Shown here: positions 1-64,000 of the stretch, in pieces | Position numbering within the stretch: the first letter of the stretch is position 1 | Layout: the number at the start of each line of letters is the position of its first letter | From: Phragmitibacter flavus | Lineage (GTDB): Bacteria > Verrucomicrobiota > Verrucomicrobiia > Verrucomicrobiales > Verrucomicrobiaceae | NCBI RefSeq assembly: GCF_005780165.1 | Contig: NZ_VAUV01000006.1 | Coordinates: forward strand, 186,001 to 250,000 | Direction of reading: 5' to 3' | Length of the DNA stretch: 64,000 nt | Position numbers and translations under genes: made by a program | Notes under the pieces: generated by a model | Databases searched by the model: none | Told to the model about the DNA's origin: nothing | The model's input: the letters and a program-made list of their open reading frames with translations, nothing else

Positions 1-298
1 AGACCGCGACGAAACGCCCTCCGGGTGACCAAAAAGCCTTGTTCTGTTTGTGAGCGTTCGGATCGCCCATGTCTCCTTCCCAAAGAAACGAATCGAGTAT
101 CTGCTTTGACGATGCATCTCTGAGCGCGATTCGGAATGGTGTTCCGTTGGGTGGGTCAGTATCGAATATCGGAATGGTTACTAGCTCCTGCTTTTGAGAA
201 GGTGACGTTCCGTCAATTACTGACCACTCCTCGGCTAAAACCGAAGATGCTATCAAGAAGATCATGAAGGTGGTAGATATGGTGGTAGCGGTATTCAT
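1..298 (-). CDS. Secreted protein of unknown function, N-terminal part only
   Basis: I translated this by hand from the reverse strand. An ATG at 298 opens a frame that stays open to the window edge, so 99 residues are visible and the 3' end is missing. The first ~22 residues form a signal peptide (hydrophobic FMIFLIASSVLA, then EE). Near the end is KAFWSPGGRFVAV, which resembles the start of a TolB/PD40-type beta-propeller blade, but one blade is not enough to name the family. The gene points the same way as the lipoprotein gene upstream of it (453-1034), with about 150 bases between. Function unknown. Confidence 0.6.
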   Translation of the reverse strand, partial: MNTATTISTTFMIFLIASSVLAEEWSVIDGTSPSQKQELVTIPIFDTDPPNGTPFRIALRDASSKQILDSFLWEGDMGDPNAHKQNKAFWSPGGRFVAV

Positions 299-452
299 TT
301 ATCAGCGAACGTCCAAGCTGTGCCGACCGCCGAGGCTGGGGTGAGTATGGAGACAGGAGGGCGGGTTAAAGTTCCGGAAAGCATGGCCGCCAGAGCAGCC
401 CCGGGGGTTGGCACCAATGCCTTATTCACCCCTGTTCTCGCAGTCGTCGTGT

Positions 453-1034
453 TCATCGTGCAGGTTCAGGAATGACTATCTCTAGTGGCTCAGAAGCGGT
501 AGAGCCTGACCACAAATCCTGAGGATACTGAATGCCAGAGTCCCGGCTGGCCGACGCAACAGTGCTGTCGTATGTGTAGCGGAAACGAACGGAGAACTTC
601 CCTGATAATTCATGTTCTCGCGCAATATCAACATGCCTCTCACAGGCATCTCCCGGCAGTATCTGAAACCTATAGTCCTCAGGCCACTTGGCGTCGGAGT
701 AGAGACCCGAAACGCCGCAACGACCTCCGAGGGGCACTGACTTCCCCGCTGAGTCTGTCATCTGAACATCGTAAAACGGCAGATGCCAACCCCACTCGGA
801 GCCATCCAGCGGACGAAGCAAGTTCACTGGCCGACGTGATAGGTTCTCAAAACGGACAACAATGGTTCGGTGATCTGGCGAGTATCGAAGCACGGTTAGC
901 TTCAAATCTCGTGCATTTGACGAGTCCTGGCGAACAAAGGCCTGCAATCGTGCTGTATAGGCAGAAGGCTCGCCCCCAGAAATGGAGCATGCTGCGAAGA
1001 TCGCGATTGCTGCGTGAACGACGATGACCTTCAT
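453..1034 (-). CDS. Putative lipoprotein, unknown function
   Basis: The frame is open from 1106, but I place the start at the ATG at 1034. There the protein begins MKVIVVHAAIAIFAAC, a lipoprotein signal with lipobox-like FAAC, giving 193 residues. The mature part looks beta-rich: TVLRYSPDHRTIVVRFENLS resembles an immunoglobulin-like or DUF-type beta domain in which a backbone of short strands carries no catalytic motif. It has two further Cys (in GGRCGV and GDACERH) that could form a disulfide. No family is recognised. It is probably membrane-anchored on the periplasmic side. Base composition is less GC-rich than the genes after 1.4 kb. Confidence 0.6.
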   Translation of the reverse strand: MKVIVVHAAIAIFAACSISGGEPSAYTARLQAFVRQDSSNARDLKLTVLRYSPDHRTIVVRFENLSRRPVNLLRPLDGSEWGWHLPFYDVQMTDSAGKSVPLGGRCGVSGLYSDAKWPEDYRFQILPGDACERHVDIAREHELSGKFSVRFRYTYDSTVASASRDSGIQYPQDLWSGSTASEPLEIVIPEPAR

Positions 1035-1422
1035 GAACTGACGGGCGGCTCTGTTGTTGGGCGAACTGGTTATTCGGACACTTTTCCGTTGGTTGCCCAC
1101 GGTCATTATAGTCGACAGTTTTGTCGCCTATCAACGGGTTTCTCACCGTGCCGATGCTAGTTTTTCTGTCGCATTCCGCCTTCGCTGACAGCTTTGTCGG
1201 TTTGCATGCCCAGAGACGTCATATCCAAAAGTAGAATATGACCGGTCAACTGGCTCGACTCCTCTCGCCGCCACCACGAGCGCTATCGCCGCCACCGTAA
1301 GCCCTCGCGCTCCCAGTCTTCACCCTAGGGAGACTGGCTCCCAACCCAACGCCGCACTTAACCAAGGAGAGGCGATGTCCTCATCGTCTTCAGGCTGCTC
1401 TCGTCGACCACCACCCCCCCCG
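1035..1422. other. Intergenic stretch without a recognisable gene
   Basis: About 390 bases between the lipoprotein gene and the glycoside-hydrolase-like gene. No frame here has a convincing start, length or domain. The right half contains a C-rich tract (ccaccacccccccc near 1410). It may hold a decayed gene, but nothing supports naming one. Confidence 0.4.
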
Positions 1423-2739
1423 TCACCGCTGAATCCACACAAACACTGGTGCCCCCCATCCCTCAATTTTCATCGTTGAACCTTTGATCGATGGAGACAA
1501 CCCCACCGCCTCGCCATCCTCGCCCGACATCCGCTCCGCTTTCAGCACCTTGCCTGCTTCTTCCCACTCAAATTCGTGCCCCTCATTCTCCTTCGTCGCA
1601 TGCCATACCGCCAAGATCACCGGCTCCCCATCTTTCTCCGGCGCAAACTCATAAATATACCCGTCCTCCAACGACTCACGGATCACTTTTGAAAACCGGT
1701 AGTCCTTCAACGCCTCCAACATCCACGCCACCGCATGATAGGCGGGCTTCGGCTGATAATTCCGCGTCAAACCCGACGCCGCATGCAGCTTTGGCTCATC
1801 CTCATCATTGAAGAAATACACGAAGGCCTTGTCGATCCCCATCCGCGCAAAAATCAAAAACGACCGCACCAGCCACCGTGCCTGTTCCTCATCCGTGCTG
1901 TCCACCCACTTCGACCATTCGCCTTTTGGATCGGGCTTCTTCGTGCTGCTGTCCCAACCAAACTCCGATACCCAAACCGGCTTGTCCGGCGCATGTTCAT
2001 CCCGCCAGTGCAACAACTCTTGAATGGCACTTAGAAACGGCACCTGTGGATCTTCCGGATAACTCCTCCGCCACACAGGCCACTGCTCCGCAATCGCATA
2101 ACGATGGATGCGCAGCACGTCATACTTATCCTCAAACCCTGCCAATACTCCCGTCCCTTTCCAATACCTTTTGCTCTCGCCCACCTCAATGTTGCAGGTC
2201 GCGATCTTCATCAACGGATTGCCCTCGCGAATCCCCCGCGACATTGCCTCGAAAATCTTCCGATACTTGGCGTCGTCATAAAGCCCCGGCTCATTGCCCA
2301 GTTCCACCGTCTCCACATACGGCCACTTGCCGCCCGGTCCGAAATGCTCCGCAAAACTCTTGGCATAAGCATAAGCATCCTTGTCGAGATCCTTCCACTC
2401 CTCATGCATCTCATCGAACATCAGACACACGCTGATCTTGAAACCTTTCGCGTGCCACGATCCATAAATCTTCGACCAGTCCACCCGGTTCTTCGCAAAC
2501 GGCCACTCCGGCAGCTTGCTGGAATCCTCCCCCAAATCCCACTTCACCGGATGATAGTCCCTCACCACCCGGCAAACCGGCCAATACAAATCCGGCTTGA
2601 AGTTGACGGTATGCCCACACAACCCCACAAAGTCGCGGAACAGCGGCCTCTCCTTGGTTTCCTCCTCCGCATGACCGTGACCTCCGGTGACAACCAACAG
2701 CAAAGCGAGGATCAGCAGGCGCAGATACATCATCCTCAT
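1423..2739 (-). CDS. Secreted glycoside hydrolase-like protein (clan GH-A type TIM barrel)
   Basis: 438 residues from the ATG at 2739. I prefer this to the upstream start at 2826 because it directly precedes a signal peptide (YLRLLILALLLVVTGGHGHA), has GGTGG a few bases upstream, and avoids overlap with the GNAT gene. The barrel shows the two clan-A acid residues in the expected order: ELGNEPG (acid/base Glu about residue 150) and VWVSEFGWD (nucleophile Glu about residue 259). The strand IATCNIE and the HRYAIAEQW region lie between. Such proteins (GH39/GH5-like) cleave plant or extracellular polysaccharides; the substrate cannot be read from sequence. Likely exported. Last gene of a minus-strand run starting with the ABC exporter. 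Confidence 0.75.
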   Translation of the reverse strand: MRMMYLRLLILALLLVVTGGHGHAEEETKERPLFRDFVGLCGHTVNFKPDLYWPVCRVVRDYHPVKWDLGEDSSKLPEWPFAKNRVDWSKIYGSWHAKGFKISVCLMFDEMHEEWKDLDKDAYAYAKSFAEHFGPGGKWPYVETVELGNEPGLYDDAKYRKIFEAMSRGIREGNPLMKIATCNIEVGESKRYWKGTGVLAGFEDKYDVLRIHRYAIAEQWPVWRRSYPEDPQVPFLSAIQELLHWRDEHAPDKPVWVSEFGWDSSTKKPDPKGEWSKWVDSTDEEQARWLVRSFLIFARMGIDKAFVYFFNDEDEPKLHAASGLTRNYQPKPAYHAVAWMLEALKDYRFSKVIRESLEDGYIYEFAPEKDGEPVILAVWHATKENEGHEFEWEEAGKVLKAERMSGEDGEAVGLSPSIKGSTMKIEGWGAPVFVWIQR

Positions 2740-2765
2740 CAAACGCCACCAAGCGGCCGATCTTG

Positions 2766-3269
2766 TCAGCCACCTGCGGAAAGAAATCGATCCATCTCCA
2801 CTCCTGTCATCCTGTAAAGAAACCATTCCTTCATGTGACGTGCCCCCATCTTCTCCTCATAAACCTTCTGCGCATTCACATTCCAATCCAGCGCCGTCCA
2901 CTCCACCCGACCACAACCTCGCTCTCGCGCCAGTTCCACCGCCTTTCTCAGCAACGCCCCACCAATCCCTCGCCCCCGAAATTCCGGAAACACAAACACA
3001 TCCTCTATATACAACGAAGGCCTCGCCAGGAACGTCGAGTAAGTCGACAACAAAACCACCATCCCCACCGCCTCCTCACGCTCCGGCACAAAAGCCAGCC
3101 ACGCCTCAAACTTCGGCACCTCGCCAAACGCATCTTCCAGCAATCTCTGCCTGGCCTTCTCATCCGGCGGCTCCAAGTTCTCATACTCCGCCAGCCCAGA
3201 AATTAAACTCAACAATCCATCCCCATCCCGGACCTCCGCCCGCCGAATCTCATAATCAGTCTTCATCAT
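2766..3269 (-). CDS. GNAT family N-acetyltransferase, diamine/thialysine acetyltransferase-like
   Basis: 167 residues, usual size for a single GNAT domain. The acetyl-CoA loop is clear in VFPEFRGRGIGGALLRKAVE (R/Q-x-x-G-x-G/A). The preceding strand SLYIEDVFVFPE and the following WTALDWNVNAQKVYEEKMGA are typical of the SSAT-like branch (spermidine/spermine or thialysine acetyltransferases), including the Tyr that acts as general acid in VYEEKMGA. It would transfer acetyl from acetyl-CoA to a small amine in the cytoplasm; the substrate is inferred from the branch only. Two Met codons are adjacent at the start (3269 or 3266). It lies 16 bases after the redoxin gene and 26 before the glycosidase-like gene. 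Confidence 0.85.
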   Translation of the reverse strand: MMKTDYEIRRAEVRDGDGLLSLISGLAEYENLEPPDEKARQRLLEDAFGEVPKFEAWLAFVPEREEAVGMVVLLSTYSTFLARPSLYIEDVFVFPEFRGRGIGGALLRKAVELARERGCGRVEWTALDWNVNAQKVYEEKMGARHMKEWFLYRMTGVEMDRFLSAGG

Positions 3270-3285
3270 GCTGGGGAAAATCCTG

Positions 3286-3837
3286 TTAATCCTGTCTGAG
3301 TTTGCAACCCACCGCCTCCGTGCGCGGCACCGTCACCGGCTTGCCTGCCAGCACCTCATCCAACGCCACACGAAGATCATGCACGGTCGCCTGACGCTGC
3401 CGTTTCGTGGCCGCCAAATAGAGATCATTGATCCTCCCCTGATACACCACCATCCGCTCCTTGCTGATCACCACCACCTCCGGCGTGATGGCCACACCCA
3501 GCGCCTTCGCCAGCTTTTGCTCGCGATCCAGTAACACCGGCACCTTCACCTCAAACATCTCCAAATGCTGCTGCACATCTTCCGATTTCACCCCCACATC
3601 CGCATGCACGAGCGAGAACTTAATCCTGTCCCCATACGCCGCGATGATCTCATTGACCTCCGGCACCAGCTTGTTCGAAGTCGGACAATAAGGCGAAACA
3701 AACACCACCACAGCCGCCGCCTTTTCTCCTGCCTGCAGCGGAGCATGCAATTCAGCGGCCAGATCAGGCAGCTCCAACTCTGGCACCTCTCCTAAAGCAA
3801 TGGAGGATATGAACAACAGCATCGCCAACGGTTTCAT
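3286..3837 (-). CDS. Secreted thioredoxin-fold (redoxin/AhpC-TSA-like) protein
   Basis: 183 residues with an N-terminal signal peptide (MKPLAMLLFISSIALG). After strand AAAVVVFVS comes YCPTSNK at the active-site position, i.e. Cys-x-x-Ser instead of CxxC. Later VAITPEVVVIS supplies the cis-Pro segment. The C-terminal RTEAVGCKL contains a second Cys, as in the redoxin proteins of planctomycetes and verrucomicrobia that carry a TxxxGC tail. It should act in the periplasm as a thiol oxidoreductase or peroxidase-like protein. A single resolving Cys far from the active site makes general thioredoxin activity uncertain. Confidence 0.75.
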   Translation of the reverse strand: MKPLAMLLFISSIALGEVPELELPDLAAELHAPLQAGEKAAAVVVFVSPYCPTSNKLVPEVNEIIAAYGDRIKFSLVHADVGVKSEDVQQHLEMFEVKVPVLLDREQKLAKALGVAITPEVVVISKERMVVYQGRINDLYLAATKRQRQATVHDLRVALDEVLAGKPVTVPRTEAVGCKLRQD

Positions 3838-3878
3838 TCCTCCTCATCAGATCGATCACCACACTCTGCAACCACATT

Positions 3879-5630
3879 TCACTGTGCCTCATAGTCAACC
3901 TGCCGCCCACGCAAGCGCCATTGATGGCATCCAAAAACCCCTAATCCAGCAAGCAAGAACACCACGAGCAGCCCTCCGCTGATCAGCCAGCCTTTCCCAT
4001 CCATCACTCCCGAAAAGCCTAGCAATGCCGCCGCACATACCAGCATCACCAAAGCCAGAATTAATGTTACCACGGCAGCGAAAATGTAGGTTCCCAAAGC
4101 CACCCATCCCCCACGATGACACTTCATCACCGTGCTCATCCGATGCATTACCAACAACGGTCGCACCGCCATTAGCAACAACAAAACTCTCAGCCCTACG
4201 CTTGCAGTGATCAGCGCCGTCGCACCATCCTTCAGCCACCATACCATGATCACACCCAATGGCAGCAGCAACATCGTCGCAATGCTCCGCACCAACACAA
4301 TCTTCACAGAAATCCTTAACAGATCCCAAGCTCCCACTGGAAACCCGGCGAGAAACGGAATGTTTTTTATCCCCGCCGGCCACGCCATCACCGCATCCGA
4401 CACCCCACCACTCCACGGCATCACCAAAACCAGCAGAAGGCCCGCCCCCATCATCCCGCCCCATACAAAAAACATCTCCACATATTCTTGGGGGATTTGA
4501 TGCGAAAGCAACTGCACCGCCGCCAGCATCACGGCCAGTCCCAGACTACCCAAGGCCGCCTTCCGCCAACGCTGCGACCAGTTCGGCGGCACCATCACCA
4601 GCACCGCAAAGACTGCCCGGTCCCGCGCATTTAACCAACTCAAACCCCATCGCTCAACCCACCCCGCCTCCAACAAACGCGCCGCCTCTCCACCTCTCAA
4701 CTGCTCCTTCATCAGCGCCCTATCAGGCACTGCCTCAGCCTTCTCCGCCTGCGCCTCCAAGTCCTCAGCGTCATGATCCGGCCACAACTCATCAAACGCC
4801 GGAGCCGCCGTCATCGGCCACCGCAACCATCCGCGGAATCCCACCAGCACCACCACCATCGTCAACAGCATTCCCCACCATCCAAACGCTGTCGTATGCG
4901 GCTGCAACATGCCCGCCACCCATGAAGCGGGCATGAGCCACACCAGCCACGGGGACAATCGCTCCAACCATTCCACCATCGGCAGCCAAAACCATCCGTG
5001 CTCCACCGACAGCCACAGGATCACCAAGCCCGGAATCGTCCCCATGCGCAGCCAATGCCAGACGCGGTCCAGCTTCACCCGGCACATCCAATCACTCGCC
5101 TCAACAAAAGGCCATGCCACCGTCAACATGCCCATCACCACCCCCGGCACCAGCCACGACAACACTTCCGTCAATTCGAGCGCCTCCGAAGCTCCGCCGA
5201 GCCACCAACAAGCCACGCATGCACGCAGCAAAATCGGCCAGGTCCTCCACAATGCCCTTGCCCGTGACCACCTCAAAATTCGCCCTCCAGCCGCTGGCAA
5301 TGTCCACAACATTCGTGCCTCCGGAGACGCGAATGAGTGAAATTGCAGCAAGTTGCCGACCAGGCCACCACTGAACAGGAACCACCAGCCCACCACGACC
5401 AACTGGCAATCCCACGATGCCAGCTCCGGCTGATGCCACCCCAAAAAACTCAACATGGCCAGCGTCCAAAATACCTGCATGGCCAAAAAGCCAGCGAGTG
5501 CAGTCACCTTGCGAAAGTCCCCGCGCGAACGCTGCAACTTTCCACCACGACCCGACTCCCGCTCGATCGCCAACGCCCTCAACACGGCCTCTTTCAGACG
5601 TCGTTCCACCGCCGGATTCCACCAGTTCAT
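3879..5630 (-). CDS. ABC transporter permease, multi-spanning membrane protein
   Basis: 583 residues, rich in Trp and in hydrophobic segments. I count roughly 11-12 possible transmembrane helices, starting after a basic N-terminal cytoplasmic stretch (ERRLKEAVLRALAIERESG). A long hydrophilic loop near residues 270-320 is Asp/Glu-rich. No substrate-specific motif is visible. Its ATG overlaps the stop of the ATPase gene (ATGA at 5627-5630), so the pair is almost certainly translated together and forms one ABC-2-type exporter. Substrate unknown. Confidence 0.75.
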   Translation of the reverse strand: MNWWNPAVERRLKEAVLRALAIERESGRGGKLQRSRGDFRKVTALAGFLAMQVFWTLAMLSFLGWHQPELASWDCQLVVVGWWFLFSGGLVGNLLQFHSFASPEARMLWTLPAAGGRILRWSRARALWRTWPILLRACVACWWLGGASEALELTEVLSWLVPGVVMGMLTVAWPFVEASDWMCRVKLDRVWHWLRMGTIPGLVILWLSVEHGWFWLPMVEWLERLSPWLVWLMPASWVAGMLQPHTTAFGWWGMLLTMVVVLVGFRGWLRWPMTAAPAFDELWPDHDAEDLEAQAEKAEAVPDRALMKEQLRGGEAARLLEAGWVERWGLSWLNARDRAVFAVLVMVPPNWSQRWRKAALGSLGLAVMLAAVQLLSHQIPQEYVEMFFVWGGMMGAGLLLVLVMPWSGGVSDAVMAWPAGIKNIPFLAGFPVGAWDLLRISVKIVLVRSIATMLLLPLGVIMVWWLKDGATALITASVGLRVLLLLMAVRPLLVMHRMSTVMKCHRGGWVALGTYIFAAVVTLILALVMLVCAAALLGFSGVMDGKGWLISGGLLVVFLLAGLGVFGCHQWRLRGRQVDYEAQ

Positions 5631-6361
5631 GGGATCTCCTCCCGCATCCCGCGAAACAGTTCCGCGACCTCCACCCCCTCGTCCTTCAACCGTCTTTTGA
5701 CACTTTCACTGCTCTCCCACAACGCCACCCGACCCTCATTCAAAAGACAAATATAGTCGGCAAAGCCCACCGCCATCTCCGCCAGTTGGGTCGTGTAAAT
5801 CACCAGGCCACCTTCATCCGCCAAACTCCTGGCCACCCGTTTGAATGCCGCCAGCCCCAACACATCCATGCCCGAGGCAAAAGGTTCATCCACCAACCAC
5901 AACTCTGGACGCACCGCCACCGCACAAGCCAAAGCCAGCTTCCAAACCTGACCACGAGACAATGTGCCCGCTTCCTTCAATACCAATCCAGCCATGCCCG
6001 TTTCCTGCAACAATTCCACAATTCGCTCCTCCCGCTCCGCAGCATTCTTCTCATACACCTCAAGAAAAACCGCCAGATTGCGCAACACAGATTTCCCCGG
6101 AAAAAACATTGGTGACTCCGAGGTGAACAACAACCTGCGTCGCAAATCCAGCCGTTCACGATGAAACACCTCGCCGTCATATAGCACTGTGCCTGCGTCC
6201 AAAGCTGACACCCCGGCCATCACCTTCAACAACGTCGACTTGCCTGCTCCATTCAATCCAAGAACGGCCACCACACTGCCCGCAGGCAAATCCAAAGTCA
6301 GCTCATCCAGCGCCACCGTTCCGCCGAACCGCTTGCTGATCTCGTTTAATCTTGCACGCAT
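5627..6361 (-). CDS. ABC transporter ATP-binding protein
   Basis: 244 residues from ATG 6361; a GTG 30 bases upstream is in frame but would only add ten residues ahead of the usual first strand. Walker A is GLNGAGKST (about 35-43), the signature is the divergent TLSRGQVWK rather than LSGGQ, and Walker B is PELWLVDEPFAS. A switch His is replaced: the H-loop position reads YTTQLAEMA. The cognate permease is encoded 4 bases overlapping downstream. The atypical signature and the missing H-loop His are common in ABC-2 exporter ATPases of the CcmA/NatA type. Confidence 0.88.
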   Translation of the reverse strand: MRARLNEISKRFGGTVALDELTLDLPAGSVVAVLGLNGAGKSTLLKVMAGVSALDAGTVLYDGEVFHRERLDLRRRLLFTSESPMFFPGKSVLRNLAVFLEVYEKNAAEREERIVELLQETGMAGLVLKEAGTLSRGQVWKLALACAVAVRPELWLVDEPFASGMDVLGLAAFKRVARSLADEGGLVIYTTQLAEMAVGFADYICLLNEGRVALWESSESVKRRLKDEGVEVAELFRGMREEIP

Positions 6362-6450
6362 CGCGCCAGTTATACCTGGATCATCGAACACGACAATCCT
6401 CGCGTTCCAAATCCTTCACTTACGCCACACAGCCTCGTCCCTTACACTGT

Positions 6451-6894
6451 TCACCCATCCAGCTTGTGCTTGAGCCGCTTCAATAATTCCGCGTTCCCCT
6501 CCAACTCCTCCACAATCAACGTCAACACCCGCAGCGTGCTTTTGCTTACGTGATGCTCCATGCCTTCCACATCACGATGCACCGTCTCCGGATCTAGCCC
6601 GAACCCCGCCAGCAGGCGCGTCAGCACATCATGCCGCCTCGCAATGGCCTGCCCGACCCGTTTGCCTTCCGGCGTCAAGGTTACGCCGCGATACCGCTCA
6701 TAATTCAGATACCCTTCCGCATCCAGCTTCTGAATCATGTTCGTCACACTGGCCTGCGAAATCTTCAAATTCTGCGCGATGTCCACCACCCGTGCATAGC
6801 CCTTGCTCTCAATGAGATTGTGAATCTGCTCCAGATAATCCTCGATCGCCGGGGACTGGCTGTTGGGTGAGCGTTCTTTGCGTGCGGCAGGCAT
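6451..6894 (-). CDS. mntR: Manganese-dependent transcriptional regulator, DtxR/MntR family
   Basis: 147 residues, the short MntR size without the SH3-like domain. N-terminal winged helix: IEDYLEQIHNLIESKG, VVDIAQNLKISQASVTNMIQKL, GYLNYERYRGVTLTPEG. The metal-binding/dimer part includes RRHDVLTRLLAGFGL and VHRDVEGMEHHVS, with the Glu and His residues that bind Mn(II) in MntR. With metal bound the family represses Mn importers. It is divergent from the metal transporter genes that start at 6995, sharing a 100-base intergenic region with a candidate operator. Mn as the effector is inferred from family and context; Fe is possible. Confidence 0.88.
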   Translation of the reverse strand: MPAARKERSPNSQSPAIEDYLEQIHNLIESKGYARVVDIAQNLKISQASVTNMIQKLDAEGYLNYERYRGVTLTPEGKRVGQAIARRHDVLTRLLAGFGLDPETVHRDVEGMEHHVSKSTLRVLTLIVEELEGNAELLKRLKHKLDG

Positions 6895-6956
6895 AATCGA
6901 CGTTCGTCATCATCCCGCACTCACGCGCCGGTTTCAACCAGAAAGCAAAATAGTGC

Positions 6957-6985
6957 TTGCAAACAAAATTAGCCCAGCCTAAAAC
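6957..6985 (+). promoter_or_regulatory. Candidate sigma70-type promoter of the metal uptake operon
   Basis: TTGCAA at 6957-6962 and TAAAAC at 6980-6985 are separated by exactly 17 bases and lie just before the start codon of the substrate-binding protein (6995). Only ten bases separate the -10 box from the ATG, so the mRNA would be almost leaderless; that is a weakness of the assignment. Confidence 0.4.
6969..6982. promoter_or_regulatory. Candidate DtxR/MntR-type operator
   Basis: TTAGCCCAGCCTAA is an interrupted palindrome whose outer four bases pair perfectly (TTAG/CTAA), matching the outer half-sites of IdeR/DtxR boxes. It lies between the proposed -35 and -10 boxes, where bound repressor would block polymerase. 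Five of seven symmetric pairs match, so chance cannot be excluded. Confidence 0.4.
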
Positions 6986-6994
6986 TGTTAGCAT

Positions 6995-7921
6995 ATGAAA
7001 TCTTTGCGATTTTTCGTTCCCGCCGTTCTCGGCCTGCTGCTCAGCGCCTGCGGACCCCAGTCCGCGTCCACCGACACGCGTCTCGCCGTGCTCACCACCA
7101 CCACCATGATCACCGACATGGTGCGCGAAGTTGGCGGTGAAGACATTGCCCTCATGCCGCTCATGGGTGCTGGCGTCGATCCCCACCTGTATAAACCTTC
7201 CGCGTCCGATGCCCGCAAAATGCGCGAAGCCAAAGTCGTCTTCTACAACGGCCTGCTCCTCGAAGGCCGCATGGGCGAACTCTTTGAACAAGTCCGCAAC
7301 GATGGCGGTGCCGTCCACGAACTCGGAGCCACCGTGCCCGCCGACAAACAACTCGCTGCCGATCACGATCATCCTGATCCACACATCTGGTTCGACCCCG
7401 AACTCTGGATCACCTGCATCGACGTCGTCGTCAACGGACTCGCCGCAGCCGATGCCCCCCACGCCGAAAACTACCGCCAGCGCGGAGCCGACCTCAAAGC
7501 CCGTTATCAAGCCGTCTTTGATCGCTGCAAAACCCTCGTCAACGAGATCCCCGCCAGCAACCGCGTGCTTATCACCAGTCACGACGCCTTCAATTACTTC
7601 GGTCGCGCCTTCGGATTCGAAGTCGTCGGCGTCCAGGGCATCAGCACCATCGCCGAAGCCGGTCTCGCCGATGTCGCCAAAATGGTCGACTTCATCAAAC
7701 AGCGCAGCGTCAAAGCCATCTTCGTCGAGTCCAGCGTTGCCCACGCCACCATCGAGCGCATCAGTCGCGACTCTGGAGCCAAAGTCGGTGGCGAACTCTT
7801 CTCCGACGCCCTCGGCACCCCTGGCGACACCTTTCAATTTGAAGGCACCACCTATGACAAAGGCACCTACGAAGGCGCCCTGCTCTACAACGTCACCACC
7901 ATCGTCAACGCCCTTAAATAA
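6995..7921 (+). CDS. mntA: Metal ABC transporter substrate-binding lipoprotein (Mn/Zn, TroA-like)
   Basis: 308 residues, normal for cluster A-I (TroA/ZnuA/PsaA) proteins. Lipoprotein signal ends LLLSAC with Cys19. The four metal ligands of TroA are all recognisable: His64 in VDPHLYKPS, His130 in DPHIWFDPE, His196 in TSHDAFNYFG and Asp271 in FSDALG. A short His/Asp loop (DHDHPDPH) before the second ligand resembles, in small, the His-rich loop of ZnuA. It captures the metal in the periplasm for the permeases encoded downstream. Zn versus Mn cannot be decided from the ligands; the divergent MntR argues for Mn. Confidence 0.9.
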   Translation: MKSLRFFVPAVLGLLLSACGPQSASTDTRLAVLTTTTMITDMVREVGGEDIALMPLMGAGVDPHLYKPSASDARKMREAKVVFYNGLLLEGRMGELFEQVRNDGGAVHELGATVPADKQLAADHDHPDPHIWFDPELWITCIDVVVNGLAAADAPHAENYRQRGADLKARYQAVFDRCKTLVNEIPASNRVLITSHDAFNYFGRAFGFEVVGVQGISTIAEAGLADVAKMVDFIKQRSVKAIFVESSVAHATIERISRDSGAKVGGELFSDALGTPGDTFQFEGTTYDKGTYEGALLYNVTTIVNALK

Positions 7922-7925
7922 TTCC

Positions 7926-8696
7926 ATGCACCTCATCCATCAAATCACTGCCTCTCTGCTGCTGATCTCCACCGTTGCCGCCCAACCCCGCGAACTGAGC
8001 ACCGACCGACCCGACACCACCGAAAGCGCCAGCACGGTTCCCAAAGGTTTCGTTCAGATTGAGACCGAACTCGCCGCCTATGGCCACGACGGTGATACCA
8101 ATTCCAAGTCTTGGGCCTTCGGTGAATTCAACTTCAAATACGGCGTCACCGATTCCCTCGATCTTCAACTCGTCGTCTCAACGTGGCAACGTGTCGAACA
8201 AGCCAGCGACATCGCTGAAGGTTTCGGCGACATCAGCGTCCGCGCCAAGTTCAACCTCTGGGGCAACGACGGCGGCAAAACCGCATTGGCATTGATGCCT
8301 TTCGTCACCTTCCCCACCGGCAGCGATGGCATCAGCAGCGGCGGCACCGAAGCCGGACTCATCATCCCGCTCGCCATCGAACTCCCCGAACCCTTCGGCC
8401 TCGGCCTGATGACCGAAATCGACGCCGTCTACGATGAAACCACCGACGACCACTCCGTTGAATGGGTCAACTCCATCGTGCTCGGCATCGACCTCATTGC
8501 GGACACCGGAGCCTTCATCGAATTTGTCAGCATCAGTTCCTTTGCCTCCGACGGCGAATGGCTGGGTTACCTCAACACCGGCCTCACCTGGCAGCCCCTT
8601 CCCGATCAACTCCAGTTTGACGGCGGCATTCGCATCGGCACCAATCGCGCCGCCGAAGATCTGGTCTTCTTTGTCGGTTGCTCCACCCGCTTCTAA
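7926..8696 (+). CDS. Putative outer-membrane beta-barrel transporter (Phenol_MetA_deg-like)
   Basis: 256 residues from ATG 7926, four bases after the mntA stop. Signal peptide ITASLLLISTVAAQ, then STDRPDTTESASTVPKGFVQ, the opening that marks the PF13557-like family of small outer-membrane barrels. Alternating hydrophobic strands and a C-terminal Phe (CSTRF) fit barrel insertion. The family is poorly characterised, often annotated only as transporter. Its place inside the metal uptake operon suggests a channel that brings the metal through the outer membrane; that is inference. Confidence 0.75.
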   Translation: MHLIHQITASLLLISTVAAQPRELSTDRPDTTESASTVPKGFVQIETELAAYGHDGDTNSKSWAFGEFNFKYGVTDSLDLQLVVSTWQRVEQASDIAEGFGDISVRAKFNLWGNDGGKTALALMPFVTFPTGSDGISSGGTEAGLIIPLAIELPEPFGLGLMTEIDAVYDETTDDHSVEWVNSIVLGIDLIADTGAFIEFVSISSFASDGEWLGYLNTGLTWQPLPDQLQFDGGIRIGTNRAAEDLVFFVGCSTRF

Positions 8697-8713
8697 CCAC
8701 GAAGATAAATCCC

Positions 8714-9481
8714 ATGAGCACCGCGCTCGAACTTCACGACCTCACCGTCTCCTACCACAAAAAACCCGTCCTCTACGGCGTCGACCTCACCGTCCCCGAA
8801 GGTTCCCTCGTCGGCCTCATCGGACCCAACGGTGCCGGCAAAAGCACCCTCATCAAAGCCGTCATGGGACTGCTTCCTGTCAGCGGCGGTTGGGTCAAAG
8901 TCTTCGACGAACCCTTCGCCAAGGCCAAACGCCGCGTTGGTTATGTGCCCCAGCGCGAATCCGTCGACTGGGACTTCCCCGTCAACGTCATGGACGTCGT
9001 GCTCATGGGTCGCTACGGCCATCTCGGCTGGCTGCGCCGACCCGGCAAAGCCGACCGCGAAAAAGCCCGCGAAGCCCTCGACAAGGTCGCCATGCTTCCC
9101 TACGCCAACCGTCAAATCTCCAACCTCAGCGGCGGCCAGCAACAACGCGTTTTCCTCGCCCGCGCCCTTGCCCAGGAAAGCGATCTTTACCTGATGGATG
9201 AACCGTTTGCCGGCGTCGATGCCGCCACCGAACGCGCCATCATCACTCTTCTTCAAGACCTCAAATCACGCGGCAAAACCATTCTTGTCGTCCACCACGA
9301 TCTCACCACCGTGAAGGAATACTTTGATCGTCTTGTGCTCCTCAACATGCGCGTCGTCGCCAGTGGACCCACCAACGAAATCTTCACCGTCGACCTCCTG
9401 CAAAAAACCTACGGCGGCCGACTCACCCTGTTGAGCGACGTCGCCGAAGCCAGTGCCAAAAGCGAACAAGGAGTGCATTGA
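8714..9481 (+). CDS. mntB: Metal ABC transporter ATP-binding protein (MntB/ZnuC-like)
   Basis: 255 residues from the ATG at 8714; the in-frame start at 8678 would run into the preceding gene. Walker A is GPNGAGKST (37-45), Q-loop VGYVPQRESVDWDFP is the characteristic form of Mn/Zn/Fe chelate importers, signature LSGGQQQRVFLARAL, Walker B LYLMDEPFAGVD, H-loop LVVHHDL. It energises the two permeases encoded next. GAACAAGGAG near its own 3' end may serve as the ribosome site of the following gene. Confidence 0.93.
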   Translation: MSTALELHDLTVSYHKKPVLYGVDLTVPEGSLVGLIGPNGAGKSTLIKAVMGLLPVSGGWVKVFDEPFAKAKRRVGYVPQRESVDWDFPVNVMDVVLMGRYGHLGWLRRPGKADREKAREALDKVAMLPYANRQISNLSGGQQQRVFLARALAQESDLYLMDEPFAGVDAATERAIITLLQDLKSRGKTILVVHHDLTTVKEYFDRLVLLNMRVVASGPTNEIFTVDLLQKTYGGRLTLLSDVAEASAKSEQGVH

Positions 9482-9485
9482 TTCG

Positions 9486-11009
9486 ATGACTCACGGATCA
9501 CCAACCCATGGAGCGCCGACGTATCGTCGGTCATCATCGCCTCAATCGGACCACCGACGTTTCGTCGGTCAAAAAACCATGGAGCGCCGACGTATCGTCG
9601 GCCATCAGTCAATCTTCATCCTCCTTCTACTCCTCCTCCTCCCCTCGTCCCTTCACGCCGCCCGCATCGGCGACCTCACCGACACTGACATCCTCGAACA
9701 AGCCCTGCGCTTCTTCAGCTTCCGCGATGAAGCCCTGCGCACCGCCCTGCTCGGCTGCATCCTCCTCGGACTCAACTGCGGACTGCTCGGCAGCTTTGTC
9801 GTCGTCCGCCGCATGTCTCTCGTCGGCGATACCCTCTCCCACGCCGTCCTCCCCGGCATCGCCCTTGGGTTTCTCTGGAACATGAGCAAGGACCCCGTCG
9901 TCATCCTCATCGGTGCCACCGCCGCCGGTGCGCTCGCGATGCTCACCGTCAACGCCATCACCCGCACCACCCGATTAAAGGACGATGCCGCCATGGGCCT
10001 CGTGCTTTCCTCTTTCTACGCCATCGGCATTTGTCTCGTCACCATGATCCAACGGTTGCCGACGGGCCAAAAAAGCGGCATCGACAAATTCCTCTTCGGC
10101 CAGGCCGCCGCATTGACCCCCTCCGAAGTCTGGGTCATGGCTGGCACCTCGCTCGTGTCGCTGACCTTCCTCGCCCTCTGCTATCGCGGCCTGCTCGTGC
10201 TCAGCTTCCATCGTGAATTCGGCGAATCCCTCGGCCTGCGCATGGCATGGATGCATCACGCCCTCATGCTGCTCACCGCTTTTGCCGTGGTCACCGCCAT
10301 GCAGGCCGTCGGTGTCGTGCTCGTCTCCGCGATGCTCATCATCCCCGCGTCCACCGCCTACCTGTTGACCGACCGAATGCATCGACTCGTCATCATCGCC
10401 GCTGTCATCGGCATGCTCTCCGCCGTCCTCGGCGCGTTCTTCTCCTTCCTCGGCAACAACTTCCCCACCGGCCCCTTCATGGTCCTCGCCGGTGCCGCCC
10501 TTTTCAGCATCGCCTTCCTGTTCAGTCCCCGACACGGCTGGCTCACCCGCATGTGGCGCCATTACTCACGACGCCGCCGCACCGAACGAGAAAACACCCT
10601 CAAAGCCATGTATCACGTCCTCGAAGACCGCGACTTCCACGGCGAAGGCGTTTCGCTCGTCGACCTCGCCCAGCGCCGACGCGAAACCATCGAAGAAGTC
10701 ACCCACCGCGCCGCCGCCCTCAAGAACGCCCACCTCGCCACTCTCACCGACGACGGCACGATTCTGCATTTCACCCCTCAAGGTCTGCAAAAAGCCAAGG
10801 CCATCGTCCGCAACCATCGCCTCTGGGAACTCTACCTCACCAACGTCATGTTATACGAAAGCGATCACGTCCACGAAGACGCCGAAAAAATCGAACACGT
10901 CATCGGCGAAGATCAAGTGCGCCAGCTCGAACGGCGACTCGACTTCCCCGAAACCGATCCCCACGGCAAAGAGATCCCAAAAATCTCCTCCGTTTCCCAC
11001 CGCTCTTGA
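9486..11009 (+). CDS. mntC: Metal ABC transporter permease fused to a C-terminal DtxR-like regulator domain
   Basis: About 507 residues if translation starts at ATG 9486 (AAGGAG at 9466-9471); an ATG at 9579 gives 476. After a hydrophobic leader, residues ~65-360 form an ABC-3 family permease (VVRRMSLVGDTLSHAVLPGIALG is the family hallmark), about 8-9 helices. From about residue 370 follows a cytoplasmic DtxR/IdeR-like region: LVDLAQRRRETIEEVTHRAA as winged helix, LHFTPQGLQKAKAIVRNHR, then LWELYLTNVMLYESDHVHED with AEKIEHVIGEDQ and FPETDPHGKEIP, matching the metal-binding dimerisation domain. Ordinary permeases end before this point (~300 residues). The domain may sense cytoplasmic metal and gate transport, or bind DNA; neither is shown. 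Confidence 0.88.
   Translation: MTHGSPTHGAPTYRRSSSPQSDHRRFVGQKTMERRRIVGHQSIFILLLLLLLPSSLHAARIGDLTDTDILEQALRFFSFRDEALRTALLGCILLGLNCGLLGSFVVVRRMSLVGDTLSHAVLPGIALGFLWNMSKDPVVILIGATAAGALAMLTVNAITRTTRLKDDAAMGLVLSSFYAIGICLVTMIQRLPTGQKSGIDKFLFGQAAALTPSEVWVMAGTSLVSLTFLALCYRGLLVLSFHREFGESLGLRMAWMHHALMLLTAFAVVTAMQAVGVVLVSAMLIIPASTAYLLTDRMHRLVIIAAVIGMLSAVLGAFFSFLGNNFPTGPFMVLAGAALFSIAFLFSPRHGWLTRMWRHYSRRRRTERENTLKAMYHVLEDRDFHGEGVSLVDLAQRRRETIEEVTHRAAALKNAHLATLTDDGTILHFTPQGLQKAKAIVRNHRLWELYLTNVMLYESDHVHEDAEKIEHVIGEDQVRQLERRLDFPETDPHGKEIPKISSVSHRS
9506..9601. repeat. Cluster of three short palindromes at the mntB-mntC junction
   Basis: CCGACGTATCGTCGG occurs at 9516-9530 and 9587-9601 and CCGACGTTTCGTCGG at 9554-9568; each is a six-base perfect inverted repeat around three central bases. 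The outer two sit in identical 25-base direct repeats (9506-9530 and 9577-9601). The arrangement is that of a REP/BIME-like element. It lies inside the open 5' part of the permease gene, and the second candidate start codon (9579) is within a repeat copy. Confidence 0.85.
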
Positions 11010-11019
11010 GTTCCATCCC

Positions 11020-11964
11020 ATGCAAACGCTGATTCCCAGCTTCGATGCCCACCTGGTTCTCGTCGAACCCTGGACCACCGCGCTGCCCACCTACGGCTGG
11101 ATGGTGTTGATGGCCTTCCTTGTCACCGCCACCTGCGGCCTCATCGGCAACTACCTCATCCTGCGCCGCATGGCCCTGGTCGGCGACGCCATCAGCCACA
11201 GCGTCCTGCCCGGACTCGCCATCGCCTTCCTCATCACCGGCGGTCTCAGCCTTCCCGCCATGCTCGCCGGAGCCCTCGGTGCCGGATTGCTCACCACCTC
11301 CATGATCGAGTTCATCCATTCAAAATCTCGCATCAAAGCCGACGCCGCCATTGGCATCACCTTTTGCACCCTCTTCGCCCTCGGCGTCGTGCTCATCAAC
11401 GTCTTCGCCTCCCGCGTCCATCTCGATGCCGACTGCGTCCTCTACGGCGAACTCAGCTATCTCCACAAACCCGCCGATGCCATCGCTCCGCGCCCCGTGC
11501 TCATCATGGGCGGTGTCGGTCTCACCGTCGCCGCGCTCATCGCCTTTTTTTATAAGGAACTCCTCGTCAGTTCCTTCGATACCATGCTCGCCGCCTCGCT
11601 CGGTTTCCGACCAAAAATCATCCATCTCTGCCTGATGGCCATGCTCTCCATCGTCATCGTGGCCGCCTTTGAATCCGTCGGCGCCATCCTCGTTATCGCC
11701 ATGCTCATCCTCCCCGGAGCCACCGCCCAGCTCATCACCAACCGGCTCGCGCCCTGCCTTTGGCTCAGCGTTCTCCATGCCGCCCTCAGTGCCGTGCTCG
11801 GACTCCATCTCGCCGTCTGGCTCGATTGCTCGATGGCCGGAGCCGTCGTCGTCGCAGCAGCCTTCCTCTTCACCCTCGCCTGGATCTTCGCCCCCGGCGG
11901 CATCCTCGCCGGTCGACGCGGCGCCACGGCCGATCCCCTGCTCGACTCACCCCTTTCGTCCTAA
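11020..11964 (+). CDS. mntD: Metal ABC transporter permease (MntD/ZnuB-like)
   Basis: 314 residues from ATG 11020, ten bases after the stop of the first permease. ABC-3 family with LILRRMALVGDAISHSVLPG (contact with the ATPase) and about nine membrane segments; GAILVIAMLILPGATAQLIT is the conserved penultimate helix region. Unlike its partner it has no regulator domain. Two different permeases form the heterodimeric channel as in TroCD or SitCD. Last gene of the operon; no T-rich hairpin follows. Confidence 0.9.
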   Translation: MQTLIPSFDAHLVLVEPWTTALPTYGWMVLMAFLVTATCGLIGNYLILRRMALVGDAISHSVLPGLAIAFLITGGLSLPAMLAGALGAGLLTTSMIEFIHSKSRIKADAAIGITFCTLFALGVVLINVFASRVHLDADCVLYGELSYLHKPADAIAPRPVLIMGGVGLTVAALIAFFYKELLVSSFDTMLAASLGFRPKIIHLCLMAMLSIVIVAAFESVGAILVIAMLILPGATAQLITNRLAPCLWLSVLHAALSAVLGLHLAVWLDCSMAGAVVVAAAFLFTLAWIFAPGGILAGRRGATADPLLDSPLSS

Positions 11965-12011
11965 CAAAATTGTGATGTTCGCCTTCAACGCGACTTGATA
12001 GAGTGTCGCGG

Positions 12012-13103
12012 ATGAAACACCGCACCTTTCTCAAGACCCTCGCCGCAACGGCCACCTCCTGGCTCACCTCGCGCCACGGACTCTTCTCCCAAGAGACACC
12101 GAAACTCGTCCAACCGCCCTTCGCTCCGGTTGTCCCGCAAACCCCCTTCGACGCCCCCGCCGGCACCTGGACCCTTGCCGTCCTGCCCGACACCCAATAC
12201 TACTCACAAAACTTCCCCGACGTCTTCGTCCGCCAGACCGAGTGGATCGCCGCCCACAAGACCAGCCATCAAATCCTCTTCGTTGCCCATGAAGGCGACA
12301 TCACCAATCACAACACCCCCGAACAATGGACCCGCGCCCAAAAAGCCATGCGTGTGCTCAACACCGCCGCCGTTCCCTATGCCCTCGTTCCCGGCAATCA
12401 TGACCTTGGAGACAACGGCAAAGCCAACGATCGCAGCACGTTGATGAACGACTATTTCTCCCCCGCCGACTACCAGCACAGCCCCGGCCACATCCTGTTC
12501 GAACCCGGCAAAATGGAGAACAGCGCCCACCCCTTCCAAACCCCCACCGGCAAACAACTGCTCCTTGCCCTCGAATTCGGCCCCCGCGACGAAGTCATCA
12601 ATTGGGCCAACACCATCGCCACCCAACACGCCGATCATCAAATCACCATCGTCACCCACGCCCATCTTTACTCCGACAACCTCCGCAACGACTGGACCAT
12701 TGACGGCGTCGAAGGCAACAAAAAGCGCGGCAACCCCAAAGTCTACGGACTCAACACCAACAGCACCGTCAACGACGGCGAACAAGTCTGGCAAAAGCTC
12801 GCCAGCAAACACGCCAACATCCGTTTCATCCTCAACGGCCACATCACCTCCGACCTCGGCACCGGCCTCCTCACCAGCACCGCCACCACCGGTCAAACCG
12901 TTCATCAAATCCTCGCCAACTATCAGGACAACTCCCCCAACAAAGGCGGCACCGTCATGCCCGCCAAAGGCCACGGCGGCGGCGGATTCATGCGTCTGAT
13001 GCAATTCCATCCCGACGGCAAAACCGTGCAAATGAAAACTTATTCCCCTTGGTATGACCAATGGCTGACCGAACCCAACCAGCAGTTCAGCTGCTTGCTT
13101 TAG
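12012..13103 (+). CDS. Exported calcineurin-like metallophosphoesterase
   Basis: 363 residues from ATG 12012 (a GTG nine bases upstream is in frame). N-terminus MKHRTFLKTLAATATSW resembles a Tat-type signal with one Arg (RTFLK), followed by a cleavage-like region. Metal-binding motifs in order: LPDTQ (atypical of DxH), HEGDITN, PGNHD, THAHL and LNGHI. These bind the two metals of the phosphoesterase fold. Length and the PDTQYYSQ opening match secreted bacterial phosphoesterases often found in verrucomicrobia and planctomycetes. Substrate unknown. No operon partner is obvious. Confidence 0.8.
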   Translation: MKHRTFLKTLAATATSWLTSRHGLFSQETPKLVQPPFAPVVPQTPFDAPAGTWTLAVLPDTQYYSQNFPDVFVRQTEWIAAHKTSHQILFVAHEGDITNHNTPEQWTRAQKAMRVLNTAAVPYALVPGNHDLGDNGKANDRSTLMNDYFSPADYQHSPGHILFEPGKMENSAHPFQTPTGKQLLLALEFGPRDEVINWANTIATQHADHQITIVTHAHLYSDNLRNDWTIDGVEGNKKRGNPKVYGLNTNSTVNDGEQVWQKLASKHANIRFILNGHITSDLGTGLLTSTATTGQTVHQILANYQDNSPNKGGTVMPAKGHGGGGFMRLMQFHPDGKTVQMKTYSPWYDQWLTEPNQQFSCLL

Positions 13104-13148
13104 GTCCGGCCCCATGGGCAGCATGCTCTTGACCCCACGGAGGCGGCT

Positions 13149-14093
13149 GTGCTAACCTCATTCATCATGCGTGCCTCAAATCACTCCGACTCCAAGGCCC
13201 CACGCCGCACCATTTTTGCCATTCTCGCCTCCGCGCTGCTGTCCACGCCCCTGACTGCCGCCGTCTCCCTTGCCAGCGGCAACTACACGGAAAATTTCAA
13301 TGCGGCCCTCGATCCCAACGCCTGGACCTTGTCCAACGTCGGCGTCCGCGCCTACACCGACGGCGGGCGACCCAACGTCACCGTCGCCGCCGCCGGAGGC
13401 GATGGTCTTGTCTCAGGCACCGCCCCCGCCGGCACCAATATCGGCGACATCCTCACCTCCATCAAACCCGCCGGCTCCTATGCCTCCCTTGGTTTTTCAG
13501 GCAGCTGGCTCACCAACAACAGCGCCCCTGCCGGTCCCGTCAACGGCGACCTGACCTTCACCCGCACCGCCACCCTCTCCTTCGACTCCCTCGGCACCCA
13601 CAGCCAAATTGACAGCATCAGCTTCCTGCTCGCCGCTGGCGACAGCATCGACGGTGTCGAAGGCGTGTTCGAGGTGCTTCTCGATGGCAACGTTATTTTC
13701 CGTCGCGACTTCGAATCCGGCGGCACCCTCCGCACCAGCGGTTTCTCCACTGGATTTGAAGACGTCGGCACCGGCATCACCCCTCTTGCCACCGCCGCCA
13801 ATCTCCTCGGTGCAGGCTTTTACCGCGAAACCTGGTCCGCAGGAGCCACCACCACCGCCAACCGTTTTGCCGAAAGCTGGACCGTCGAATCCGCCTACCA
13901 AATCAATCTTCAAAACATCGCCCACAGCTCCGACACCCTCTACCTCCAGTTTGTCTGGCGCGGTTTCAACAGCGACTTCAGCGACGAGTTCCTCGCCATC
14001 GACAACCTCGCCGTCAGTGTCCCCGAGCCAAGCCGCTTCCTTCTACTCTGCAGCTCCCTCGGCCTCATCCTCATGCGCCGCCGCCGTCATTGA
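13149..14093 (+). CDS. PEP-CTERM sorted extracellular protein
   Basis: 314 residues from a GTG at 13149, which has GGAGG six bases upstream; an ATG at 13167 is the alternative and lacks such a site. Signal peptide TIFAILASALLSTPLTAA. The body is beta-rich with Gly/Thr/Asn and no catalytic motif. The C-terminus has the sorting tail: VSVPEPSRF, a hydrophobic stretch, then MRRRRH. Proteins of this class are exported and processed by an exosortase; no exosortase gene lies in the window. Role unknown, possibly matrix or surface. Confidence 0.8.
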   Translation: MLTSFIMRASNHSDSKAPRRTIFAILASALLSTPLTAAVSLASGNYTENFNAALDPNAWTLSNVGVRAYTDGGRPNVTVAAAGGDGLVSGTAPAGTNIGDILTSIKPAGSYASLGFSGSWLTNNSAPAGPVNGDLTFTRTATLSFDSLGTHSQIDSISFLLAAGDSIDGVEGVFEVLLDGNVIFRRDFESGGTLRTSGFSTGFEDVGTGITPLATAANLLGAGFYRETWSAGATTTANRFAESWTVESAYQINLQNIAHSSDTLYLQFVWRGFNSDFSDEFLAIDNLAVSVPEPSRFLLLCSSLGLILMRRRRH

Positions 14094-14107
14094 ATGAATC
14101 CATCACC

Positions 14108-15292
14108 TCATCGACGCCGACGACGCCGTATCGTCAAAATCCCCATCAATCCCAAAGCTCCCAGCAACGCCCGACCGGGCTCCGGCACCGCGCTAAACGC
14201 CAGCCCATAATGGTTGAGTCCACCTCCAAACTCCAAACCGTTAAATTCCCAAATCCCTGCGCCCAATTGCGCCTGGTAGATCGTCGCCGTCTGGTTGATG
14301 CTTCCATCTCCCCCTTCATCGATCCCCAAGGTCTGGCCTGTTGAGACAAACCCCATCTCGCCAATCCAGGCAGGCACCGCCGACCCAATCCGATTATCCA
14401 AAATCAGAAACGCCGTTGCATCCTCCAAGAGCGTCACCTCATACAACGCAGTCGTCGCCGAAAACGCCCGGGCATCATTGCTCGTCTGCACAAAATCCGC
14501 CCCCGCCAAACCCGGCACTGCCGCAAGCACCGTGCTGGTGACCACAAACTGGTGCGTCCGATCCACAAAAGCCGTCACCCCGGAGGCAAACCCCAACCGC
14601 AACAACGCCGGAGTCGGATTGCCGCCACCCGCGCGCGCCACCCCGCCCACCACTGTCCCGGCCCGTGTGGTCACCAGTCCATAGTTGTTGTTCCCCGCAA
14701 AACCCAACCCATTAAATACATGCACCCCAGCTCCGAGCCTCGCCGTAAAAACCGCAGCCTGGGTGTTGATGCTCAACCCCGGTCCCACCCCGAGATCCGC
14801 CGCCCCACTGCCCTCGTCATACCCCACCCGATATTCCCCATCGGTGCCGCCGTTCAATACCCGCTCAAACCCCATCGAAGCCACCCAAGCCGGCACCGCC
14901 TGCCGCGTATCGATCAATAAAAACACCTGCGCCTCCTCCCCCAGCGTCACCTGATAAGCCCCACTGGTCGCACTCACCGCCCGCGCATCATTCGCCATCT
15001 GCACATACGTCTCACCCACCAGTCCTAAACCCGCGAACGTTGGCTGACGTCTGGTAACGTCCGTGCTCACCCCGTTCCATTGGTGAAGCCGATCCGAAAA
15101 CGCGGCCACATCTTCACCAAAAATCCCGCCCGCAGCCGGTGGATCGGCATAAGTCGCCGCCGCCGGAAGTTCCATGACCGACACCACCACCGCTCCACGC
15201 AATTCGAGCCCGGCCAAGCAGAAGCCCCATCCCACTAGCAATCCGCAGACCATCCGCCTGCCCCGACTGCCTTGGTTGCAGAGAACGTTCAT
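14108..15292 (-). CDS. PEP-CTERM protein with an internal duplication
   Basis: 394 residues from ATG 15292 (another ATG precedes it at 15295; the frame extends to 15367). Signal peptide MVCGLLVGWGFCLAGLELRGA. The body holds two diverged copies of a ~150-residue unit. Matching landmarks are FSDRLHQWNGV / FVDRTHQFVVT, VQMANDARAVSAT / VQTSNDARAFSAT, VPAWVASMGF / VPAWIGEMGF and LGAGVHVFNGLGF / LGAGIWEFNGLEF. The tail is AVPEPGRALL, a hydrophobic run, then IRRRRRR. Exported surface or matrix protein. It is convergent with the previous PEP-CTERM gene, with only 14 bases between the two stops. Confidence 0.82.
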   Translation of the reverse strand: MNVLCNQGSRGRRMVCGLLVGWGFCLAGLELRGAVVVSVMELPAAATYADPPAAGGIFGEDVAAFSDRLHQWNGVSTDVTRRQPTFAGLGLVGETYVQMANDARAVSATSGAYQVTLGEEAQVFLLIDTRQAVPAWVASMGFERVLNGGTDGEYRVGYDEGSGAADLGVGPGLSINTQAAVFTARLGAGVHVFNGLGFAGNNNYGLVTTRAGTVVGGVARAGGGNPTPALLRLGFASGVTAFVDRTHQFVVTSTVLAAVPGLAGADFVQTSNDARAFSATTALYEVTLLEDATAFLILDNRIGSAVPAWIGEMGFVSTGQTLGIDEGGDGSINQTATIYQAQLGAGIWEFNGLEFGGGLNHYGLAFSAVPEPGRALLGALGLMGILTIRRRRRR

Positions 15293-15402
15293 CATCAGGT
15301 CATCTTGGCCATAATTCACCGCCATCGTCAACCCCAAAACCCCACACCGTCCTTGCCTTTTGCTCACCCGTCGTTATCTCAGGACACCCCCATTCGATCT
15401 CC

Positions 15403-16461
15403 ATGCGCCAACCCATCCTCATCATTGGCCAAGGCCTCGCCGGCACCGCCATCGCCTGGCGACTCTGGCAATGTGGCATCCCTTTTCTCATCGTCGATCC
15501 CAACCAGTCCGAAACCTGCTCGAAAGTTGCCGCCGGACTGATCACGCCCATCACCGGCATGCGCCTCAACCTCAGCTGGCGCATTGCCGACCTCCTCCCC
15601 GCCGCCGAGCATTTCTATCGCGACATCGAGAAGCAACTCGGCGTTGGTTTCTATCATTCGCTGCCTCATTCCCGCCTTTTCAAAGAACCCCGCGAAATTG
15701 CCCTGTGGGAAAAACGCCGCATCGATCCCGCCTTCATCCCGTGGATCGATTCCGAATCCGAATCTGAAAGCGCAGACGAGATCGCTGATCCCGCCCTCTT
15801 TCACTCCGAACTTGGTGGCTTTCGCCAACAAGGTTCCGGATGGCTCGACACTCTCACCTACCTTGAAGCCAGCCGTCAATTTTTCGAAGAAAACACCTGC
15901 TGCCAGCAAGGCCTCGTCAACGAATCCGACCTCGACATCCGCGCGGACACGATCATCTGGCACGACGCCGAATTTTCACACGCCATCCTCTGTCGCGGCT
16001 GGCAGCAATCCGCCAGCGACCTCACCCCGTGGCTACCCTTCGATGCAGCACGCGGCGTCATGGTCGATCTCGAATTTGAATCCTCCATCCTCTCCCGACA
16101 CATCTACAACCGCGGTGGCTGGATTCTCCCTCACAGCCCTGATCGCTGGCGCGCAGGTTCAACTTATGAATTCGATTTTCAACGGCCGTTGGAAGATTCT
16201 TTGGCCGACCTTCAAAAGAAGCTGCAGGCCCTCCTTCGCATCCCCTTCACGATGACCCGACCTCGCGCTGGCGTCCGCCCCATCATCAAAGGCCGACAGG
16301 CCGTGCTTGGTCGTCATCCCGCGAATGACCGCCTGCTGGTCTTCAACGGCCTCGGCTCCAAAGGTGCGATGAAATCCCCGCTCTTATCACGCTGGCTCGT
16401 TGACCACCTTCTCGACCACCAGCCTCTCGACGAGGCCATCGACATCCGCTCCAACCTGTGA
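15403..16461 (+). CDS. FAD-dependent oxidoreductase, DAO family (MnmC oxidase-domain/YurR-like)
   Basis: 352 residues. Dinucleotide motif IIGQGLAGT (GxGxxG at 9-14) starts the FAD fold, then VDPNQSETCSKVAAGLITPITG, the loop found in glycine-oxidase-like enzymes. The C-terminal FAD segment is VFNGLGSKGAMKSPLLSRWL, close to the oxidase half of MnmC. In MnmC this domain turns cmnm5(s2)U34 in tRNA into nm5(s2)U34; other family members oxidise glycine or D-amino acids. The next gene is an MnmM-like methyltransferase, which favours the tRNA role. That is inference; a generic amino-acid oxidase is the alternative. Confidence 0.78.
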   Translation: MRQPILIIGQGLAGTAIAWRLWQCGIPFLIVDPNQSETCSKVAAGLITPITGMRLNLSWRIADLLPAAEHFYRDIEKQLGVGFYHSLPHSRLFKEPREIALWEKRRIDPAFIPWIDSESESESADEIADPALFHSELGGFRQQGSGWLDTLTYLEASRQFFEENTCCQQGLVNESDLDIRADTIIWHDAEFSHAILCRGWQQSASDLTPWLPFDAARGVMVDLEFESSILSRHIYNRGGWILPHSPDRWRAGSTYEFDFQRPLEDSLADLQKKLQALLRIPFTMTRPRAGVRPIIKGRQAVLGRHPANDRLLVFNGLGSKGAMKSPLLSRWLVDHLLDHQPLDEAIDIRSNL

Positions 16462-16462
16462 A

Positions 16463-16534
16463 AAGTAGAAGGCTCGTCCCGAGCCTTTCGTTCATGCACT
16501 CCACAGCTCAAGGCTCGGGACGAGCCTTCTACTT
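16463..16534. repeat. Nested inverted repeat (family A, copy 1), possible terminator
   Basis: Arms 16463-16487 and 16510-16534 are perfect 25-base inverted repeats separated by 22 bases. Each arm itself contains a hairpin, AAGGCTCGTCCCGAGCCTT. It begins two bases after the oxidoreductase stop and ends just before the methyltransferase gene. A second member of the family is at 35362-35420. No long T tract follows, so terminator function is only possible. Confidence 0.88.
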
Positions 16535-16542
16535 TCCACACC

Positions 16543-17166
16543 ATGCCGAGCTCCGCCCACCAGCCATTTCCCACCGCCGTCCAGTGGTCGCACCTCCTGC
16601 TCCAACCTCGACTCCAACCCGGCATGAACGCCGTCGACGCCACCGCTGGCAACGGACACGATGCCCTCTTCCTTGCCCAGCACGTCCTCCCCAATGGAAA
16701 ACTGTTCATCTTTGACATTCAGGAGCCCGCCATTACCTCCACCCGCCAGCGATTGCTCGACCACGCCATCCCGCTCGACTCCGTTGAATTCTTCCAAACC
16801 GGTCACCAAACGCTCATCCAATCACTGCCGCCAACTCTTCATGGCCAAATCAATGCCATCATGTTCAACCTCGGCTATCTCCCCGGCGGTGACAAATCCC
16901 GCATCACGCTGACTGAGAGCACCCTCAGCGCCATTCGGCAAGCCCTCGACATGCTCGCGCCGGACGGCCTCCTCACCACCGTCGTCTATCCCGGTCACGA
17001 TGGCGGACGCGAAGAAGCTGCCTTAGTCGAAACGCTCTTCAGCCAACTTCCTTCTGACATTTTCGAAGTTCAAAAACACGCCTTCCTCAACTACCGCCCA
17101 ACCACACCCTATCTCATGGCAGTCCGCCGCAAAAAAGCGGAAGCAGGCACGCCGACCACGCCCTAA
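16543..17166 (+). CDS. mnmM: Class I SAM-dependent methyltransferase, YtqB/MnmM-like
   Basis: 207 residues. SAM-binding motif I VDATAGNGHDALFLA (32-46), then LFIFDIQEPAI as motif II. The stretch NLGYLPGGDKSRIT and VVYPGHDGGREEAALVETLF are hallmarks of the pfam06962 putative rRNA methylase family, and LNYRPTTPYLMAVRRK closes it. B. subtilis YtqB of this family was shown to be MnmM, which methylates nm5 of U34 in tRNA to mnm5. Next to an MnmC oxidase-like gene this function is attractive here. Homology is firm; the exact substrate is inferred. Confidence 0.82.
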   Translation: MPSSAHQPFPTAVQWSHLLLQPRLQPGMNAVDATAGNGHDALFLAQHVLPNGKLFIFDIQEPAITSTRQRLLDHAIPLDSVEFFQTGHQTLIQSLPPTLHGQINAIMFNLGYLPGGDKSRITLTESTLSAIRQALDMLAPDGLLTTVVYPGHDGGREEAALVETLFSQLPSDIFEVQKHAFLNYRPTTPYLMAVRRKKAEAGTPTTP

Positions 17167-17241
17167 CCCCCGCCTCACGTGCAACGCCAGCACGTCGCGC
17201 GTTCGACAATGATGTCGCCCTATGCTCGCTTCTTATTCCCC

Positions 17242-17937
17242 TCAATGGCAGCAGGTGGATTTAGGAGCGATGCCTTCATAGCGGTCGTGATGTTTCCACC
17301 ATTCATACAAGGGGCCCTGAGGCCAGCCTGCGGGGGAGTCTTCGCCGATTTCCTGTCGACCGAAGGGAGTGATGTCGAAATAAGTAAATGTGGCACCGAG
17401 ATGTTCGACGCCGCGATCGGAAGTGAAGTAGGTTTGAAAGATGCGGTCGCCATCACGGAGGAAAACGCTGAGGGCGTGGTGTTCGCCGGTTTCGTCGGTG
17501 ACGCCGAAGTCGTAGTTGAAGTCGGAGCCAAAGGAAGAAAACCAGGGTTCCGACCAGCCCATGCGTTTTTTGAAGGGTTCGATTTTGGCGAGCGGAGCGC
17601 GGGAGACCACGACGCGGGTGATGTCCTTCGCATGGAGGTGGGCGGGATGGCACATGTTGTCGAGAACCATGGAGCAGCCGCTGCAGCCTTCCTCATCTTC
17701 AGGGGCAAACATGAAATGGTAGAGGACGAGCTGTCGACGACCATCAAACAGGTCGAGTAATGTGAGAGGGCCGTTCGGTCCGTGGAACTGGTAGCTTTTG
17801 GTGATCTCGACCATGGGCATCCGGCGGCGTTCGGCACTGAGCGCTTCGCCAGCACGGGTGTGGGCTTTCTCTTTGACCAGCAGGGCTTCGCGGGCGGCCT
17901 GCCATGTTTCGCGGGAGACGATTTGGGGTAAGTTCAT
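17242..17937 (-). CDS. DUF899 family thioredoxin-like protein
   Basis: 231 residues from ATG 17937. The longer frame to 18069 has no plausible N-terminus. Family features: WQAAREALLVKEKAHTRAGE at the start, MPMVEITKSYQFHGPNG, LVLYHFMFAPEDEEGCSGCS with the Cys pair, VSRAPLAKIEPFKKRMGW and FFTYFDITPFGRQE-like end. DUF899 proteins have a thioredoxin fold and unknown biochemical role; they occur beside VOC/PhnB-like genes, as here (divergent neighbour at 18100). C-terminal STCCH adds two more Cys. Confidence 0.88.
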   Translation of the reverse strand: MNLPQIVSRETWQAAREALLVKEKAHTRAGEALSAERRRMPMVEITKSYQFHGPNGPLTLLDLFDGRRQLVLYHFMFAPEDEEGCSGCSMVLDNMCHPAHLHAKDITRVVVSRAPLAKIEPFKKRMGWSEPWFSSFGSDFNYDFGVTDETGEHHALSVFLRDGDRIFQTYFTSDRGVEHLGATFTYFDITPFGRQEIGEDSPAGWPQGPLYEWWKHHDRYEGIAPKSTCCH

Positions 17938-18099
17938 GGTTATTAGTTTTTGGTTTCGAGATGACGACGATTGCGAGATGAAAACCGGGACAATTTTTTT
18001 GCATTGTTGTCCTGTCGAGGGCGGTGTTATTCGTTGTTGGAGTGAAGTGCCGTCACGGCGGCATCGCAAATACTTGTAACTCCAACATCATTCACATTC

Positions 18100-18537
18100 A
18101 TGAACCTTCCCATCATTCAACCTTACTTGTTCTTCAACGGTCGCTGCGAAGAAGCAATCAACTTTTATCAGACCGCCCTTGATGCGAAGGTGGACATGGT
18201 CATGAAGTTCAGTGACAGCCCCGAACCGCCCCCGCCGGGAATGATCCCTGAAGGTTGGGAGGACAAGGTCATGCACGCGAGCTTCACTTTTGAGGGAAAC
18301 ATCGTGATGGCCTCGGATGGCTGTGAGGCTCAGGGCGGGTATGCGGGTTTTTCCTTGTCGTTGAGCGTGGCAAGTGCGGAAGAGGCGAAGCGTTATTTTG
18401 ATGCGTTGTCAGAGGGAGGCGAGGTGACGATGCCATTGGGCGAGACGTTTTGGTCGCCCATCTTCGGGATGTTGAAGGACAAGTTTGGAGTTGCCTGGAT
18501 GGTTGGGGTGCATGTCGAGCCTCCAGCAGGGTGCTGA
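18100..18537 (+). CDS. VOC superfamily protein, PhnB-like (glyoxalase/bleomycin resistance fold)
   Basis: 145 residues. Opening QPYLFFNGRCEEAINFYQTA is the PhnB/YjdN signature; HASFTFEGNIVMASDG follows, and FGMLKDKFGVAWMVG is the conserved end. The fold binds a divalent metal in many members but PhnB proteins have no settled activity. Divergent from the DUF899 gene with ~160 bases between starts, so they may share a regulatory region. Confidence 0.88.
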   Translation: MNLPIIQPYLFFNGRCEEAINFYQTALDAKVDMVMKFSDSPEPPPPGMIPEGWEDKVMHASFTFEGNIVMASDGCEAQGGYAGFSLSLSVASAEEAKRYFDALSEGGEVTMPLGETFWSPIFGMLKDKFGVAWMVGVHVEPPAGC

Positions 18538-18555
18538 CCAATGACGACAAGGAAG

Positions 18556-18574
18556 GGCGGTCTCTCTGACCGCC
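18556..18574 (+). terminator. Weak hairpin after the PhnB-like gene
   Basis: GGCGGTC and GACCGCC pair around a five-base loop, 18 bases after the stop. Only three T residues occur nearby and not immediately after the stem, so intrinsic termination is doubtful. Confidence 0.3.
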
Positions 18575-18632
18575 GACGGTTTAATTGGGAGCCTGGGCAC
18601 TGACGGCGGCCAGGATGGCACTGCTTCTTGAG

Positions 18633-18708
18633 CCCACTGCCCACTGCCCACTGCCCACTGCCTACTGCCCACTGCCCACTGCCCACTGCCTACTGCCTAC
18701 TGCCTACT
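18633..18708. repeat. Tandem heptanucleotide array, ten copies
   Basis: Ten consecutive copies of CC(C/T)ACTG run from 18633 to 18702 and a partial copy reaches 18708. The metG stop codon (18704-18706) lies in the last partial unit, so the array starts exactly at the 3' end of that gene. Variation is limited to one position, as expected of recent slippage. Confidence 0.95.
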
Positions 18709-20275
18709 CGGCGAGAAGGATCAACTGCGGGAAGAGAGGCGTGGGGGTGCCGAGCTGATGACCAGTGGGAAGGAGGCCCCAATGGAGGTCGCTGAGGGTG
18801 AATTTTTCGGCGGGGATCCAATTGAGCTGCTCGCGGAGTTTGCGGGTGGCGGTGGGGATGATGGGATCAAGCAGGATGCTGATGTGGGCAAGCGACTCGG
18901 CGAGGTGGTAGAGGACGCTGTCAAGACGGGCAGCTTGCTCAGGATCCTTGGCAAGTTTGAAGGGGAGGGTGGTGTCGACGAACTTGTTGGCGTGGTCGAT
19001 GATCTTCCAGGCTTCGGCGATGCCGTCGTGAATGGCCCAGGCGTTCATTTTGGAGGCGTAGGCAATTGGGGCAGAGGCGACGGTCTGGCGAAGGGCGACG
19101 TTAATCTCATCATCGTAGCTGCCGGGGGTGAGGATGCCGCTGCGATACTTTTGCGCCATGTTGATGGTGCGGTTGAGAAGGTTGCCGAGGCCGCCGGCGA
19201 GTTCCTTGCTGTAGGCCATGTGGAGGCGCTCGGTGTTGCTGTCGGCATCGTAGCCGGTGGCAATATCGCGCATGAGATAATAACGAAGGCCGTCGGCGGT
19301 GACGAGGTCTGAGACCTGGTTGGGATCGATGACGTTGCCGAGGCTCTTGCTCATCTTCTGGCCTTTGACGTTCCACCAGCCGTGCACGATGAGCTGGGGA
19401 ATGTGTTCGTCGGGGAAGCCGAGGGCATGGAGCATGATGGGCCAGTAGATGGCGTGAGCAGGGACGAGGATGTCTTTGCCGATGACGTGGGCTTCACAGG
19501 GCCAGAGTTTGGAGAAGTCGGGGAGACCGGGGTTGCCGACTTCATCGGCGAGGTAGCCGGCGAAGCTGATGTAGTTGGTGAGGGCGTCGAACCAGACATA
19601 GGTGACGTAGCGGTCGTCGAAGGGAAGCGGGATGCCCCAGGTGAGTCGCTCTTTAGGTCGTGAGATGCTGAGGTCCTGGCCGACAGTGTTTTCGAGGGCG
19701 TTGAGGACGTCGTTGGCGCGGAAGGCGGGGAAGATGAAGTCAGGATGGGATTTGATGAACTCGCGCAGCCAGTCGACGTGGTCGCTGAGTTTGAAGAACC
19801 AGTTTTCTTCATGGAGCTCGACGACGGTGCCCCATTCAGGTCCGAAGTTGCCTTCGGCGTCGCGTTCTTTGTCAGTAAGAAACTGTTCCTGACGTTCGCT
19901 GTAGAAACCCTGGTAGGATTTTTTGTAAAGCTGGCCGTTGTCGTGGAGTTTTTGCAGAATGGCCTGGACAACACGACGGTGTTTTTCGTCGGTGGTGGCG
20001 GCCCAGCCGTCGTATTTAATGCCAAGTTTTTCCCAGAGGGCGAGGAATTTGACGGTGGTGGCCTCGACAAAGGCGGTGGGGGTGACACCGGCGGCTTCGG
20101 CGCTTTTTTGCACTTTTTGACCGTATTGGTCGACGCCGGTCAGGAAGAAAACCTCGCGTCCCTGAAGGCGCTGGAAGCGGGCCATCACATCGGCGAGGAC
20201 TTTCTCATAGGCATGCCCGATGTGCGGGGCGCCGTTGGTGTAGTCGATGGCGGTGGTGATGTAGTAGGGCTTCAT
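18704..20275 (-). CDS. metG: Methionyl-tRNA synthetase
   Basis: 523 residues. Class I signatures: HIGH at 18-21 ([11 protein letters not shown]) and KMSKS at 307-311 ([12 protein letters not shown]). The connective-peptide region reads [16 protein letters not shown], without the Cys pairs that bind zinc in E. coli-type enzymes, and no C-terminal EMAP-like tRNA-binding domain follows. This is the short form of MetRS. It charges tRNA-Met in the cytoplasm. Its 3' end abuts a heptamer array. Confidence 0.95.
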
Positions 20276-20368
20276 GGGAAAGGCTAAAGGATGAAGGCTA
20301 AAGGATAAAAGATGAGGACGGAAGATTTGCGATTGAGAAGTGGGAGCGGGCCGGGGTGGTTGGGCTCT

Positions 20369-20734
20369 TTAGTCTTCTGCCTTTTCGTCTTTTGTCTCTT
20401 TAACTATTTTACCGCCGAGCGAGAGGATGCGGGCTTTGCCTTTGGCGTCTTCGGCTTCGGCGATCTGGCCGTTTTTGACATACATCTGGGAGAGGGCGGT
20501 CCAGGCGAGGAGATCGTTGGGTCGAAGGGTGGTGGCCATCATGCCAGCACCGATGGCTTCCTTGACGGAATCGCTTTTGAAAAGGGCCATGCCGAGGGCG
20601 TGCCAGCCGTCGGCATATTGGGGGTCGAGCTCGACGCAGCGACGATAGAGAGGAACGGCTTCGGCGATTTCTCCGATGGCGACGAGGCCGCTGGCTTCGT
20701 CATAGAGGTCGTCGCGTTCCGCAGTGTCGATCAT
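20369..20734 (-). CDS. Small TPR protein
   Basis: 121 residues with about three tetratricopeptide units: ERDDLYDEASGLVAIGEIAE, YADGWHALGMALFKSDSVKE and LLAWTALSQMYVKNGQIAEA. No signal peptide, so probably cytoplasmic. Its ATG overlaps the stop of the PpiD-like gene (ATGA, 20731-20734), so the two are coupled and the TPR protein may serve the chaperone. Basic/acidic C-terminal tail KETKDEKAED. Function not known. Confidence 0.8.
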   Translation of the reverse strand: MIDTAERDDLYDEASGLVAIGEIAEAVPLYRRCVELDPQYADGWHALGMALFKSDSVKEAIGAGMMATTLRPNDLLAWTALSQMYVKNGQIAEAEDAKGKARILSLGGKIVKETKDEKAED

Positions 20735-22311
20735 GATGCTGCGGGAACCTCGGCGCCGGCGCCAAGGGAGCGTTGGATGATGGGGTCGGCGTCGACTTTG
20801 GCTTCTTCGCGACGGCGTTCGAACCAGGCGCGGAAGATGCCGAACTGCAGGGAGCCGTCGATGGACTGACGCATTTCTGTTTTGGTGGTGACGGAGTCTT
20901 CGCGTTTGTGGAGTTCCTTGTTCAGGACATAGACGAGGAGGAGACCGGTCTCGGCAGGGGCGGGTTGGGAAGTGAAGTTGCCTGCAGGAGTGCCTGCGGC
21001 GGCTTGAGCGATGGCCTGACCGTTGCTGATGTCGGTGAGGGGGTTGGCCGGGGAGAAGTCGGCAAGGTTTTGAGGGGTCACTCCGGCTTCCTTGGCGGCA
21101 TCGGCGAAGGATTTGCCACCTTTGACGAGCTCTTCGATTTTCTTGCGGGTGTCGTTGGCGGCCTTGGTGAGGGCTTCGGTGGCCTTTTGATCGATGAGAG
21201 TCTCGCGAATGGCGGTTTTGACTTCGTCGAGAGTCTGGGGTTGCGGGGCTTTTACTTCGGTGACCTTGTAAACGTAGTAGCCTTTGTCGCCTTCAACGGG
21301 ATCACTGATCGGGCGGGTGGCGGGATCATTGAGGAAAATGTCGGCAACCACGCGGAACTCGTCTTTGAGGGCCTCAGGGGCTTCGCTGCGGGCAAACGCG
21401 GGGAGGGTTTTGACTTCGAGTCCGGCTTTTTTGGCTTCAGCGTCGAGGTCGGCATTGGGCGCGATGACGGCGAGGGAGAAAGCGTTGATTTTTTCGGCGT
21501 TGGAATTGATGGCTTTGGTGCGGTCCTCTTCGCTGAGGGTGTCGGTGGTGGGGTTGGGGAAGAACACATAGCTGACGGCACGTTGCTCCTGGGTTTTGTA
21601 TTCGTCTTTGCGCTCTTCGAAGTATTTGGCGACCTCCTCGTCGGTGACGGAGACGTCTTTTTTGTAGGTTTCGCGGGCAAAAGGGATGGTGGCGACCTTG
21701 ATGTTCTGGAAGCGGTCGGTGTAGAAGAGGTCGGTGAGGTAGTCGGGGGCAACGGCATTGCCGGAGACGAGTTCGACGAGTTTTTGCAGGCCGACCCAGT
21801 CGCGCATCAGCTCATACATATCGGCGAGGCGGAAGCCCATGGAGCCGAGGTTGTTTTGGATGAACTCGGCGAGTGCACCGTTGAATTCGCCCTTTTCGTT
21901 TTTGAGGGAGGGCAGGTTGCGGAAGGCTTCGCGGGCTTCGTCGTCGCTGACGTGAATGCCGTTCTTCTTGAGTTCGTGGCGGAGGACAAGCAGATTGAAG
22001 GCGAAGTCAGGCTGAATCGCTTCCTGGAACTGGAAGGAGCGGACGATGAAGCTGAGCGTGTCGGCAAAAGAGGCCTGGGTGCTGTCGACCTGGAGTTGCA
22101 GGTGGTTGGCGAGAGTGTGAAGACGTTGCAGGCGGCCGAGTTCGGCGTTGGAGTGGTTTTTGCCGTAGATGGAAAACGCGGTGTCTTCAGGTCCGATCAT
22201 TCCGGGAGGCTTGGACTGGGTGGCGTTGCCGAAGAAGGCGAAGCTGATGATGACCACGACCGTGATGACGATCCAGAGGGTGCCTTGGTTTTTGCGGAGA
22301 AATTCAAGCAT
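20731..22311 (-). CDS. PpiD-like membrane-anchored periplasmic chaperone/peptidyl-prolyl isomerase
   Basis: 526 residues. MLEFLRKNQGTLWIVITVVVIISFAFFG is a short cytoplasmic start plus one membrane anchor, as in PpiD/SurA-N proteins. The SurA-like N-terminal region follows (LLVLRHELKKNGIHVSDDEAREAF), then a parvulin-type region (VTDEEVAKYFEERKDEYKTQEQRAVSYVFFP), which lacks the strong active-site pattern, and a long C-terminal helical part. It would help fold exported proteins at the periplasmic face. Isomerase activity is uncertain. First gene of a pair with the TPR protein. Confidence 0.8.
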   Translation of the reverse strand: MLEFLRKNQGTLWIVITVVVIISFAFFGNATQSKPPGMIGPEDTAFSIYGKNHSNAELGRLQRLHTLANHLQLQVDSTQASFADTLSFIVRSFQFQEAIQPDFAFNLLVLRHELKKNGIHVSDDEAREAFRNLPSLKNEKGEFNGALAEFIQNNLGSMGFRLADMYELMRDWVGLQKLVELVSGNAVAPDYLTDLFYTDRFQNIKVATIPFARETYKKDVSVTDEEVAKYFEERKDEYKTQEQRAVSYVFFPNPTTDTLSEEDRTKAINSNAEKINAFSLAVIAPNADLDAEAKKAGLEVKTLPAFARSEAPEALKDEFRVVADIFLNDPATRPISDPVEGDKGYYVYKVTEVKAPQPQTLDEVKTAIRETLIDQKATEALTKAANDTRKKIEELVKGGKSFADAAKEAGVTPQNLADFSPANPLTDISNGQAIAQAAAGTPAGNFTSQPAPAETGLLLVYVLNKELHKREDSVTTKTEMRQSIDGSLQFGIFRAWFERRREEAKVDADPIIQRSLGAGAEVPAAS

Positions 22312-22422
22312 GGCGAAAAAAGAAAATGAGGGAGGAGTGGGAGAAACAGGGGGCGCACCTATTCACGGCGTCCGGCGGGGGTCAAGAGGGAAAGGATGCA
22401 GGCGAAAGGATAAAGGAAAAAT

Positions 22423-24522
22423 TTATCGTGAGAGGGCGGTCGTGGGTTCCTTCGCGGGGGGGAGGGAGGAAAGTATGCTGGTATCGTTCAGCAATTTCTC
22501 CATGGCGGGATCGGATTTGATGCCGCGATCAAGGGCGTTCTTGTAGTGTTTGCGGGCGAGTTCCCAGTCGGGAGGATTGGAGGTGGCGTAGAGGACGGCG
22601 AGGTTGAAATGGGCGTCGCCGTAGTTGGGGTCGATGGCGAGGGCGCTCTTGAATTCGGTTTCGGCGCGGTCGCGATTGCCCTGGCGGGTGGTGATGATGC
22701 CAAGGTAATGATGCGCGCGGGCGTTGCCTTTGTTGCTGGCGATGCTTTTTTCGAAGTGGGTTTTGGCTTCAGCAAGTTTGTTCTGCTGGAAGAAGCAGAT
22801 GCCGAGTCGGTAGAGGGCCGTTTCGTTTTGGGGATCATAGACAAGACATTTTTGCAGAAGGACTTCGGCCTCTTCAAACTGGCGGGCGTGGAGTTTCAAA
22901 CCGGCGAGATTGGTGAGCGCGTTGAGATTTTTCGGATTGGCGCGCAGGGCATCTTGATAGGCCCACTCGGCACCTTTGTAGTCGGAATTGCGCATCGCTT
23001 CACTGGCTTTGGCCATGAGGGCGTCTTCGTCCATGTCGCCGCTGTTGTTGTTGGCGGGGGCAGGAGTGGGGGCGGCGGGGTTCTCACCGGTTGGGGTTTT
23101 CACCTGATCGGCCGCGGCCTGGGTGGCGGGCGAGTTGGCTTCGAGGGTGGCGTAGACGCCGCCGCTGGTGGCAAGGATTTCCTTGAGTTCTGGCTCAGTG
23201 AAGAGGGATTCTTCTTCGACGGTGATGCGGATTCTGCCGGCGGTCATGTCTTCGAGGTTTTCGATGAGAACGCCGGAGGCACCTTCGAGCTTTTTCATTT
23301 CGGCGATGACGATTTCCTTGGCCTGCAACTGGCGCTGCTGCTGGCGAAGCTGACGCATGATGATGTTGCGGAGGGCCTGGTTTTCCTCGGCGGCGCGGGC
23401 GACTTCGGGCCCAGCTTCGGCTTTGGCTTTTTCGTCGGCAGGGGCTTTGGCGAGCTTGGCGTTAACTTCCTTGAGCTGGACGGTGAGTTCGGCGACCTGG
23501 CCTTGATAGGCGGTGTTTTCCTGGCGGAGTTTGGTCAACTCCGACTGAATGCCGGTGATCTGGGTGCGGAGGGAGGCGATTTCCTGGTCTTTTTTGGTGC
23601 CTTCGGCGCGCAGGGTTTCAACTTGTTTGCGGGCGCCATCGAGTTCTTTTTTGAGGCGGGTGTTGTCGGCGATGAGTTTTTTCAGTTCATCGGAAGCCGG
23701 TGCGCTGGTGCCTTTTTTGGCTTCGGCGAGGTCTTTTTCGAGGGCCTTGTTACGGGCAAACAAATCGTCTTTTTCTTTTTGCAGCGTATCGAGGGATTTG
23801 CCGCTTTCGATAAACTGATCGTTGCGGGTCTTGAGCATGTCGCTGACCATCTGGGCTTCGGCGCGGAGTCGTTCGACTTCCTTTCTGGCGGCTTCGTCCT
23901 TCGCGCCTTGCTGCTGGGTGGATTCGGCGAGGCGACGCTGCAGGTCGTCGGACTGTTTTTTGAGGAGGTCGATGTCCTGCTGGGCGCGGTTGCGTTCACG
24001 AACGGCGTTGGTGTAGCCATCTTCGTAGACTTTCAGTTTGGATTGCAGCTCGTTGATGGTTTGGTCCTTGGCCTGGAACTGCTGGTTGAGGTAATCAAGC
24101 GGGTTGCCGGTGGGAGCACCGGGCATTGGCGCAGGAGCTGGTTGCATGATTCCAGGGGCGGCGGGCGCGGGCGACATGGGCATGCCGGGGGACGGAAGAG
24201 CTGGGGTGGAAGAAGGAGCGGACTGGCCACGAAGTTTGGCGATGGAACGCTCGATCATGCCGAGGCGGTAATTGACCACCTCGGGCTGCCAGTCGGGATA
24301 GTTTTGCGCGATGGCGGCGATGGCCTGCTGGGCTTGCTGGAATTTGGCGAGGGCACCGTTGACGTCGCCAGCTTGTTCAAGCTTTTCGGCTTCGGATTTG
24401 AGGTTGAAGCCACGCAGGAAGAGATCGCCAGCGCTGTTGTTGGATTGGGCGCTCAACATCAACAGGCCTGACGCCAGCCAGAGGGTCAGTGTGAGAAGGA
24501 TATTTGGCATTTTTTGAAACAT
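22423..24522 (-). CDS. Large secreted coiled-coil and TPR protein
   Basis: About 699 residues from ATG 24522 (MFQKM, with a second ATG at 24510); the frame continues upstream to 24855 without coding character. Signal peptide ILLTLTLWLASGLLMLSAQ. Then an N-terminal TPR-like pair, a Pro/Ala-rich linker, a long heptad coiled coil (roughly residues 145-410, Glu/Lys/Gln/Leu-rich) and a C-terminal block of about five TPRs (for example ALTNLAGLKLHARQFEEAEV, ALYRLGICFFQQNKLAEAKT, AHHYLGIITTRQGNRDRAET). It may be a periplasmic scaffold. No catalytic domain seen; function unknown. Confidence 0.8.
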   Translation of the reverse strand: MFQKMPNILLTLTLWLASGLLMLSAQSNNSAGDLFLRGFNLKSEAEKLEQAGDVNGALAKFQQAQQAIAAIAQNYPDWQPEVVNYRLGMIERSIAKLRGQSAPSSTPALPSPGMPMSPAPAAPGIMQPAPAPMPGAPTGNPLDYLNQQFQAKDQTINELQSKLKVYEDGYTNAVRERNRAQQDIDLLKKQSDDLQRRLAESTQQQGAKDEAARKEVERLRAEAQMVSDMLKTRNDQFIESGKSLDTLQKEKDDLFARNKALEKDLAEAKKGTSAPASDELKKLIADNTRLKKELDGARKQVETLRAEGTKKDQEIASLRTQITGIQSELTKLRQENTAYQGQVAELTVQLKEVNAKLAKAPADEKAKAEAGPEVARAAEENQALRNIIMRQLRQQQRQLQAKEIVIAEMKKLEGASGVLIENLEDMTAGRIRITVEEESLFTEPELKEILATSGGVYATLEANSPATQAAADQVKTPTGENPAAPTPAPANNNSGDMDEDALMAKASEAMRNSDYKGAEWAYQDALRANPKNLNALTNLAGLKLHARQFEEAEVLLQKCLVYDPQNETALYRLGICFFQQNKLAEAKTHFEKSIASNKGNARAHHYLGIITTRQGNRDRAETEFKSALAIDPNYGDAHFNLAVLYATSNPPDWELARKHYKNALDRGIKSDPAMEKLLNDTSILSSLPPAKEPTTALSR

Positions 24523-24984
24523 CGGATGGTGAGAATAACCTGTGATGGGGAAATTGTCCATGTTCTCCGTGCGCTGGAAGGGCCATTTCAGGCGGAAATG
24601 ACGCGAAAACGGGTGGTTTGGCGGCGGAAGGCGCGCTTGGGGAGGAATGAGAGGCGATGCTGGCGATTTGACGGCGGCAATCGCAAATGCGCATTGCGGC
24701 GAATCTTTTGCTTTGAGGATGGCACATTTTACGCGTGACTGTAGCAGTCGGATCGAAGTCAATACTACGGTCGACGTTGTATCTTTGTGAAAATCCAGAG
24801 GACGCAATTTTTTAAGCTTGCCTACCCGCTCATCCGTGGGAAATACTTCGATCATCTTAATCTTTCGGATGCCAGTCTCATCCGCAACAGTGCGACCGCC
24901 CGAGGACGTTCAACGTTCCTTCAGGGCGGTTTTTCGTTTCAAACCACCGGTCAAAAACAACCATTAACCAGCAATCACGCGCCC
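24523..24984. other. Divergent intergenic region with the 5' leader of the PIN-PhoH gene
   Basis: 462 bases between two divergently read genes. It should hold both promoters, but no clear -35/-10 pair stands out. The right part (about 24780-24935) reads as a structured leader that ends in a terminator-like hairpin, described separately. A frame runs through the leader in phase with the PhoH gene but lacks coding character. Confidence 0.5.
24895..24934 (+). terminator. Terminator-like hairpin in the leader of the PIN-PhoH gene
   Basis: ACCGCCC (24895-24901) pairs with GGGCGGT (24924-24930), and the inside folds further (AGGACGTT against AACGTTCCT with one bulge). TTTTT follows directly at 24930-24934. 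It sits ~50 bases before the start codon. No gene upstream on this strand needs a terminator, so it may attenuate the PhoH mRNA or end a small RNA. Confidence 0.6.
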
Positions 24985-26574
24985 ATGCTCCACGAAGCCG
25001 TCCTCCCCTCTGAAGCCGCCCTGCTAACCACCCCAACCGAACGCGCTGACTGGCAGCAGAACGGTGACCGAAACGCCCGCAAACCGGGAGGAAAAAACAA
25101 AACACGAGCGACGCAGTCCCAGTTGCGCTCGACCCTGACGTCCGGTGCCCGGGCGAAGACTTTTGTGTTGGATACCAATGTGCTTCTGCATGATCCGGCC
25201 TGTTTGCAGCGCTTTGAGGACAATGAGGTGTGCATTCCGGTGGATGTGTTGAGCGAACTGGATCGCTTCAAGGCGGAACCGAGCGAGCGCGGTGCGAATG
25301 CCCGTGAAGCCCACCGGTTGCTGACCAAGGCATTTGCCCAACAGCCTGCGGAGAACGTGCTGGCCGGCGTGCCGACGCCTGGTGGTGGCAAGGTGAGACT
25401 GGTGGTCTTTGATACGAATGAGGCGATGACCAATCCGGTGCTGATGAAGTTTCAGCGGGTGTTTCATGACCTCGATAAAATGGATCACCGCATTCTTGCC
25501 TGTGCCTTGTGGCTTGGTCAGCAGACGGGCACTCCGGCGATTTTGGTGAGCAAGGACCTCAACATGCAGCTCAAGGCCCGCGCGGTGGGGGTTCCTTGTG
25601 AGGATTATCTTCATGACAAAGTCGAGGCCAAGGAGGTTTCGCACATGGAACTGGCCATGGTGACCGTCACGCAGCATGAGTTGCAGCGGTTCGCCAGCAG
25701 TGGCGTGCTGTCGATCGATGCGCGCAAGACGGCGTCGTTGGTGGTGAATGAATACGTGCTGCTATCGGCAGGGGAGAAAAACACCATGCCAGCGAGATTC
25801 ACGGCGACCGGAGAGTTTGCGAGATTGCATGTGCCGGAGAGCCTGCGGGTGATGAATGGTCGCGCAATCAAATCGATGAACCTTGGTCAGGCCTGTTTGC
25901 TGGATGCGTTGATGAATCCGGACATTGCGCTGGTGACCTGCTACGGACAAGCCGGGACGGGCAAGACCTTGCTGGCCTGTGCGGCGGGGCTTTCGCAGGT
26001 GATGGCGCAGGGGTATACAGGGTTGACAGTCAGTCGTCCGATTGTGGCGATGGGCCAGGGCATCGGCTTCCTTCCTGGAAGTTTGCAGGAGAAAATGCGC
26101 CCCTGGTTGCAACCGGTTTATGATGCGCTGGACTTGCTGACCCGCCCGGTGGCGGATGCGAATTTCAGCAAAAAGAAAACATCCAAACACAACAACGCGC
26201 GGCCTGATGCAGCCCCTTCGATGCATGCAGCCGTGAGTGCGCCTTATGATCCCTTGATCCAGTCGGGGGTGATTGAGATTGAAGCGTTGTGTTACATCCG
26301 CGGTCGCAGTATTCCTGACCGTTTCTTCATCCTGGATGAGGCGCAGCAGTTGACGCCGCTGGAAGCGAAAACGGTGGTGACGAGGATGTCGCGCGGCAGC
26401 AAGTTGGTGCTGGTGGGCGATCCGGCGCAGATCGACAATCCGTATGTGGACAGCCGCAGCAATGGTTTGGTTTACACGCGTCAGCGCATGCGTGGTCAGC
26501 CTTTCGCGGCGCACATTCCGCTCAGCAAAGGCGAGCGGAGTCCGCTGGCCGAAGCAGGGGCGAGGTTGCTGTAG
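24985..26574 (+). CDS. PIN domain-PhoH ATPase fusion (PhoH2/YlaK type)
   Basis: 529 residues from ATG 24985, chosen because domain homology starts at ~58. The PIN domain (58-220) begins TFVLDTNVLLHDP (acidic Asp63) and has further acidic sites in LSELDRFK and LVSKDLNMQLKA. The PhoH ATPase follows from ~285: Walker A TCYGQAGTGKTLL (321-328), SRPIVAMGQGIGFLPG, Walker B FFILDEAQQLTPLE, and LVLVGDPAQIDNPY. An insert rich in Lys/His/Ala at ~391-420 is unusual. Characterised PhoH2 proteins unwind and cleave RNA in an ATP-dependent way. Cytoplasmic. The 5' leader contains an attenuator-like hairpin. Confidence 0.92.
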   Translation: MLHEAVLPSEAALLTTPTERADWQQNGDRNARKPGGKNKTRATQSQLRSTLTSGARAKTFVLDTNVLLHDPACLQRFEDNEVCIPVDVLSELDRFKAEPSERGANAREAHRLLTKAFAQQPAENVLAGVPTPGGGKVRLVVFDTNEAMTNPVLMKFQRVFHDLDKMDHRILACALWLGQQTGTPAILVSKDLNMQLKARAVGVPCEDYLHDKVEAKEVSHMELAMVTVTQHELQRFASSGVLSIDARKTASLVVNEYVLLSAGEKNTMPARFTATGEFARLHVPESLRVMNGRAIKSMNLGQACLLDALMNPDIALVTCYGQAGTGKTLLACAAGLSQVMAQGYTGLTVSRPIVAMGQGIGFLPGSLQEKMRPWLQPVYDALDLLTRPVADANFSKKKTSKHNNARPDAAPSMHAAVSAPYDPLIQSGVIEIEALCYIRGRSIPDRFFILDEAQQLTPLEAKTVVTRMSRGSKLVLVGDPAQIDNPYVDSRSNGLVYTRQRMRGQPFAAHIPLSKGERSPLAEAGARLL

Positions 26575-26606
26575 GGAAGCGATTTCGTTGGTCGCGAGAC
26601 GGCTCG

Positions 26607-26996
26607 ATGATTTTTGATATGGCTGAAAAGACCTTGCCGCTTAAGATGCTGTTATCTGGCTCCCTATCTTCGATGGTGGGAGCCAGTGAGAGGGCGTATG
26701 AAGAGTTGTTTGAGACTCTGAGTCAACTATTGATGGAATGGCGACCGGATGATGGTGATCTGGGTGCGTGTGTCGTGGCGATTTATCACGCCGAAAGTAA
26801 GTGCTTCCTACAGGTAGGTGGGATCGAGGATAGTGAGCGCAATTACATGGTGGTCACGACGTTGAATGAAGTCCTGGGAGATTTGCTAGAGGGATTTGTA
26901 GGCGAAGGTGAAGAAATTAATGAACCGGTGGCGCGGTTTTTATCTGGAACACTGGCCTCTGAGTTGGTGCGAATGCACTTCAAAATGGAGAATTAA
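26607..26996 (+). CDS. Hypothetical protein
   Basis: 129 residues, acidic, no signal peptide or membrane segment. Contains VVAIYHAESKCFLQVGGIED and NEVLGDLLEGFVGEGEEI; I recognise no family. It starts 32 bases after the PhoH gene in the same direction and has a lower GC content than its neighbours. An internal ATG at 26619 could be the true start. Coding status rests on frame length and codon pattern only. Confidence 0.5.
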   Translation: MIFDMAEKTLPLKMLLSGSLSSMVGASERAYEELFETLSQLLMEWRPDDGDLGACVVAIYHAESKCFLQVGGIEDSERNYMVVTTLNEVLGDLLEGFVGEGEEINEPVARFLSGTLASELVRMHFKMEN

Positions 26997-27047
26997 GCCG
27001 GGAAGGAATATCGAGCTAGCCGCCCCGTCAATTGCAGAGGAAATATC

Positions 27048-27749
27048 TCAATAGCGCCATTCGACAATCTCATTGATGTCGAGGGTTCGGCAGCGGGCGT
27101 TGCCGATCTGCCCGTGGAGGGGGAGGTGGTAATGGCCGCAATACCAGGCTTTGAGGGGGTGGTTGGCTTTCAACAGGGCTTCACCCAGTTGATGATGTTG
27201 TTGAATTTCGGACTGGAGATCCTTGTGAAGGTTTTTGTCACGGGCGTGCCAGCCATTGAGGAACGGAGCTTTCGGCGTCAGGCCGGTCCATGGGCCACCA
27301 GCGTGGGTGATCAAGATGGAAATGGGTTCGTCGGGAAGTTCTCCGTTCCAATCGAAGATTTCGTCGCGCCACCAGTCGATGTCGCGAGTGCGGGAAGTTC
27401 GGTCGACACTATGGGCACCGCCCCAGCAGAAGATGGTTTCATCGTGCAGTGAGAGCACGGTGCCGTCCTTGACCAGCGATAAACCATCGTATTGGCGACC
27501 ATCAAACCAGTCTCGGCGGTCATGGGTTCCGCGGATGGCGAAGATCCGGTTGTTGCGGGCGGACACGGCGGAGCCGAGCCTGCGCAGGATGGATTCATCG
27601 CTTTTCCAATCGCGAAATCCAACGCCCAAATCGCCGACCTGGATGATGTCGCCTCCCTCCACGACGTCCGACCAGAGGCGCAGGGCTTCAAAATCCCCGT
27701 GCACATCGCCACAGAAATAAAGAGGTCGTTCTGCGGTATCAGGGTTCAT
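27048..27749 (-). CDS. Calcineurin-like metallophosphoesterase
   Basis: 233 residues from ATG 27749 (ATG 27776 is a possible earlier start). The five phosphoesterase motifs are in place: YFCGDVHGDFEAL, IIQVGDLGVGF, IRGTHDRRDWF (Thr where Asn is usual), ILITHAGGPW and WYCGHYHLPLHG. It lacks a signal peptide, so it is probably cytoplasmic. The general enzyme class is secure; the phosphodiester or protein substrate is not. Confidence 0.85.
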   Translation of the reverse strand: MNPDTAERPLYFCGDVHGDFEALRLWSDVVEGGDIIQVGDLGVGFRDWKSDESILRRLGSAVSARNNRIFAIRGTHDRRDWFDGRQYDGLSLVKDGTVLSLHDETIFCWGGAHSVDRTSRTRDIDWWRDEIFDWNGELPDEPISILITHAGGPWTGLTPKAPFLNGWHARDKNLHKDLQSEIQQHHQLGEALLKANHPLKAWYCGHYHLPLHGQIGNARCRTLDINEIVEWRY

Positions 27750-28022
27750 TCGGGAAAGGTGAATTGGATGAGGCATTTGGTGTGCCAGCAGTGCAACTTT
27801 TGAGTCGGTGCGTGCATGTAGCGGCAGGGGCAGGCTGTGACCATTGGCTGCGGGTTCCGGTAAATAATTTTCGAAAATCGCTGCAACGTCACACCAGTCT
27901 TAACGTTTAACGCGGACAGTGACGGGTTTCCTCCCGAGCTTTTTAGATCAGATCATTCAAACCAAATACTGAACTAATCGAATCAAACTAACCAAAACAA
28001 ACCAAAACAAAACAGACCAAAC

Positions 28023-28313
28023 ATGAAATCCATCTTTATCATCAGTGCCCTTGCTCTCAGTGTTTCTTTCGGCTTCAGCGCAGAAGGCGACAAACCCGCC
28101 GGTGACAAACCAGCACCTGACTTTGAAAAAATGTTCACCAAAAAAGACGCCAATGGCGACGGCAAGCTCTCCAAGGAAGAATTTTTGAAGGGTGCCAAAG
28201 ACGCCGAGAAAGCGGAAAAACAATTTGGTCGTATGGACAAAGACTCCAGCGGCGACCTCAGCAAAGAAGAATTCGTCAAGCGCGGCCCTGGCAAGAAAAA
28301 AGAAGCAAAGTAA
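28023..28313 (+). CDS. Small secreted EF-hand protein
   Basis: 96 residues. Signal peptide IFIISALALSVSFGFSA, then two EF-hand loops: KKDANGDGKLSKEEF and DKDSSGDLSKEEF, both with the Asp/Asn/Asp/Glu calcium ligands. The ends are Lys-rich (GKKKEAK). It probably binds Ca2+ in the periplasm or outside. Upstream 60 bases are A/C-rich with repeated ACCAAAAC-like units. A T-rich hairpin terminator follows closely. Confidence 0.85.
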   Translation: MKSIFIISALALSVSFGFSAEGDKPAGDKPAPDFEKMFTKKDANGDGKLSKEEFLKGAKDAEKAEKQFGRMDKDSSGDLSKEEFVKRGPGKKKEAK

Positions 28314-28344
28314 TTCTTTCTTCACCAGAGCTTCGATTCAATAG

Positions 28345-28378
28345 ACCGTGTTCTCCATTGAGGAGGATGCGGTTTTTT
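28345..28378 (+). terminator. Intrinsic terminator of the EF-hand gene
   Basis: ACCGTGTTCTCC folds back on GGAGGATGCGGT around a five-base ATTGA loop. All twelve positions pair when G-U wobbles are allowed, and six T residues follow. It lies about 30 bases after the EF-hand stop. Confidence 0.8.
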
Positions 28379-28431
28379 ATTGATTGATTGAGAGGCGATG
28401 AGGACGTCGTATTGCTGAATCACTTTCGCCC

Positions 28432-28893
28432 ATGCCTGCTCCACAACCTGATCCGATAGATCCTGCCGACTTGCCAGCGCTGGCTCTTGCAACGATGCGA
28501 GCCGCCAAGTTTCCCATGTTAGCGACCGTGGATGACGGGCAGCCAAGGGTGCGTCCGGTTTCGCCGGTGAGAACGGAGGCGTTTGTTGTGTATGTGGCCA
28601 ACTTGCGGAGTTATCACAAAACGGGGGAGATCGAAAAGAATTCCCGGGTGGAACTTTGCTACCTGGATTCGGAGCACAACCAGGTGCGCATCACCGCAAT
28701 GGCAGAAGTGGTTGAAGATCGGGCCGTCATTGATGACATCTGGCAAAGCAACGCATTATTGCGAGCCTATCTGGGACAGCCGGACAACCCGCAATTGGTC
28801 TTGTATCGGATGCTGCCAAAACGGGTGCGCTACATGAAAGAGTGGGCGCTGGAGTATCACGAAGTGCCTTTCGCAATCTCAGTCCGAACCTAA
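28432..28893 (+). CDS. Pyridoxamine 5'-phosphate oxidase-like flavin-binding protein
   Basis: 153 residues with the split-barrel pattern: ALATMRAAKFPMLATVDDGQ, PRVRPVSPVRTEAFVVYVAN, HKTGEIEKNSRVELCYLDSE and YRMLPKRVRYMKEWALEY. This is the general stress/PNPOx-like group that binds FMN or F420; many members are named only by fold. Cytoplasmic. The real pyridoxine oxidase is longer, so pathway role is not implied. Confidence 0.8.
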   Translation: MPAPQPDPIDPADLPALALATMRAAKFPMLATVDDGQPRVRPVSPVRTEAFVVYVANLRSYHKTGEIEKNSRVELCYLDSEHNQVRITAMAEVVEDRAVIDDIWQSNALLRAYLGQPDNPQLVLYRMLPKRVRYMKEWALEYHEVPFAISVRT

Positions 28894-28952
28894 ACGTTTC
28901 ATGATTCGTCCGCACCATCGGAGGCATGTTTTGGCCTTCGACGCAGTCGTCG

Positions 28953-29063
28953 TGGACTGCGGAGACCTGTCGCCGCTCTAGGGGGCGCAGCCTGCTGCGC
29001 TGCGGTTTGCGCATGAACCGGCAGGCCGGTTTTGGAACAGCGGCGACAGGCCGCAGCAGTCCA
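28953..29063. repeat. Imperfect long inverted repeat (111 bases)
   Basis: Arms 28953-28977 and 29039-29063 pair over TGGACTGC and CCTGTCGCCGCT with five mismatches between. The 61-base middle contains a second pair of short palindromes (GCAGCCTGCTGC and CCGGCAGGCCGG). It looks like a REP-type mobile repeat placed between two convergent genes. A G/C-rich tail (GCGCTTCGCGCGC) follows. Confidence 0.75.
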
Positions 29064-29105
29064 GGGCGCTTCGCGCGCGGACCTGACGGCGTGCCAATGG
29101 GAGGG

Positions 29106-29906
29106 TCAAGCTAGCATGGTGGCGTCGTCGGCACTGCATTCGTCGGGTGCCTGGATGTCGTGTGCGTGAATTTGATAGTCGACATTGCCGATGCGCAATG
29201 TGGCACCAGGTTGCATCCAGGTGAGGGACTGATTAGCTTCATCGTGCAACAGATCCTGCCACCAGAATTGACCGCCGATGCGATGCACGCGGGCGATCGG
29301 AGTGGTGGTTTCATCTGGGCGGAATCTTGGAAGCCCTTCGCGATCAAGGCACAGCGTCACATCACTGACCACCAAGGCCGCCTGACAGGGAAGCGAGGCG
29401 GTGGAGCCGGGCTGAACGGTGAGGGCACCTTGAAGAAAGCTGGAGTCGGCGGTCGGCCAGCCTTCGATTCTGCGGGGAGCATGGTAAAAGCTGGGCGCGA
29501 GGCGGATTTTGAGCGGGTATTCGCCAGCGATGACAATCTGGGCGGGCAGGCTGAGGGCGGCGCGTTGCCGCATTGGCGTGTCGAGCACCAGAGTCGGGTT
29601 GAGGGCTTCGGGTTCGTCGATGCGCAGTCGGTCGAGGCGTAGTCGCAAGTGCGTTTGGGCGCGGCCGATGCGGCGGGTGCGACCGTCATTGACGCTGTTG
29701 CGTGGACGCAACTGGGCGGTGAAGTCGGCTTCGGTGGAGGAGCGGCCCACAATCATTGGCGAATCGGCGACCAGCGAGAGAATAGGCGCGTTTTCCTGAT
29801 CCGAAATCAGCCGGAGCCGCAATTGACGGACGGCCAGACGGGCGGCACCGGCATCGCTGGCGGTGACGGAAAGGGCGGTGGGTGGGTTGATGGGTTGGGG
29901 GGACAT
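29106..29906 (-). CDS. Hypothetical protein with FHA-like segments
   Basis: 266 residues, no signal peptide or membrane helix. The stretch PMIVGRSSTEADF with RRIGRAQTHLRLRLDRLRI has the spacing of a forkhead-associated domain (GR...SR.H), and LRIGNVDYQIHAHDI near the C-terminus looks like a second such sandwich edge. FHA domains bind phosphothreonine; here the conserved Ser-Arg-x-His is altered, so identity is tentative. It converges on the PNPOx-like gene across the inverted repeat. Confidence 0.5.
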   Translation of the reverse strand: MSPQPINPPTALSVTASDAGAARLAVRQLRLRLISDQENAPILSLVADSPMIVGRSSTEADFTAQLRPRNSVNDGRTRRIGRAQTHLRLRLDRLRIDEPEALNPTLVLDTPMRQRAALSLPAQIVIAGEYPLKIRLAPSFYHAPRRIEGWPTADSSFLQGALTVQPGSTASLPCQAALVVSDVTLCLDREGLPRFRPDETTTPIARVHRIGGQFWWQDLLHDEANQSLTWMQPGATLRIGNVDYQIHAHDIQAPDECSADDATMLA

Positions 29907-30010
29907 CGGCAGGCGTCGGTGGATGTGATTTTCGACGGCGGCGTGACAGTAAAAGCGAAAGGATGTGTCGTCGCGGTTGATTTATCGGTGAATCTTTGTT
30001 CACTCGATCC

Positions 30011-30949
30011 ATGAATGAACGGCTCAAGGTTTTAAGTGGCAACGCACATCCCGCACTCGCACGGGCCATTTGTGACAATATCGGCGTCGCACTGGGAGCC
30101 ACCACGGTTGAGACCTTTCCCGATGGCGAAACTTTTGTGCAGATCCGCGAAAACATCCGTGGGCGCGACGTTTTTATCGTTCAGCCGACCTGTCCTCCGG
30201 CCAATCAGAACCTCATGGAGCTGCTCATCATGGTGGACGCCGTGCGTCGTGCCAGCGCCCAGCGCATCACGGCGGTTTTGCCATTTTACGGGTATGCGCG
30301 GCAGGATCGGAAAGACCGTCCCAGGGTGCCGATCACGGCCAAGTTGATTGCCAACCTGCTGGTGGCGGCGGGCGTCAACCGGGTGTTGACCATGGATTTG
30401 CACGCGGGTCAGATTCAGGGCTTCTTTGACATTCCGGTGGATCACCTCTATGCGGCACCGGTGCTGATCAAGGCGATTCGCGAGCGCGGACTGGAGGACA
30501 TCGTGGTGGTTTCGCCGGATGTGGGCGGAATCAAGATGTCGCACGCCTATGCAAAAACTTTGGGGGTTCCGTTTGCGATTGTCGCAAAAAATCGCGTCAG
30601 CGCCGAAGAGGTGGAGGCGCTCAACATCATTGGCGATGTGCGCGGCAAAAACGTGTTGCTGGTGGACGATCTCACCGAAACGGCCGGCACCCTGACGGCG
30701 GCGGCCAAGCTTCTTCAGGAACACGGGGCGCAATCGATTTACGCAGGGGTTTCCCACGCGGTTCTGGGTGAAAAGGGCCACTCAAGAATCGAGTCATCGC
30801 CGATCATTGAACTGTTTTCCACCGATTCGGTGCCCCAGGCGACTGGTCCCAAAGTAACCGCGCTGACCGTGGCACCATTGCTCGGGGAAGCAATCAAACG
30901 CATCCATTGCGATGAGTCGGTCACTTCGTTGTTTGACATCAGGGCTTGA
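30011..30949 (+). CDS. prs: Ribose-phosphate pyrophosphokinase
   Basis: 312 residues, standard length. ATG 30011 is preferred to the upstream TTG. Key motifs: LSGNAHPALARAI (flexible N-terminal loop), FPDGETFVQI, RQDRKDRPRVPITAKL, VLTMDLHAGQIQGFFDIPVD and the PRPP-binding VLLVDDLTETAGTL. It makes PRPP from ribose 5-phosphate and ATP for nucleotide, His and Trp synthesis. Heads a housekeeping run; a strong promoter for the next gene overlaps its stop codon. Confidence 0.96.
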   Translation: MNERLKVLSGNAHPALARAICDNIGVALGATTVETFPDGETFVQIRENIRGRDVFIVQPTCPPANQNLMELLIMVDAVRRASAQRITAVLPFYGYARQDRKDRPRVPITAKLIANLLVAAGVNRVLTMDLHAGQIQGFFDIPVDHLYAAPVLIKAIRERGLEDIVVVSPDVGGIKMSHAYAKTLGVPFAIVAKNRVSAEEVEALNIIGDVRGKNVLLVDDLTETAGTLTAAAKLLQEHGAQSIYAGVSHAVLGEKGHSRIESSPIIELFSTDSVPQATGPKVTALTVAPLLGEAIKRIHCDESVTSLFDIRA

Positions 30950-30974
30950 CAGCTTTCCCGCAGCGGATTACTAT
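30946..30974 (+). promoter_or_regulatory. Strong sigma70-type promoter before rplY
   Basis: TTGACA (30946-30951), a 17-base spacer and TACTAT (30969-30974) fit the consensus closely. The -35 box contains the prs stop codon. The start of rplY is 38 bases after the -10 box. Confidence 0.75.
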
Positions 30975-31011
30975 CACACCCCTTTTTTTGAAACGATAAC
31001 CTACTAACGTC

Positions 31012-31626
31012 ATGGCCAAAATTCTCGATCTGCAAGCCAAAGTGCGCTCCGCCGCTGGCACTAGTTCCGTCAAGCGCCTGCGCAAAGCTGGCAGCATTCC
31101 CGCCGTGATTTATGGCAAAAAACACGACCACACCCAGCTTGAGGTCGATGCCAAAACTTTCTCCGCCCTCATGGACGGCAGCGCTTCCGACAACGTGCTC
31201 GTGAACCTGAAGATCGAAGGCGAAAAAGCCACCTCCCTGGCACTCGTTCAAGAAATCCAGCACGACTACCTCCGCGGTGGTGTGCTTCACGTTGATTTCC
31301 ACGCTGTTGACGCGACCGAAGAAATTCACGCCAACATCCCAGTGATCCTTCAACACATCGACCTTGCTGAGAAAAAAGGCGGACAGATCGAGCACATCCT
31401 TCACAACCTCGAAGTCTTCTGTCTTCCTAAAGACCTTCCTGAGACCATCGTGATCGACGTCTCCCCTCTCGAAGTCGGCGGTTCCTACCACATCAAAGAC
31501 ATCAAGCTTCCTTCCGGCGTTACCACCCACATCGACGACGAAAACGTGGTGGTTGCCCTCAAGGAGCCTACCGTTGCTGAAGAGACCGCCGCTCCTGCTG
31601 CTCCCGCAGCCGAAGCCAAGAAGTAA
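31012..31626 (+). CDS. rplY: 50S ribosomal protein L25/general stress protein Ctc
   Basis: 204 residues: the long Ctc form with N-terminal 5S rRNA-binding L25 domain (LQAKVRSAAGTSSVKRLRKA, GSIPAVIYGKK) plus the C-terminal TL5 domain (PVILQHIDLAEKKGGQIEHI, LEVGGSYHIKDIKLPSGV). An Ala/Pro/Glu-rich tail ends in EAKK. It binds 5S rRNA in the large subunit. First of a co-directional set rplY-pth-rpsF-ssb with its own promoter. Confidence 0.95.
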   Translation: MAKILDLQAKVRSAAGTSSVKRLRKAGSIPAVIYGKKHDHTQLEVDAKTFSALMDGSASDNVLVNLKIEGEKATSLALVQEIQHDYLRGGVLHVDFHAVDATEEIHANIPVILQHIDLAEKKGGQIEHILHNLEVFCLPKDLPETIVIDVSPLEVGGSYHIKDIKLPSGVTTHIDDENVVVALKEPTVAEETAAPAAPAAEAKK

Positions 31627-31647
31627 GCCCTTTTGGTTTGCATTGAT

Positions 31648-32280
31648 GTGTCCGTGACCGGCGACTCTGCGGTTCCTGTTCTTCCCAAACCCCGATTGAT
31701 TGTCGGATTGGGAAATCCAGGACGGGAATACGAAAACACCCGGCATAACATTGGATTCATGGTCGTCGATGCCTTCGCCACTCAACAACGCGCCTCCTGG
31801 ACGCGTGAAAGGAAGTGGGATTGCGCCGTGGCGAAACTGGAAGACGGATGGCTGCTGAAGCCATTGACCTACATGAATCTCAGCGGACAGGCCGTTGCTG
31901 CCGCCGCCAAATATTACAAGCTTGAGCCCCAGGAAGTGCTCGCCGTTTATGACGATGTCGATCTCGCGCTTGGCCGTGTGCGCCTTCGGCCGTTGGGTGG
32001 AGCGGGCGGACACAACGGCATGCGTTCGATGATTGCCCATCTTGGTGGCAATCTTTTTCCACGACTCAAGATCGGCATCGGCTTTGCCAACAATGGCCGT
32101 CCCGATGGCAGAAACCTTTCCGATCACGTGCTCGGTCGTTTCGACGAAAACGAGCAAATCCCTGTGCAGAACGCCGTGAATCGCGCGGTGGATGCCCTTA
32201 ACGCCATATTGACACGCGGCTTCGAAGCCGCGATGAACACCTTCAATCAAACCGACCAACCAACGACGCCCAACCCATGA
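31648..32280 (+). CDS. pth: Peptidyl-tRNA hydrolase
   Basis: Catalytic features: LIVGLGNPGREYENTRHNIGF with the essential Asn and His, LLKPLTYMNLSGQAV, VYDDVDLALGRVRLRPLGGAGGHNG and MRSMIAHLG. It frees tRNA from stalled peptidyl-tRNA. There is no ATG between rplY and the homology; I place the start at GTG 31648 (210 residues), with GTG 31654 and TTG 31633 as alternatives. Its end overlaps the start of rpsF (ATGA, 32277-32280). Confidence 0.95.
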   Translation: MSVTGDSAVPVLPKPRLIVGLGNPGREYENTRHNIGFMVVDAFATQQRASWTRERKWDCAVAKLEDGWLLKPLTYMNLSGQAVAAAAKYYKLEPQEVLAVYDDVDLALGRVRLRPLGGAGGHNGMRSMIAHLGGNLFPRLKIGIGFANNGRPDGRNLSDHVLGRFDENEQIPVQNAVNRAVDALNAILTRGFEAAMNTFNQTDQPTTPNP

Positions 32281-32561
32281 GCCGCAAATACGAAGCCCTA
32301 ATCGTCCTCGATACCAAAGGTAAAGAAGACAACATTGACACCTTGGTGACCCAGTTGACCAAAGAATTCGAAGCCAACGGCGCCAGCCTCAAGCAGATCG
32401 ATAACCTTGGCAAAAAGAAATTCCCTTACGCTCCACGCCACGTGGAAGGCGGCTGGTATGTGAATTTGCATTTTGAATCCGAGCCAGAGAGCGTCGACAA
32501 AATCAAGGGCTCCTTGAAGCTCAACGAGAACATCTATCAGCAGTATTACCAGCGCGCCTAA
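32277..32561 (+). CDS. rpsF: 30S ribosomal protein bS6
   Basis: 94 residues, standard size. SRKYEALIVLDTKGKED opens the ferredoxin-like fold, then IDNLGKKKFPYAPRHVEGG and YVNLHFESEPESVDKIKGS. It binds bS18 and 16S rRNA in the small subunit. Translationally coupled to pth by a four-base overlap and followed by ssb; rpsR, often between rpsF and rplI, is absent here. Confidence 0.95.
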   Translation: MSRKYEALIVLDTKGKEDNIDTLVTQLTKEFEANGASLKQIDNLGKKKFPYAPRHVEGGWYVNLHFESEPESVDKIKGSLKLNENIYQQYYQRA

Positions 32562-32693
32562 GCTGCGGCCTGGCATTTGGTAGATCTTTTCTCTCGTTCA
32601 CCCCCCTTGCTCCGGCGGCACCATTTGGTGACCGCTAACGGGCGCATAAAAACCAGTCGCCAAACCATCGGCGACCTTCTATCATGCACGACT

Positions 32694-33203
32694 ATGGCCT
32701 CGTATAACAAAGTGATGCTGATCGGGAACCTCACCAGGGACCCCGAAATTCGTTACACGCCCAAGGGCAGTGCGGTCGCCGATCTTGGACTTGCCGTCAA
32801 TCGCGTCTACACCACGGAGAACAACGAGCGCCGTGAAGAAGTTACTTACATTGATGTGGTGCTTTGGTCGCGTCTGGCCGAACTCGCCGGGCAATATTTG
32901 AGCAAGGGTCGCGCCGTTTTTATCGAAGGCCGTCTGCAGATGGACACCTGGGAAGACAAGCAGACCGGGCAAAAGCGCAGCAAAATTCGTGTGGTGGGTG
33001 AGACCATGCAATTCATCGACAGCAAACGTGATGGAGATGAAGGCGGTGGTGGCGGCGGATCGAGGTCTGCGCCCCGTGGCAACAATGCCCCTGCCCCACA
33101 ACGTTCGCAGTCTGACAATCGTCAACAGCGCCCGGCCGCAGCGGACGATTTTAATGAAGGCCCGATTACTGACGGTCTCGATGACGACGACATTCCGTTT
33201 TGA
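32694..33203 (+). CDS. ssb: Single-stranded DNA-binding protein
   Basis: 169 residues from ATG 32694; the upstream frame is non-coding. OB fold: YNKVMLIGNLTRDPEIRYTP, VTYIDVVLWSRLAELAGQYL, GRAVFIEGRLQMDTWEDKQT. A Gly/Asn/Gln-rich linker leads to the acidic tip DDDDIPF that recruits repair and replication partners. A GTCGCC/GGCGAC hairpin at 32656-32675 lies in the 132-base gap after rpsF and may tune expression. Confidence 0.96.
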   Translation: MASYNKVMLIGNLTRDPEIRYTPKGSAVADLGLAVNRVYTTENNERREEVTYIDVVLWSRLAELAGQYLSKGRAVFIEGRLQMDTWEDKQTGQKRSKIRVVGETMQFIDSKRDGDEGGGGGGSRSAPRGNNAPAPQRSQSDNRQQRPAAADDFNEGPITDGLDDDDIPF

Positions 33204-33531
33204 TGTGCATTAGCACAAGGTTTCTTTAAGCCCAAGCCAGCGGAGCCCCCAAGCCACATTCCGATCTCAAGTTTCGAGTTCGTGGGCGGAACTGCCGTCC
33301 CAGCGGGACGACTCATATCAAGCCCGGCACAAGGTGCCGGGTCCAGAGCCTCCAGGAAAGCGCCCTGAAAGGACGCCTCATGCGCAAAGCGTTTCGCCGT
33401 TCTCCGTGCATGAGGCGTCCCTCCAGGAAGCAATCGACGCACAAAGCAGCACCGGAAAATTTCCTTTGTCGCGGATCAGTTATGCTTCTAAACTGCCCTC
33501 CGCTTTTCGCTCGCGACCACACCATCCTATC
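33204..33531. repeat. Intergenic stretch with inverted repeats between ssb and the rfbB-like gene
   Basis: No gene is seen in these 328 bases. GGACGCCTCATG (33371-33382) and CATGAGGCGTCC (33409-33420) form a perfect 12-base inverted repeat with a 26-base loop, and CCCGGCACAAGGTGCCGGG is a shorter palindrome before it. This resembles another REP-like element. The promoter of the downstream gene is not obvious. Confidence 0.6.
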
Positions 33532-34611
33532 ATGCCTGACAAACGCATTCTCGTCACCGGTGGAGCCGGTTTTATCGGTTCCAATCTCGTGCATTATTTA
33601 TTGGGCAAGGCCGGAGAAGAGCTGGGGGTGACGATCAGCAAGGTGGTGAATGTGGACCTTTTGACGTATGCGGGCAACCGCAGCAGTCTGGCCAAACTCG
33701 AAGGAGACGACCGACATGTTTTCGTCCAATGTGACATTCAGGATGGGGCACAAATCGGCAAATTGCTTCGCGAGCATCAGATCAATGTGGTGATGCACCT
33801 GGCAGCAGAATCGCATGTGGATCGTTCGATTGATTCTCCCGAACCGTTCATCATGACCAACATGGTGGGGACGTTTCAAATGCTGGAGGCGGCGCGGATT
33901 TATCAAAAGGAACGTGTGGCAGGCGGGCAGAATGATTTTCGCTTTTTGCATGTGAGCACCGACGAGGTGTTTGGGTCACTGGGTCCCGATGATCCGGGAT
34001 TCAGTGAGACGACGCCGTATGCGCCGAACAGCCCGTATTCCGCGAGCAAGGCGGGCAGCGATCACCTGGCACGAGCGTATTTTCACACCTTTCAGCTGCC
34101 GTTGATCACGACCAATTGTTCGAACAACTACGGTCCGTTTCAGTTTCCTGAGAAGCTGATGCCCTTGATGATCCAGAAAGTGATCCGTGGAGAGAAGCTG
34201 CCGGTTTATGGTGATGGTTCCAATGTGCGGGACTGGCTTTATGTGGAAGATCATTGTCGTGGACTGACCTTGTCAGTGTTGAGGGGCGTTCCCGGTGAGA
34301 CCTACAACATTGGTGGCAAGTGCGAGATGAAGAACATTGATGTGGTGCTGGCTTTGATCGCGGCGGTGAATTCTGAAAGACCGGATTTGAATCGTGATCC
34401 GCAGGAGTTGATCACCTTTGTGCGCGACCGGCCGGGGCATGACCGGCGTTATGCGATTGATTGTTCAAAGATTGGTCGCGAGTTGGGTTGGGAGCCGCAG
34501 GAAACGTTTGAGACCGGCATGCGTAAGACGGTGCGCTGGTATCTGGACAATGCGGATTGGATTGAGGAGATCGAGCGCAAGTATCAACTGCAACGTTTGG
34601 GCGATGCGTGA
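33532..34611 (+). CDS. rfbB: dTDP-glucose 4,6-dehydratase
   Basis: 359 residues from ATG 33532; the frame upstream crosses the repeat region. Extended SDR: NAD motif ILVTGGAGFIGSNLVHYL, MHLAAESHVDRSID, HVSTDEVFGSLG, catalytic YSASKAGSDHL with Tyr and Lys, TNCSNNYGPFQFPEKL and VRDWLYVEDHC. Converts dTDP-glucose to the 4-keto-6-deoxy sugar for rhamnose and other deoxysugars. No rfbA, C or D gene lies beside it, so the pathway is completed elsewhere. Substrate nucleotide assumed from closest family. Confidence 0.93.
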   Translation: MPDKRILVTGGAGFIGSNLVHYLLGKAGEELGVTISKVVNVDLLTYAGNRSSLAKLEGDDRHVFVQCDIQDGAQIGKLLREHQINVVMHLAAESHVDRSIDSPEPFIMTNMVGTFQMLEAARIYQKERVAGGQNDFRFLHVSTDEVFGSLGPDDPGFSETTPYAPNSPYSASKAGSDHLARAYFHTFQLPLITTNCSNNYGPFQFPEKLMPLMIQKVIRGEKLPVYGDGSNVRDWLYVEDHCRGLTLSVLRGVPGETYNIGGKCEMKNIDVVLALIAAVNSERPDLNRDPQELITFVRDRPGHDRRYAIDCSKIGRELGWEPQETFETGMRKTVRWYLDNADWIEEIERKYQLQRLGDA

Positions 34612-34672
34612 GGGTAACCCCGCTGGTGATTTGCTGGCAAAAGCGTGAAGTGCGGTTAGTATTCTCCCCTGC

Positions 34673-35353
34673 ATGAAAAGACCTATTCCTGGTGGATTGC
34701 TCGTGGCCGTCGAGGGCATTGATGGCGCGGGCAAAACCACCGTGGCCGCGACGCTGGCGCAGTGGTGTGGTGAGCGCGGTCTGCTTTGCGCATTGTCCAA
34801 GGAGCCGACGAGTCTGAGCTGGGGAATGAAGCTGCGCGAGTCGGCCGCATCGGGCAGGCTGACATTGGACGAGGAACTTGATTTGTTTCACAAGGATCGC
34901 GAGGAGCATGCGGAGACTTCGATTCAACCGGCTTTGGACGAAGATGCGATCATGATTTTGGATCGATATTACTGGAGCACGGCAGCGTATCAGGGCGCGC
35001 GTGGGGCATCGATTGCCGAGGTGCTGAAGTTTAACGAGGGAAGTTTTCCGGTGCCGGATTTGGTGCTGCTGTTGGATCTGCCGGTCGAAGTGGGGCAGAA
35101 CCGGATTCGCGTGCGCGGCGATCAGCCGAATGAGTTTGAAGAGGTGGAGGCGCAGCAGCGTTGCCGGGAGATTTTTTTGCAGTTGCCGAAGTTGAGCGAG
35201 GCCAAGCATGTGACGGTGGACGCTTCGAAGCCGTGGCGTGAGGTTTCTCGCGAGTGCCTGCGGTTGTTCCAGCAGGCGGCGCTTCAGAAGGTGTGGAAAA
35301 CGGCCAATGCGAAGACGATGAATTCGGAGACGCTTGCGTTGTTTGGGGGATAA
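34673..35353 (+). CDS. tmk: Thymidylate kinase
   Basis: 226 residues. P-loop EGIDGAGKTT (14-23), the lid/substrate region SKEPTSLSWGMKLRES with the E-P-T/G motif, and ILDRYYWSTAAYQGARG as the DRY/H motif. It phosphorylates dTMP to dTDP. A C-terminal extension (KVWKTANAKTMNSETLALFGG) exceeds the typical end. The nested inverted repeat follows directly and may end transcription on both strands, since the RND operon converges from the right. Confidence 0.9.
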   Translation: MKRPIPGGLLVAVEGIDGAGKTTVAATLAQWCGERGLLCALSKEPTSLSWGMKLRESAASGRLTLDEELDLFHKDREEHAETSIQPALDEDAIMILDRYYWSTAAYQGARGASIAEVLKFNEGSFPVPDLVLLLDLPVEVGQNRIRVRGDQPNEFEEVEAQQRCREIFLQLPKLSEAKHVTVDASKPWREVSRECLRLFQQAALQKVWKTANAKTMNSETLALFGG

Positions 35354-35361
35354 TGGGAAAT

Positions 35362-35420
35362 GTAGAAGGTCCGTCCCGGGCCTTGGCATTTGATTGAAAG
35401 GCCCGGGACGGACCTTCTAC
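35362..35420. repeat. Nested inverted repeat (family A, copy 2)
   Basis: Arms 35362-35384 and 35398-35420 are perfect 23-base inverted repeats with a 13-base loop. Each arm contains AAGGTCCGTCCCGGGCCTT, itself able to fold (with one wobble). The same design and outer sequence GTAGAAGG as the copy at 16463. It lies between convergent tmk and the RND pump gene, suiting a two-way terminator. Confidence 0.88.
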
Positions 35421-35428
35421 TTTGCTAA

Positions 35429-38400
35429 TCAGGCGTGAGAGGTAGGCAAGGCAGGGTTCCCGGGAGTCGCGGGGACCGAAGCATCCTCCTCAATGGGTTT
35501 GCGGGCCTTCATGAACTTGGCGATGATCACATAAAAGACGGGGGTGAACAGCAGACCAAAGAAGGTGACGCCGAGCATGCCATAGAACACGGCGGTGCCG
35601 AGGGCGTTGCGCATTTCAGCTCCGGCACCGCTGGCAAGAACCAGAGGGAGCACGCCGAGGATGAAAGCGAAGCTGGTCATGAGGATGGGGCGGAGACGTA
35701 GTCGGCAGGCTTCCACGGCGGCGTCGAAACGGTTCTTGCCGTATTGGTCCTGTTGCTGACGGGCGAACTCGACGATGAGAATGGCGTTTTTGGCCGCAAG
35801 ACCGACAAGAACCACCAGGCCGATCTGGGTGAAGATGTTGTTGTCTTTGCCGGTCAGCCAGACGCCGCCGATGGCGCTGAGTAGACACATGGGGACGATC
35901 AGGATGACGGCAAAGGGCAGGCTCCAGCTTTCGTATTGGGCGGAGAGCACGAGGAACACGAAGAGGACGCAGAGAGGGAAGATGAAGATGATGGAGTCAC
36001 CGGCGAGGATCTGCTGGTAGGTGACGTCGGTCCATTCGTAGTCGAAGCCGTCGGGCAGGGCGGCTTTGGCCACTTGGTCGACGCGGTCGATCATCTCACC
36101 AGAGCTGACGGTGATGTCGGTGTTGCCGCTGACGTCGGCGGAGACAAACATGTTGTAGCGCTGGACGCGGTCGGCCCCGCCAATTTTTTCGGTTTTGACG
36201 AGGGCTCCGAGGGGCACCATTTCACCTTCGTTGTTGCGGGTGCGCAGGCGTCCGACGTCTTCGGGTTTCATGCGGTAGTTGGGTTCGGCCATGGCCATGA
36301 CCTGCCAGGTGCGGCCGAAAAGGTTGAAGTCGTTGACGTAAGTGGAGCCGAGGAAGGTGGAGAGCGTTTCGTTGATGGAGGAGATGGAGACGTCCATGGT
36401 TTTGGCGCGCTCGCGGTCAATGACGAGGTTGTATTGAGGCGTGTTGGCGCGGAAGCCGGTGATGATGGAGTTGAAACCGGGCTCTTTGGCGAGGGCGTCA
36501 ATGAAGGTCTGGGTGGCGGCTTCGAGGGCGGGCAGTCCGGCGTTGTTGAGGTCTTCGACCTGGAGTTTGAAACCCCCGGCGTTGCCAAGTCCGCGCAGTG
36601 GCGGAGGTGGCAGGACGAGCACACGGGCCTCCTTGATGTCGGCAAATTTTTTGCGCAGCGTGGCCATGAGGGCGTTGGCGTGAAGGCTGGGATCCTTGCG
36701 ATCAGCGAACGGGGCGGGAATCATGAAACACGCGCCGAGGTTGCTTTGGTTGGCCTGAAGGACGTTGGAATAACCGGAGATGGCGAAGGTGTGGGCGATG
36801 CCGGGGGTGGAGCGGGCGAGGTCGTCGACGCGGCGCACGATTTCATCGGTGCGTTCAAAGCTGGCACCATCGGGCAGCTGGATGACGGTCATGAAATAGC
36901 CCATGTCCTGCTGGGGGATGAAACCGGTGGGGACTTTTTTGAAGGCGTAGAAGGCGAGCGCGATGAGGCCGCCGTAGAGGAAGATGCCGATGAAGGCGTG
37001 ACGGATGAATTTGCCGATGATCCTGGCGTAAGTATCGGACATGCGGCTGAAGGCTTTGTTGAACAGCTTGAAGAACCAGCCGAGGAAGAAGTTGATGATG
37101 CGGCTGAAGCGGTCGGGCGGAGCGGAATGGGGACGCAGCAGGAGCGCGGCGAGGGCGGGCGAGAGCGTGAGGGAGTTGATGACGGAGAGAAGGGTGGAGG
37201 CCGCAATGGTGAGGGCAAACTGACGGTAGAATTCGCCGGTGATGCCGGTGAGGAAGGCGGTCGGGACGAAGACGGCGCTGAGCACGAGGCCAATCGCGAT
37301 GACGGGTCCGGTAACTTCCTGCATGGCGCGGATGGTGGCTTCGCGCGGGGCGAAGCCTTTTTCGAGGTAGCGTTCGACGTTTTCGACCACGACGATGGCG
37401 TCATCGACGACAATGCCGATGGCGAGGACGATGCCAAAGAGGGACAGGTTGTTGAGGGAGAATCCGAAGCCGGCCATGACGGCGAGGGTGCCGATGAGCG
37501 AGACGGGGATGGCCAGCAAGGGAATGACGGAGGCGCGCCAGCTTTGCAGGAAAACGACGACGACGATAACAACAAGAAGGATGGCTTCGAGGAGGGTGAC
37601 CATGACGGCGGTCATGGAATCGCGAATGAACTGGGTGGGGTCGTAGTTGATGCTGTAGTCGACGCCGGGGGGGAATCGTTCCTTGATGCGCAGCATTTCA
37701 GCGCGGACCACGTCGGAGGTCTCCAGCGCGTTGGTGCCGGGAAGCTGGAAAATGCGCATGGAGACGGCGTTTTTGCCATCGCGATAACTTTTTTGGGCGT
37801 AGTCTTTGCCGCCGAGTTCGACCCGGGCGACGTCTTTGAGCCGGATGACATCGCCGCTTTCGCCGGTGCGCAGGACGATGCGGTTGAATTCTTCCGCGCT
37901 GCGCAGCCGACCCTGGGTGGTGAGGGTGTATTGGAACTGGATGCCGGAGGGAGCGGGTGGCTGGCCGAGCTGGCCGGCGGCGACCTGAATATTCTGTTCA
38001 CGGATGGCGCTGACAACATCGGTGGCGGTCAGGTTGCGGACGGCGAGTTTCTCAGGATCGAGCCAGACGCGCATGGTGAAGTCGAGTCCACCAAGGGAGG
38101 AAGCTTCGGCGACACCGGGGAGACGGGCGAGACGGTTCTGGACCTGAATGTTGACGTAGTTCGCGAGATAAAGGACGTCGCGGGTGTCGTCGGGCGAATA
38201 AAACTGGATCGCCATGGTCAGGTCGGGCGATCGTTTGAGGGCCTGGACACCCATGCGTCGCACGTCTTCAGGAAGGCGCGGAAGGGCGGCGTTGACGCGG
38301 TTTTGAACGAGCACCTGGGCTTTGTCGAGGTCGGTGCCCAGCTTGAAGGTGACGGTGATGTTGAGGCGTCCATCTGAGGTGGAAGACGACGACAGGTAAA

Positions 38401-38632
38401 GCATGTCCTCGACGCCGTTGATCTCCTGTTCGAGAGGAGTGGCGACGGTGTCGGCGAGCACGGTGGCGTTGGCACCGGGGTAGGTGGCGCTGACGACGAC
38501 GGTGGGCGGGATGACGTCGGGGTATTGCGAGACCGGCAGGGTGAAGTAGGCAAGCCCCCCGAGCAGGGTGATGACGATGCTGAGAACGGCGGCGAAGACG
38601 GGGCGGTCGACGAAGAATTTAGGGATGTTCAC
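35429..38632 (-). CDS. RND multidrug efflux inner-membrane pump, HAE-1 family (AcrB-like)
   Basis: 1067 residues, normal for the family. N-terminal MNIPKFFVDRPVFAAVLSIV, the porter-domain start PVSQYPDVIPPTVVVSATYP, TM4 proton relay GIVVDDAIVVVENVERYLE with the paired Asp, SVFVPTAFLTGITGEFYRQF-like TM segment, and TM10-11 ending GLAAKNAILIVEFARQ. Uses the proton gradient to expel drugs, dyes or other amphiphiles from membrane or periplasm as a trimer. The adaptor gene precedes it; an outer-membrane TolC-type partner is not in the window, so that part must be supplied elsewhere. Confidence 0.94.
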   Translation of the reverse strand: MNIPKFFVDRPVFAAVLSIVITLLGGLAYFTLPVSQYPDVIPPTVVVSATYPGANATVLADTVATPLEQEINGVEDMLYLSSSSTSDGRLNITVTFKLGTDLDKAQVLVQNRVNAALPRLPEDVRRMGVQALKRSPDLTMAIQFYSPDDTRDVLYLANYVNIQVQNRLARLPGVAEASSLGGLDFTMRVWLDPEKLAVRNLTATDVVSAIREQNIQVAAGQLGQPPAPSGIQFQYTLTTQGRLRSAEEFNRIVLRTGESGDVIRLKDVARVELGGKDYAQKSYRDGKNAVSMRIFQLPGTNALETSDVVRAEMLRIKERFPPGVDYSINYDPTQFIRDSMTAVMVTLLEAILLVVIVVVVFLQSWRASVIPLLAIPVSLIGTLAVMAGFGFSLNNLSLFGIVLAIGIVVDDAIVVVENVERYLEKGFAPREATIRAMQEVTGPVIAIGLVLSAVFVPTAFLTGITGEFYRQFALTIAASTLLSVINSLTLSPALAALLLRPHSAPPDRFSRIINFFLGWFFKLFNKAFSRMSDTYARIIGKFIRHAFIGIFLYGGLIALAFYAFKKVPTGFIPQQDMGYFMTVIQLPDGASFERTDEIVRRVDDLARSTPGIAHTFAISGYSNVLQANQSNLGACFMIPAPFADRKDPSLHANALMATLRKKFADIKEARVLVLPPPPLRGLGNAGGFKLQVEDLNNAGLPALEAATQTFIDALAKEPGFNSIITGFRANTPQYNLVIDRERAKTMDVSISSINETLSTFLGSTYVNDFNLFGRTWQVMAMAEPNYRMKPEDVGRLRTRNNEGEMVPLGALVKTEKIGGADRVQRYNMFVSADVSGNTDITVSSGEMIDRVDQVAKAALPDGFDYEWTDVTYQQILAGDSIIFIFPLCVLFVFLVLSAQYESWSLPFAVILIVPMCLLSAIGGVWLTGKDNNIFTQIGLVVLVGLAAKNAILIVEFARQQQDQYGKNRFDAAVEACRLRLRPILMTSFAFILGVLPLVLASGAGAEMRNALGTAVFYGMLGVTFFGLLFTPVFYVIIAKFMKARKPIEEDASVPATPGNPALPTSHA

Positions 38633-38685
38633 TCGTTAAGGGATTGAGGATGAAGGCAAAAGGATGAAGCAAGCGGATGCTGCGT

Positions 38686-39852
38686 TCACTTGGCGGCGGT
38701 GGCGGGCGGGATGGGAGTGGCAAGGGCCATTTCGCTTTCCTCGGGAGCGACGGAGTTGCCGTTGCGGACGTGGACCACCCCGTTGGTGACGATGCGTTCT
38801 TCAGGTTTCAGCCCGCTGCGGACGATGCGCAGACCGTCCTGCATGGGGCCGGTTTCGATGGGTCGATATTCGGCCTTGTTGTCGGCGTTGATGACAAAAA
38901 CAAACGAACGGCCCTGATCGCTGCCGATGGCCTCGTCGCGAATCAAGAGCGCGTCATACTGGCCGGAACCGGGAATGCGCACGCGGGCGAAAAATCCGGG
39001 GGCCATGAGTTTGTCGGGGTTGTCGAAGATGCCGCGGGCGCGGATGGTGCCGGTGTCGGGCCGGAGGACGTTGTCGACGAAATCGACTTTGCCTTTGCGG
39101 GGGAATCCGGATTCATTGGCGAGTCCCATTTCGACGGGGATGGGCTCGAACATGGGGCTGGTGCGGGTGCCCTGGCGGTGGAGTTCGCGGTATTTGAGGG
39201 CGGATTGCTCGTCGACTTCAAAATAAACGTAGACGGGATCAAGGGCGACGATGGTGGTGAGCAGGGTGGAGTCGCGTTCGCCGCCGGTGACGAGGTTGCC
39301 TTCAGTGACGGGGGCGTTGCTGATCCGACCGGTGATGGGGGCGCGGACGGAGGTGAACTCGAGTTCGAGTTCAGCAGCACGCAGGGCAGCCTCGGCGACC
39401 TTGACGGAGGCGTCGGCTTCAGCGGCAGCTTTCAGACGGGTGTCGTAGTCTTCGGCGGCGATGGCTCGGGAAGCGATGAGGGTTTCGGCGCGTTTGGCTT
39501 CGTTTTTGGCGAGTTCAGAACGGGTGCGATTGCGTTCGAGTTCGGCCCGGGCCCCCTCAACGGCAGCCTGGTAGGGGCGTGGGTCGATGGTGATGAGAAG
39601 GTCGCCTTCTTTGACTTCAGTGCCCTCTTTGAAGTGAATCTTTTCGAGGTAACCACTGACCCGGGCGCGCAGATGAACCATTTTGGTGGATTCGAGCCGA
39701 CCCACAAATTCGTCCCATTCAACGACTTTTTTGACGACAGGCTTGGCGACGGTGACTTTTTGCGGAGCGGCGGCGGCGGTGGTGGCTTCTTTTGGTCCGC
39801 AGGATGCGAGGGTGAACAGCGATAGGCCAAGAAGGGCGGGTTGGAGTCTCAT
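38686..39852 (-). CDS. RND efflux periplasmic adaptor (AcrA-like membrane fusion protein)
   Basis: 388 residues. Lipoprotein-type signal LLGLSLFTLASCGPKE. Lipoyl half-motif VSGYLEKIHFKEGTEVKEGDLLITID, then the hairpin region AVEGARAELERNRTRSELAKNEAK, second lipoyl half VRAPITGRISNAPVTEGNLV, and the beta-barrel domain VYVYFEVDEQSAL. It bridges the pump and an outer-membrane channel. It precedes the pump gene with 53 bases between; no regulator is next to it. Confidence 0.92.
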   Translation of the reverse strand: MRLQPALLGLSLFTLASCGPKEATTAAAAPQKVTVAKPVVKKVVEWDEFVGRLESTKMVHLRARVSGYLEKIHFKEGTEVKEGDLLITIDPRPYQAAVEGARAELERNRTRSELAKNEAKRAETLIASRAIAAEDYDTRLKAAAEADASVKVAEAALRAAELELEFTSVRAPITGRISNAPVTEGNLVTGGERDSTLLTTIVALDPVYVYFEVDEQSALKYRELHRQGTRTSPMFEPIPVEMGLANESGFPRKGKVDFVDNVLRPDTGTIRARGIFDNPDKLMAPGFFARVRIPGSGQYDALLIRDEAIGSDQGRSFVFVINADNKAEYRPIETGPMQDGLRIVRSGLKPEERIVTNGVVHVRNGNSVAPEESEMALATPIPPATAAK

Positions 39853-40231
39853 ACGGGAGGTGTCGGGATCGATGGGCGTCGGATGGATGGCGGGAAGGTA
39901 TCTCGTGGCGAGTGCGGCGACGCCAAAGGGATACGTGGCAGAGACGCGGCTCTGGACACGGAAAAATCAGCTTTCGCCACGACCAGAGACATCGAAATGG
40001 GATTGGAGGTCGCGTGTTTTTATTGTCTCATCGGCAAAAATACTAGGGTGATCATGGCAATGAGACGGAAGCACCATCCCAGACGCCTGCTGTTCAAAGA
40101 AAATGCTGATGCGACACAAAATCATTAGTTTGGGTGTTGACCTGGAGTGGTATTGAGTTTTAATCGCAACAGCGATGAACTGCGCGGACTTTAATACTAT
40201 TGCTTCGGGCGGCTTCAATTCTCCACACCTC
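39853..40231. other. Divergent intergenic region (adaptor gene / TonB-dependent receptor)
   Basis: 379 bases that must hold the promoters of both genes. AT-rich islands (tttttattgtctc near 40018; acacaaaatcattag near 40115) are candidates, but no clear Fur-like palindrome or -35/-10 pair can be supported. Confidence 0.4.
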
Positions 40232-42523
40232 ATGAAATCAACCATCATCAAGCACCGCAAGCGCGCGCTCCCTAACTCCCTGACGGCACGCGAAGGCATC
40301 GCCCTCACCACGTCCGTCCTCTGCGCGGCTGGCGCTCTTCCAGCACAAACGGCCCCGGCACCTGCCCCGGACAATGGAGCCTCGCCTACCGTTACTCCCG
40401 AAGTGGTGGTGACTGGCCAGGCTGATCCCCTCTACAAACCCCAAGCCGTTGCCAGCCCTAAATTGCAGGGTCCTTTGCGTGACGTTCCCCAGACGATCAC
40501 GGTCATTCCGCAAACGGTGATCCAGGAGCAGGGCGCGACCAATCTTCGTGATGTGCTTCGCAACGTTCCTGGCATCAGCATCCAGGCGGGTGAAGGTGGT
40601 GGCGGTCTTCCAGGTGACAACCTCAGCATTCGCGGTTTCAATGCCCGCACGGACTTCTTCATTGATGGAGTGCGTGATTTTGGCGCTTATTCCCGTGACC
40701 CGTTCAACTACGAACAGATTGAAGTCGCCAAAGGCCCTTCATCGTCCACTTCAGGTCGTGGTTCGACCGGTGGTTCCATCAACCTGGTGACCAAGACCCC
40801 CAAGCTTGAGCCTTTTTATCATCTGGATACCATGGGCGGCACGGACAAGCTGTTCCGCTCCACCATCGACATCAACCAGCCTTTCCTGGTGAATCCTGGC
40901 TCCCCTGGAGTTGAAGGTTTTTCCGGCGGCAAAGGTGCGAAGGAAGTTCTTCCAGTGGCACCGGTGGCTGAATCAGGTCACGCCTTCCGTTTGAACGGTC
41001 TCTTCCATACCAACGAAGTGGCCGGCCGCGATGTGGTTGAGCAAGAGCGCTGGGCGATCGCGCCCTCGCTGGCATTCGGACTTGGAACCGAAACGCGCCT
41101 GACGTTCACCTATCTTCACATGGAAGAAGACAACGTGCCTGAGTATGGCATTCCTTGGGTCCCGCCAAACAGCAATCCGCAGCTGTCGCGTTTCTCCGAC
41201 CAGGCACCGCCGGTGTCCTTCGACAATTTCTACGGCATCCGTGGTTATGACTACGAAGAGACCGAAACCGATGTGGCAGGCATCCTGTTTGAGCACGATT
41301 TCAGTGATGGCCTTCGTTTGCGCAACTTCAGCCGCTACGCCCGGACCGACCGCTCCTCGGCGATCACCGCGCCACGTTTTGCGGACGTGAACAACAGCCT
41401 GGCCATCAACCGCCAGCTCCAGCGTCGCGAACTGACCAATGAAGTTTGGGCGAACCAGACCGACCTTTCCATCGACTTCGACACGGGTTCCATCCGCCAT
41501 GCGTTGGTGGTGGGTGTCGAGTTTGTCTGGGAAAAGCAGATCACTCAAAACGGTGCGCAAAACACCAACCAGCCGACGACCAATCTGTTCAATCCGACTC
41601 CGTCGGACCGACCATTTGGGCCAATGCCTGGCATCACCAATCCACCCAACAAGACCGAGGCACAAACCATCAGCGCTTATGTGTTCGACAAGATCAGTTT
41701 TGGCGAAAAATGGGAACTGACCGGCGGAGTTCGGTATGATCGTGTCGATGCGGACTACAGCGCCCCTGGAGTGAGCTTCAGCCGGGTCGATGACCTGGTC
41801 AGCTGGCGCGCCGCGCTGGCGTTCAAGCCGGTGGAAAATGGCAACATCTACTTCGGTTATGCGACCTCCTTCAACCCCTCCATTGACGGCAACGCCAATG
41901 CTGGATTGGGATTGACCGCGAACACCGTGAACCTCGATCCTGAAGAGTCCCGCACCTTTGAGCTGGGCACCAAGTGGGATCTGTTTGAAGATCGTCTGTC
42001 CTTGACTGGCGCGATCTTCCGCACGGAGAAAACCAATGCCCGCACTTCGGATCCAACCGATCCGGTGGCGGTCACCGTTCTTGATGGTGAGCAGGTGGTG
42101 CAAGGTTTTGAAATTGGCTTTGCCGGCAGCATCACCGACTGGTGGCGCGTGTTCGGTGGTTATACCTACCTCGACAGCGAAGTGGAAGATTCCGCCAACG
42201 TGCTTGAGATCGGCAATCAGCTCTCCAATACCCCGGAACATTCCTTCAGCTTCTGGACCGTGTTTGATCTGCCTTATGGCTTTGAACTTGGTGGCGGGGC
42301 CAACTTTGTGGACTCCCGTTTCAACAACAACCTCAACGCCCGTCAGGCCCCAAGCTACTGGTTGTTTGATGCGATGCTGGGTTACAAGGTGAACGACAAT
42401 CTCTCCTTCCGCTTCAACGTCTATAACATCGGTGACGAGCGTTACATCGACCGCCTTGGCGGTGGACACTTTGTTCCTGGCGTGGGTCGCACCTTTGCGC
42501 TTTCGGCGTCTGTGAAGTTTTAA
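40232..42523 (+). CDS. TonB-dependent siderophore receptor (Fiu/FhuE-like)
   Basis: 763 residues from ATG 40232. Twin-like signal with LTTSVLCAAGALPAQT. Plug domain: LRDVPQTITVIPQTVIQEQG, LRDVLRNVPGISIQAGEGG, NLSIRGFNARTDFFIDGVRD and FNYEQIEVAKGPSSSTSGRG with GGSINLVTKTPK. The barrel ends FALSASVKF with the terminal Phe. It imports an iron-siderophore complex with energy from the TonB-ExbBD proteins encoded at 45990-47828. The adjoining PKHD hydroxylase gene is the pairing found beside E. coli fiu. Ligand unknown; catecholate is a guess. An intrinsic terminator follows. Confidence 0.92.
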   Translation: MKSTIIKHRKRALPNSLTAREGIALTTSVLCAAGALPAQTAPAPAPDNGASPTVTPEVVVTGQADPLYKPQAVASPKLQGPLRDVPQTITVIPQTVIQEQGATNLRDVLRNVPGISIQAGEGGGGLPGDNLSIRGFNARTDFFIDGVRDFGAYSRDPFNYEQIEVAKGPSSSTSGRGSTGGSINLVTKTPKLEPFYHLDTMGGTDKLFRSTIDINQPFLVNPGSPGVEGFSGGKGAKEVLPVAPVAESGHAFRLNGLFHTNEVAGRDVVEQERWAIAPSLAFGLGTETRLTFTYLHMEEDNVPEYGIPWVPPNSNPQLSRFSDQAPPVSFDNFYGIRGYDYEETETDVAGILFEHDFSDGLRLRNFSRYARTDRSSAITAPRFADVNNSLAINRQLQRRELTNEVWANQTDLSIDFDTGSIRHALVVGVEFVWEKQITQNGAQNTNQPTTNLFNPTPSDRPFGPMPGITNPPNKTEAQTISAYVFDKISFGEKWELTGGVRYDRVDADYSAPGVSFSRVDDLVSWRAALAFKPVENGNIYFGYATSFNPSIDGNANAGLGLTANTVNLDPEESRTFELGTKWDLFEDRLSLTGAIFRTEKTNARTSDPTDPVAVTVLDGEQVVQGFEIGFAGSITDWWRVFGGYTYLDSEVEDSANVLEIGNQLSNTPEHSFSFWTVFDLPYGFELGGGANFVDSRFNNNLNARQAPSYWLFDAMLGYKVNDNLSFRFNVYNIGDERYIDRLGGGHFVPGVGRTFALSASVKF

Positions 42524-42550
42524 GCAAAACGCCTTAGTTCACTGGCAGAG

Positions 42551-42574
42551 TAGTTAGTTAGTTAGTTAGTTAGT
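42551..42574. repeat. Tetranucleotide tandem repeat, six copies
   Basis: TAGT repeats six times without error between the receptor stop and its terminator hairpin. Being outside coding sequence, length changes would have little effect on protein. Confidence 0.9.
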
Positions 42575-42585
42575 GTGTTGTTAGC

Positions 42586-42617
42586 ACGGAGCGGCGTTCA
42601 CAGCGCCGCTCCGTTTT
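42586..42617 (+). terminator. Intrinsic terminator of the TonB-dependent receptor gene
   Basis: ACGGAGCGGCG (42586-42596) and CGCCGCTCCGT (42604-42614) form a perfect 11-base-pair stem with a seven-base loop, followed by TTTT. It is the strongest terminator in the window. Confidence 0.9.
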
Positions 42618-42684
42618 CCTCTTCAGACAAAAGAAAAAATCGTCCCTCCGATCAAAAAACTCCATCTTCATTTCATTCCATTCC

Positions 42685-43377
42685 ATGCTTCTTACCATTC
42701 CCGACGTCCTCACTGCAGAACAGGTGGCCCATGCGCGCCAGGCCTTGGACCAAGCCGACTGGGGCGATGGCAGGGTCACCGCAGGATATCAATCCGCCAA
42801 AGCCAAGGACAACATGCAAATCCCTGAAGGGCATCCCGTGGCACGTGAGCTCGGCGACATGATTCTTCAGGCCCTCGGCAAAAATCCACTTTTCATGTCG
42901 GCTGCCCTGCCGCTGCGGGTATTCCCGCCATTGTTCAATCGTTATGCCGGAGGCCAGTCCTTTGGCACGCATGTGGACAATGCCATTCGTCAGATTCCTG
43001 GAACTCCGCACCGGATTCGCACCGACCTTTCGGCGACGTTGTTTTTCACCGGTCCCGAGGAGTATGACGGCGGCGAGCTGGTGGTCGAGGACACTTATGG
43101 CGGCAAGAGTGTGAAACTACCCGCTGGGCACATGGTGTTGTATCCGGCGACGAGTTTGCATCACGTCAAACCGGTGACGCGTGGTGCCCGGGTGTGTTCG
43201 TTTTTCTGGCTGCAGAGCATGATTCGTGATGATGGGCAACGTTCGCTGATGTTCGATCTGGACGTGGCGATCCAGCGGCTGAGTCGCGACCTGGCTGGCA
43301 ATGAAACGGCCGAGAAAAGCACGGTGCAACTGACGGGAGTTTATCATAACCTGCTCCGCCAGTGGGCGGAGATGTGA
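42685..43377 (+). CDS. PKHD-type Fe(II)/2-oxoglutarate hydroxylase (PiuC/YbiX-like)
   Basis: 230 residues. Facial triad: His96 and Asp98 in [10 protein letters not shown], distal His in [15 protein letters not shown] together with the 2-oxoglutarate Arg167. Start [21 protein letters not shown] and end [14 protein letters not shown] are typical of YbiX/PiuC. The family lies beside siderophore receptor genes and is iron-regulated; the substrate is unknown. Cytoplasmic. Separated from the receptor by a strong terminator, so it may have its own promoter. Confidence 0.92.
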
Positions 43378-43394
43378 AAGCAATCACGCCACCG

Positions 43395-44528
43395 ATGAAA
43401 CTAGGACGAGCAATCAAAAAGGGGGTGTTTTGGACCCACTTGGTGGGCGGGATCGCAGCGGGTTTGGTGATCTTCCTGCTGGCGGCCACCGGCGTGTTGT
43501 TGTCGTTCGAACGACAGATCCTTGAGTGGCTGGATGAGCCCAAAGTCGCTGAGATCCCCAACCAGCCGGCGATGTTGCTTGAGGATCTTGTTGGTGCGTC
43601 CATTGCCAAGCATCCGGAGTTGAGCTTTTCGTCGGTCAATCTGAAGGCGGATCCCAAGGCGGCGGTCGGGGTAAGTTTTGGGCGCGAGAAGTCGGTCAAT
43701 TTAAATCCTTACAACGGAGAAGATCTTGGACAGGGATCGCCACGTTTGCATGAAGCATTTCATTGGATCACCGGATTGCATCGGTGGCTGGCGCTAAGTG
43801 AGGTGAACCGGGATACCGGCAAGTTGATCACCGGTATCGCCAACTTGTTTTTCTTGTTTCTGATTGTCAGCGGTTTGTATCTCTGGTGGCCGGGTCGCTG
43901 GACCTGGCATTTCCTCAAACGCATTGTGTGGTTTGACCGTCGACTCACCAAACGCGCCAAGGATTGGAACTGGCACAACGTGTTTGGTTTCTGGTGTTGT
44001 GTGCCGTTGTTGTTGATCGTGCTGACCGGCACCATCATGGCGTTTGGTTGGGCGAATCAATTGTTGTTTGCGCTCACCGGCAATGAACCCCCTCCGCCGC
44101 GCACGGGTCGGCGTGGTGGCGGCGGGCAGATGGCAGTCAAGCCATCCGCTCCGAAAATTGAAGGTTTGAATGAGGCATTACTCATTGCTCAAAACAAAGT
44201 GCCCGATTGGAAAAGCATCAGCATCCGTCTTGGGGACAAACCGGGCGCGCCTGCCTCGTTCTTGATTAGTCAAAGTCATCGTGGCCGACCTGACAAACGG
44301 GCGCAACTGGACGTCGATCTTGCTACCGGCGAGGAAAAGTTATGGGAGCCATTTTCCAGTTACAACCTGGGCCGGCAATTGCGTTTGTGGACGCGCTGGG
44401 TGCATACCGGCGAGGCGGGGGGATGGATTGGTCAGACCATTGCCGCGCTCGCGGCGATGGGGGCCATGGTGTTGGTGTGGACGGGGTTTTCCATGAGCTG
44501 GCAGCGATTCCGCAGAAGGCGCAGTTGA
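43395..44528 (+). CDS. PepSY-associated membrane protein (PiuB-like, iron uptake)
   Basis: 377 residues from ATG 43395 (a GTG at 43374 overlapping the previous stop is the alternative). Four membrane segments: GVFWTHLVGGIAAGLVIFLL, HEAFHWITGLHRWLALSEV followed by ITGIANLFFLFLIVSGLYLW, HNVFGFWCCVPLLLIVLTGT and IAALAAMGAMVLVWTGFSMS. Conserved His residues (LHEAFHWITGLHRW) match the PiuB/PepSY_TM family, implicated in ferric reduction or siderophore release. The soluble loop contains a PepSY-like stretch (AQLDVDLATGEEKLWEP). Follows the hydroxylase gene, as in piuABC-like loci. Confidence 0.85.
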   Translation: MKLGRAIKKGVFWTHLVGGIAAGLVIFLLAATGVLLSFERQILEWLDEPKVAEIPNQPAMLLEDLVGASIAKHPELSFSSVNLKADPKAAVGVSFGREKSVNLNPYNGEDLGQGSPRLHEAFHWITGLHRWLALSEVNRDTGKLITGIANLFFLFLIVSGLYLWWPGRWTWHFLKRIVWFDRRLTKRAKDWNWHNVFGFWCCVPLLLIVLTGTIMAFGWANQLLFALTGNEPPPPRTGRRGGGGQMAVKPSAPKIEGLNEALLIAQNKVPDWKSISIRLGDKPGAPASFLISQSHRGRPDKRAQLDVDLATGEEKLWEPFSSYNLGRQLRLWTRWVHTGEAGGWIGQTIAALAAMGAMVLVWTGFSMSWQRFRRRRS

Positions 44529-44533
44529 AGCGA

Positions 44534-45847
44534 TCAGGCTGGACTGGCGGGTTGCAGGTATTGGATGCGCAGTTCGCTGAGACGATTTTCTGTCGCCTGT
44601 AGTTCGTGAAGCAGAGGGAAGAGTTTTTCGCGCTGGTCGGCGGGGGCGGATTTGGATTTTTCATTGATGGCAACCACGGCGTTCCAAAGCGCATCAACCG
44701 CAAGATGATGACTGCTTTCGTCCTGAACTGGGGCTCCGGGAGATCGCTGCGGATCAAGATGTTCGAGGATGAAGTCGGAAAGAAAGTGCGGCTGCCAGAG
44801 CCGGTAAACGATCAGTCCAAAACGAAACAGTTCGCGCGATACTCCTTCAAGTCGCGTCTCGCCATGTTGCCGCCAGTAGCGGGCCAGTGCCATGCCGTCG
44901 TCCACGGCGTCGGTGGCTTCGGTGACCCAATCGAGTGCGGTGTCGGGTGGCAGTTGGGTGAGCACCTGGCAAAGGAGATGCCGGGCCTTGAGGCTTGCTT
45001 CGGCGGCGAGTGGCTCGCGGCGTTCGAGATCGGTGGTCAGGGTTAAGACGCGCAGACAGTCGTCGCGAGATTGAAGAGGCTCTTTGCGATGCAGCAGGTT
45101 GGCGCGATTCAGCAACACACCCAACAGCACCCGACGGCATTCTTCGGATCCGGCGGATGGGGTGGTTTCGCAGGCGGTGATCGCCCGGTTGAGGCAGAGA
45201 AGGGCTTCATCGTGATTGCTGGATGCGATCAGCGTGCCGCGATTCATCCAGGCGAGCGCGATGCGTGCGGAGCGCGAGGGATGATCGTCGGGCTGCATCG
45301 ATTCGAGGATGCGCAGGGCCTCATCAAGCGAGCGTTGGATTTCCTGTGTGTGAAGCTGGGTGTTGGCACGGGCGAGGGCGTCGGCACGATTCAACCACGA
45401 TGCCGAAAGTCCCCAAGGAAAAAGGGGCGACGCTTCCATCGGCAGATTGGCGCGCAGTTGGATCGCTTCATCACAGCAGGACACAGCCTCCATCAACGCG
45501 GTCTCGCTGGCTTCCTCCATGCAGGCGATGCCGAGGTTGGTCCAGAAATTGGCTTTGAGGTTGATGGAGTGCGGGTGCGTGGGATCGGGCAGGCATTTGA
45601 TGCCTTCCTGATAAGCTTCTCGGGCAGTCGCCAGGCCGGGTTTCAAGTCACGGGTGAGATTGGCTTTGGTCAGCCATGCGATGGCGATGGGCTCACCGGT
45701 GTGGATGTCGCGTTCGTGGTAGGCGGCAATCGCTTCATCCAACTTCAGCAAGGCTGCCTGCCGGTTGCGCTCATGGAGCAGAGCACGGCATTGTTCCATG
45801 AGTAAGGAAGGGTCCTGGCTGGTGAGTTTGGCGTGCATGTTCATCAC
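44534..45847 (-). CDS. Hypothetical helical-repeat (TPR-like) protein
   Basis: 437 residues, no signal or membrane segment. Repeating helix pairs such as AIAWLTKANLTRDLKPGLATA, NFWTNLGIACMEEASETALM, SASWLNRADALARANTQLHT and ALAWMNRGTLIASSNHDEAL have TPR spacing. Cys-containing and mildly acidic. It is convergent with the PepSY gene, only five bases between stops, and divergent from tonB. Role unknown; a scaffold or regulatory protein would fit. Confidence 0.7.
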   Translation of the reverse strand: MMNMHAKLTSQDPSLLMEQCRALLHERNRQAALLKLDEAIAAYHERDIHTGEPIAIAWLTKANLTRDLKPGLATAREAYQEGIKCLPDPTHPHSINLKANFWTNLGIACMEEASETALMEAVSCCDEAIQLRANLPMEASPLFPWGLSASWLNRADALARANTQLHTQEIQRSLDEALRILESMQPDDHPSRSARIALAWMNRGTLIASSNHDEALLCLNRAITACETTPSAGSEECRRVLLGVLLNRANLLHRKEPLQSRDDCLRVLTLTTDLERREPLAAEASLKARHLLCQVLTQLPPDTALDWVTEATDAVDDGMALARYWRQHGETRLEGVSRELFRFGLIVYRLWQPHFLSDFILEHLDPQRSPGAPVQDESSHHLAVDALWNAVVAINEKSKSAPADQREKLFPLLHELQATENRLSELRIQYLQPASPA

Positions 45848-45989
45848 TGCATAACGCCGTGAGAAAGAATCTCAATAAGTTCTTGCGTGACGTTGATTTG
45901 AGATTCAATTTCCACCCCCAATCATCGGGCAGAACGTGGGCTGGAAGTTCTTCCGGCAAGAGTCCGTTCTCTGTAAGCAATCGCCATCC

Positions 45990-46745
45990 ATGATCCTTCC
46001 GCCAAAGCACATCAACGCGCACCTGCCCTCCATGTGGACGGCAGCCGTTTGCGCCACGATGTTGGGGGTGGGATTGCATGGGGCGACCCAGCCAGTGTTG
46101 CCGGACAGTGACATGCCGCCACTGTTTTTGGAGATCGGCGAAAACGTCGAGTTTGTCGAATTTCAGGCACCGGGCGACCCGGCTCCCGAAGAGATGCTGA
46201 ATGAGCCCGAGGAGGAGATGGAGCTTGAGGAAGTGATCGAAGAGGATGTTGAGATTCCGCCGCTGCCTGAGATCGTGATGCCACTGACGCCGCCGGAGAT
46301 GCCTGACCTTGCGGAGCTTGAGGAAATTCGTCCGCCTGAGCCGCCTAAAATTGCTCCTCAACCTTCGCCAGAGAAACCGAAGACGGAGAGCAAGCCCAAA
46401 CCGAAACCCAAGCCGAGAGTGGTCAATGCGCCCAACAAAACGGGCACCGGCAGCGGTGGTGGTGGCGGATCGGGTCCACCCACGGTATTCAGTGGCGGAG
46501 GCAAGGGTCGCTTCCCTGCTCCGCCTTATCCATCATCCGCACGCAGCGCAGGGGCGCAGGGAACGGTCAGACTTTTGGTGGTGGTGGAAGCCACCGGTGT
46601 GCCCAGTTCGGTGAGCATTCAAAGTTCCAGCGGCTCCAGTCAACTCGATGCCAGCGCGGTCGGAACCATCAGTCGGCGCTGGCGCTGGCCACAAGGGAAT
46701 GTGCGGCGTTACATCGTTCCCATCCGCTATGTTTTGAACCAATAA
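45990..46745 (+). CDS. tonB: TonB-like energy transducer
   Basis: 251 residues from ATG 45990. N-terminal membrane anchor AAVCATMLGVGLHGA, then a long Glu/Pro-rich spacer (MLNEPEEEMELEEVIEEDVE, KPKPKPKPRVV) and a Gly hinge. The C-terminal domain FPAPPYPSSARSAGAQGTVR with VVVEATGVPSSVSIQSSS and RRWRWPQG is TonB-type. Together with ExbB and ExbD it carries proton-motive energy to receptors such as the one at 40232. The spacer is unusually acidic instead of Pro/Lys-rich. Confidence 0.88.
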   Translation: MILPPKHINAHLPSMWTAAVCATMLGVGLHGATQPVLPDSDMPPLFLEIGENVEFVEFQAPGDPAPEEMLNEPEEEMELEEVIEEDVEIPPLPEIVMPLTPPEMPDLAELEEIRPPEPPKIAPQPSPEKPKTESKPKPKPKPRVVNAPNKTGTGSGGGGGSGPPTVFSGGGKGRFPAPPYPSSARSAGAQGTVRLLVVVEATGVPSSVSIQSSSGSSQLDASAVGTISRRWRWPQGNVRRYIVPIRYVLNQ

Positions 46746-46748
46746 ATC

Positions 46749-47387
46749 ATGACAACACCCATTCTGGCTAACTCACTTATTGAAATCTTTCGCGAAGGCG
46801 GCCCGATCATGTGGCCCATCGGTCTCGTGGCGCTTATGGCCATTGCAGTGGTGGTGGAACGGATCTTCTGGTGGACCGCCCTGGCCACCAAACGCCGGCC
46901 CAAAGTGTTGGAAAAAGTCCTGATGGCTCTTGAGAAAGGGGACATCGCCAAGGCGCAGGAAATTTCGGCAAACTCCAGCGATCCCGTGCTGCGGGTGGTG
47001 CATGCGGGATTAAATCACCGGCATGCCAGTCTCACCGGTGCCTTGCAGGCCGCGGCGGGAATTGAGATCAAACAGGCCGGGCGATTTCTGACGGCAATGG
47101 ACACCATCATCACGCTGGGACCCCTGCTTGGATTGCTCGGCACCGTCACCGGCATCATGGGGAGTTTCACCGCGATCGGCGGATCCGAACTTGCCGTGGA
47201 GAAAGTGACCGGCGGCATCGGCGAGGCTTTGATCGCGACCGCCTTTGGACTGGGCATCGCCATCCTGGTGCTGGTCCCTTACAATCTGTTCAATTCGAAA
47301 GTCGCTGCGCTTCAGCATGACATTGAAACGGCGGCCAACAATGTGGAGGTCTTCACCGCCGCGCCTCCGACGCGCGTGCATGTTTGA
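46749..47387 (+). CDS. exbB: MotA/TolQ/ExbB proton channel protein
   Basis: 212 residues. Three membrane helices: IMWPIGLVALMAIAVVVERI, TIITLGPLLGLLGTVTGIMG with the Gly/Thr-rich channel segment, and GEALIATAFGLGIAILVLVP. With ExbD it forms the proton-driven motor for TonB. Starts three bases after tonB. Confidence 0.94.
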   Translation: MTTPILANSLIEIFREGGPIMWPIGLVALMAIAVVVERIFWWTALATKRRPKVLEKVLMALEKGDIAKAQEISANSSDPVLRVVHAGLNHRHASLTGALQAAAGIEIKQAGRFLTAMDTIITLGPLLGLLGTVTGIMGSFTAIGGSELAVEKVTGGIGEALIATAFGLGIAILVLVPYNLFNSKVAALQHDIETAANNVEVFTAAPPTRVHV

Positions 47388-47411
47388 GTAAGCCGATCCA
47401 TCCACACGCGC

Positions 47412-47828
47412 ATGAAAATTGTTTCCCCGATTGCCCAGCACAAGGCACGCATTGAGGTCATTCCATTGATCGACATCATGTTTTTCCTTTTGGCGAGCTT
47501 CATGATGGTGAGTCTGACCATGACCAAACAACGCACCATTGAGGTCAATCTTCCTGGTGCCGCCACCTCCCAGTCGAACCTCAAGCCGGACAGCATCACC
47601 CTTGCCGTCGATGCGCGTGGCGGGGTGTTTTTGGAAAAAGAAAACATCACTTTGGAGCAGCTGGATGTCATGCTGAAGGAGAAGCTCGCCGTTAACAAGG
47701 ACCTGCCCGTGTATATCTCCGGCGATGCCGAAACTCCACATGGTGCCATGGTGGCGGTGCTGGACTACGTCCGACGTTGTGGCGTGACCAAGGTCGCTTT
47801 CAATGTGAAGCCACTGGAAAAACTCTGA
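47412..47828 (+). CDS. exbD: ExbD/TolR biopolymer transport protein
   Basis: 138 residues. One N-terminal helix carries the proton-site Asp in IEVIPLIDIMFFLLASFMMV, followed by the periplasmic domain ITLAVDARGGVFLEKENIT and VYISGDAETPHGAMVAVLDY. Partner of ExbB; 24 bases after it. The trio tonB-exbB-exbD is one operon. Confidence 0.95.
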   Translation: MKIVSPIAQHKARIEVIPLIDIMFFLLASFMMVSLTMTKQRTIEVNLPGAATSQSNLKPDSITLAVDARGGVFLEKENITLEQLDVMLKEKLAVNKDLPVYISGDAETPHGAMVAVLDYVRRCGVTKVAFNVKPLEKL

Positions 47829-47855
47829 GCTTCATTTCTCAAATTCCGACTGCTC

Positions 47856-48374
47856 ATGCGCCCTGTCTCCTCCCTGGTTCTCACGTTTCTATTGATCGCC
47901 CTTTGCGGATTGTGCGGGGTGCAATGGTGGCGGGAGAACGAGTTGCGCCGCATTGCCGAAAAACAGCGGGATGACTTGGTCCGTCACGAAGCCGTGCAGA
48001 TGGAGCAGGACGCCCGGATCAAGTCCGCTGATGCGGAGATTTTGCGACTCACCGGAAGCATTGCTGACTTGAGAACCAACTCCGTCAGCAAACTCGAATT
48101 TGACGAACTCAAGACTGCTGCTGAAGGTCATGTCGCCACCATCAACCGGCAGAACGAGATCATCGTTCAGCAAAACGAAAGCATCACCAAGCAGAACGAG
48201 GCTTTGGAAAAGTTCAACGCCGCGATGCTTCAGGCCAACGAAACCATCAAAACGCTGACCACCCAGCGTGACGACCTCGCCAAGCGCATCAACGAGGTGA
48301 CCGAGCAATACAACAAGCTCGCGAATCCAGGAGCGGCGGCAGCTCCAGCTCCAGCTCCACCTGCGGGCAATTGA
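47856..48374 (+). CDS. Membrane-anchored coiled-coil protein
   Basis: 172 residues. N-terminal anchor SSLVLTFLLIALCGLCGVQW, then a continuous coiled coil (about 28-150) rich in Glu/Asn/Gln, with a repeated QN-containing segment (INRQNEIIVQQNESITKQNE), and a Pro/Ala-rich tail. It follows exbD by 27 bases, so it probably belongs to the operon; perhaps it spans the periplasm next to the TonB complex. No family recognised. Confidence 0.7.
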   Translation: MRPVSSLVLTFLLIALCGLCGVQWWRENELRRIAEKQRDDLVRHEAVQMEQDARIKSADAEILRLTGSIADLRTNSVSKLEFDELKTAAEGHVATINRQNEIIVQQNESITKQNEALEKFNAAMLQANETIKTLTTQRDDLAKRINEVTEQYNKLANPGAAAAPAPAPPAGN

Positions 48375-49082
48375 ATTAGAGAGCGAATTCCCGCGTGGCC
48401 AAGCTTGGAGCAAGCCGCCTGTTCTGATAGGGGCGAATCGAGCGGTTGGTGTGCTCCCGAAAATTTGATGGTATCACGAATTCCGGCGGTCATTTGGTGA
48501 GTTAGTCAAACTCCGCAATGTTCACCCATCAAGGCGGGTGGCTCCAAACTTACACACCCGGTTTGCCACTCGGACGCCTCACGGTTTGCCCCCTCGTGCT
48601 CCTCGACGAGTGCCTTCTTCATCACCTCCCAACAGGGAAAGTCGAAAGTCGCCCACCAGATTCGTCAGTGGCTGATTTCACCTTTCATGGCCTTCGCACG
48701 CTGATGCCGTCGGTGCTCCGCTCCTTCAGCGATGCTGTCTCAAGCAATCCCATCGCGAATGCCCCAATTGCTTTGCGAGATCGTTTTTACTACTACATCC
48801 GGTGCAGTTCATAATGCCCGCAGCAGCGAGAGGCCCCATATCTGACCCTTATGTCGCGTGATTTGGTTCTGGGCGAGGCCTATCAGTCGACCAACTCTTA
48901 TCGATCAATTTAAATTCAGACAACCCAGACAATTAGGTATCCCCATGACAAAAAATGCGGAGCTTTAAATCTTGCGTTTTTTAACCATGCATTATTGTAA
49001 TAGACGTTTACTGCCGCAATTCACGGCATCCGATCATTCACATCACAAGATGTGCACACCTCAATGCATTAAATTTATGCTT
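48375..49082. other. Gene-poor stretch with no secure coding region
   Basis: About 700 bases. A 98-codon frame at 48518-48814 contains FTFHGLRTLMPSVL, faintly like the HxLR box of tyrosine recombinases, but nothing around it supports an integrase. From 48850 to the next gene the sequence is AT-richer and probably carries the promoter of the PEP-CTERM gene. Confidence 0.4.
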
Positions 49083-49826
49083 ATGAAAAATATATTATTG
49101 ATCGTTATTGTTCTCTCCTTCGGCGTCTCGGGTGTTTCCATGGGGCAAACCCAAATCTACACCAATAGAATCGAAGGATTCACTGCCGCACAAGTGGATG
49201 CGGGGCTTCCTGCGAACCATGCGTTTGATCCAACGACAATTGCCTCTGCAATTGTCGATCCGACTTATTCGGTGAGCAATGGCCCAGCGTCACCTCATGG
49301 CGGGAATGCTTACTTTGGTTCCGTGGTAGGAGCTGGAGGAGTTGGGGATTATACCGTGGACTTTGCTGACTTCGTTGACATCAACGGAGCGCCGGTCTCC
49401 TTTTTGGATCAAGAAAGCTATGTGGTGACGATCTTCTATAAACCTTCCATCGTCAGCGACAATCTGGGCAATTCCTGGAGTTACATCCCCGACTCTAATA
49501 TCGATTATTACATCTTTGATGGCGCTCCAGTATCTATAGGCAACACAGTGGCCAGCTTTTCCCCCAACACTTGGACCGCGATCGACTTCTCATTCGTGTT
49601 TGATGCCGCTACGATGGGCAACAGCCCGTATCTTTGGGTGACTCCCCTTTACGTTCTGACCCCATTGCAGGGTTCTGCTGCCTTGGCGCAGTCGAATTTC
49701 AATTACAACGGAGCCATTGACATCGGAGCCCCTGTTGCCGCCGTTCCCGAGCCGTCGGGTGCCATCCTCATTGGTGTCGCTGGTTTATTGGGCATCCTTC
49801 AACGCCGTCGTTCGGTGCGCGCCTGA
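49083..49826 (+). CDS. PEP-CTERM sorted extracellular protein
   Basis: 247 residues from ATG 49083 (ATG 49077 is equally close). Signal peptide NILLIVIVLSFGVSGVSMG. The body is Asn/Gly/Tyr-rich with repeated beta strands; the end is AVPEPSGAIL, a hydrophobic stretch and LQRRRSVRA. Export followed by exosortase-type sorting is expected. Base composition is AT-richer than in the two PEP-CTERM genes at 13-15 kb, so it may have a separate history. Function unknown. Confidence 0.8.
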   Translation: MKNILLIVIVLSFGVSGVSMGQTQIYTNRIEGFTAAQVDAGLPANHAFDPTTIASAIVDPTYSVSNGPASPHGGNAYFGSVVGAGGVGDYTVDFADFVDINGAPVSFLDQESYVVTIFYKPSIVSDNLGNSWSYIPDSNIDYYIFDGAPVSIGNTVASFSPNTWTAIDFSFVFDAATMGNSPYLWVTPLYVLTPLQGSAALAQSNFNYNGAIDIGAPVAAVPEPSGAILIGVAGLLGILQRRRSVRA

Positions 49827-49982
49827 CACTCCGATCACCATTGGGGCGGCAGGCATGTGTCGCACATGGGTCAGCTTTGACCACCTCGGACGTTCGTCTG
49901 AGCTCATCCGTTCGAGTTCTGCCTGCTTAAAAATTCACTGCCTGAGTCCGAAAAAGGTGAGGCGAGCGATCCCCACATTTTG

Positions 49983-51431
49983 TTAACCACTGACGGCGAG
50001 CTTCTCCAAATCGGCGCGCGTGGTTTCGTAGGTGGTTTCAAATGTCAGGGCGGCAGGATCGACGGGAAGGTTGTGCACGCGGCAGAATTCTTCATACAAA
50101 GCGGGCCACCAGTTTTCGTGCTGGGTGAGGCCCTGCGCTTTCCACTCGTTCCAGCCGATGAGGACTTTGCTCCAGCAGGCGCTGCCAAATTCGATGGCCC
50201 CCTTTTGATTGCCGAAGGCGCTGACATACCAATTTTTGCCGATGTGGGCGTGCAGGACCTCATCGGCCCAATCATGATCCTGGAAAAGTTGGGCAAGAGG
50301 GTCGCCGGACTCACTTCCGACCTCCCATTCAAAACGTTTGCCCGTTTTGGTCATGAGTCCCTGTTCGATGAAATACAGGACAGCGTGGCGTTCCCAAGGT
50401 TGCAGCTGGGTGTTGAGTCCGAGTGCCCAGGTGAAATTGACGCGCAAGAATTTCCGCCAGTCGATGCCGTTGTTGATAAATCCGACTTCGCCCATCATGG
50501 CATGGCGGGCCTCGTCCCAAAGCTGGCGGGTCATGTCGCGATAATAGGCCCACGGTTTGTCGGGCGTTTCGGTAAGGATGCTGGCCATCATTTCCGGCAC
50601 GTCGATCTCGCGCAGCCTTTTGTAATACATCATGAGTGTCTTGTCGCGCGGGCGGAAGGCGGGATCGTAAAGGAATTCTTCGGCATGGACGCCCATGTTA
50701 TAGGGGTCGAGAAAACGCTCGTCGCGTTGGGGGATGTTGTTGTAGACAAACGGGGTTGCGCTGTGGATGGGGACGAGTTCGCCAGTGGTCTCGGCGGGAA
50801 GCGATCCATCAAGATCACCGGCGGCGGCGAGGAGTTTTTTGAGCAGGGTTTCCCAGGACTGCGTGATCGATTGATGCGTGGCCTCGGCGATGCAGGGGAC
50901 GGCTTGGGCACCGTAATCGATCATTTCGCGAATTTCGAGATCAGCGAAACGCAGGATGCGGACGGTGGGATGATCGGCAAGAGGATTGGTTTCGGAGAGG
51001 TGATTTTGGATGCCGCGCTGCAGAGCGGGGAGGGCGTGCAGGTAGATGCCGGTGAGCAGTTCCACCGTGGTCGGAGCGTTTTGAATTTCGTCGAAGAACA
51101 CACGCAGGGATTCATCGGGGATTTTGTCGAGTCCGAGCGGGGGCGTGCGCATTTCGGCGACGCGTTCGCGCAGCGCGGTGGCGTGTTCGGCGCAATAATG
51201 GGCATGCAGGCTGTAAGCCATTTTGATTTCATAGACTGGCTCGGCGGTGAGTCGCGCCTCAAAAATCTGCATGAGCCGCTTGAGGGCGAAGTGGTAGCGT
51301 TTGAGTCGACCGACGTTGGCCTCAACGCTGATCCCGGGTCTGGCGGCGTCGGCAAAGGAGGCGATGCCGGCAAGGGGAGGAAGACCGGCGTAGGACTGGT
51401 AGTTGGGGAGTGGGACGGCGGGCGCGTTCAT
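49983..51431 (-). CDS. Ferritin-like di-iron protein of unknown function
   Basis: 482 residues from ATG 51431; the frame continues to 51515 without support. The C-terminal half has the spacing of a four-helix di-iron bundle: Glu279 in VPEMMA, then DEARHAMMGE (Glu307-x-x-His310), Glu357 region in FIEQGLM, and ADEVLHAHIGKNW (Glu391-x-x-His394). The N-terminal half has EPVYEIKMAYSLHAHYCAEH, another helix rich in His/Glu. Two E-x-x-H pairs 84 residues apart match ferritin-like oxidases. It is larger than ferritins; an oxygenase or oxidase is plausible. No partner gene nearby. Confidence 0.65.
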   Translation of the reverse strand: MNAPAVPLPNYQSYAGLPPLAGIASFADAARPGISVEANVGRLKRYHFALKRLMQIFEARLTAEPVYEIKMAYSLHAHYCAEHATALRERVAEMRTPPLGLDKIPDESLRVFFDEIQNAPTTVELLTGIYLHALPALQRGIQNHLSETNPLADHPTVRILRFADLEIREMIDYGAQAVPCIAEATHQSITQSWETLLKKLLAAAGDLDGSLPAETTGELVPIHSATPFVYNNIPQRDERFLDPYNMGVHAEEFLYDPAFRPRDKTLMMYYKRLREIDVPEMMASILTETPDKPWAYYRDMTRQLWDEARHAMMGEVGFINNGIDWRKFLRVNFTWALGLNTQLQPWERHAVLYFIEQGLMTKTGKRFEWEVGSESGDPLAQLFQDHDWADEVLHAHIGKNWYVSAFGNQKGAIEFGSACWSKVLIGWNEWKAQGLTQHENWWPALYEEFCRVHNLPVDPAALTFETTYETTRADLEKLAVSG

Positions 51432-52099
51432 GATTGAAGCAGATGATACCAAAGCGTGAGTGGATGGGGAAGTGCGGCGCGAAAGATGCGTGGAATGATA
51501 AAATTTCATCCTCACCGCTCCTTTCTGTCAAGCTGACTGGCTTCGAACGCGGCATTTTCGCCGGATTGATGACAACCCATGGACGCAGGATCTGGCAAAC
51601 GACCGGTGTCGCGATGCCACTCAAATTGAACAACGCCCTTCCCATTGTATCTAAATTTATACAGAAATGACAAAAACATTGTCTAATTATGGTAATTCAA
51701 TAAATTCAAAGATCGATGACGCCGTTTTCCCCTCATGAATCTGAAGTCGCTTCCACCGACTGTTCCGGCCTTTTTGGGTCAAGACCGCATGGAGTTGAGA
51801 TGATTGGTATGGAGGGCGGGTTGCGCGAGGCACGGATTGATCCCCGTCTTGCACGCGCGAGTGTCGCCGAGTTGAACGCGGCCCTTGAACAGGCATTCCG
51901 CCAAGAAGAGGAAAACGTGTCTGGAATTTTTGGCAGGCCATCACGCGGAGGCCTTTCTCCGTAATAAAGGCTCAGAGCCAGACAGGGGGAGAGCAACTCC
52001 TCATTCGCGGCTCGTGCACCACTCCATCGTTCCACCACTCCACCGTCCGCCGAAACAAGGACATCTCTCCAGTCCTCGACAAACGCATCTCACGGGGCC
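51432..52099. other. Intergenic stretch with a weak small reading frame
   Basis: 668 bases. The middle (51640-51720) is AT-rich and could hold a promoter. An 82-codon frame at 51716-51964 (internal ATG at 51800) encodes LARASVAELNAALEQAFRQE and could be a small real protein or a fragment; no homology is recognised and the part after 51970 has no frame. Confidence 0.35.
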
Positions 52100-52783
52100 A
52101 TGGAATCCCCGCCGATGAATCCGCCCGTTGTTTCCGAACGATCACTGCTTTGCCAGAGCCACCGCGAGGAAATGGCCAGCATGCTCACGCACGCGCTGGG
52201 CGTCGTGCTGAGTGTAGTCGCGCTCATCGGCATGCTCATTACCTCCGGTGGCGACTTCCTAAAATCGATCTCCGCAGCCGTTTTCGGCGGCTCGCTCATC
52301 CTCCTCTACGGTTTCTCCACGCTCTACCATCTCTACACCGACGCGAGAAGAAAGCAGCTCTTCCAGACGCTCGATCATGTCTGCATTTACCTGCTCATCG
52401 CCGCTACCTACACGCCCATCTCGATCATTACCCTGCGCGGGCCGTGGGGCTGGACACTGTTCAGCCTCGTCTGGACCATGGCCATCGTCGGGTTGGTCAT
52501 CAAAACCAAAAACGTTCTGCCCGGCAGGAAGAAAAACCACTGGCTCTCCACCGTCCTCTACCTCGCCATGGGATGGCTGGCCCTCATCGCCATCGGTCCG
52601 GTGGTCCGTGCAATGCCCCCTGCCGGCCTAGCCTGGCTGGTCGGCGGCGGCCTCAGCTACACCTTTGGCGTGATCTTCTACTCCTGGCGATCGCTGCCCT
52701 ACCATCACGCCATCTGGCATCTTTTCGTCCTCGGCGGCAGCGCCTGCCACGTCATCGCCATCTGGCTTTATGTTCTCCGCTGA
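52100..52783 (+). CDS. Hemolysin III family membrane protein (PAQR/YqfA-like)
   Basis: 227 residues with seven membrane segments. Family hallmarks: EEMASMLTHALGVVLSVVAL with the first His, LILLYGFSTLYHLYTDARRK, LFQTLDHVCIYLLIAATYTP and YHHAIWHLFVLGGSACHVIA, which supply the His/Asp/Ser residues thought to bind a metal. Despite the name most members are not toxins; YqfA-type proteins may act as hydrolases or lipid homeostasis factors. Confidence 0.92.
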   Translation: MESPPMNPPVVSERSLLCQSHREEMASMLTHALGVVLSVVALIGMLITSGGDFLKSISAAVFGGSLILLYGFSTLYHLYTDARRKQLFQTLDHVCIYLLIAATYTPISIITLRGPWGWTLFSLVWTMAIVGLVIKTKNVLPGRKKNHWLSTVLYLAMGWLALIAIGPVVRAMPPAGLAWLVGGGLSYTFGVIFYSWRSLPYHHAIWHLFVLGGSACHVIAIWLYVLR

Positions 52784-52834
52784 ACTGAACCGAGCCGATA
52801 ACAGAAAAGTGCATGGATGAGTCCGGCACCGCCT

Positions 52835-53461
52835 TTACGAATCCGCATACAAATTCACAAAAGCCCCATCGACCCCCAATCTTTTGACGCTGTCCCTGCT
52901 GCGGAACTCCCACACACAGCTCGCCATCACCGAATACCCACGACGCTGCAGCGCCTTGACATGGCAGTTCAAAAGCACGCTGTGATGGATCAGGCAATAC
53001 TGCCACGGCTTGAGCTTAGGCTCCCACATCGCTGAAATCGCAGACATCAATCCGAAGCGAGCGAGTTGCGCATTCGGCGAAATCTCATGCAACCTCCGCA
53101 ACACCGCATCCCCATGCGACGCAAAGATCACTCTTTCCAAAGGCACCTGCGGCAAGATCACTTTCAGCAAACGTTCCAAATCCTCTCTCTCATAACTCCC
53201 CTTCAAATGGGCCATCAGCCCCATCTCTTCGCCCATTTCAGCGAGGCAAGATTCCAAATCACTCCCCCTGCCCCATCCGTGCACACAACAAAATCCATCT
53301 GTCGGTGATTTCTTGACCACATCCAGTTCCACAAAATCCACCCGATATCGGGCCGCAAGCCGCACCCCCTCAGGAGCATTCTGCATCCCCCGACTCATTC
53401 CCCCACGATGTGCAATGATCTTCAATTCGATTTCAATTCCAATTCCAAAGTTATCACTCAA
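52835..53461 (-). CDS. Glycerophosphodiester phosphodiesterase family protein
   Basis: About 208 residues from a TTG at 53461, directly after the AraC-type gene's stop; another TTG at 53425 is nearer to the homology. No ATG or GTG is available before the catalytic start. KIIAHRGG, APEGVRLA and VDFVELDVVKKS supply the HRG, E(N/G) and ELD motifs, and FCCVHGWGRG the catalytic His. GDPD enzymes release sn-glycerol 3-phosphate from deacylated phospholipids. The C-terminus ends GAFVNLYADS rather than the usual (D/N)xP form, so activity is less sure. Confidence 0.7.
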   Translation of the reverse strand: MSDNFGIGIEIELKIIAHRGGMSRGMQNAPEGVRLAARYRVDFVELDVVKKSPTDGFCCVHGWGRGSDLESCLAEMGEEMGLMAHLKGSYEREDLERLLKVILPQVPLERVIFASHGDAVLRRLHEISPNAQLARFGLMSAISAMWEPKLKPWQYCLIHHSVLLNCHVKALQRRGYSVMASCVWEFRSRDSVKRLGVDGAFVNLYADS

Positions 53462-54277
53462 CTACCCATCGGAACGCCGCATCTCCCGATAAGCGGTGGG
53501 ACTTTGCCCCACTCGCTGACCAAACTGTTCGGAAAAGCTGCTGCCATCCACAAAACCACAGCGGATCGCGATCTCGGAGGCGGAAAGATTCGTTTCCTCC
53601 AGTTGTTTCATCGCGGCGGCGACCCGGGTTTTCATCAGAAACTCCTGCGGACTAAACCCGAACGCCTGCTGAAATCGTCGCTGAAAATGTCGCATCGAAA
53701 GTCCGCATTTGCCGGCCACTTCCGCGAGCATTACCGGACCTGCGAAGTCACGACGAATGATTTCAACCGCACGCGCCACGCTCTGGATCATTGGCAGTTG
53801 CATCTCGTGATCCGCCGCCACCCGCACCACGCCCGCCGTTCCGCAAATCCGGCCCCGACTATCCTTCAACGGGATCTTGGTGACAAACACCCAGTCAGGA
53901 CTCCCCTGTTTGTCGAACCATAACTCCACGCGCTCAATGCAGCCGACTTCACCCGCAAGCAAAACGGCATCATCCCGAAGATAACCGGAAGCCATCTGCT
54001 GAGGCGCGACATCAAAATCGGTCAGGCCGAGCAGCTCACTCTCATGCCTGCGTTGGTGATGCTGCAGAAAGCTCTGACTAACCAGCATGAAACGTCCGTC
54101 GCGATCCTTGCAATAAAAACAAACGCCGGGGAGGTGATCAAACAGCGAATGGAAATGAGAGCCCGGGTGAACCTTGCTCAACCACTCGTCACGCTCTCTC
54201 GCGACGCTTTCAACACGCTTTCCCCGACTGCCTGGTTTTGGATCTCGTGGCGTATTTGGCATACATTTTGTCGTCAC
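53462..54277 (-). CDS. AraC-family regulator with an N-terminal PAS domain
   Basis: 271 residues (an ATG at 54262 is an alternative start). Residues 40-155 are a PAS fold: FDHLPGVCFYCKDRDGRFML and ELLGLTDFDVAPQQMASGY, with VFVTKIPLKDSRGRICGTAG. The C-terminal ~100 residues form two HTH units: VMLAEVAGKCGLSMRHFQRR and ASEIAIRCGFVDGSSFSEQF. It is divergent from xylA with ~125 bases between starts, so it may control xylose isomerase, sensing a small molecule through the PAS domain; this is inference from position. Confidence 0.88.
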   Translation of the reverse strand: MTTKCMPNTPRDPKPGSRGKRVESVARERDEWLSKVHPGSHFHSLFDHLPGVCFYCKDRDGRFMLVSQSFLQHHQRRHESELLGLTDFDVAPQQMASGYLRDDAVLLAGEVGCIERVELWFDKQGSPDWVFVTKIPLKDSRGRICGTAGVVRVAADHEMQLPMIQSVARAVEIIRRDFAGPVMLAEVAGKCGLSMRHFQRRFQQAFGFSPQEFLMKTRVAAAMKQLEETNLSASEIAIRCGFVDGSSFSEQFGQRVGQSPTAYREMRRSDG

Positions 54278-54351
54278 GGTTGGTTTTGCGGGGAGTTATT
54301 CTGGCCATGACAACGTTAGCCGCATTGACATCCCCGACAATCTTAAAACGC

Positions 54352-54393
54352 CCAAGAACCAAGAACCAAGAACCAAGAACCAAGAACCAAGAA
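54352..54393. repeat. Tandem heptanucleotide repeat upstream of xylA, six copies
   Basis: CCAAGAA repeats six times exactly and ends ten bases before the xylA start codon, where a ribosome site would be expected. No Shine-Dalgarno is visible, so the repeat forms most of the leader. Confidence 0.95.
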
Positions 54394-54403
54394 CCACTGA
54401 ACC

Positions 54404-55717
54404 ATGAGCACTCACTTCCCCGACATCTCCCGGATCGCCTACGAAGGCCCTCAATCCAAAAATCCCCTCGCCTTCAAACACTACAATCCCGATGAACTCG
54501 TGGAAGGCAAAACGATGCGCGATCATCTGCGTTTCTCCATCGTCTACTGGCATACCATGTGTGGTCAGGGCGGCGACATGTTCGGCGAAGCCACGGCCAT
54601 CCGCCCTTGGGACGCCGGCAAAACCGGCATCGAACAGGCCAAGGCACGCGTGCCGGTGTTCTTCGAAATCGCTGAAAAACTCGGCATGCCCTACTACGCT
54701 TTCCATGATCGCGATGTCGCCCCTCACGGCAAAACCTTGCGCGAGAGCAACGAATATCTCGACACCATCGTCGCCCTGTTGAAAGAGCAGCAGCAACGCA
54801 CCGGCATCAAACTGCTGTGGGGAACTGCCCAGTTGTTCGTGCACAAACGTTTCATGAATGGTGCCGCCACCTCGCCGAACGCCGAAGTTTTTGCTTTTGC
54901 CGCCGCCCAGGTGAAGAAAGCCCTGGAGGTGACCCATGAACTCGGTGGTGAAGGTTACACCTTTTGGGGAGGTCGCGAAGGGTATATGACCTTGTGGAAC
55001 ACCGACATGAAACGCGAACTCGACCACCTCGCCCGCTTCCTGCACATGGCCGTCGATTACGCCAAGGAAATTGGCTTCAAGGGCCAGTTTTACATCGAGC
55101 CAAAACCCAAGGAACCTACCAAGCATCAATACGACAGCGACGCCGCTGCCTGCCTGAACTTCCTGCGTGAATACGACCTGCTTCCGCACTTCAAGCTCAA
55201 CCTGGAGACCAACCACGCCACGCTGGCCGGCCATTCCATGCAACACGAAATGGAAGTCGCAGGAGCAGCCGGGGCACTGGGATCGCTCGATGCCAATACC
55301 GGCGATCTGCTGCTTGGCTGGGATACCGATCAATTCCTCACCGATGCCTCGGTGGCCACCCAGATGATGCTCTCCGCTTTAAAACATGGCGGACTCACCA
55401 CCGGCGGCGTCAACTTCGATGCCAAAGTGCGCCGCGAAAGCATTGATCCCGAGGATCTGTTTTTTGCCCACATCGGCGGCATGGACACCTTTGCACGGGG
55501 TTTGAAAAACGCCGCCGCCATTCGTGCCGATGGCCGCCTGGGCGAATTCGTCCAACAACGTTATGCCTCGTGGGACACCGGTCTCGGTGCCAGCATTGAA
55601 CAAGGCAAAGAAACCTTCGCCTCCCTGGAGAAGCTCATGCTCGAAAAAGGCGAAGCCGCTCCCAACACAAGCGGTCGCCAGGAGTATCTGGAAAACTTGG
55701 TCAACGAGTTCGTCTAA
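54404..55717 (+). CDS. xylA: Xylose isomerase
   Basis: 437 residues, class II length. Active-site features: [20 protein letters not shown] (catalytic His and Asp), [52 protein letters not shown] and [18 protein letters not shown] (metal Glu/Asp/His). Converts D-xylose to D-xylulose (and glucose to fructose) with two divalent metals. No xylulokinase gene lies beside it. Divergent from the PAS-AraC regulator. Starts right after a heptamer array. Confidence 0.96.
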
Positions 55718-55786
55718 GCAAGCTAACGACCGGTCAGCAGACAAATCTCCAACTGACCTTCGAGGGCCATGCAACATTTCCAAATT

Positions 55787-55816
55787 TGTCCCACGGTATT
55801 GACCAACTGTGGGACA
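55787..55816. promoter_or_regulatory. Inverted repeat between xylA and the ParD-like relic
   Basis: TGTCCCAC and GTGGGACA pair perfectly across 14 bases and lie 30 bases before the start codon at 55846. Toxin-antitoxin genes often have such an operator; it could also be the weak terminator of xylA, but no T tract follows. Confidence 0.45.
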
Positions 55817-55845
55817 TTTGATAAATGTGCTAAAAGGGAGATTCT

Positions 55846-56124
55846 ATGGCAGAAGGCGTAAACGTGAGATTTGCGGGGGAGCTTCAACGATTCCTTCAAA
55901 CTGGAATCGGCGATGCGGGACTTTACGGCTCGGCGAGCGAATACATTCGCGATTTGGTCCGGCGCGATTACGAGCGATAGGAGAAACACAAATGGGGCGC
56001 TCTTCGTCATGCGCTCAAGCCAGGCATGGCTGCTGATGGGAGCGAGTTTGTGACGCTTGACGCGGACAAGGTGATCGCCGAAGCAAAGGAACAGGCAATT
56101 TACTCAAAGTTTGACCGCATTTGA
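55846..56124 (+). pseudogene. ParD-like antitoxin interrupted by a stop codon
   Basis: I translated this frame by hand. It runs for 93 codons including the final stop, but an in-frame TAG at 55978-55980 splits it after 44 codons. The first part (GVNVRFAGELQRFLQTG, GSASEYIRDLVRRDYE) is ribbon-helix-helix-like; after the TAG the same frame continues WGALRHALKPGMAADGSEFV with TLDADKVIAEAKE, the usual ParD tail. No intact ParE toxin gene follows; only a short stretch starting EPAKLTG may be its remnant. The product is probably non-functional, unless a 44-residue antitoxin suffices or the TAG is a sequencing error. Confidence 0.7.
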
Positions 56125-56272
56125 GCCTGCGAAACTGACGGGCGTGCCTGCAAACTTGAAGAATTACCGAACATCGTTTGCCGAAATGGGATCGCCAAAT
56201 ATTACCAACCCCTGACACTATTGATTTTAGCAAGTCTTGCGAAGGCCTTCATTATCCGGTATTGTGTCCGAC

Positions 56273-56503
56273 ATGAGCACGGTCATGGAAATTGAAAGGG
56301 CCATAGAAAACCTCAAACCAGAGGAGTTTCGGGAATTGCTCGGCTGGATGGAGCAGAAAGAACGCTCCATCTCGCAGCCACGCACTGCGACCCCGCTCGC
56401 CTGGCCGGATTTTGCGGCCCGTCAGCGTGACGTGTTCGGGCAAGACTTTTGTCTCCCTGCTGGATACGTTGACCAGCTTATCAGCGAGGGTCGCGGCGAA
56501 TGA
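56273..56503 (+). CDS. Antitoxin of a VapBC-like pair
   Basis: 76 residues from ATG 56273. MSTVMEIERAIENLKPEEFR and ELLGWMEQKERS resemble short antitoxins in front of PIN toxins in cyanobacteria and verrucomicrobia; the rest is a Pro-rich arm that would wrap the toxin. The start of the PIN gene overlaps its stop (ATGA, 56500-56503), typical of a coupled toxin-antitoxin operon. Identification is by position and size more than sequence. Confidence 0.72.
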   Translation: MSTVMEIERAIENLKPEEFRELLGWMEQKERSISQPRTATPLAWPDFAARQRDVFGQDFCLPAGYVDQLISEGRGE

Positions 56504-56934
56504 GCGTTTGTGCGGACACGGGTTTCATCGTCAAGCTTTACCTCAAGGAGGCAAATTCACCGCAAGCTCTCGCCTTGCTGGCAAGTCTTTCTCCGCCCAT
56601 ATTCGTGACAACGTGGCATGTGCTGGAAGTGTCCAACGCCATACAAAGAGCGGTTTTTGTAGGGGGCATCACGCCCGCTCAAGCAAGCCAGCTACTGTCA
56701 ATTTTCGATTCAGACTTGCGAAATGGAGTGTTTAACTTGGTTGAGATCGACCATGATGCCGTATTGGAACTTGCAAGACGGCTGACGTTGAATCATACGC
56801 CTGTCATTGGCACACGTTCTCTCGATGTGCTGCATGTTGCGAGCGCGATTGAGTTGGAGGCGACAGATTTCGTTAGTTTTGATCAGCGCCAGAGAGATGC
56901 GGCGAAGGCCGAAGGGCTAAACATTCTGCCCTGA
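56500..56934 (+). CDS. PIN-domain toxin (VapC-like ribonuclease)
   Basis: 144 residues. The four acidic residues of the PIN active site are in place: Asp6 in CADTGFIVKLY, Glu43 in WHVLEVSNAIQ, Asp109 in RSLDVLHVASA and Asp128 in FVSFDQRQRDA. VapC toxins cleave tRNA or rRNA when the antitoxin is lost. Overlaps its antitoxin gene by four bases. The pair looks intact, in contrast to the ParD relic just upstream. Confidence 0.88.
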   Translation: MSVCADTGFIVKLYLKEANSPQALALLASLSPPIFVTTWHVLEVSNAIQRAVFVGGITPAQASQLLSIFDSDLRNGVFNLVEIDHDAVLELARRLTLNHTPVIGTRSLDVLHVASAIELEATDFVSFDQRQRDAAKAEGLNILP

Positions 56935-57017
56935 ACCCGTTTTCTCCGTGAAGGCTAAAAAAACAGGACAACCTCTCGGCTGCCCTGCTTCTTCATCACC
57001 CGCTGGTGACTTAATAT

Positions 57018-60000
57018 CTACAGATCCCGCTGGATTCCGTTCAACAGGAAGCTGCCGGTTGGATCACTGTTGCCATCAAGCTCCACATCCACATCTAGGA
57101 AGAAGTTTCCTTGGGCGGGATCGGAAAGATCACCGTTCACCGACAGGGTTGAGGCAGCATTGTTGTCGAAGAAAGCAAATCCGGTGTCCACATGTCCGAC
57201 CGCGACGTTGCCATTCAGGTTGGTGATGATCACGTCAGCACTGCCTTGAGCGACGGCCGCAAAGAACGAGGGATCAAATCCACCGTTGGTCACCGATCCT
57301 TCGGCTAGCACCACGTTGCCTGTCACCCTGGCATTGATGGTGGATGAACCAAGCCCCAGGACATTGATCGCATCATTGAACATGGTGCCGGTGAAGATAT
57401 TCGCCGTGATGTCGGCATCAATTTCACCCGAAGCACTCCCGAGCGCCTGGATCGCAATGCCATCGAAGGTGCCACTCAACAGGTTGTCGATCACGTCAGC
57501 GATCAACAGGCTGTTAGGACCCGCCGCGCCTTCTGCTCTCAGGATCACCCCTTCATTGAAGACACCCGTAAAACCATTTTTGGTAACGAGCAAATCCATG
57601 TAACTGCCACCGGTCTTCAACGCATCAATCGCACGGGTCTGGAATTCACCGCTGAACAAGTTTTCGACGATGTCCACGTTCAACATGGACCCGACTTCAA
57701 GGCCTGCATCTCTACTTTCCAGGATGATGCCGGCTTGCTGATAAACACCGGAGAACACATTTAATGTCACCAATGCCTCAAGGGTGGAATTCTCATACTC
57801 AGAAAGGTAAATGCCATACACGGCCTCGTTGGTGAAGTTATTGGAGTCCACCAGCAGATTGATCTCTGAATCATCCGCGCTTGCCGCATCAATGACGGCG
57901 CCAAAGTTACTTTCAAACTGGTTCAATTTCACCGTCACGTCAGCAAATGAATCACCATAAGTAAACACGCCGACGCCACGATCAATGAACTCATTGGGGT
58001 CAAACTGATTGTCGAACACGTTGCCGGTGATGTTGGCGGTGATGGACGTTTCATCGTAAGCGTCCACAATGATTATCTTATCCCCCACGCTGCCTTCATA
58101 CTCCCGGACGGTGCCAATGAAGTCATTGAGCAGCACGTTGGCCACAACAGTGGAATTGCCCCGGCCAGAGAGGTAGAGATGCGAATCATCCGTCTCGTTG
58201 TCGAAGGTGTTTCTCACGATGTCAGCCGAAACCGTGGCGTTGTCGTAGCCCACCAGAGCGAGGCCGTAATAATATTTCCCATCAAGGACGTTTCCGGTGA
58301 CCAAAGCGTTAATCGTGGAATCATCGGAACCCCGGATCTGCGCCCCACTGAAGTAGTTGTCACCAAGGAATTGGTTGTTCAACAACACCACATTCAGCTC
58401 GGCCGTTCCGAACGACTGGACAAACAGGTTGTCCCAGGCGCCGTGGAATTCATTGGTGCTGATCAACACCTCCGCAGAAACTTCGGAATTGTAATTCACC
58501 GCGGCGTTGATGTCGTTAAAGACACTGTCCACCAGGATGAAATTTGCCACATTGGTCGCTTGGATGCCGGAAAGCCCCTGCCCCTGCCCTTCGTTGAATT
58601 CATAACCCTGAACGATCAGGGTCTCGAAGTTCGAAACCACACCGCCGTTCACGACCGGACGCAAAGTGTCACCTGCAAAAAGACTGCCGTCTGGCAGCAG
58701 GATGCCTTTGTGGGAACTGATGAAACGGGTGCTGCCAGTGGTGGTCACCGTCTCGTTATAATCACCGCCTGTGCCACCCTGGGTATACACGTTCCACAAA
58801 CGACCGGAATTGTTGCTGTTATCGCCTGCGGTGGTGGCCCCCTCCTGAAGGTTGTCAAACGGACGCTCTGCCGTGCCATTGGCACCGTTGGCCATGGCGT
58901 CTCCCGATTGAATGCCATTGCCCACCCCATCGCCGTTGTTCACAAACACGATGTCGTCCACCAGCACAATTTGCCCTTTTCTTTGTGAAACCACGCGGGT
59001 CACCCGTTTCACTTCAGTGTTTTTCTTCACATCCACGTCCACACTGTTGGCCGTCTTGATGGCGGCATTCTGACGACGCACCGGCTCCGCCATGCGCTCC
59101 ACCAAGTGACGACGCCGTGGTTGGAAGGCATCGCGAATCCGACTCCAAAACGTTTCGCCGTTGCCAAGGTTGCCGCCTTCAAAGGGAAGCTGGACCTGAA
59201 TGCCTGCCGTCCAATCACTGCCGGTGAGCCGGTCATCTTCATACCAGGTGCCGCTCAGGATGATGGCAGGCACCGGACGAATCTCCAATCCGGCTTTCCA
59301 TCCTTCCACATTGCCCGTGCCGCCGATTTGTGGACCGAAAGGCTGATTATCGAACTGGTAGTAGCCAGCGATCACCCGCAGATCAAAATATTGGTCCACC
59401 CAAGGGACCAACAACGCCGCCTCGGCATCCCAGCCTTCCATGCCTTCTTCATATCGTCGGAACAAGCTCTCGATGGTGGTCGTGCGCGTCGTGGTCGTGG
59501 CACGCGTGGTCAACAACTGATCCTGCGAGATGGTGTTGCCCGTGGCGTAAGGGTCGCTGACTGGCCCGCCCGATTGCGACATACGGGTTTCTGATGTGCT
59601 AAACCGTTCCACCGAACGACTCTCCTCCGCCAGCTGGCGATCGGAAAGCGGCAGGTAATAGTTGCCTCGCATCTCCACATAACGCGTGCCGACTTCCACC
59701 CCAAAACCCAACTGCCACAGCTGATTGTCCGCTTCCGTGTCCAGCATGTCGACAAACAGGTTGCCCCCAATAAAGATCCCTTCATCAAAGAACCCTGCCT
59801 GCGGTTTGTTCGGATTTTTCAATGCGGCCACCGATTCCGACCCAAACAGATACCGATACCCAAGCCCCAGTGACGTCGCGACCTCGCCCTGCTCACCCCA
59901 GGAGGCGTAAGGCTCCAGATAAACCACCCCGCCGCTTAACGTGCCATCGCCACCCAACGAACTCCAGACCGGGGCCACAATACTAAAATTGCCTTCCGTG

Positions 60001-60188
60001 TAAACATCACTGGATTTGACCCCACTCGTAATGGTTCCCAAATGCATCGGATGATGCTCGTCAATCGGCAGTTCATCGGCTTGTTTCGCCACCGACCCTG
60101 CCAAAGCAAAGTTCGCGATGACTGAGCCTAACAAGAGAGACGCGGCGATAGAAACGCCAGCACGACGGGGTCGAGCAATCGGAAGCAT
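57018..60188 (-). CDS. Inverse-autotransporter-like outer-membrane protein with a beta-helix passenger
   Basis: 1056 residues from ATG 60188 (signal ASLLLGSVIANFALAG); the frame reaches 60293 but without a signal there. Residues ~45-370 look like the intimin/invasin-type beta-barrel: FFDEGIFIGGNLFVDMLDTE, QLWQLGFGVEVGTRYVEMRG followed by NYYLPLSDRQ, and VTPE-like later strands. From ~430 to the end come many ~25-residue units of a right-handed beta-helix (for example INALVTGNVLDGKYYYGLAL and LNVVLLNNQFLGDNYFSGAQ), Asn/Thr/Val-rich, without Cys. The passenger would be exposed on the surface, as an adhesin or polysaccharide-binding protein. Classical members carry Ig-like domains instead. Confidence 0.8.
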   Translation of the reverse strand: MLPIARPRRAGVSIAASLLLGSVIANFALAGSVAKQADELPIDEHHPMHLGTITSGVKSSDVYTEGNFSIVAPVWSSLGGDGTLSGGVVYLEPYASWGEQGEVATSLGLGYRYLFGSESVAALKNPNKPQAGFFDEGIFIGGNLFVDMLDTEADNQLWQLGFGVEVGTRYVEMRGNYYLPLSDRQLAEESRSVERFSTSETRMSQSGGPVSDPYATGNTISQDQLLTTRATTTTRTTTIESLFRRYEEGMEGWDAEAALLVPWVDQYFDLRVIAGYYQFDNQPFGPQIGGTGNVEGWKAGLEIRPVPAIILSGTWYEDDRLTGSDWTAGIQVQLPFEGGNLGNGETFWSRIRDAFQPRRRHLVERMAEPVRRQNAAIKTANSVDVDVKKNTEVKRVTRVVSQRKGQIVLVDDIVFVNNGDGVGNGIQSGDAMANGANGTAERPFDNLQEGATTAGDNSNNSGRLWNVYTQGGTGGDYNETVTTTGSTRFISSHKGILLPDGSLFAGDTLRPVVNGGVVSNFETLIVQGYEFNEGQGQGLSGIQATNVANFILVDSVFNDINAAVNYNSEVSAEVLISTNEFHGAWDNLFVQSFGTAELNVVLLNNQFLGDNYFSGAQIRGSDDSTINALVTGNVLDGKYYYGLALVGYDNATVSADIVRNTFDNETDDSHLYLSGRGNSTVVANVLLNDFIGTVREYEGSVGDKIIIVDAYDETSITANITGNVFDNQFDPNEFIDRGVGVFTYGDSFADVTVKLNQFESNFGAVIDAASADDSEINLLVDSNNFTNEAVYGIYLSEYENSTLEALVTLNVFSGVYQQAGIILESRDAGLEVGSMLNVDIVENLFSGEFQTRAIDALKTGGSYMDLLVTKNGFTGVFNEGVILRAEGAAGPNSLLIADVIDNLLSGTFDGIAIQALGSASGEIDADITANIFTGTMFNDAINVLGLGSSTINARVTGNVVLAEGSVTNGGFDPSFFAAVAQGSADVIITNLNGNVAVGHVDTGFAFFDNNAASTLSVNGDLSDPAQGNFFLDVDVELDGNSDPTGSFLLNGIQRDL

Positions 60189-60797
60189 GGGAGGATGAGG
60201 TGGTGAGCGAATGAATGCCTGGGTTGTGGAGGATGCGCGGGTGTCGATAAACAGGCGGCAAGATGGAGAACTCTCTAAAGCACTCACCACCACTTATTTG
60301 CGAATGGGAATCAATCCGCGCTCGCCCCTAAACGCGCATAAGCCCCGCTTATGCAAGCGCATTTCCCTTCAATTGCCCTTTGGTGCAATAACCATATGCT
60401 TACCATGCTGCGTATGAACACCAACCTTCAAAGGAGAGTGGTCCCGGTTTAACGCATCACCGATGTTGTCGGTCCATACCGTCCGTTGCAAGAAAACGCA
60501 ACGTTCGCCTCCCGGGAAAAGCTCATTCTAGAAAATGGCGAAGACCAGCCCAATTGTTCACTGTCCCCGTGGAGGTTAGAATCCATTGGCTAACGATGTG
60601 GTCGACACGTCTGAAGCATGCGCATGGCAGGGAAAAGTCCACCATCTAGAGATGCCGAGGCGATTCCCAAAAAATCAATGAACGGTAGGAATGCGCTGCG
60701 TCGCGTCACAAATTCACCATTTCACACCGATGCATTCACGCATGGCGGCGATGGGGAATTTTCGAGGTGGGGAATTGGGCTCGAGCGAGGTGGTGGC
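60189..60797. other. Intergenic stretch upstream of the adhesin, with a palindrome
   Basis: About 600 bases without a supported gene. GCATAAGC-CCC-GCTTATGC (60336-60354) is a perfect eight-base inverted repeat about 150 bases before the adhesin start and could be an operator. Other frames here lack homology. Confidence 0.4.
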
Positions 60798-60874
60798 GGG
60801 TGTCCCACACGCCTTTGGAATTCGTTGGTGTCCATACTCTGCAAGCAAGAATTGGGGCCGGGTGTGGGACACCC
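60798..60874. repeat. Long inverted repeat with GTGTGGGACACCC arms
   Basis: GGGTGTCCCACAC (60798-60810) and GTGTGGGACACCC (60862-60874) are perfect inverted repeats across 51 bases; outside them the pairing continues imperfectly (GGTGGTGG against CCAACCAC). It is a further REP-like family. The open frame crosses it into the downstream gene fragment. Confidence 0.75.
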
Positions 60875-60876
60875 CC

Positions 60877-61239
60877 AACCACTCTCTCAACCCAGCGCGG
60901 CCATACCCAAGGTGTCATTCATTGTTGACATCCTCTCGCCAAATCAAGCTCCAAGCACCAACCGATTACTCCGAAACCCCAGGAAAAATTGAATTGGTCG
61001 GCATTCTAAGCGATGCCGCCGAGAGCAAGTTGTCCTTCGAGTATTCGTTCTCCATGACCCAAGCCGTCACCTCGCAATCCTCATTTAACGAGAATGATCA
61101 GAAGAGGGTAGTCAAGACGATGCAATACCACGACTACGAAAGTTCCGGCGCGATTCGGATGGAGGTTGGGAAAACTTACGATTTTTACGAGGCCGGAGAC
61201 AAGGTCTATCGCCTCACGATCTCAAAGGCCGACAAGTGA
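60877..61239 (+). pseudogene. 3' part of an unidentified gene next to an inverted repeat
   Basis: The frame from 60877 to 61239 is coding-like in its last ~95 codons: LQAPTDYSETPGKIELVGIL, TSQSSFNENDQKRVVKTMQY, SSGAIRMEVGKTYDFYEAGD and YRLTISKADK. This is soluble, beta-rich and not recognised. No ATG starts the conserved part; only TTG codons near 60923 do, and the frame upstream is repeat sequence. A truncation by the inverted repeat is likely, though a TTG-started small protein cannot be excluded. Confidence 0.35.
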
Positions 61240-61579
61240 TGGTGTTTCCGTGGGATTTTCTGTAAAGGCAGCATCATGACAGAACGACGGACCACTGAAT
61301 GGGATGCACACCCTCCGCCCCATCCCAAACGCAAACCTCCATCATCCGCTCCTGCATGGGCGCCAGTGGAATGGACCGTTTCGATGATCCTTGAGATGTT
61401 TCAATGCGCGGACCGAACCCCGGCTCTCGGATGTGGAAATACGCAGAACGACCCTTGCCGGAAAACACCCAAGCGGATTTTGGCTTAGGTTGTCAACTTT
61501 TTGCACACTGACCCCGTTTTCATGCACTGACCCCGTTTTCATGACCTCTTTCTCTCATTTCCCCATCGCCAGAAGCAAA
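61240..61579. other. Intergenic stretch between the gene fragment and the two-gene module
   Basis: About 340 bases with no secure gene; a 70-codon frame (61276-61488) is Pro-rich with no homology. It ends in a tandem direct repeat of 19 bases. Composition changes to AT-richer DNA just after it, so it may mark a junction. Confidence 0.4.
61506..61543. repeat. Tandem 19-base direct repeat
   Basis: CACTGACCCCGTTTTCATG occurs twice in a row without error (61506-61524, 61525-61543). It lies at the border of the AT-richer module and could be a scar of recombination. Confidence 0.85.
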
Positions 61580-62569
61580 CTAGACGCTGTATAGATTAAT
61601 CCCATCATGCTTTATCCAGTAGCCATTAACGAATGGCTTCCCACTGACTGAAGCAACACCCACGGAATAATCCGGATGGTAACTTTCCGGCTGAGGATAA
61701 TGAACAGCCGATTCGCATTGAACAGCGTAGAGACACATTGCTGCCGATATCGGCTTCGGACCAAACGGAGCAAAGGCAACAGATTCAACGCTACGGGAGA
61801 GCGAGCAAATACGATCGAACGCCATCGACATATCATTCGCATCGATCCGATGCTTGACAAATTTATCTCCACTTCTGTTGCTTTGAAGACTAATGATTGA
61901 TTCCCATGCTCTTCGAACAGAAGTGGGGCTTGAAGGAAACGGAATTAACAGCTGGACAGCTGGATGGGCCTCCGCACTGCTCAAATAATCTTGTAGGCTC
62001 TCTACCATAAAACCTACGGAAGCCACCAAAACATCGCTCCTGAATTCCTTGCCTAAGAAGCCAGGCAAATAGTCCCATTTCCCCGCACCTTCACTGAGCT
62101 TTGCCCCGTCCAAATAACTTCTTGGACACCCATAAGTTAAAATCAGATCGCGAACCTCAACCTCCTTAATCAAAGTGCGAAGCATTGGAAAAAAGAATCT
62201 CTTTGGAAGAGACGAGATGTCAAGGATTATCGATGAACCCTTCTTGGCGAGAGTGTCCGAAATAGCCTGAATCTCATGAAGTTCGGCAAGTAACTCAATC
62301 TGATACACATCGGAATTCTCTGCACACAACAATCGGAACTGGCGCATTCTTTCAACAAGCCTATCTTGAGTTTTGAGGAAATAGCGCGTGCCCAACATCG
62401 GATCCACTTGAACCATTGAAATACTTCTGACTAAGCCAAGATCTTTGACCCAACGCAATGCGCTGAGTGAACGATCCTCCGTTCCAATTGCACCAATGAA
62501 ATTCCATTCCCTTGGTTCAGAGATCGAAATCGCCCAGTCCAACAAACCCCACGGCCTAAATCTGCTCAT
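61580..62569 (-). CDS. Unidentified alpha/beta protein, partner of the AAA+ ATPase
   Basis: 329 residues from ATG 62569, no signal peptide. Alternating strands and helices suggest a Rossmann-like domain: WNFIGAIGTEDRSLSALRWV, LVRSISMVQVDPM, SSIILDISSLPKRFFFPML, VRDLILTYGCPRSYLDG, then VESVAFAPFGPKPISAAMCL and YAVQCESAVHYPQPESY. I do not recognise the family. The gene lies 11 bases after the ATPase gene in the same operon, and the AT-richer base composition differs from the rest of the window. It could be the sensor or effector half of a defence-like system; this is speculation from layout. Confidence 0.6.
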   Translation of the reverse strand: MSRFRPWGLLDWAISISEPREWNFIGAIGTEDRSLSALRWVKDLGLVRSISMVQVDPMLGTRYFLKTQDRLVERMRQFRLLCAENSDVYQIELLAELHEIQAISDTLAKKGSSIILDISSLPKRFFFPMLRTLIKEVEVRDLILTYGCPRSYLDGAKLSEGAGKWDYLPGFLGKEFRSDVLVASVGFMVESLQDYLSSAEAHPAVQLLIPFPSSPTSVRRAWESIISLQSNRSGDKFVKHRIDANDMSMAFDRICSLSRSVESVAFAPFGPKPISAAMCLYAVQCESAVHYPQPESYHPDYSVGVASVSGKPFVNGYWIKHDGINLYSV

Positions 62570-62580
62570 ACTTTAAATAT

Positions 62581-63999
62581 TCAGAATAGCTTTAATTGCT
62601 CGTCACTTTCATCACCAGCATTTCTAATGCGGAGAACCTTTTTTGCCTCCCAATCTTCTGATGCAACAAGCGTGAGCGGCACCTCGGCTTCTTTGAGAAT
62701 CCAAATCAGTTGATTTATTTCCCAGTAGAGCGGCTCTTTAGTGTGCGCCACGGGCAGCTGAAAAACCGGGGAAAGAACAGGGTGAAGATAAAACTTCAGT
62801 CGTTGTTCACCAGATTGCTTCTTTGTTGTGTGATCGGAAACTACCAGCGCACCCCATCCCACGCACTGTTTTAAAAAACTCCATGCAATTCGATTCTCGG
62901 GTGCATCTAACTCAAGGACGTTCACCTCTAAAGAAAATCCGTTGCCCCCAGGATAAGACATTTTCTTATCTTCCCGAAGGGAACGTCTCAAATAATTTCC
63001 AAGCTTTCCGATGAAGCGTTGCCTTATATCACCACCGGGCTTATGTTCGGCAAGTTTATTATACCAAACCTTACTAGCTTCCTGTATTCCCAATGCCTGA
63101 TACTTTCTGTCGATAAACTCTCCAATCAAGGGATTGGACTGCCTCTCCCCTAATGCCTTCTTTCCCTGCTCTATTTTGAGAAACTGATTCCAGATTCCAT
63201 GACATATTCCAAGAAATGCCAGAATATTCCCACCACTGAGATCTAAAATATCTCGCTTTCCCCACCACATGAGTCGCTGACCTCGTCGGGCTGCGAGCTG
63301 CAATGCAGCCAGTGTCAGCCTTTCTTTCCGCCACCATTGGTTTTCCCAAGGATAAGGAGATTCGGTTGGTGGGGGAGCACTACGATGCTCAAGCTTACCT
63401 CTCCCACCTCCAGTTTGCCGTCCCCACGCAGCTGCAAGCACTGCTTCAAGCGGTTCTTTTATAAACAACTCTGACAAAAACGATTTCCATTCCTTACTCC
63501 AAAGTAGAGTTTCCTCTTTGTCGGTGATTGCAAGCGCTCTTTCGTAAGAACCAGCCGCAGGAGAAGGCGAACTAAAAATCGATTGGGTGCGATCTCGCTT
63601 GAGTGCTGAGCAAGAAAATACAGCCTCTAGCGGGTCAAGCCTCTGATCGATATCCTCATCCAAATAATACTTAATCCGCCGCAAAAACGCATCTTTAGCA
63701 AAAATTTCAAATGTGCCTTTCACATTCTCAGTCCTTCTCCACGCAGCATCGAAATCTGTGATGTGGTAGTCTCTTTCCTCCTCAAGGACTCCTCCTCCGA
63801 AAACGCCAAGACACCCCTCAGTATTCCAACCGTAGGGCCGCGAACCCAGTCTATAAGCCACGCGAAGATCTCGCTTTCCAAGGGCACCATTGAGCATTTG
63901 CCTGAAAGCCAATCGTAGGCTTGCCGGTAAACCAGCGGGAGCATGAACCAATTCTTCAATTTGATCAATCCTTATGAAAACGGGCACGTCATCAATCAC
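62581..63999 (-). CDS. AAA+ ATPase, ORC/CDC6-like (N-terminus beyond the window)
   Basis: 472 residues visible; the start and the Walker A loop lie outside. The visible part opens with VPVFIRIDQIEEL, a Walker B with the Asp and Glu of AAA+ proteins, followed by a sensor-1-like strand DLRVAYRLGSRPYG. This arrangement matches the ORC-CDC6-type ATPases found as lone genes in bacteria. Residues after ~150 are helical, with WSKEWKSFLSELFIKEPLEA and WWGKRDILDLSGGNILAFLG, and a C-terminal part with mixed strands that may be a winged helix. Such ATPases occur in phage-defence or plasmid-like loci. Composition suggests recent acquisition. Confidence 0.62.
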   Translation of the reverse strand: MIDDVPVFIRIDQIEELVHAPAGLPASLRLAFRQMLNGALGKRDLRVAYRLGSRPYGWNTEGCLGVFGGGVLEEERDYHITDFDAAWRRTENVKGTFEIFAKDAFLRRIKYYLDEDIDQRLDPLEAVFSCSALKRDRTQSIFSSPSPAAGSYERALAITDKEETLLWSKEWKSFLSELFIKEPLEAVLAAAWGRQTGGGRGKLEHRSAPPPTESPYPWENQWWRKERLTLAALQLAARRGQRLMWWGKRDILDLSGGNILAFLGICHGIWNQFLKIEQGKKALGERQSNPLIGEFIDRKYQALGIQEASKVWYNKLAEHKPGGDIRQRFIGKLGNYLRRSLREDKKMSYPGGNGFSLEVNVLELDAPENRIAWSFLKQCVGWGALVVSDHTTKKQSGEQRLKFYLHPVLSPVFQLPVAHTKEPLYWEINQLIWILKEAEVPLTLVASEDWEAKKVLRIRNAGDESDEQLKLF

Positions 64000-64000
64000 A

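Follow-up and report, generated by a model that had tools for sequence, protein, structure and literature searches.

In the window, by which we mean the whole stretch of 64,000 nucleotides of Phragmitibacter flavus DNA that was analysed, a gene encoding a permease that continues into a DtxR-like domain lies within a compact ABC transporter operon. The gene order is mntR, read divergently, followed on the opposite strand by the genes for a periplasmic metal-binding protein (SBP), a putative outer-membrane protein (OMP), an ABC ATPase, the permease/DtxR fusion and a second permease (Table 1). The fused permease is an ABC-3 protein, a metal permease subunit of the YtgC/PsaC type, and the imported substrate is probably a divalent metal, Mn2+ or Fe2+.

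Table 1. Genes, domains and other features of the operon, with their positions in the window
Feature	Position	Strand	Basis or remark
Standalone MntR, 147 aa, winged helix and metal domain intact	6451-6894	-	Pfam, NCBIfam, 1on1
Candidate MntR operator TTAGCCCAGCCTAA	6969-6982	.	In the mntR-SBP intergenic region
Periplasmic metal-binding protein, ZnuA/TroA/YtgA type (SBP)	6995-7921	+	PF01297, E 3.5e-69
Putative outer-membrane protein	7926-8696	+	PF13557, E 3.6e-15
ABC ATPase, YtgB/MntA type	8714-9481	+	PF00005, E 8.9e-29
Permease-DtxR fusion protein	9486-11009	+	Alternative start ATG 9579; Pfam and AlphaFold2
Genome-wide interspersed repeat, 3 copies	9498-9607	+	Overlaps the fusion gene's 5' end
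ABC-3 transmembrane domain	9690-10538	+	PF00950; model on 7kyp_P
Continuous helix, last membrane segment to DtxR helix 1	10539-10628	+	Model helix 321-350
Winged-helix remnant, fold kept, DNA-reading signature lost	10572-10790	+	1bi2_B alignment, profiles
Recognition-helix equivalent	about 10689-10727	+	Inside the winged-helix remnant
Metal-binding/dimerisation domain	10773-10982	+	PF02742; SloR 5cvi alignment
Second ABC-3 permease, without DtxR domain	11020-11964	+	PF00950, E 1.7e-50

The divergent gene had been taken for an MntR in a preliminary description of this DNA, and this assignment is borne out: the protein matches PF01325 (E 2.4e-20) and PF02742 (E 3.1e-13), scores 155.6 bits with NCBIfam PRK03902 (cut-off 138) and aligns with B. 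subtilis MntR 1on1 (E 1.1e-34), with the ligand positions conserved. The PF13557 ('Phenol_MetA_deg') protein encoded downstream of the SBP gene is possibly an outer-membrane metal channel; its homologues occupy the same place in part of the related operons (e.g., L034, L038, L073, L131 and L147). The open frame of the ATPase begins at a TTG (8678), and the first ATG is the one given in Table 1. A search for riboswitches within 5500-13200 gave no Rfam match.

One chain with a permease and DtxR domains 1 and 2

Pfam recognised two domains in the fusion protein, ABC-3 (PF00950) at residues 92-357 (E 9.8e-69; 232 bits, cut-off 20.1) and Fe_dep_repr_C (PF02742) at residues 441-510 (E 2e-25; 89 bits, cut-off 27); the DtxR DNA-binding model PF01325 had no match in this protein. 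An AlphaFold2 model of the product of 9579-11009, computed with 63 homologues as input, reached a mean pLDDT of 90 and a pTM of 0.83. Residues 38-320 of the model superpose on chain 7kyp_P of the manganese permease PsaBC (Z 36.7, rmsd 1.9 over 271 residues, 33% identity) and residues 332-473 on residues 3-139 of DtxR 1bi2_B (Z 19.9, rmsd 1.9 over 137 residues, 26% identity), and the winged-helix fold of DtxR domain 1 is present in the predicted structure. From this alignment the fusion therefore comprises DtxR domains 1 and 2, the SH3 domain being absent. The 'complete DtxR-like domain' of the preliminary description thus stands as regards its fusion to an ABC-3 permease in one chain, and has to be narrowed to domains 1 and 2, without the SH3/FeoA part. 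The winged-helix remnant and the metal-binding/dimerisation pattern reported there after the permease were both recovered, the former as a fold on 1bi2_B and the latter as the PF02742 match, and the structure prediction suggested there returned a PsaC-like permease followed by the two DtxR domains. The two parts are joined in a regular way: in the model, helix 321-350 runs unbroken from just past the membrane domain into DtxR helix 1, and the linker, counted from a Gly to the helix-1 Glu/Gln, is exactly 18 residues long in 128/128 homologues.

The frame at 9453-11009 (+) is open without a break from the permease through to the end of the DtxR domain. This continuity is common to relatives at 50-70% identity, with no frameshift at 9486-11009. 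None of the in-frame ATGs at 10479, 10551 and 10608 has a Shine-Dalgarno-like sequence, and the Met of helix 1 is a Met in only 11% of the homologues, so that there is no conserved internal start. Because neither a frameshift nor such a start was found, translation of the C-terminal domain as a protein of its own, the outcome against which the preliminary description had set its reading, was ruled out. The start that it had placed at 9486 is possible, lying behind AAGGAG, and is uncertain because copies of a genome-wide repeat fill the 5' end of the gene; ATG 9579 is the alternative. This repeat is short and palindromic, and its core, GGAGCGCCGACGTATCGTCGG, occurs at 39 places in the genome with at most two mismatches, against 0 for the reversed control. 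It would be translated if 9486 is the start, and ATG 9579 lies inside its last copy.

Metal sites and DNA-reading surface of the fused domain

In SloR, metal site 1 is formed by H76, E80, C123 and H125 and site 2 by D7, E99, E102 and H103 (PMC9253540). Alignment of the window protein to SloR 5cvi gives H455, E459, D502 and H504 as the equivalents of site 1 and N381, E478, E481 and H482 as those of site 2; H474 takes the position of DtxR H98. The window protein is identical to SloR at H76, E80, H125, E99, E102 and H103, C123 being replaced by Asp and D7 by Asn. The latter residue, N381, sits just upstream of the metal domain, in helix 1; an Asn at this position, rather than Asp/Met, is also found in 8/20 representative standalone regulators. 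Among 43 unbiased fused representatives, H76, E80 and E102 are invariant, H103 is present in 42/43, position E99 holds either acidic residue (Asp or Glu), position D7 varies among His, Asp and Asn, with a single Gln, and the C123/H125 pair is less regular, H125 occurring in only part of them. Loci L073-L152 were retrieved via metal-domain motifs, which in part builds ligand conservation into that set; the conclusion is drawn from the loci found by whole-protein similarity and from the separately sampled Bacteroidota. Judged by these alignments, both DtxR metal sites are largely kept in the fused domain.

The DNA-reading part of the domain gave a different picture. PF02742 matched every fused member scanned in three sets (23/23, 22/22 and 63/63), which overlap, and PF01325 matched 0/23, 0/22 and 1/63 of the same sets (E 0.076, under the cut-off), at best 1/108, whereas the standalone DtxR/MntR proteins from these loci matched both models in 40/40 cases. 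Positions of the recognition helix that are strongly conserved in 42 standalone domains (e.g., T 85%, M 92%) are unconserved in 128 fused ones, and the wing, with a Gly in 100% of the 42 standalone domains, is eroded among the 128. With equal sampling of representatives, the information content of fused versus standalone domains was 1.69 versus 2.60 bits in the recognition helix and 1.88 versus 2.62 bits in the wing, but 2.87 versus 2.63 bits in the metal/dimer domain. Since some loci had come from metal-domain motifs, the comparison was repeated with the whole-protein-similarity loci only, and yielded 1.83 versus 2.60 for the recognition helix, 1.95 versus 2.62 for the wing and 2.65 versus 2.63 for the metal/dimer domain. 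Likewise, for 18 loci with the operator ACTTTGAnTAnTCAAAGT, between-locus identity of the recognition helix was 0.25 for fused versus 0.61 for standalone domains, and that of the metal domain 0.63 versus 0.72. In the second permeases of three loci that carry a DtxR domain on both permeases (L048, L052 and L067), the helix-turn-helix (HTH) is partly deleted and the ligands of the head are invariant; from helix 1 to the wing, the L067 model has a single intervening helix and the window model two. Loss of positive charge from the recognition helix was dropped as evidence, the net charge being equal in fused and standalone domains.

Taken at the level of sequence, these comparisons show that the DNA-reading signature is lost across the fused family, and they strongly suggest that the fused domain does not bind DNA; by its profile matches, the domain falls outside the DtxR transcription factors at their DNA-binding feature, PF01325. 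Kept metal ligands together with lost DNA-contact residues in homologous fusions, the combination named in the preliminary description as favouring a gating role, are thus found at the family level, in the ligands, PF01325, information content and identity alike. The core residues of the winged helix are conserved in the fused domains and the fold is kept, and the domain could therefore bind something, even DNA in a new way.

Distribution, variants and the standalone regulators

The permease-DtxR fusion is real and widespread. It was found in at least 38/288 sampled genomes of Verrucomicrobiota, counted by hand among the matches listed, and in about 18/198 of Bacteroidota, and a scan of genome contigs recovered mainly Verrucomicrobiota and a few other records. 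Viral contigs yielded only plain permeases, and plasmids yielded plain permeases or split matches.

The arrangement varies between lineages. Ten Verrucomicrobiota genomes have twin heads, that is, a DtxR domain on both consecutive permeases (L040, L044, L046, L048, L050, L051, L052, L061, L063 and L067); the first head is mostly of the D98/D102 type and the second of the H98/E102 type, and most of these loci have a standalone DtxR gene nearby. In Bacteroidota, three-domain fusions with a C-terminal SH3/FeoA-like part were recognised at L195 and, by eye, at L197 and L198. The permeases of L196, L197 and L198 are followed by a three-domain DtxR that includes this part, and the 12 kb around each of these fusions contained no recognisable SBP or ATPase of this type. 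In other Bacteroidota metal ABC operons (L182-L194, L199 and L200), both permeases end in a short winged-helix remnant without the metal domain; the winged helix may therefore have a role unrelated to metal.

All of the fusion genomes searched (42/42) also encode a standalone PF01325 protein, 40 of them over the cut-off. In most loci whose standalone regulator is of the 147-aa MntR type, TTAG-N6-CTAA stands upstream of the SBP gene; here TTAGNNNANNCTAA occurs with at most one mismatch in 8/11 loci (mean 1.27 versus 2.87 in shuffled sequence), while ACTTTGAnTAnTCAAAGT is the counterpart in loci whose regulator is of the 220-aa DtxR type (mean mismatches 3.0 versus 6.5 in shuffled sequence), statistics that are descriptive, the motifs having been noticed and scored in the same loci. 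The palindromic ACTTTGAnTAnTCAAAGT lies upstream of the SBP gene in L066, L135, L142, L144, L146, L040, L130 and others. The window has the copy TTAGCCCAGCCTAA, and TTAGCC-N4-CTAA occurs 3 times in the whole 5.9 Mb genome. Operator type tracks the type of standalone regulator, even where the fused domains are closely related. In a quick tree of 137 columns, with many unresolved forks, fused and standalone domains were separated, with 99% SH-aLRT on the standalone side. An account of transcription that does without the fused domain is thus available in the separate MntR and its candidate operator, and the 'two levels of control' proposed earlier fit this arrangement.

Possible roles of the fused domain

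Because the DNA-reading surface is lost and the metal sites are kept, the metal probably throttles its own pump. A sensor acting on the transporter would be consistent with the fixed helical linker, the conserved sites, the lost DNA reading and the twin heads in ten genomes, and we consider it rather probable that the C-terminus of the permease is a metal-dependent, non-DNA-binding sensor derived from DtxR, from whose sequence and model we infer gating of the divalent-metal importer. When cytoplasmic metal rises, the DtxR heads would bind it and, once metal-bound, dimerise or reorient; pairing would occur between the two heads of one transporter in the twin-head relatives, and possibly between two transporters in the window. 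The rigid helix would pass the movement of the head to the membrane domains or the ATPases, and import would stop, a feedback inhibition as in MetNI or ModBC with a sensor taken from a transcription factor. In those two transporters, cytoplasmic substrate on a C-terminal regulatory domain stops transport (PMC10710835). The likeness lies in the proposed principle only, trans-inhibition by cytoplasmic substrate; their sensors are on the ATPase and have other folds, unlike the DtxR-derived one proposed here on the permease. Metal-dependent feedback inhibition of import would be the best fit.

Related systems differ in where the regulator is placed. Treponema TroABCD-TroR, streptococcal PsaBCA/PsaR and SloABC/SloR combine the same transporter type with a regulator from the same family (in the model the window permease matches PsaBC, and its head aligns with SloR), but their regulators are separate, soluble and DNA-binding, the streptococcal ones with an SH3/FeoA domain. 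With DtxR, IdeR and MntR the window head shares the fold of domains 1 and 2 and the metal ligands; unlike them it is part of a membrane protein, has no SH3 domain, and its recognition helix and wing are unconserved. No description of a sensor-only DtxR permease was found in the open-licence literature.

The permease-DtxR architecture itself has a precedent, absent from the preliminary description, in Chlamydia trachomatis YtgCR (CT069), whose single chain runs from an ABC-3 permease into a DtxR-like domain, and ytgA-ytgB-ytgCR-ytgD, likewise for divalent-metal import, has the gene order of the window's core operon. YtgCR is cleaved during infection and releases YtgR (PMC5599777, PMC7755916, PMC6504234), an iron-dependent, DNA-binding repressor (PMC5599777, PMC7755916). 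Compared with published descriptions of YtgCR, the verrucomicrobial family appears to differ in its lost DNA-reading signature, and the window in having a separate MntR with a candidate operator of its own. If the window's C-terminal domain were set free and then repressed the operon in a soluble, metal-dependent form, this would agree with the shared architecture and gene order, YtgR being a proven repressor, with the winged-helix fold in the window model, and with the existence of three-domain fusions whose HTH is better preserved (L195). We nevertheless regard such a release as unlikely: the fused family has lost its DNA-reading signature, some twin heads have a part-deleted HTH, a standalone repressor with a matching candidate operator is present, and the fixed, helical 18-residue linker offers no obvious loose segment for cleavage.

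Equally doubtful is a head that serves as a cytoplasmic metal acceptor, buffer or chaperone and passes the ion on, the transporter not being closed. Kept ligands with lost DNA reading would suit such a role, as would the cytoplasmic placement of the head relative to the channel and its occurrence on either one permease or both; against it, the metal sites of DtxR lie where domains meet and serve for sensing, the dimer interface is also conserved, and a pure acceptor would need neither a winged helix nor a rigid linker of fixed length. It is still less probable that the membrane head pairs with soluble MntR/DtxR, tethering or metallating it and so linking transport state to transcription: every fusion genome searched has a possible partner, often adjoining the fusion, and the dimerisation domain is conserved in fused and standalone proteins, but no change is visible in the heads whether the partner is a 147-aa MntR or a 220-aa DtxR, and the fused domains branch apart from the standalone ones. 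Were the domain a relic of an ancient fusion, in decay and without present function, this would explain the poorly conserved winged-helix surface and the stepwise reduction between lineages, from three domains down to a lone winged helix; such a reading is nonetheless very improbable given core metal and interface residues that are (nearly) invariant across phylum-wide divergence and a constant linker length.

For the metal-gated sensor that we favour, a wider history can be proposed, to which we give even chances: importers of Verrucomicrobiota and Bacteroidota would have captured a whole DtxR sensor as a gating head, with loss of DNA reading and retention of metal sensing, including twin heads with two sensor types (D98/D102 and H98/E102) that could pair within one transporter, alongside a sister lineage that retained the winged helix only.

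To our knowledge, the permease-DtxR fusion has one studied case, that of Chlamydia, in which it serves to deliver a repressor. In the fusions of free-living relatives and of Bacteroidota the sensor has apparently been turned from gene control to direct control of the pump, which raises the question of whether uncleaved chlamydial YtgCR also regulates transport. The twin-head transporters provide a built-in two-sensor arrangement that is open to structural study. If true, gating by the fused head would mean that the small group of ABC importers known to be trans-inhibited gains a metal-gated class, and that these bacteria can control metal quickly at a second level, in addition to MntR.
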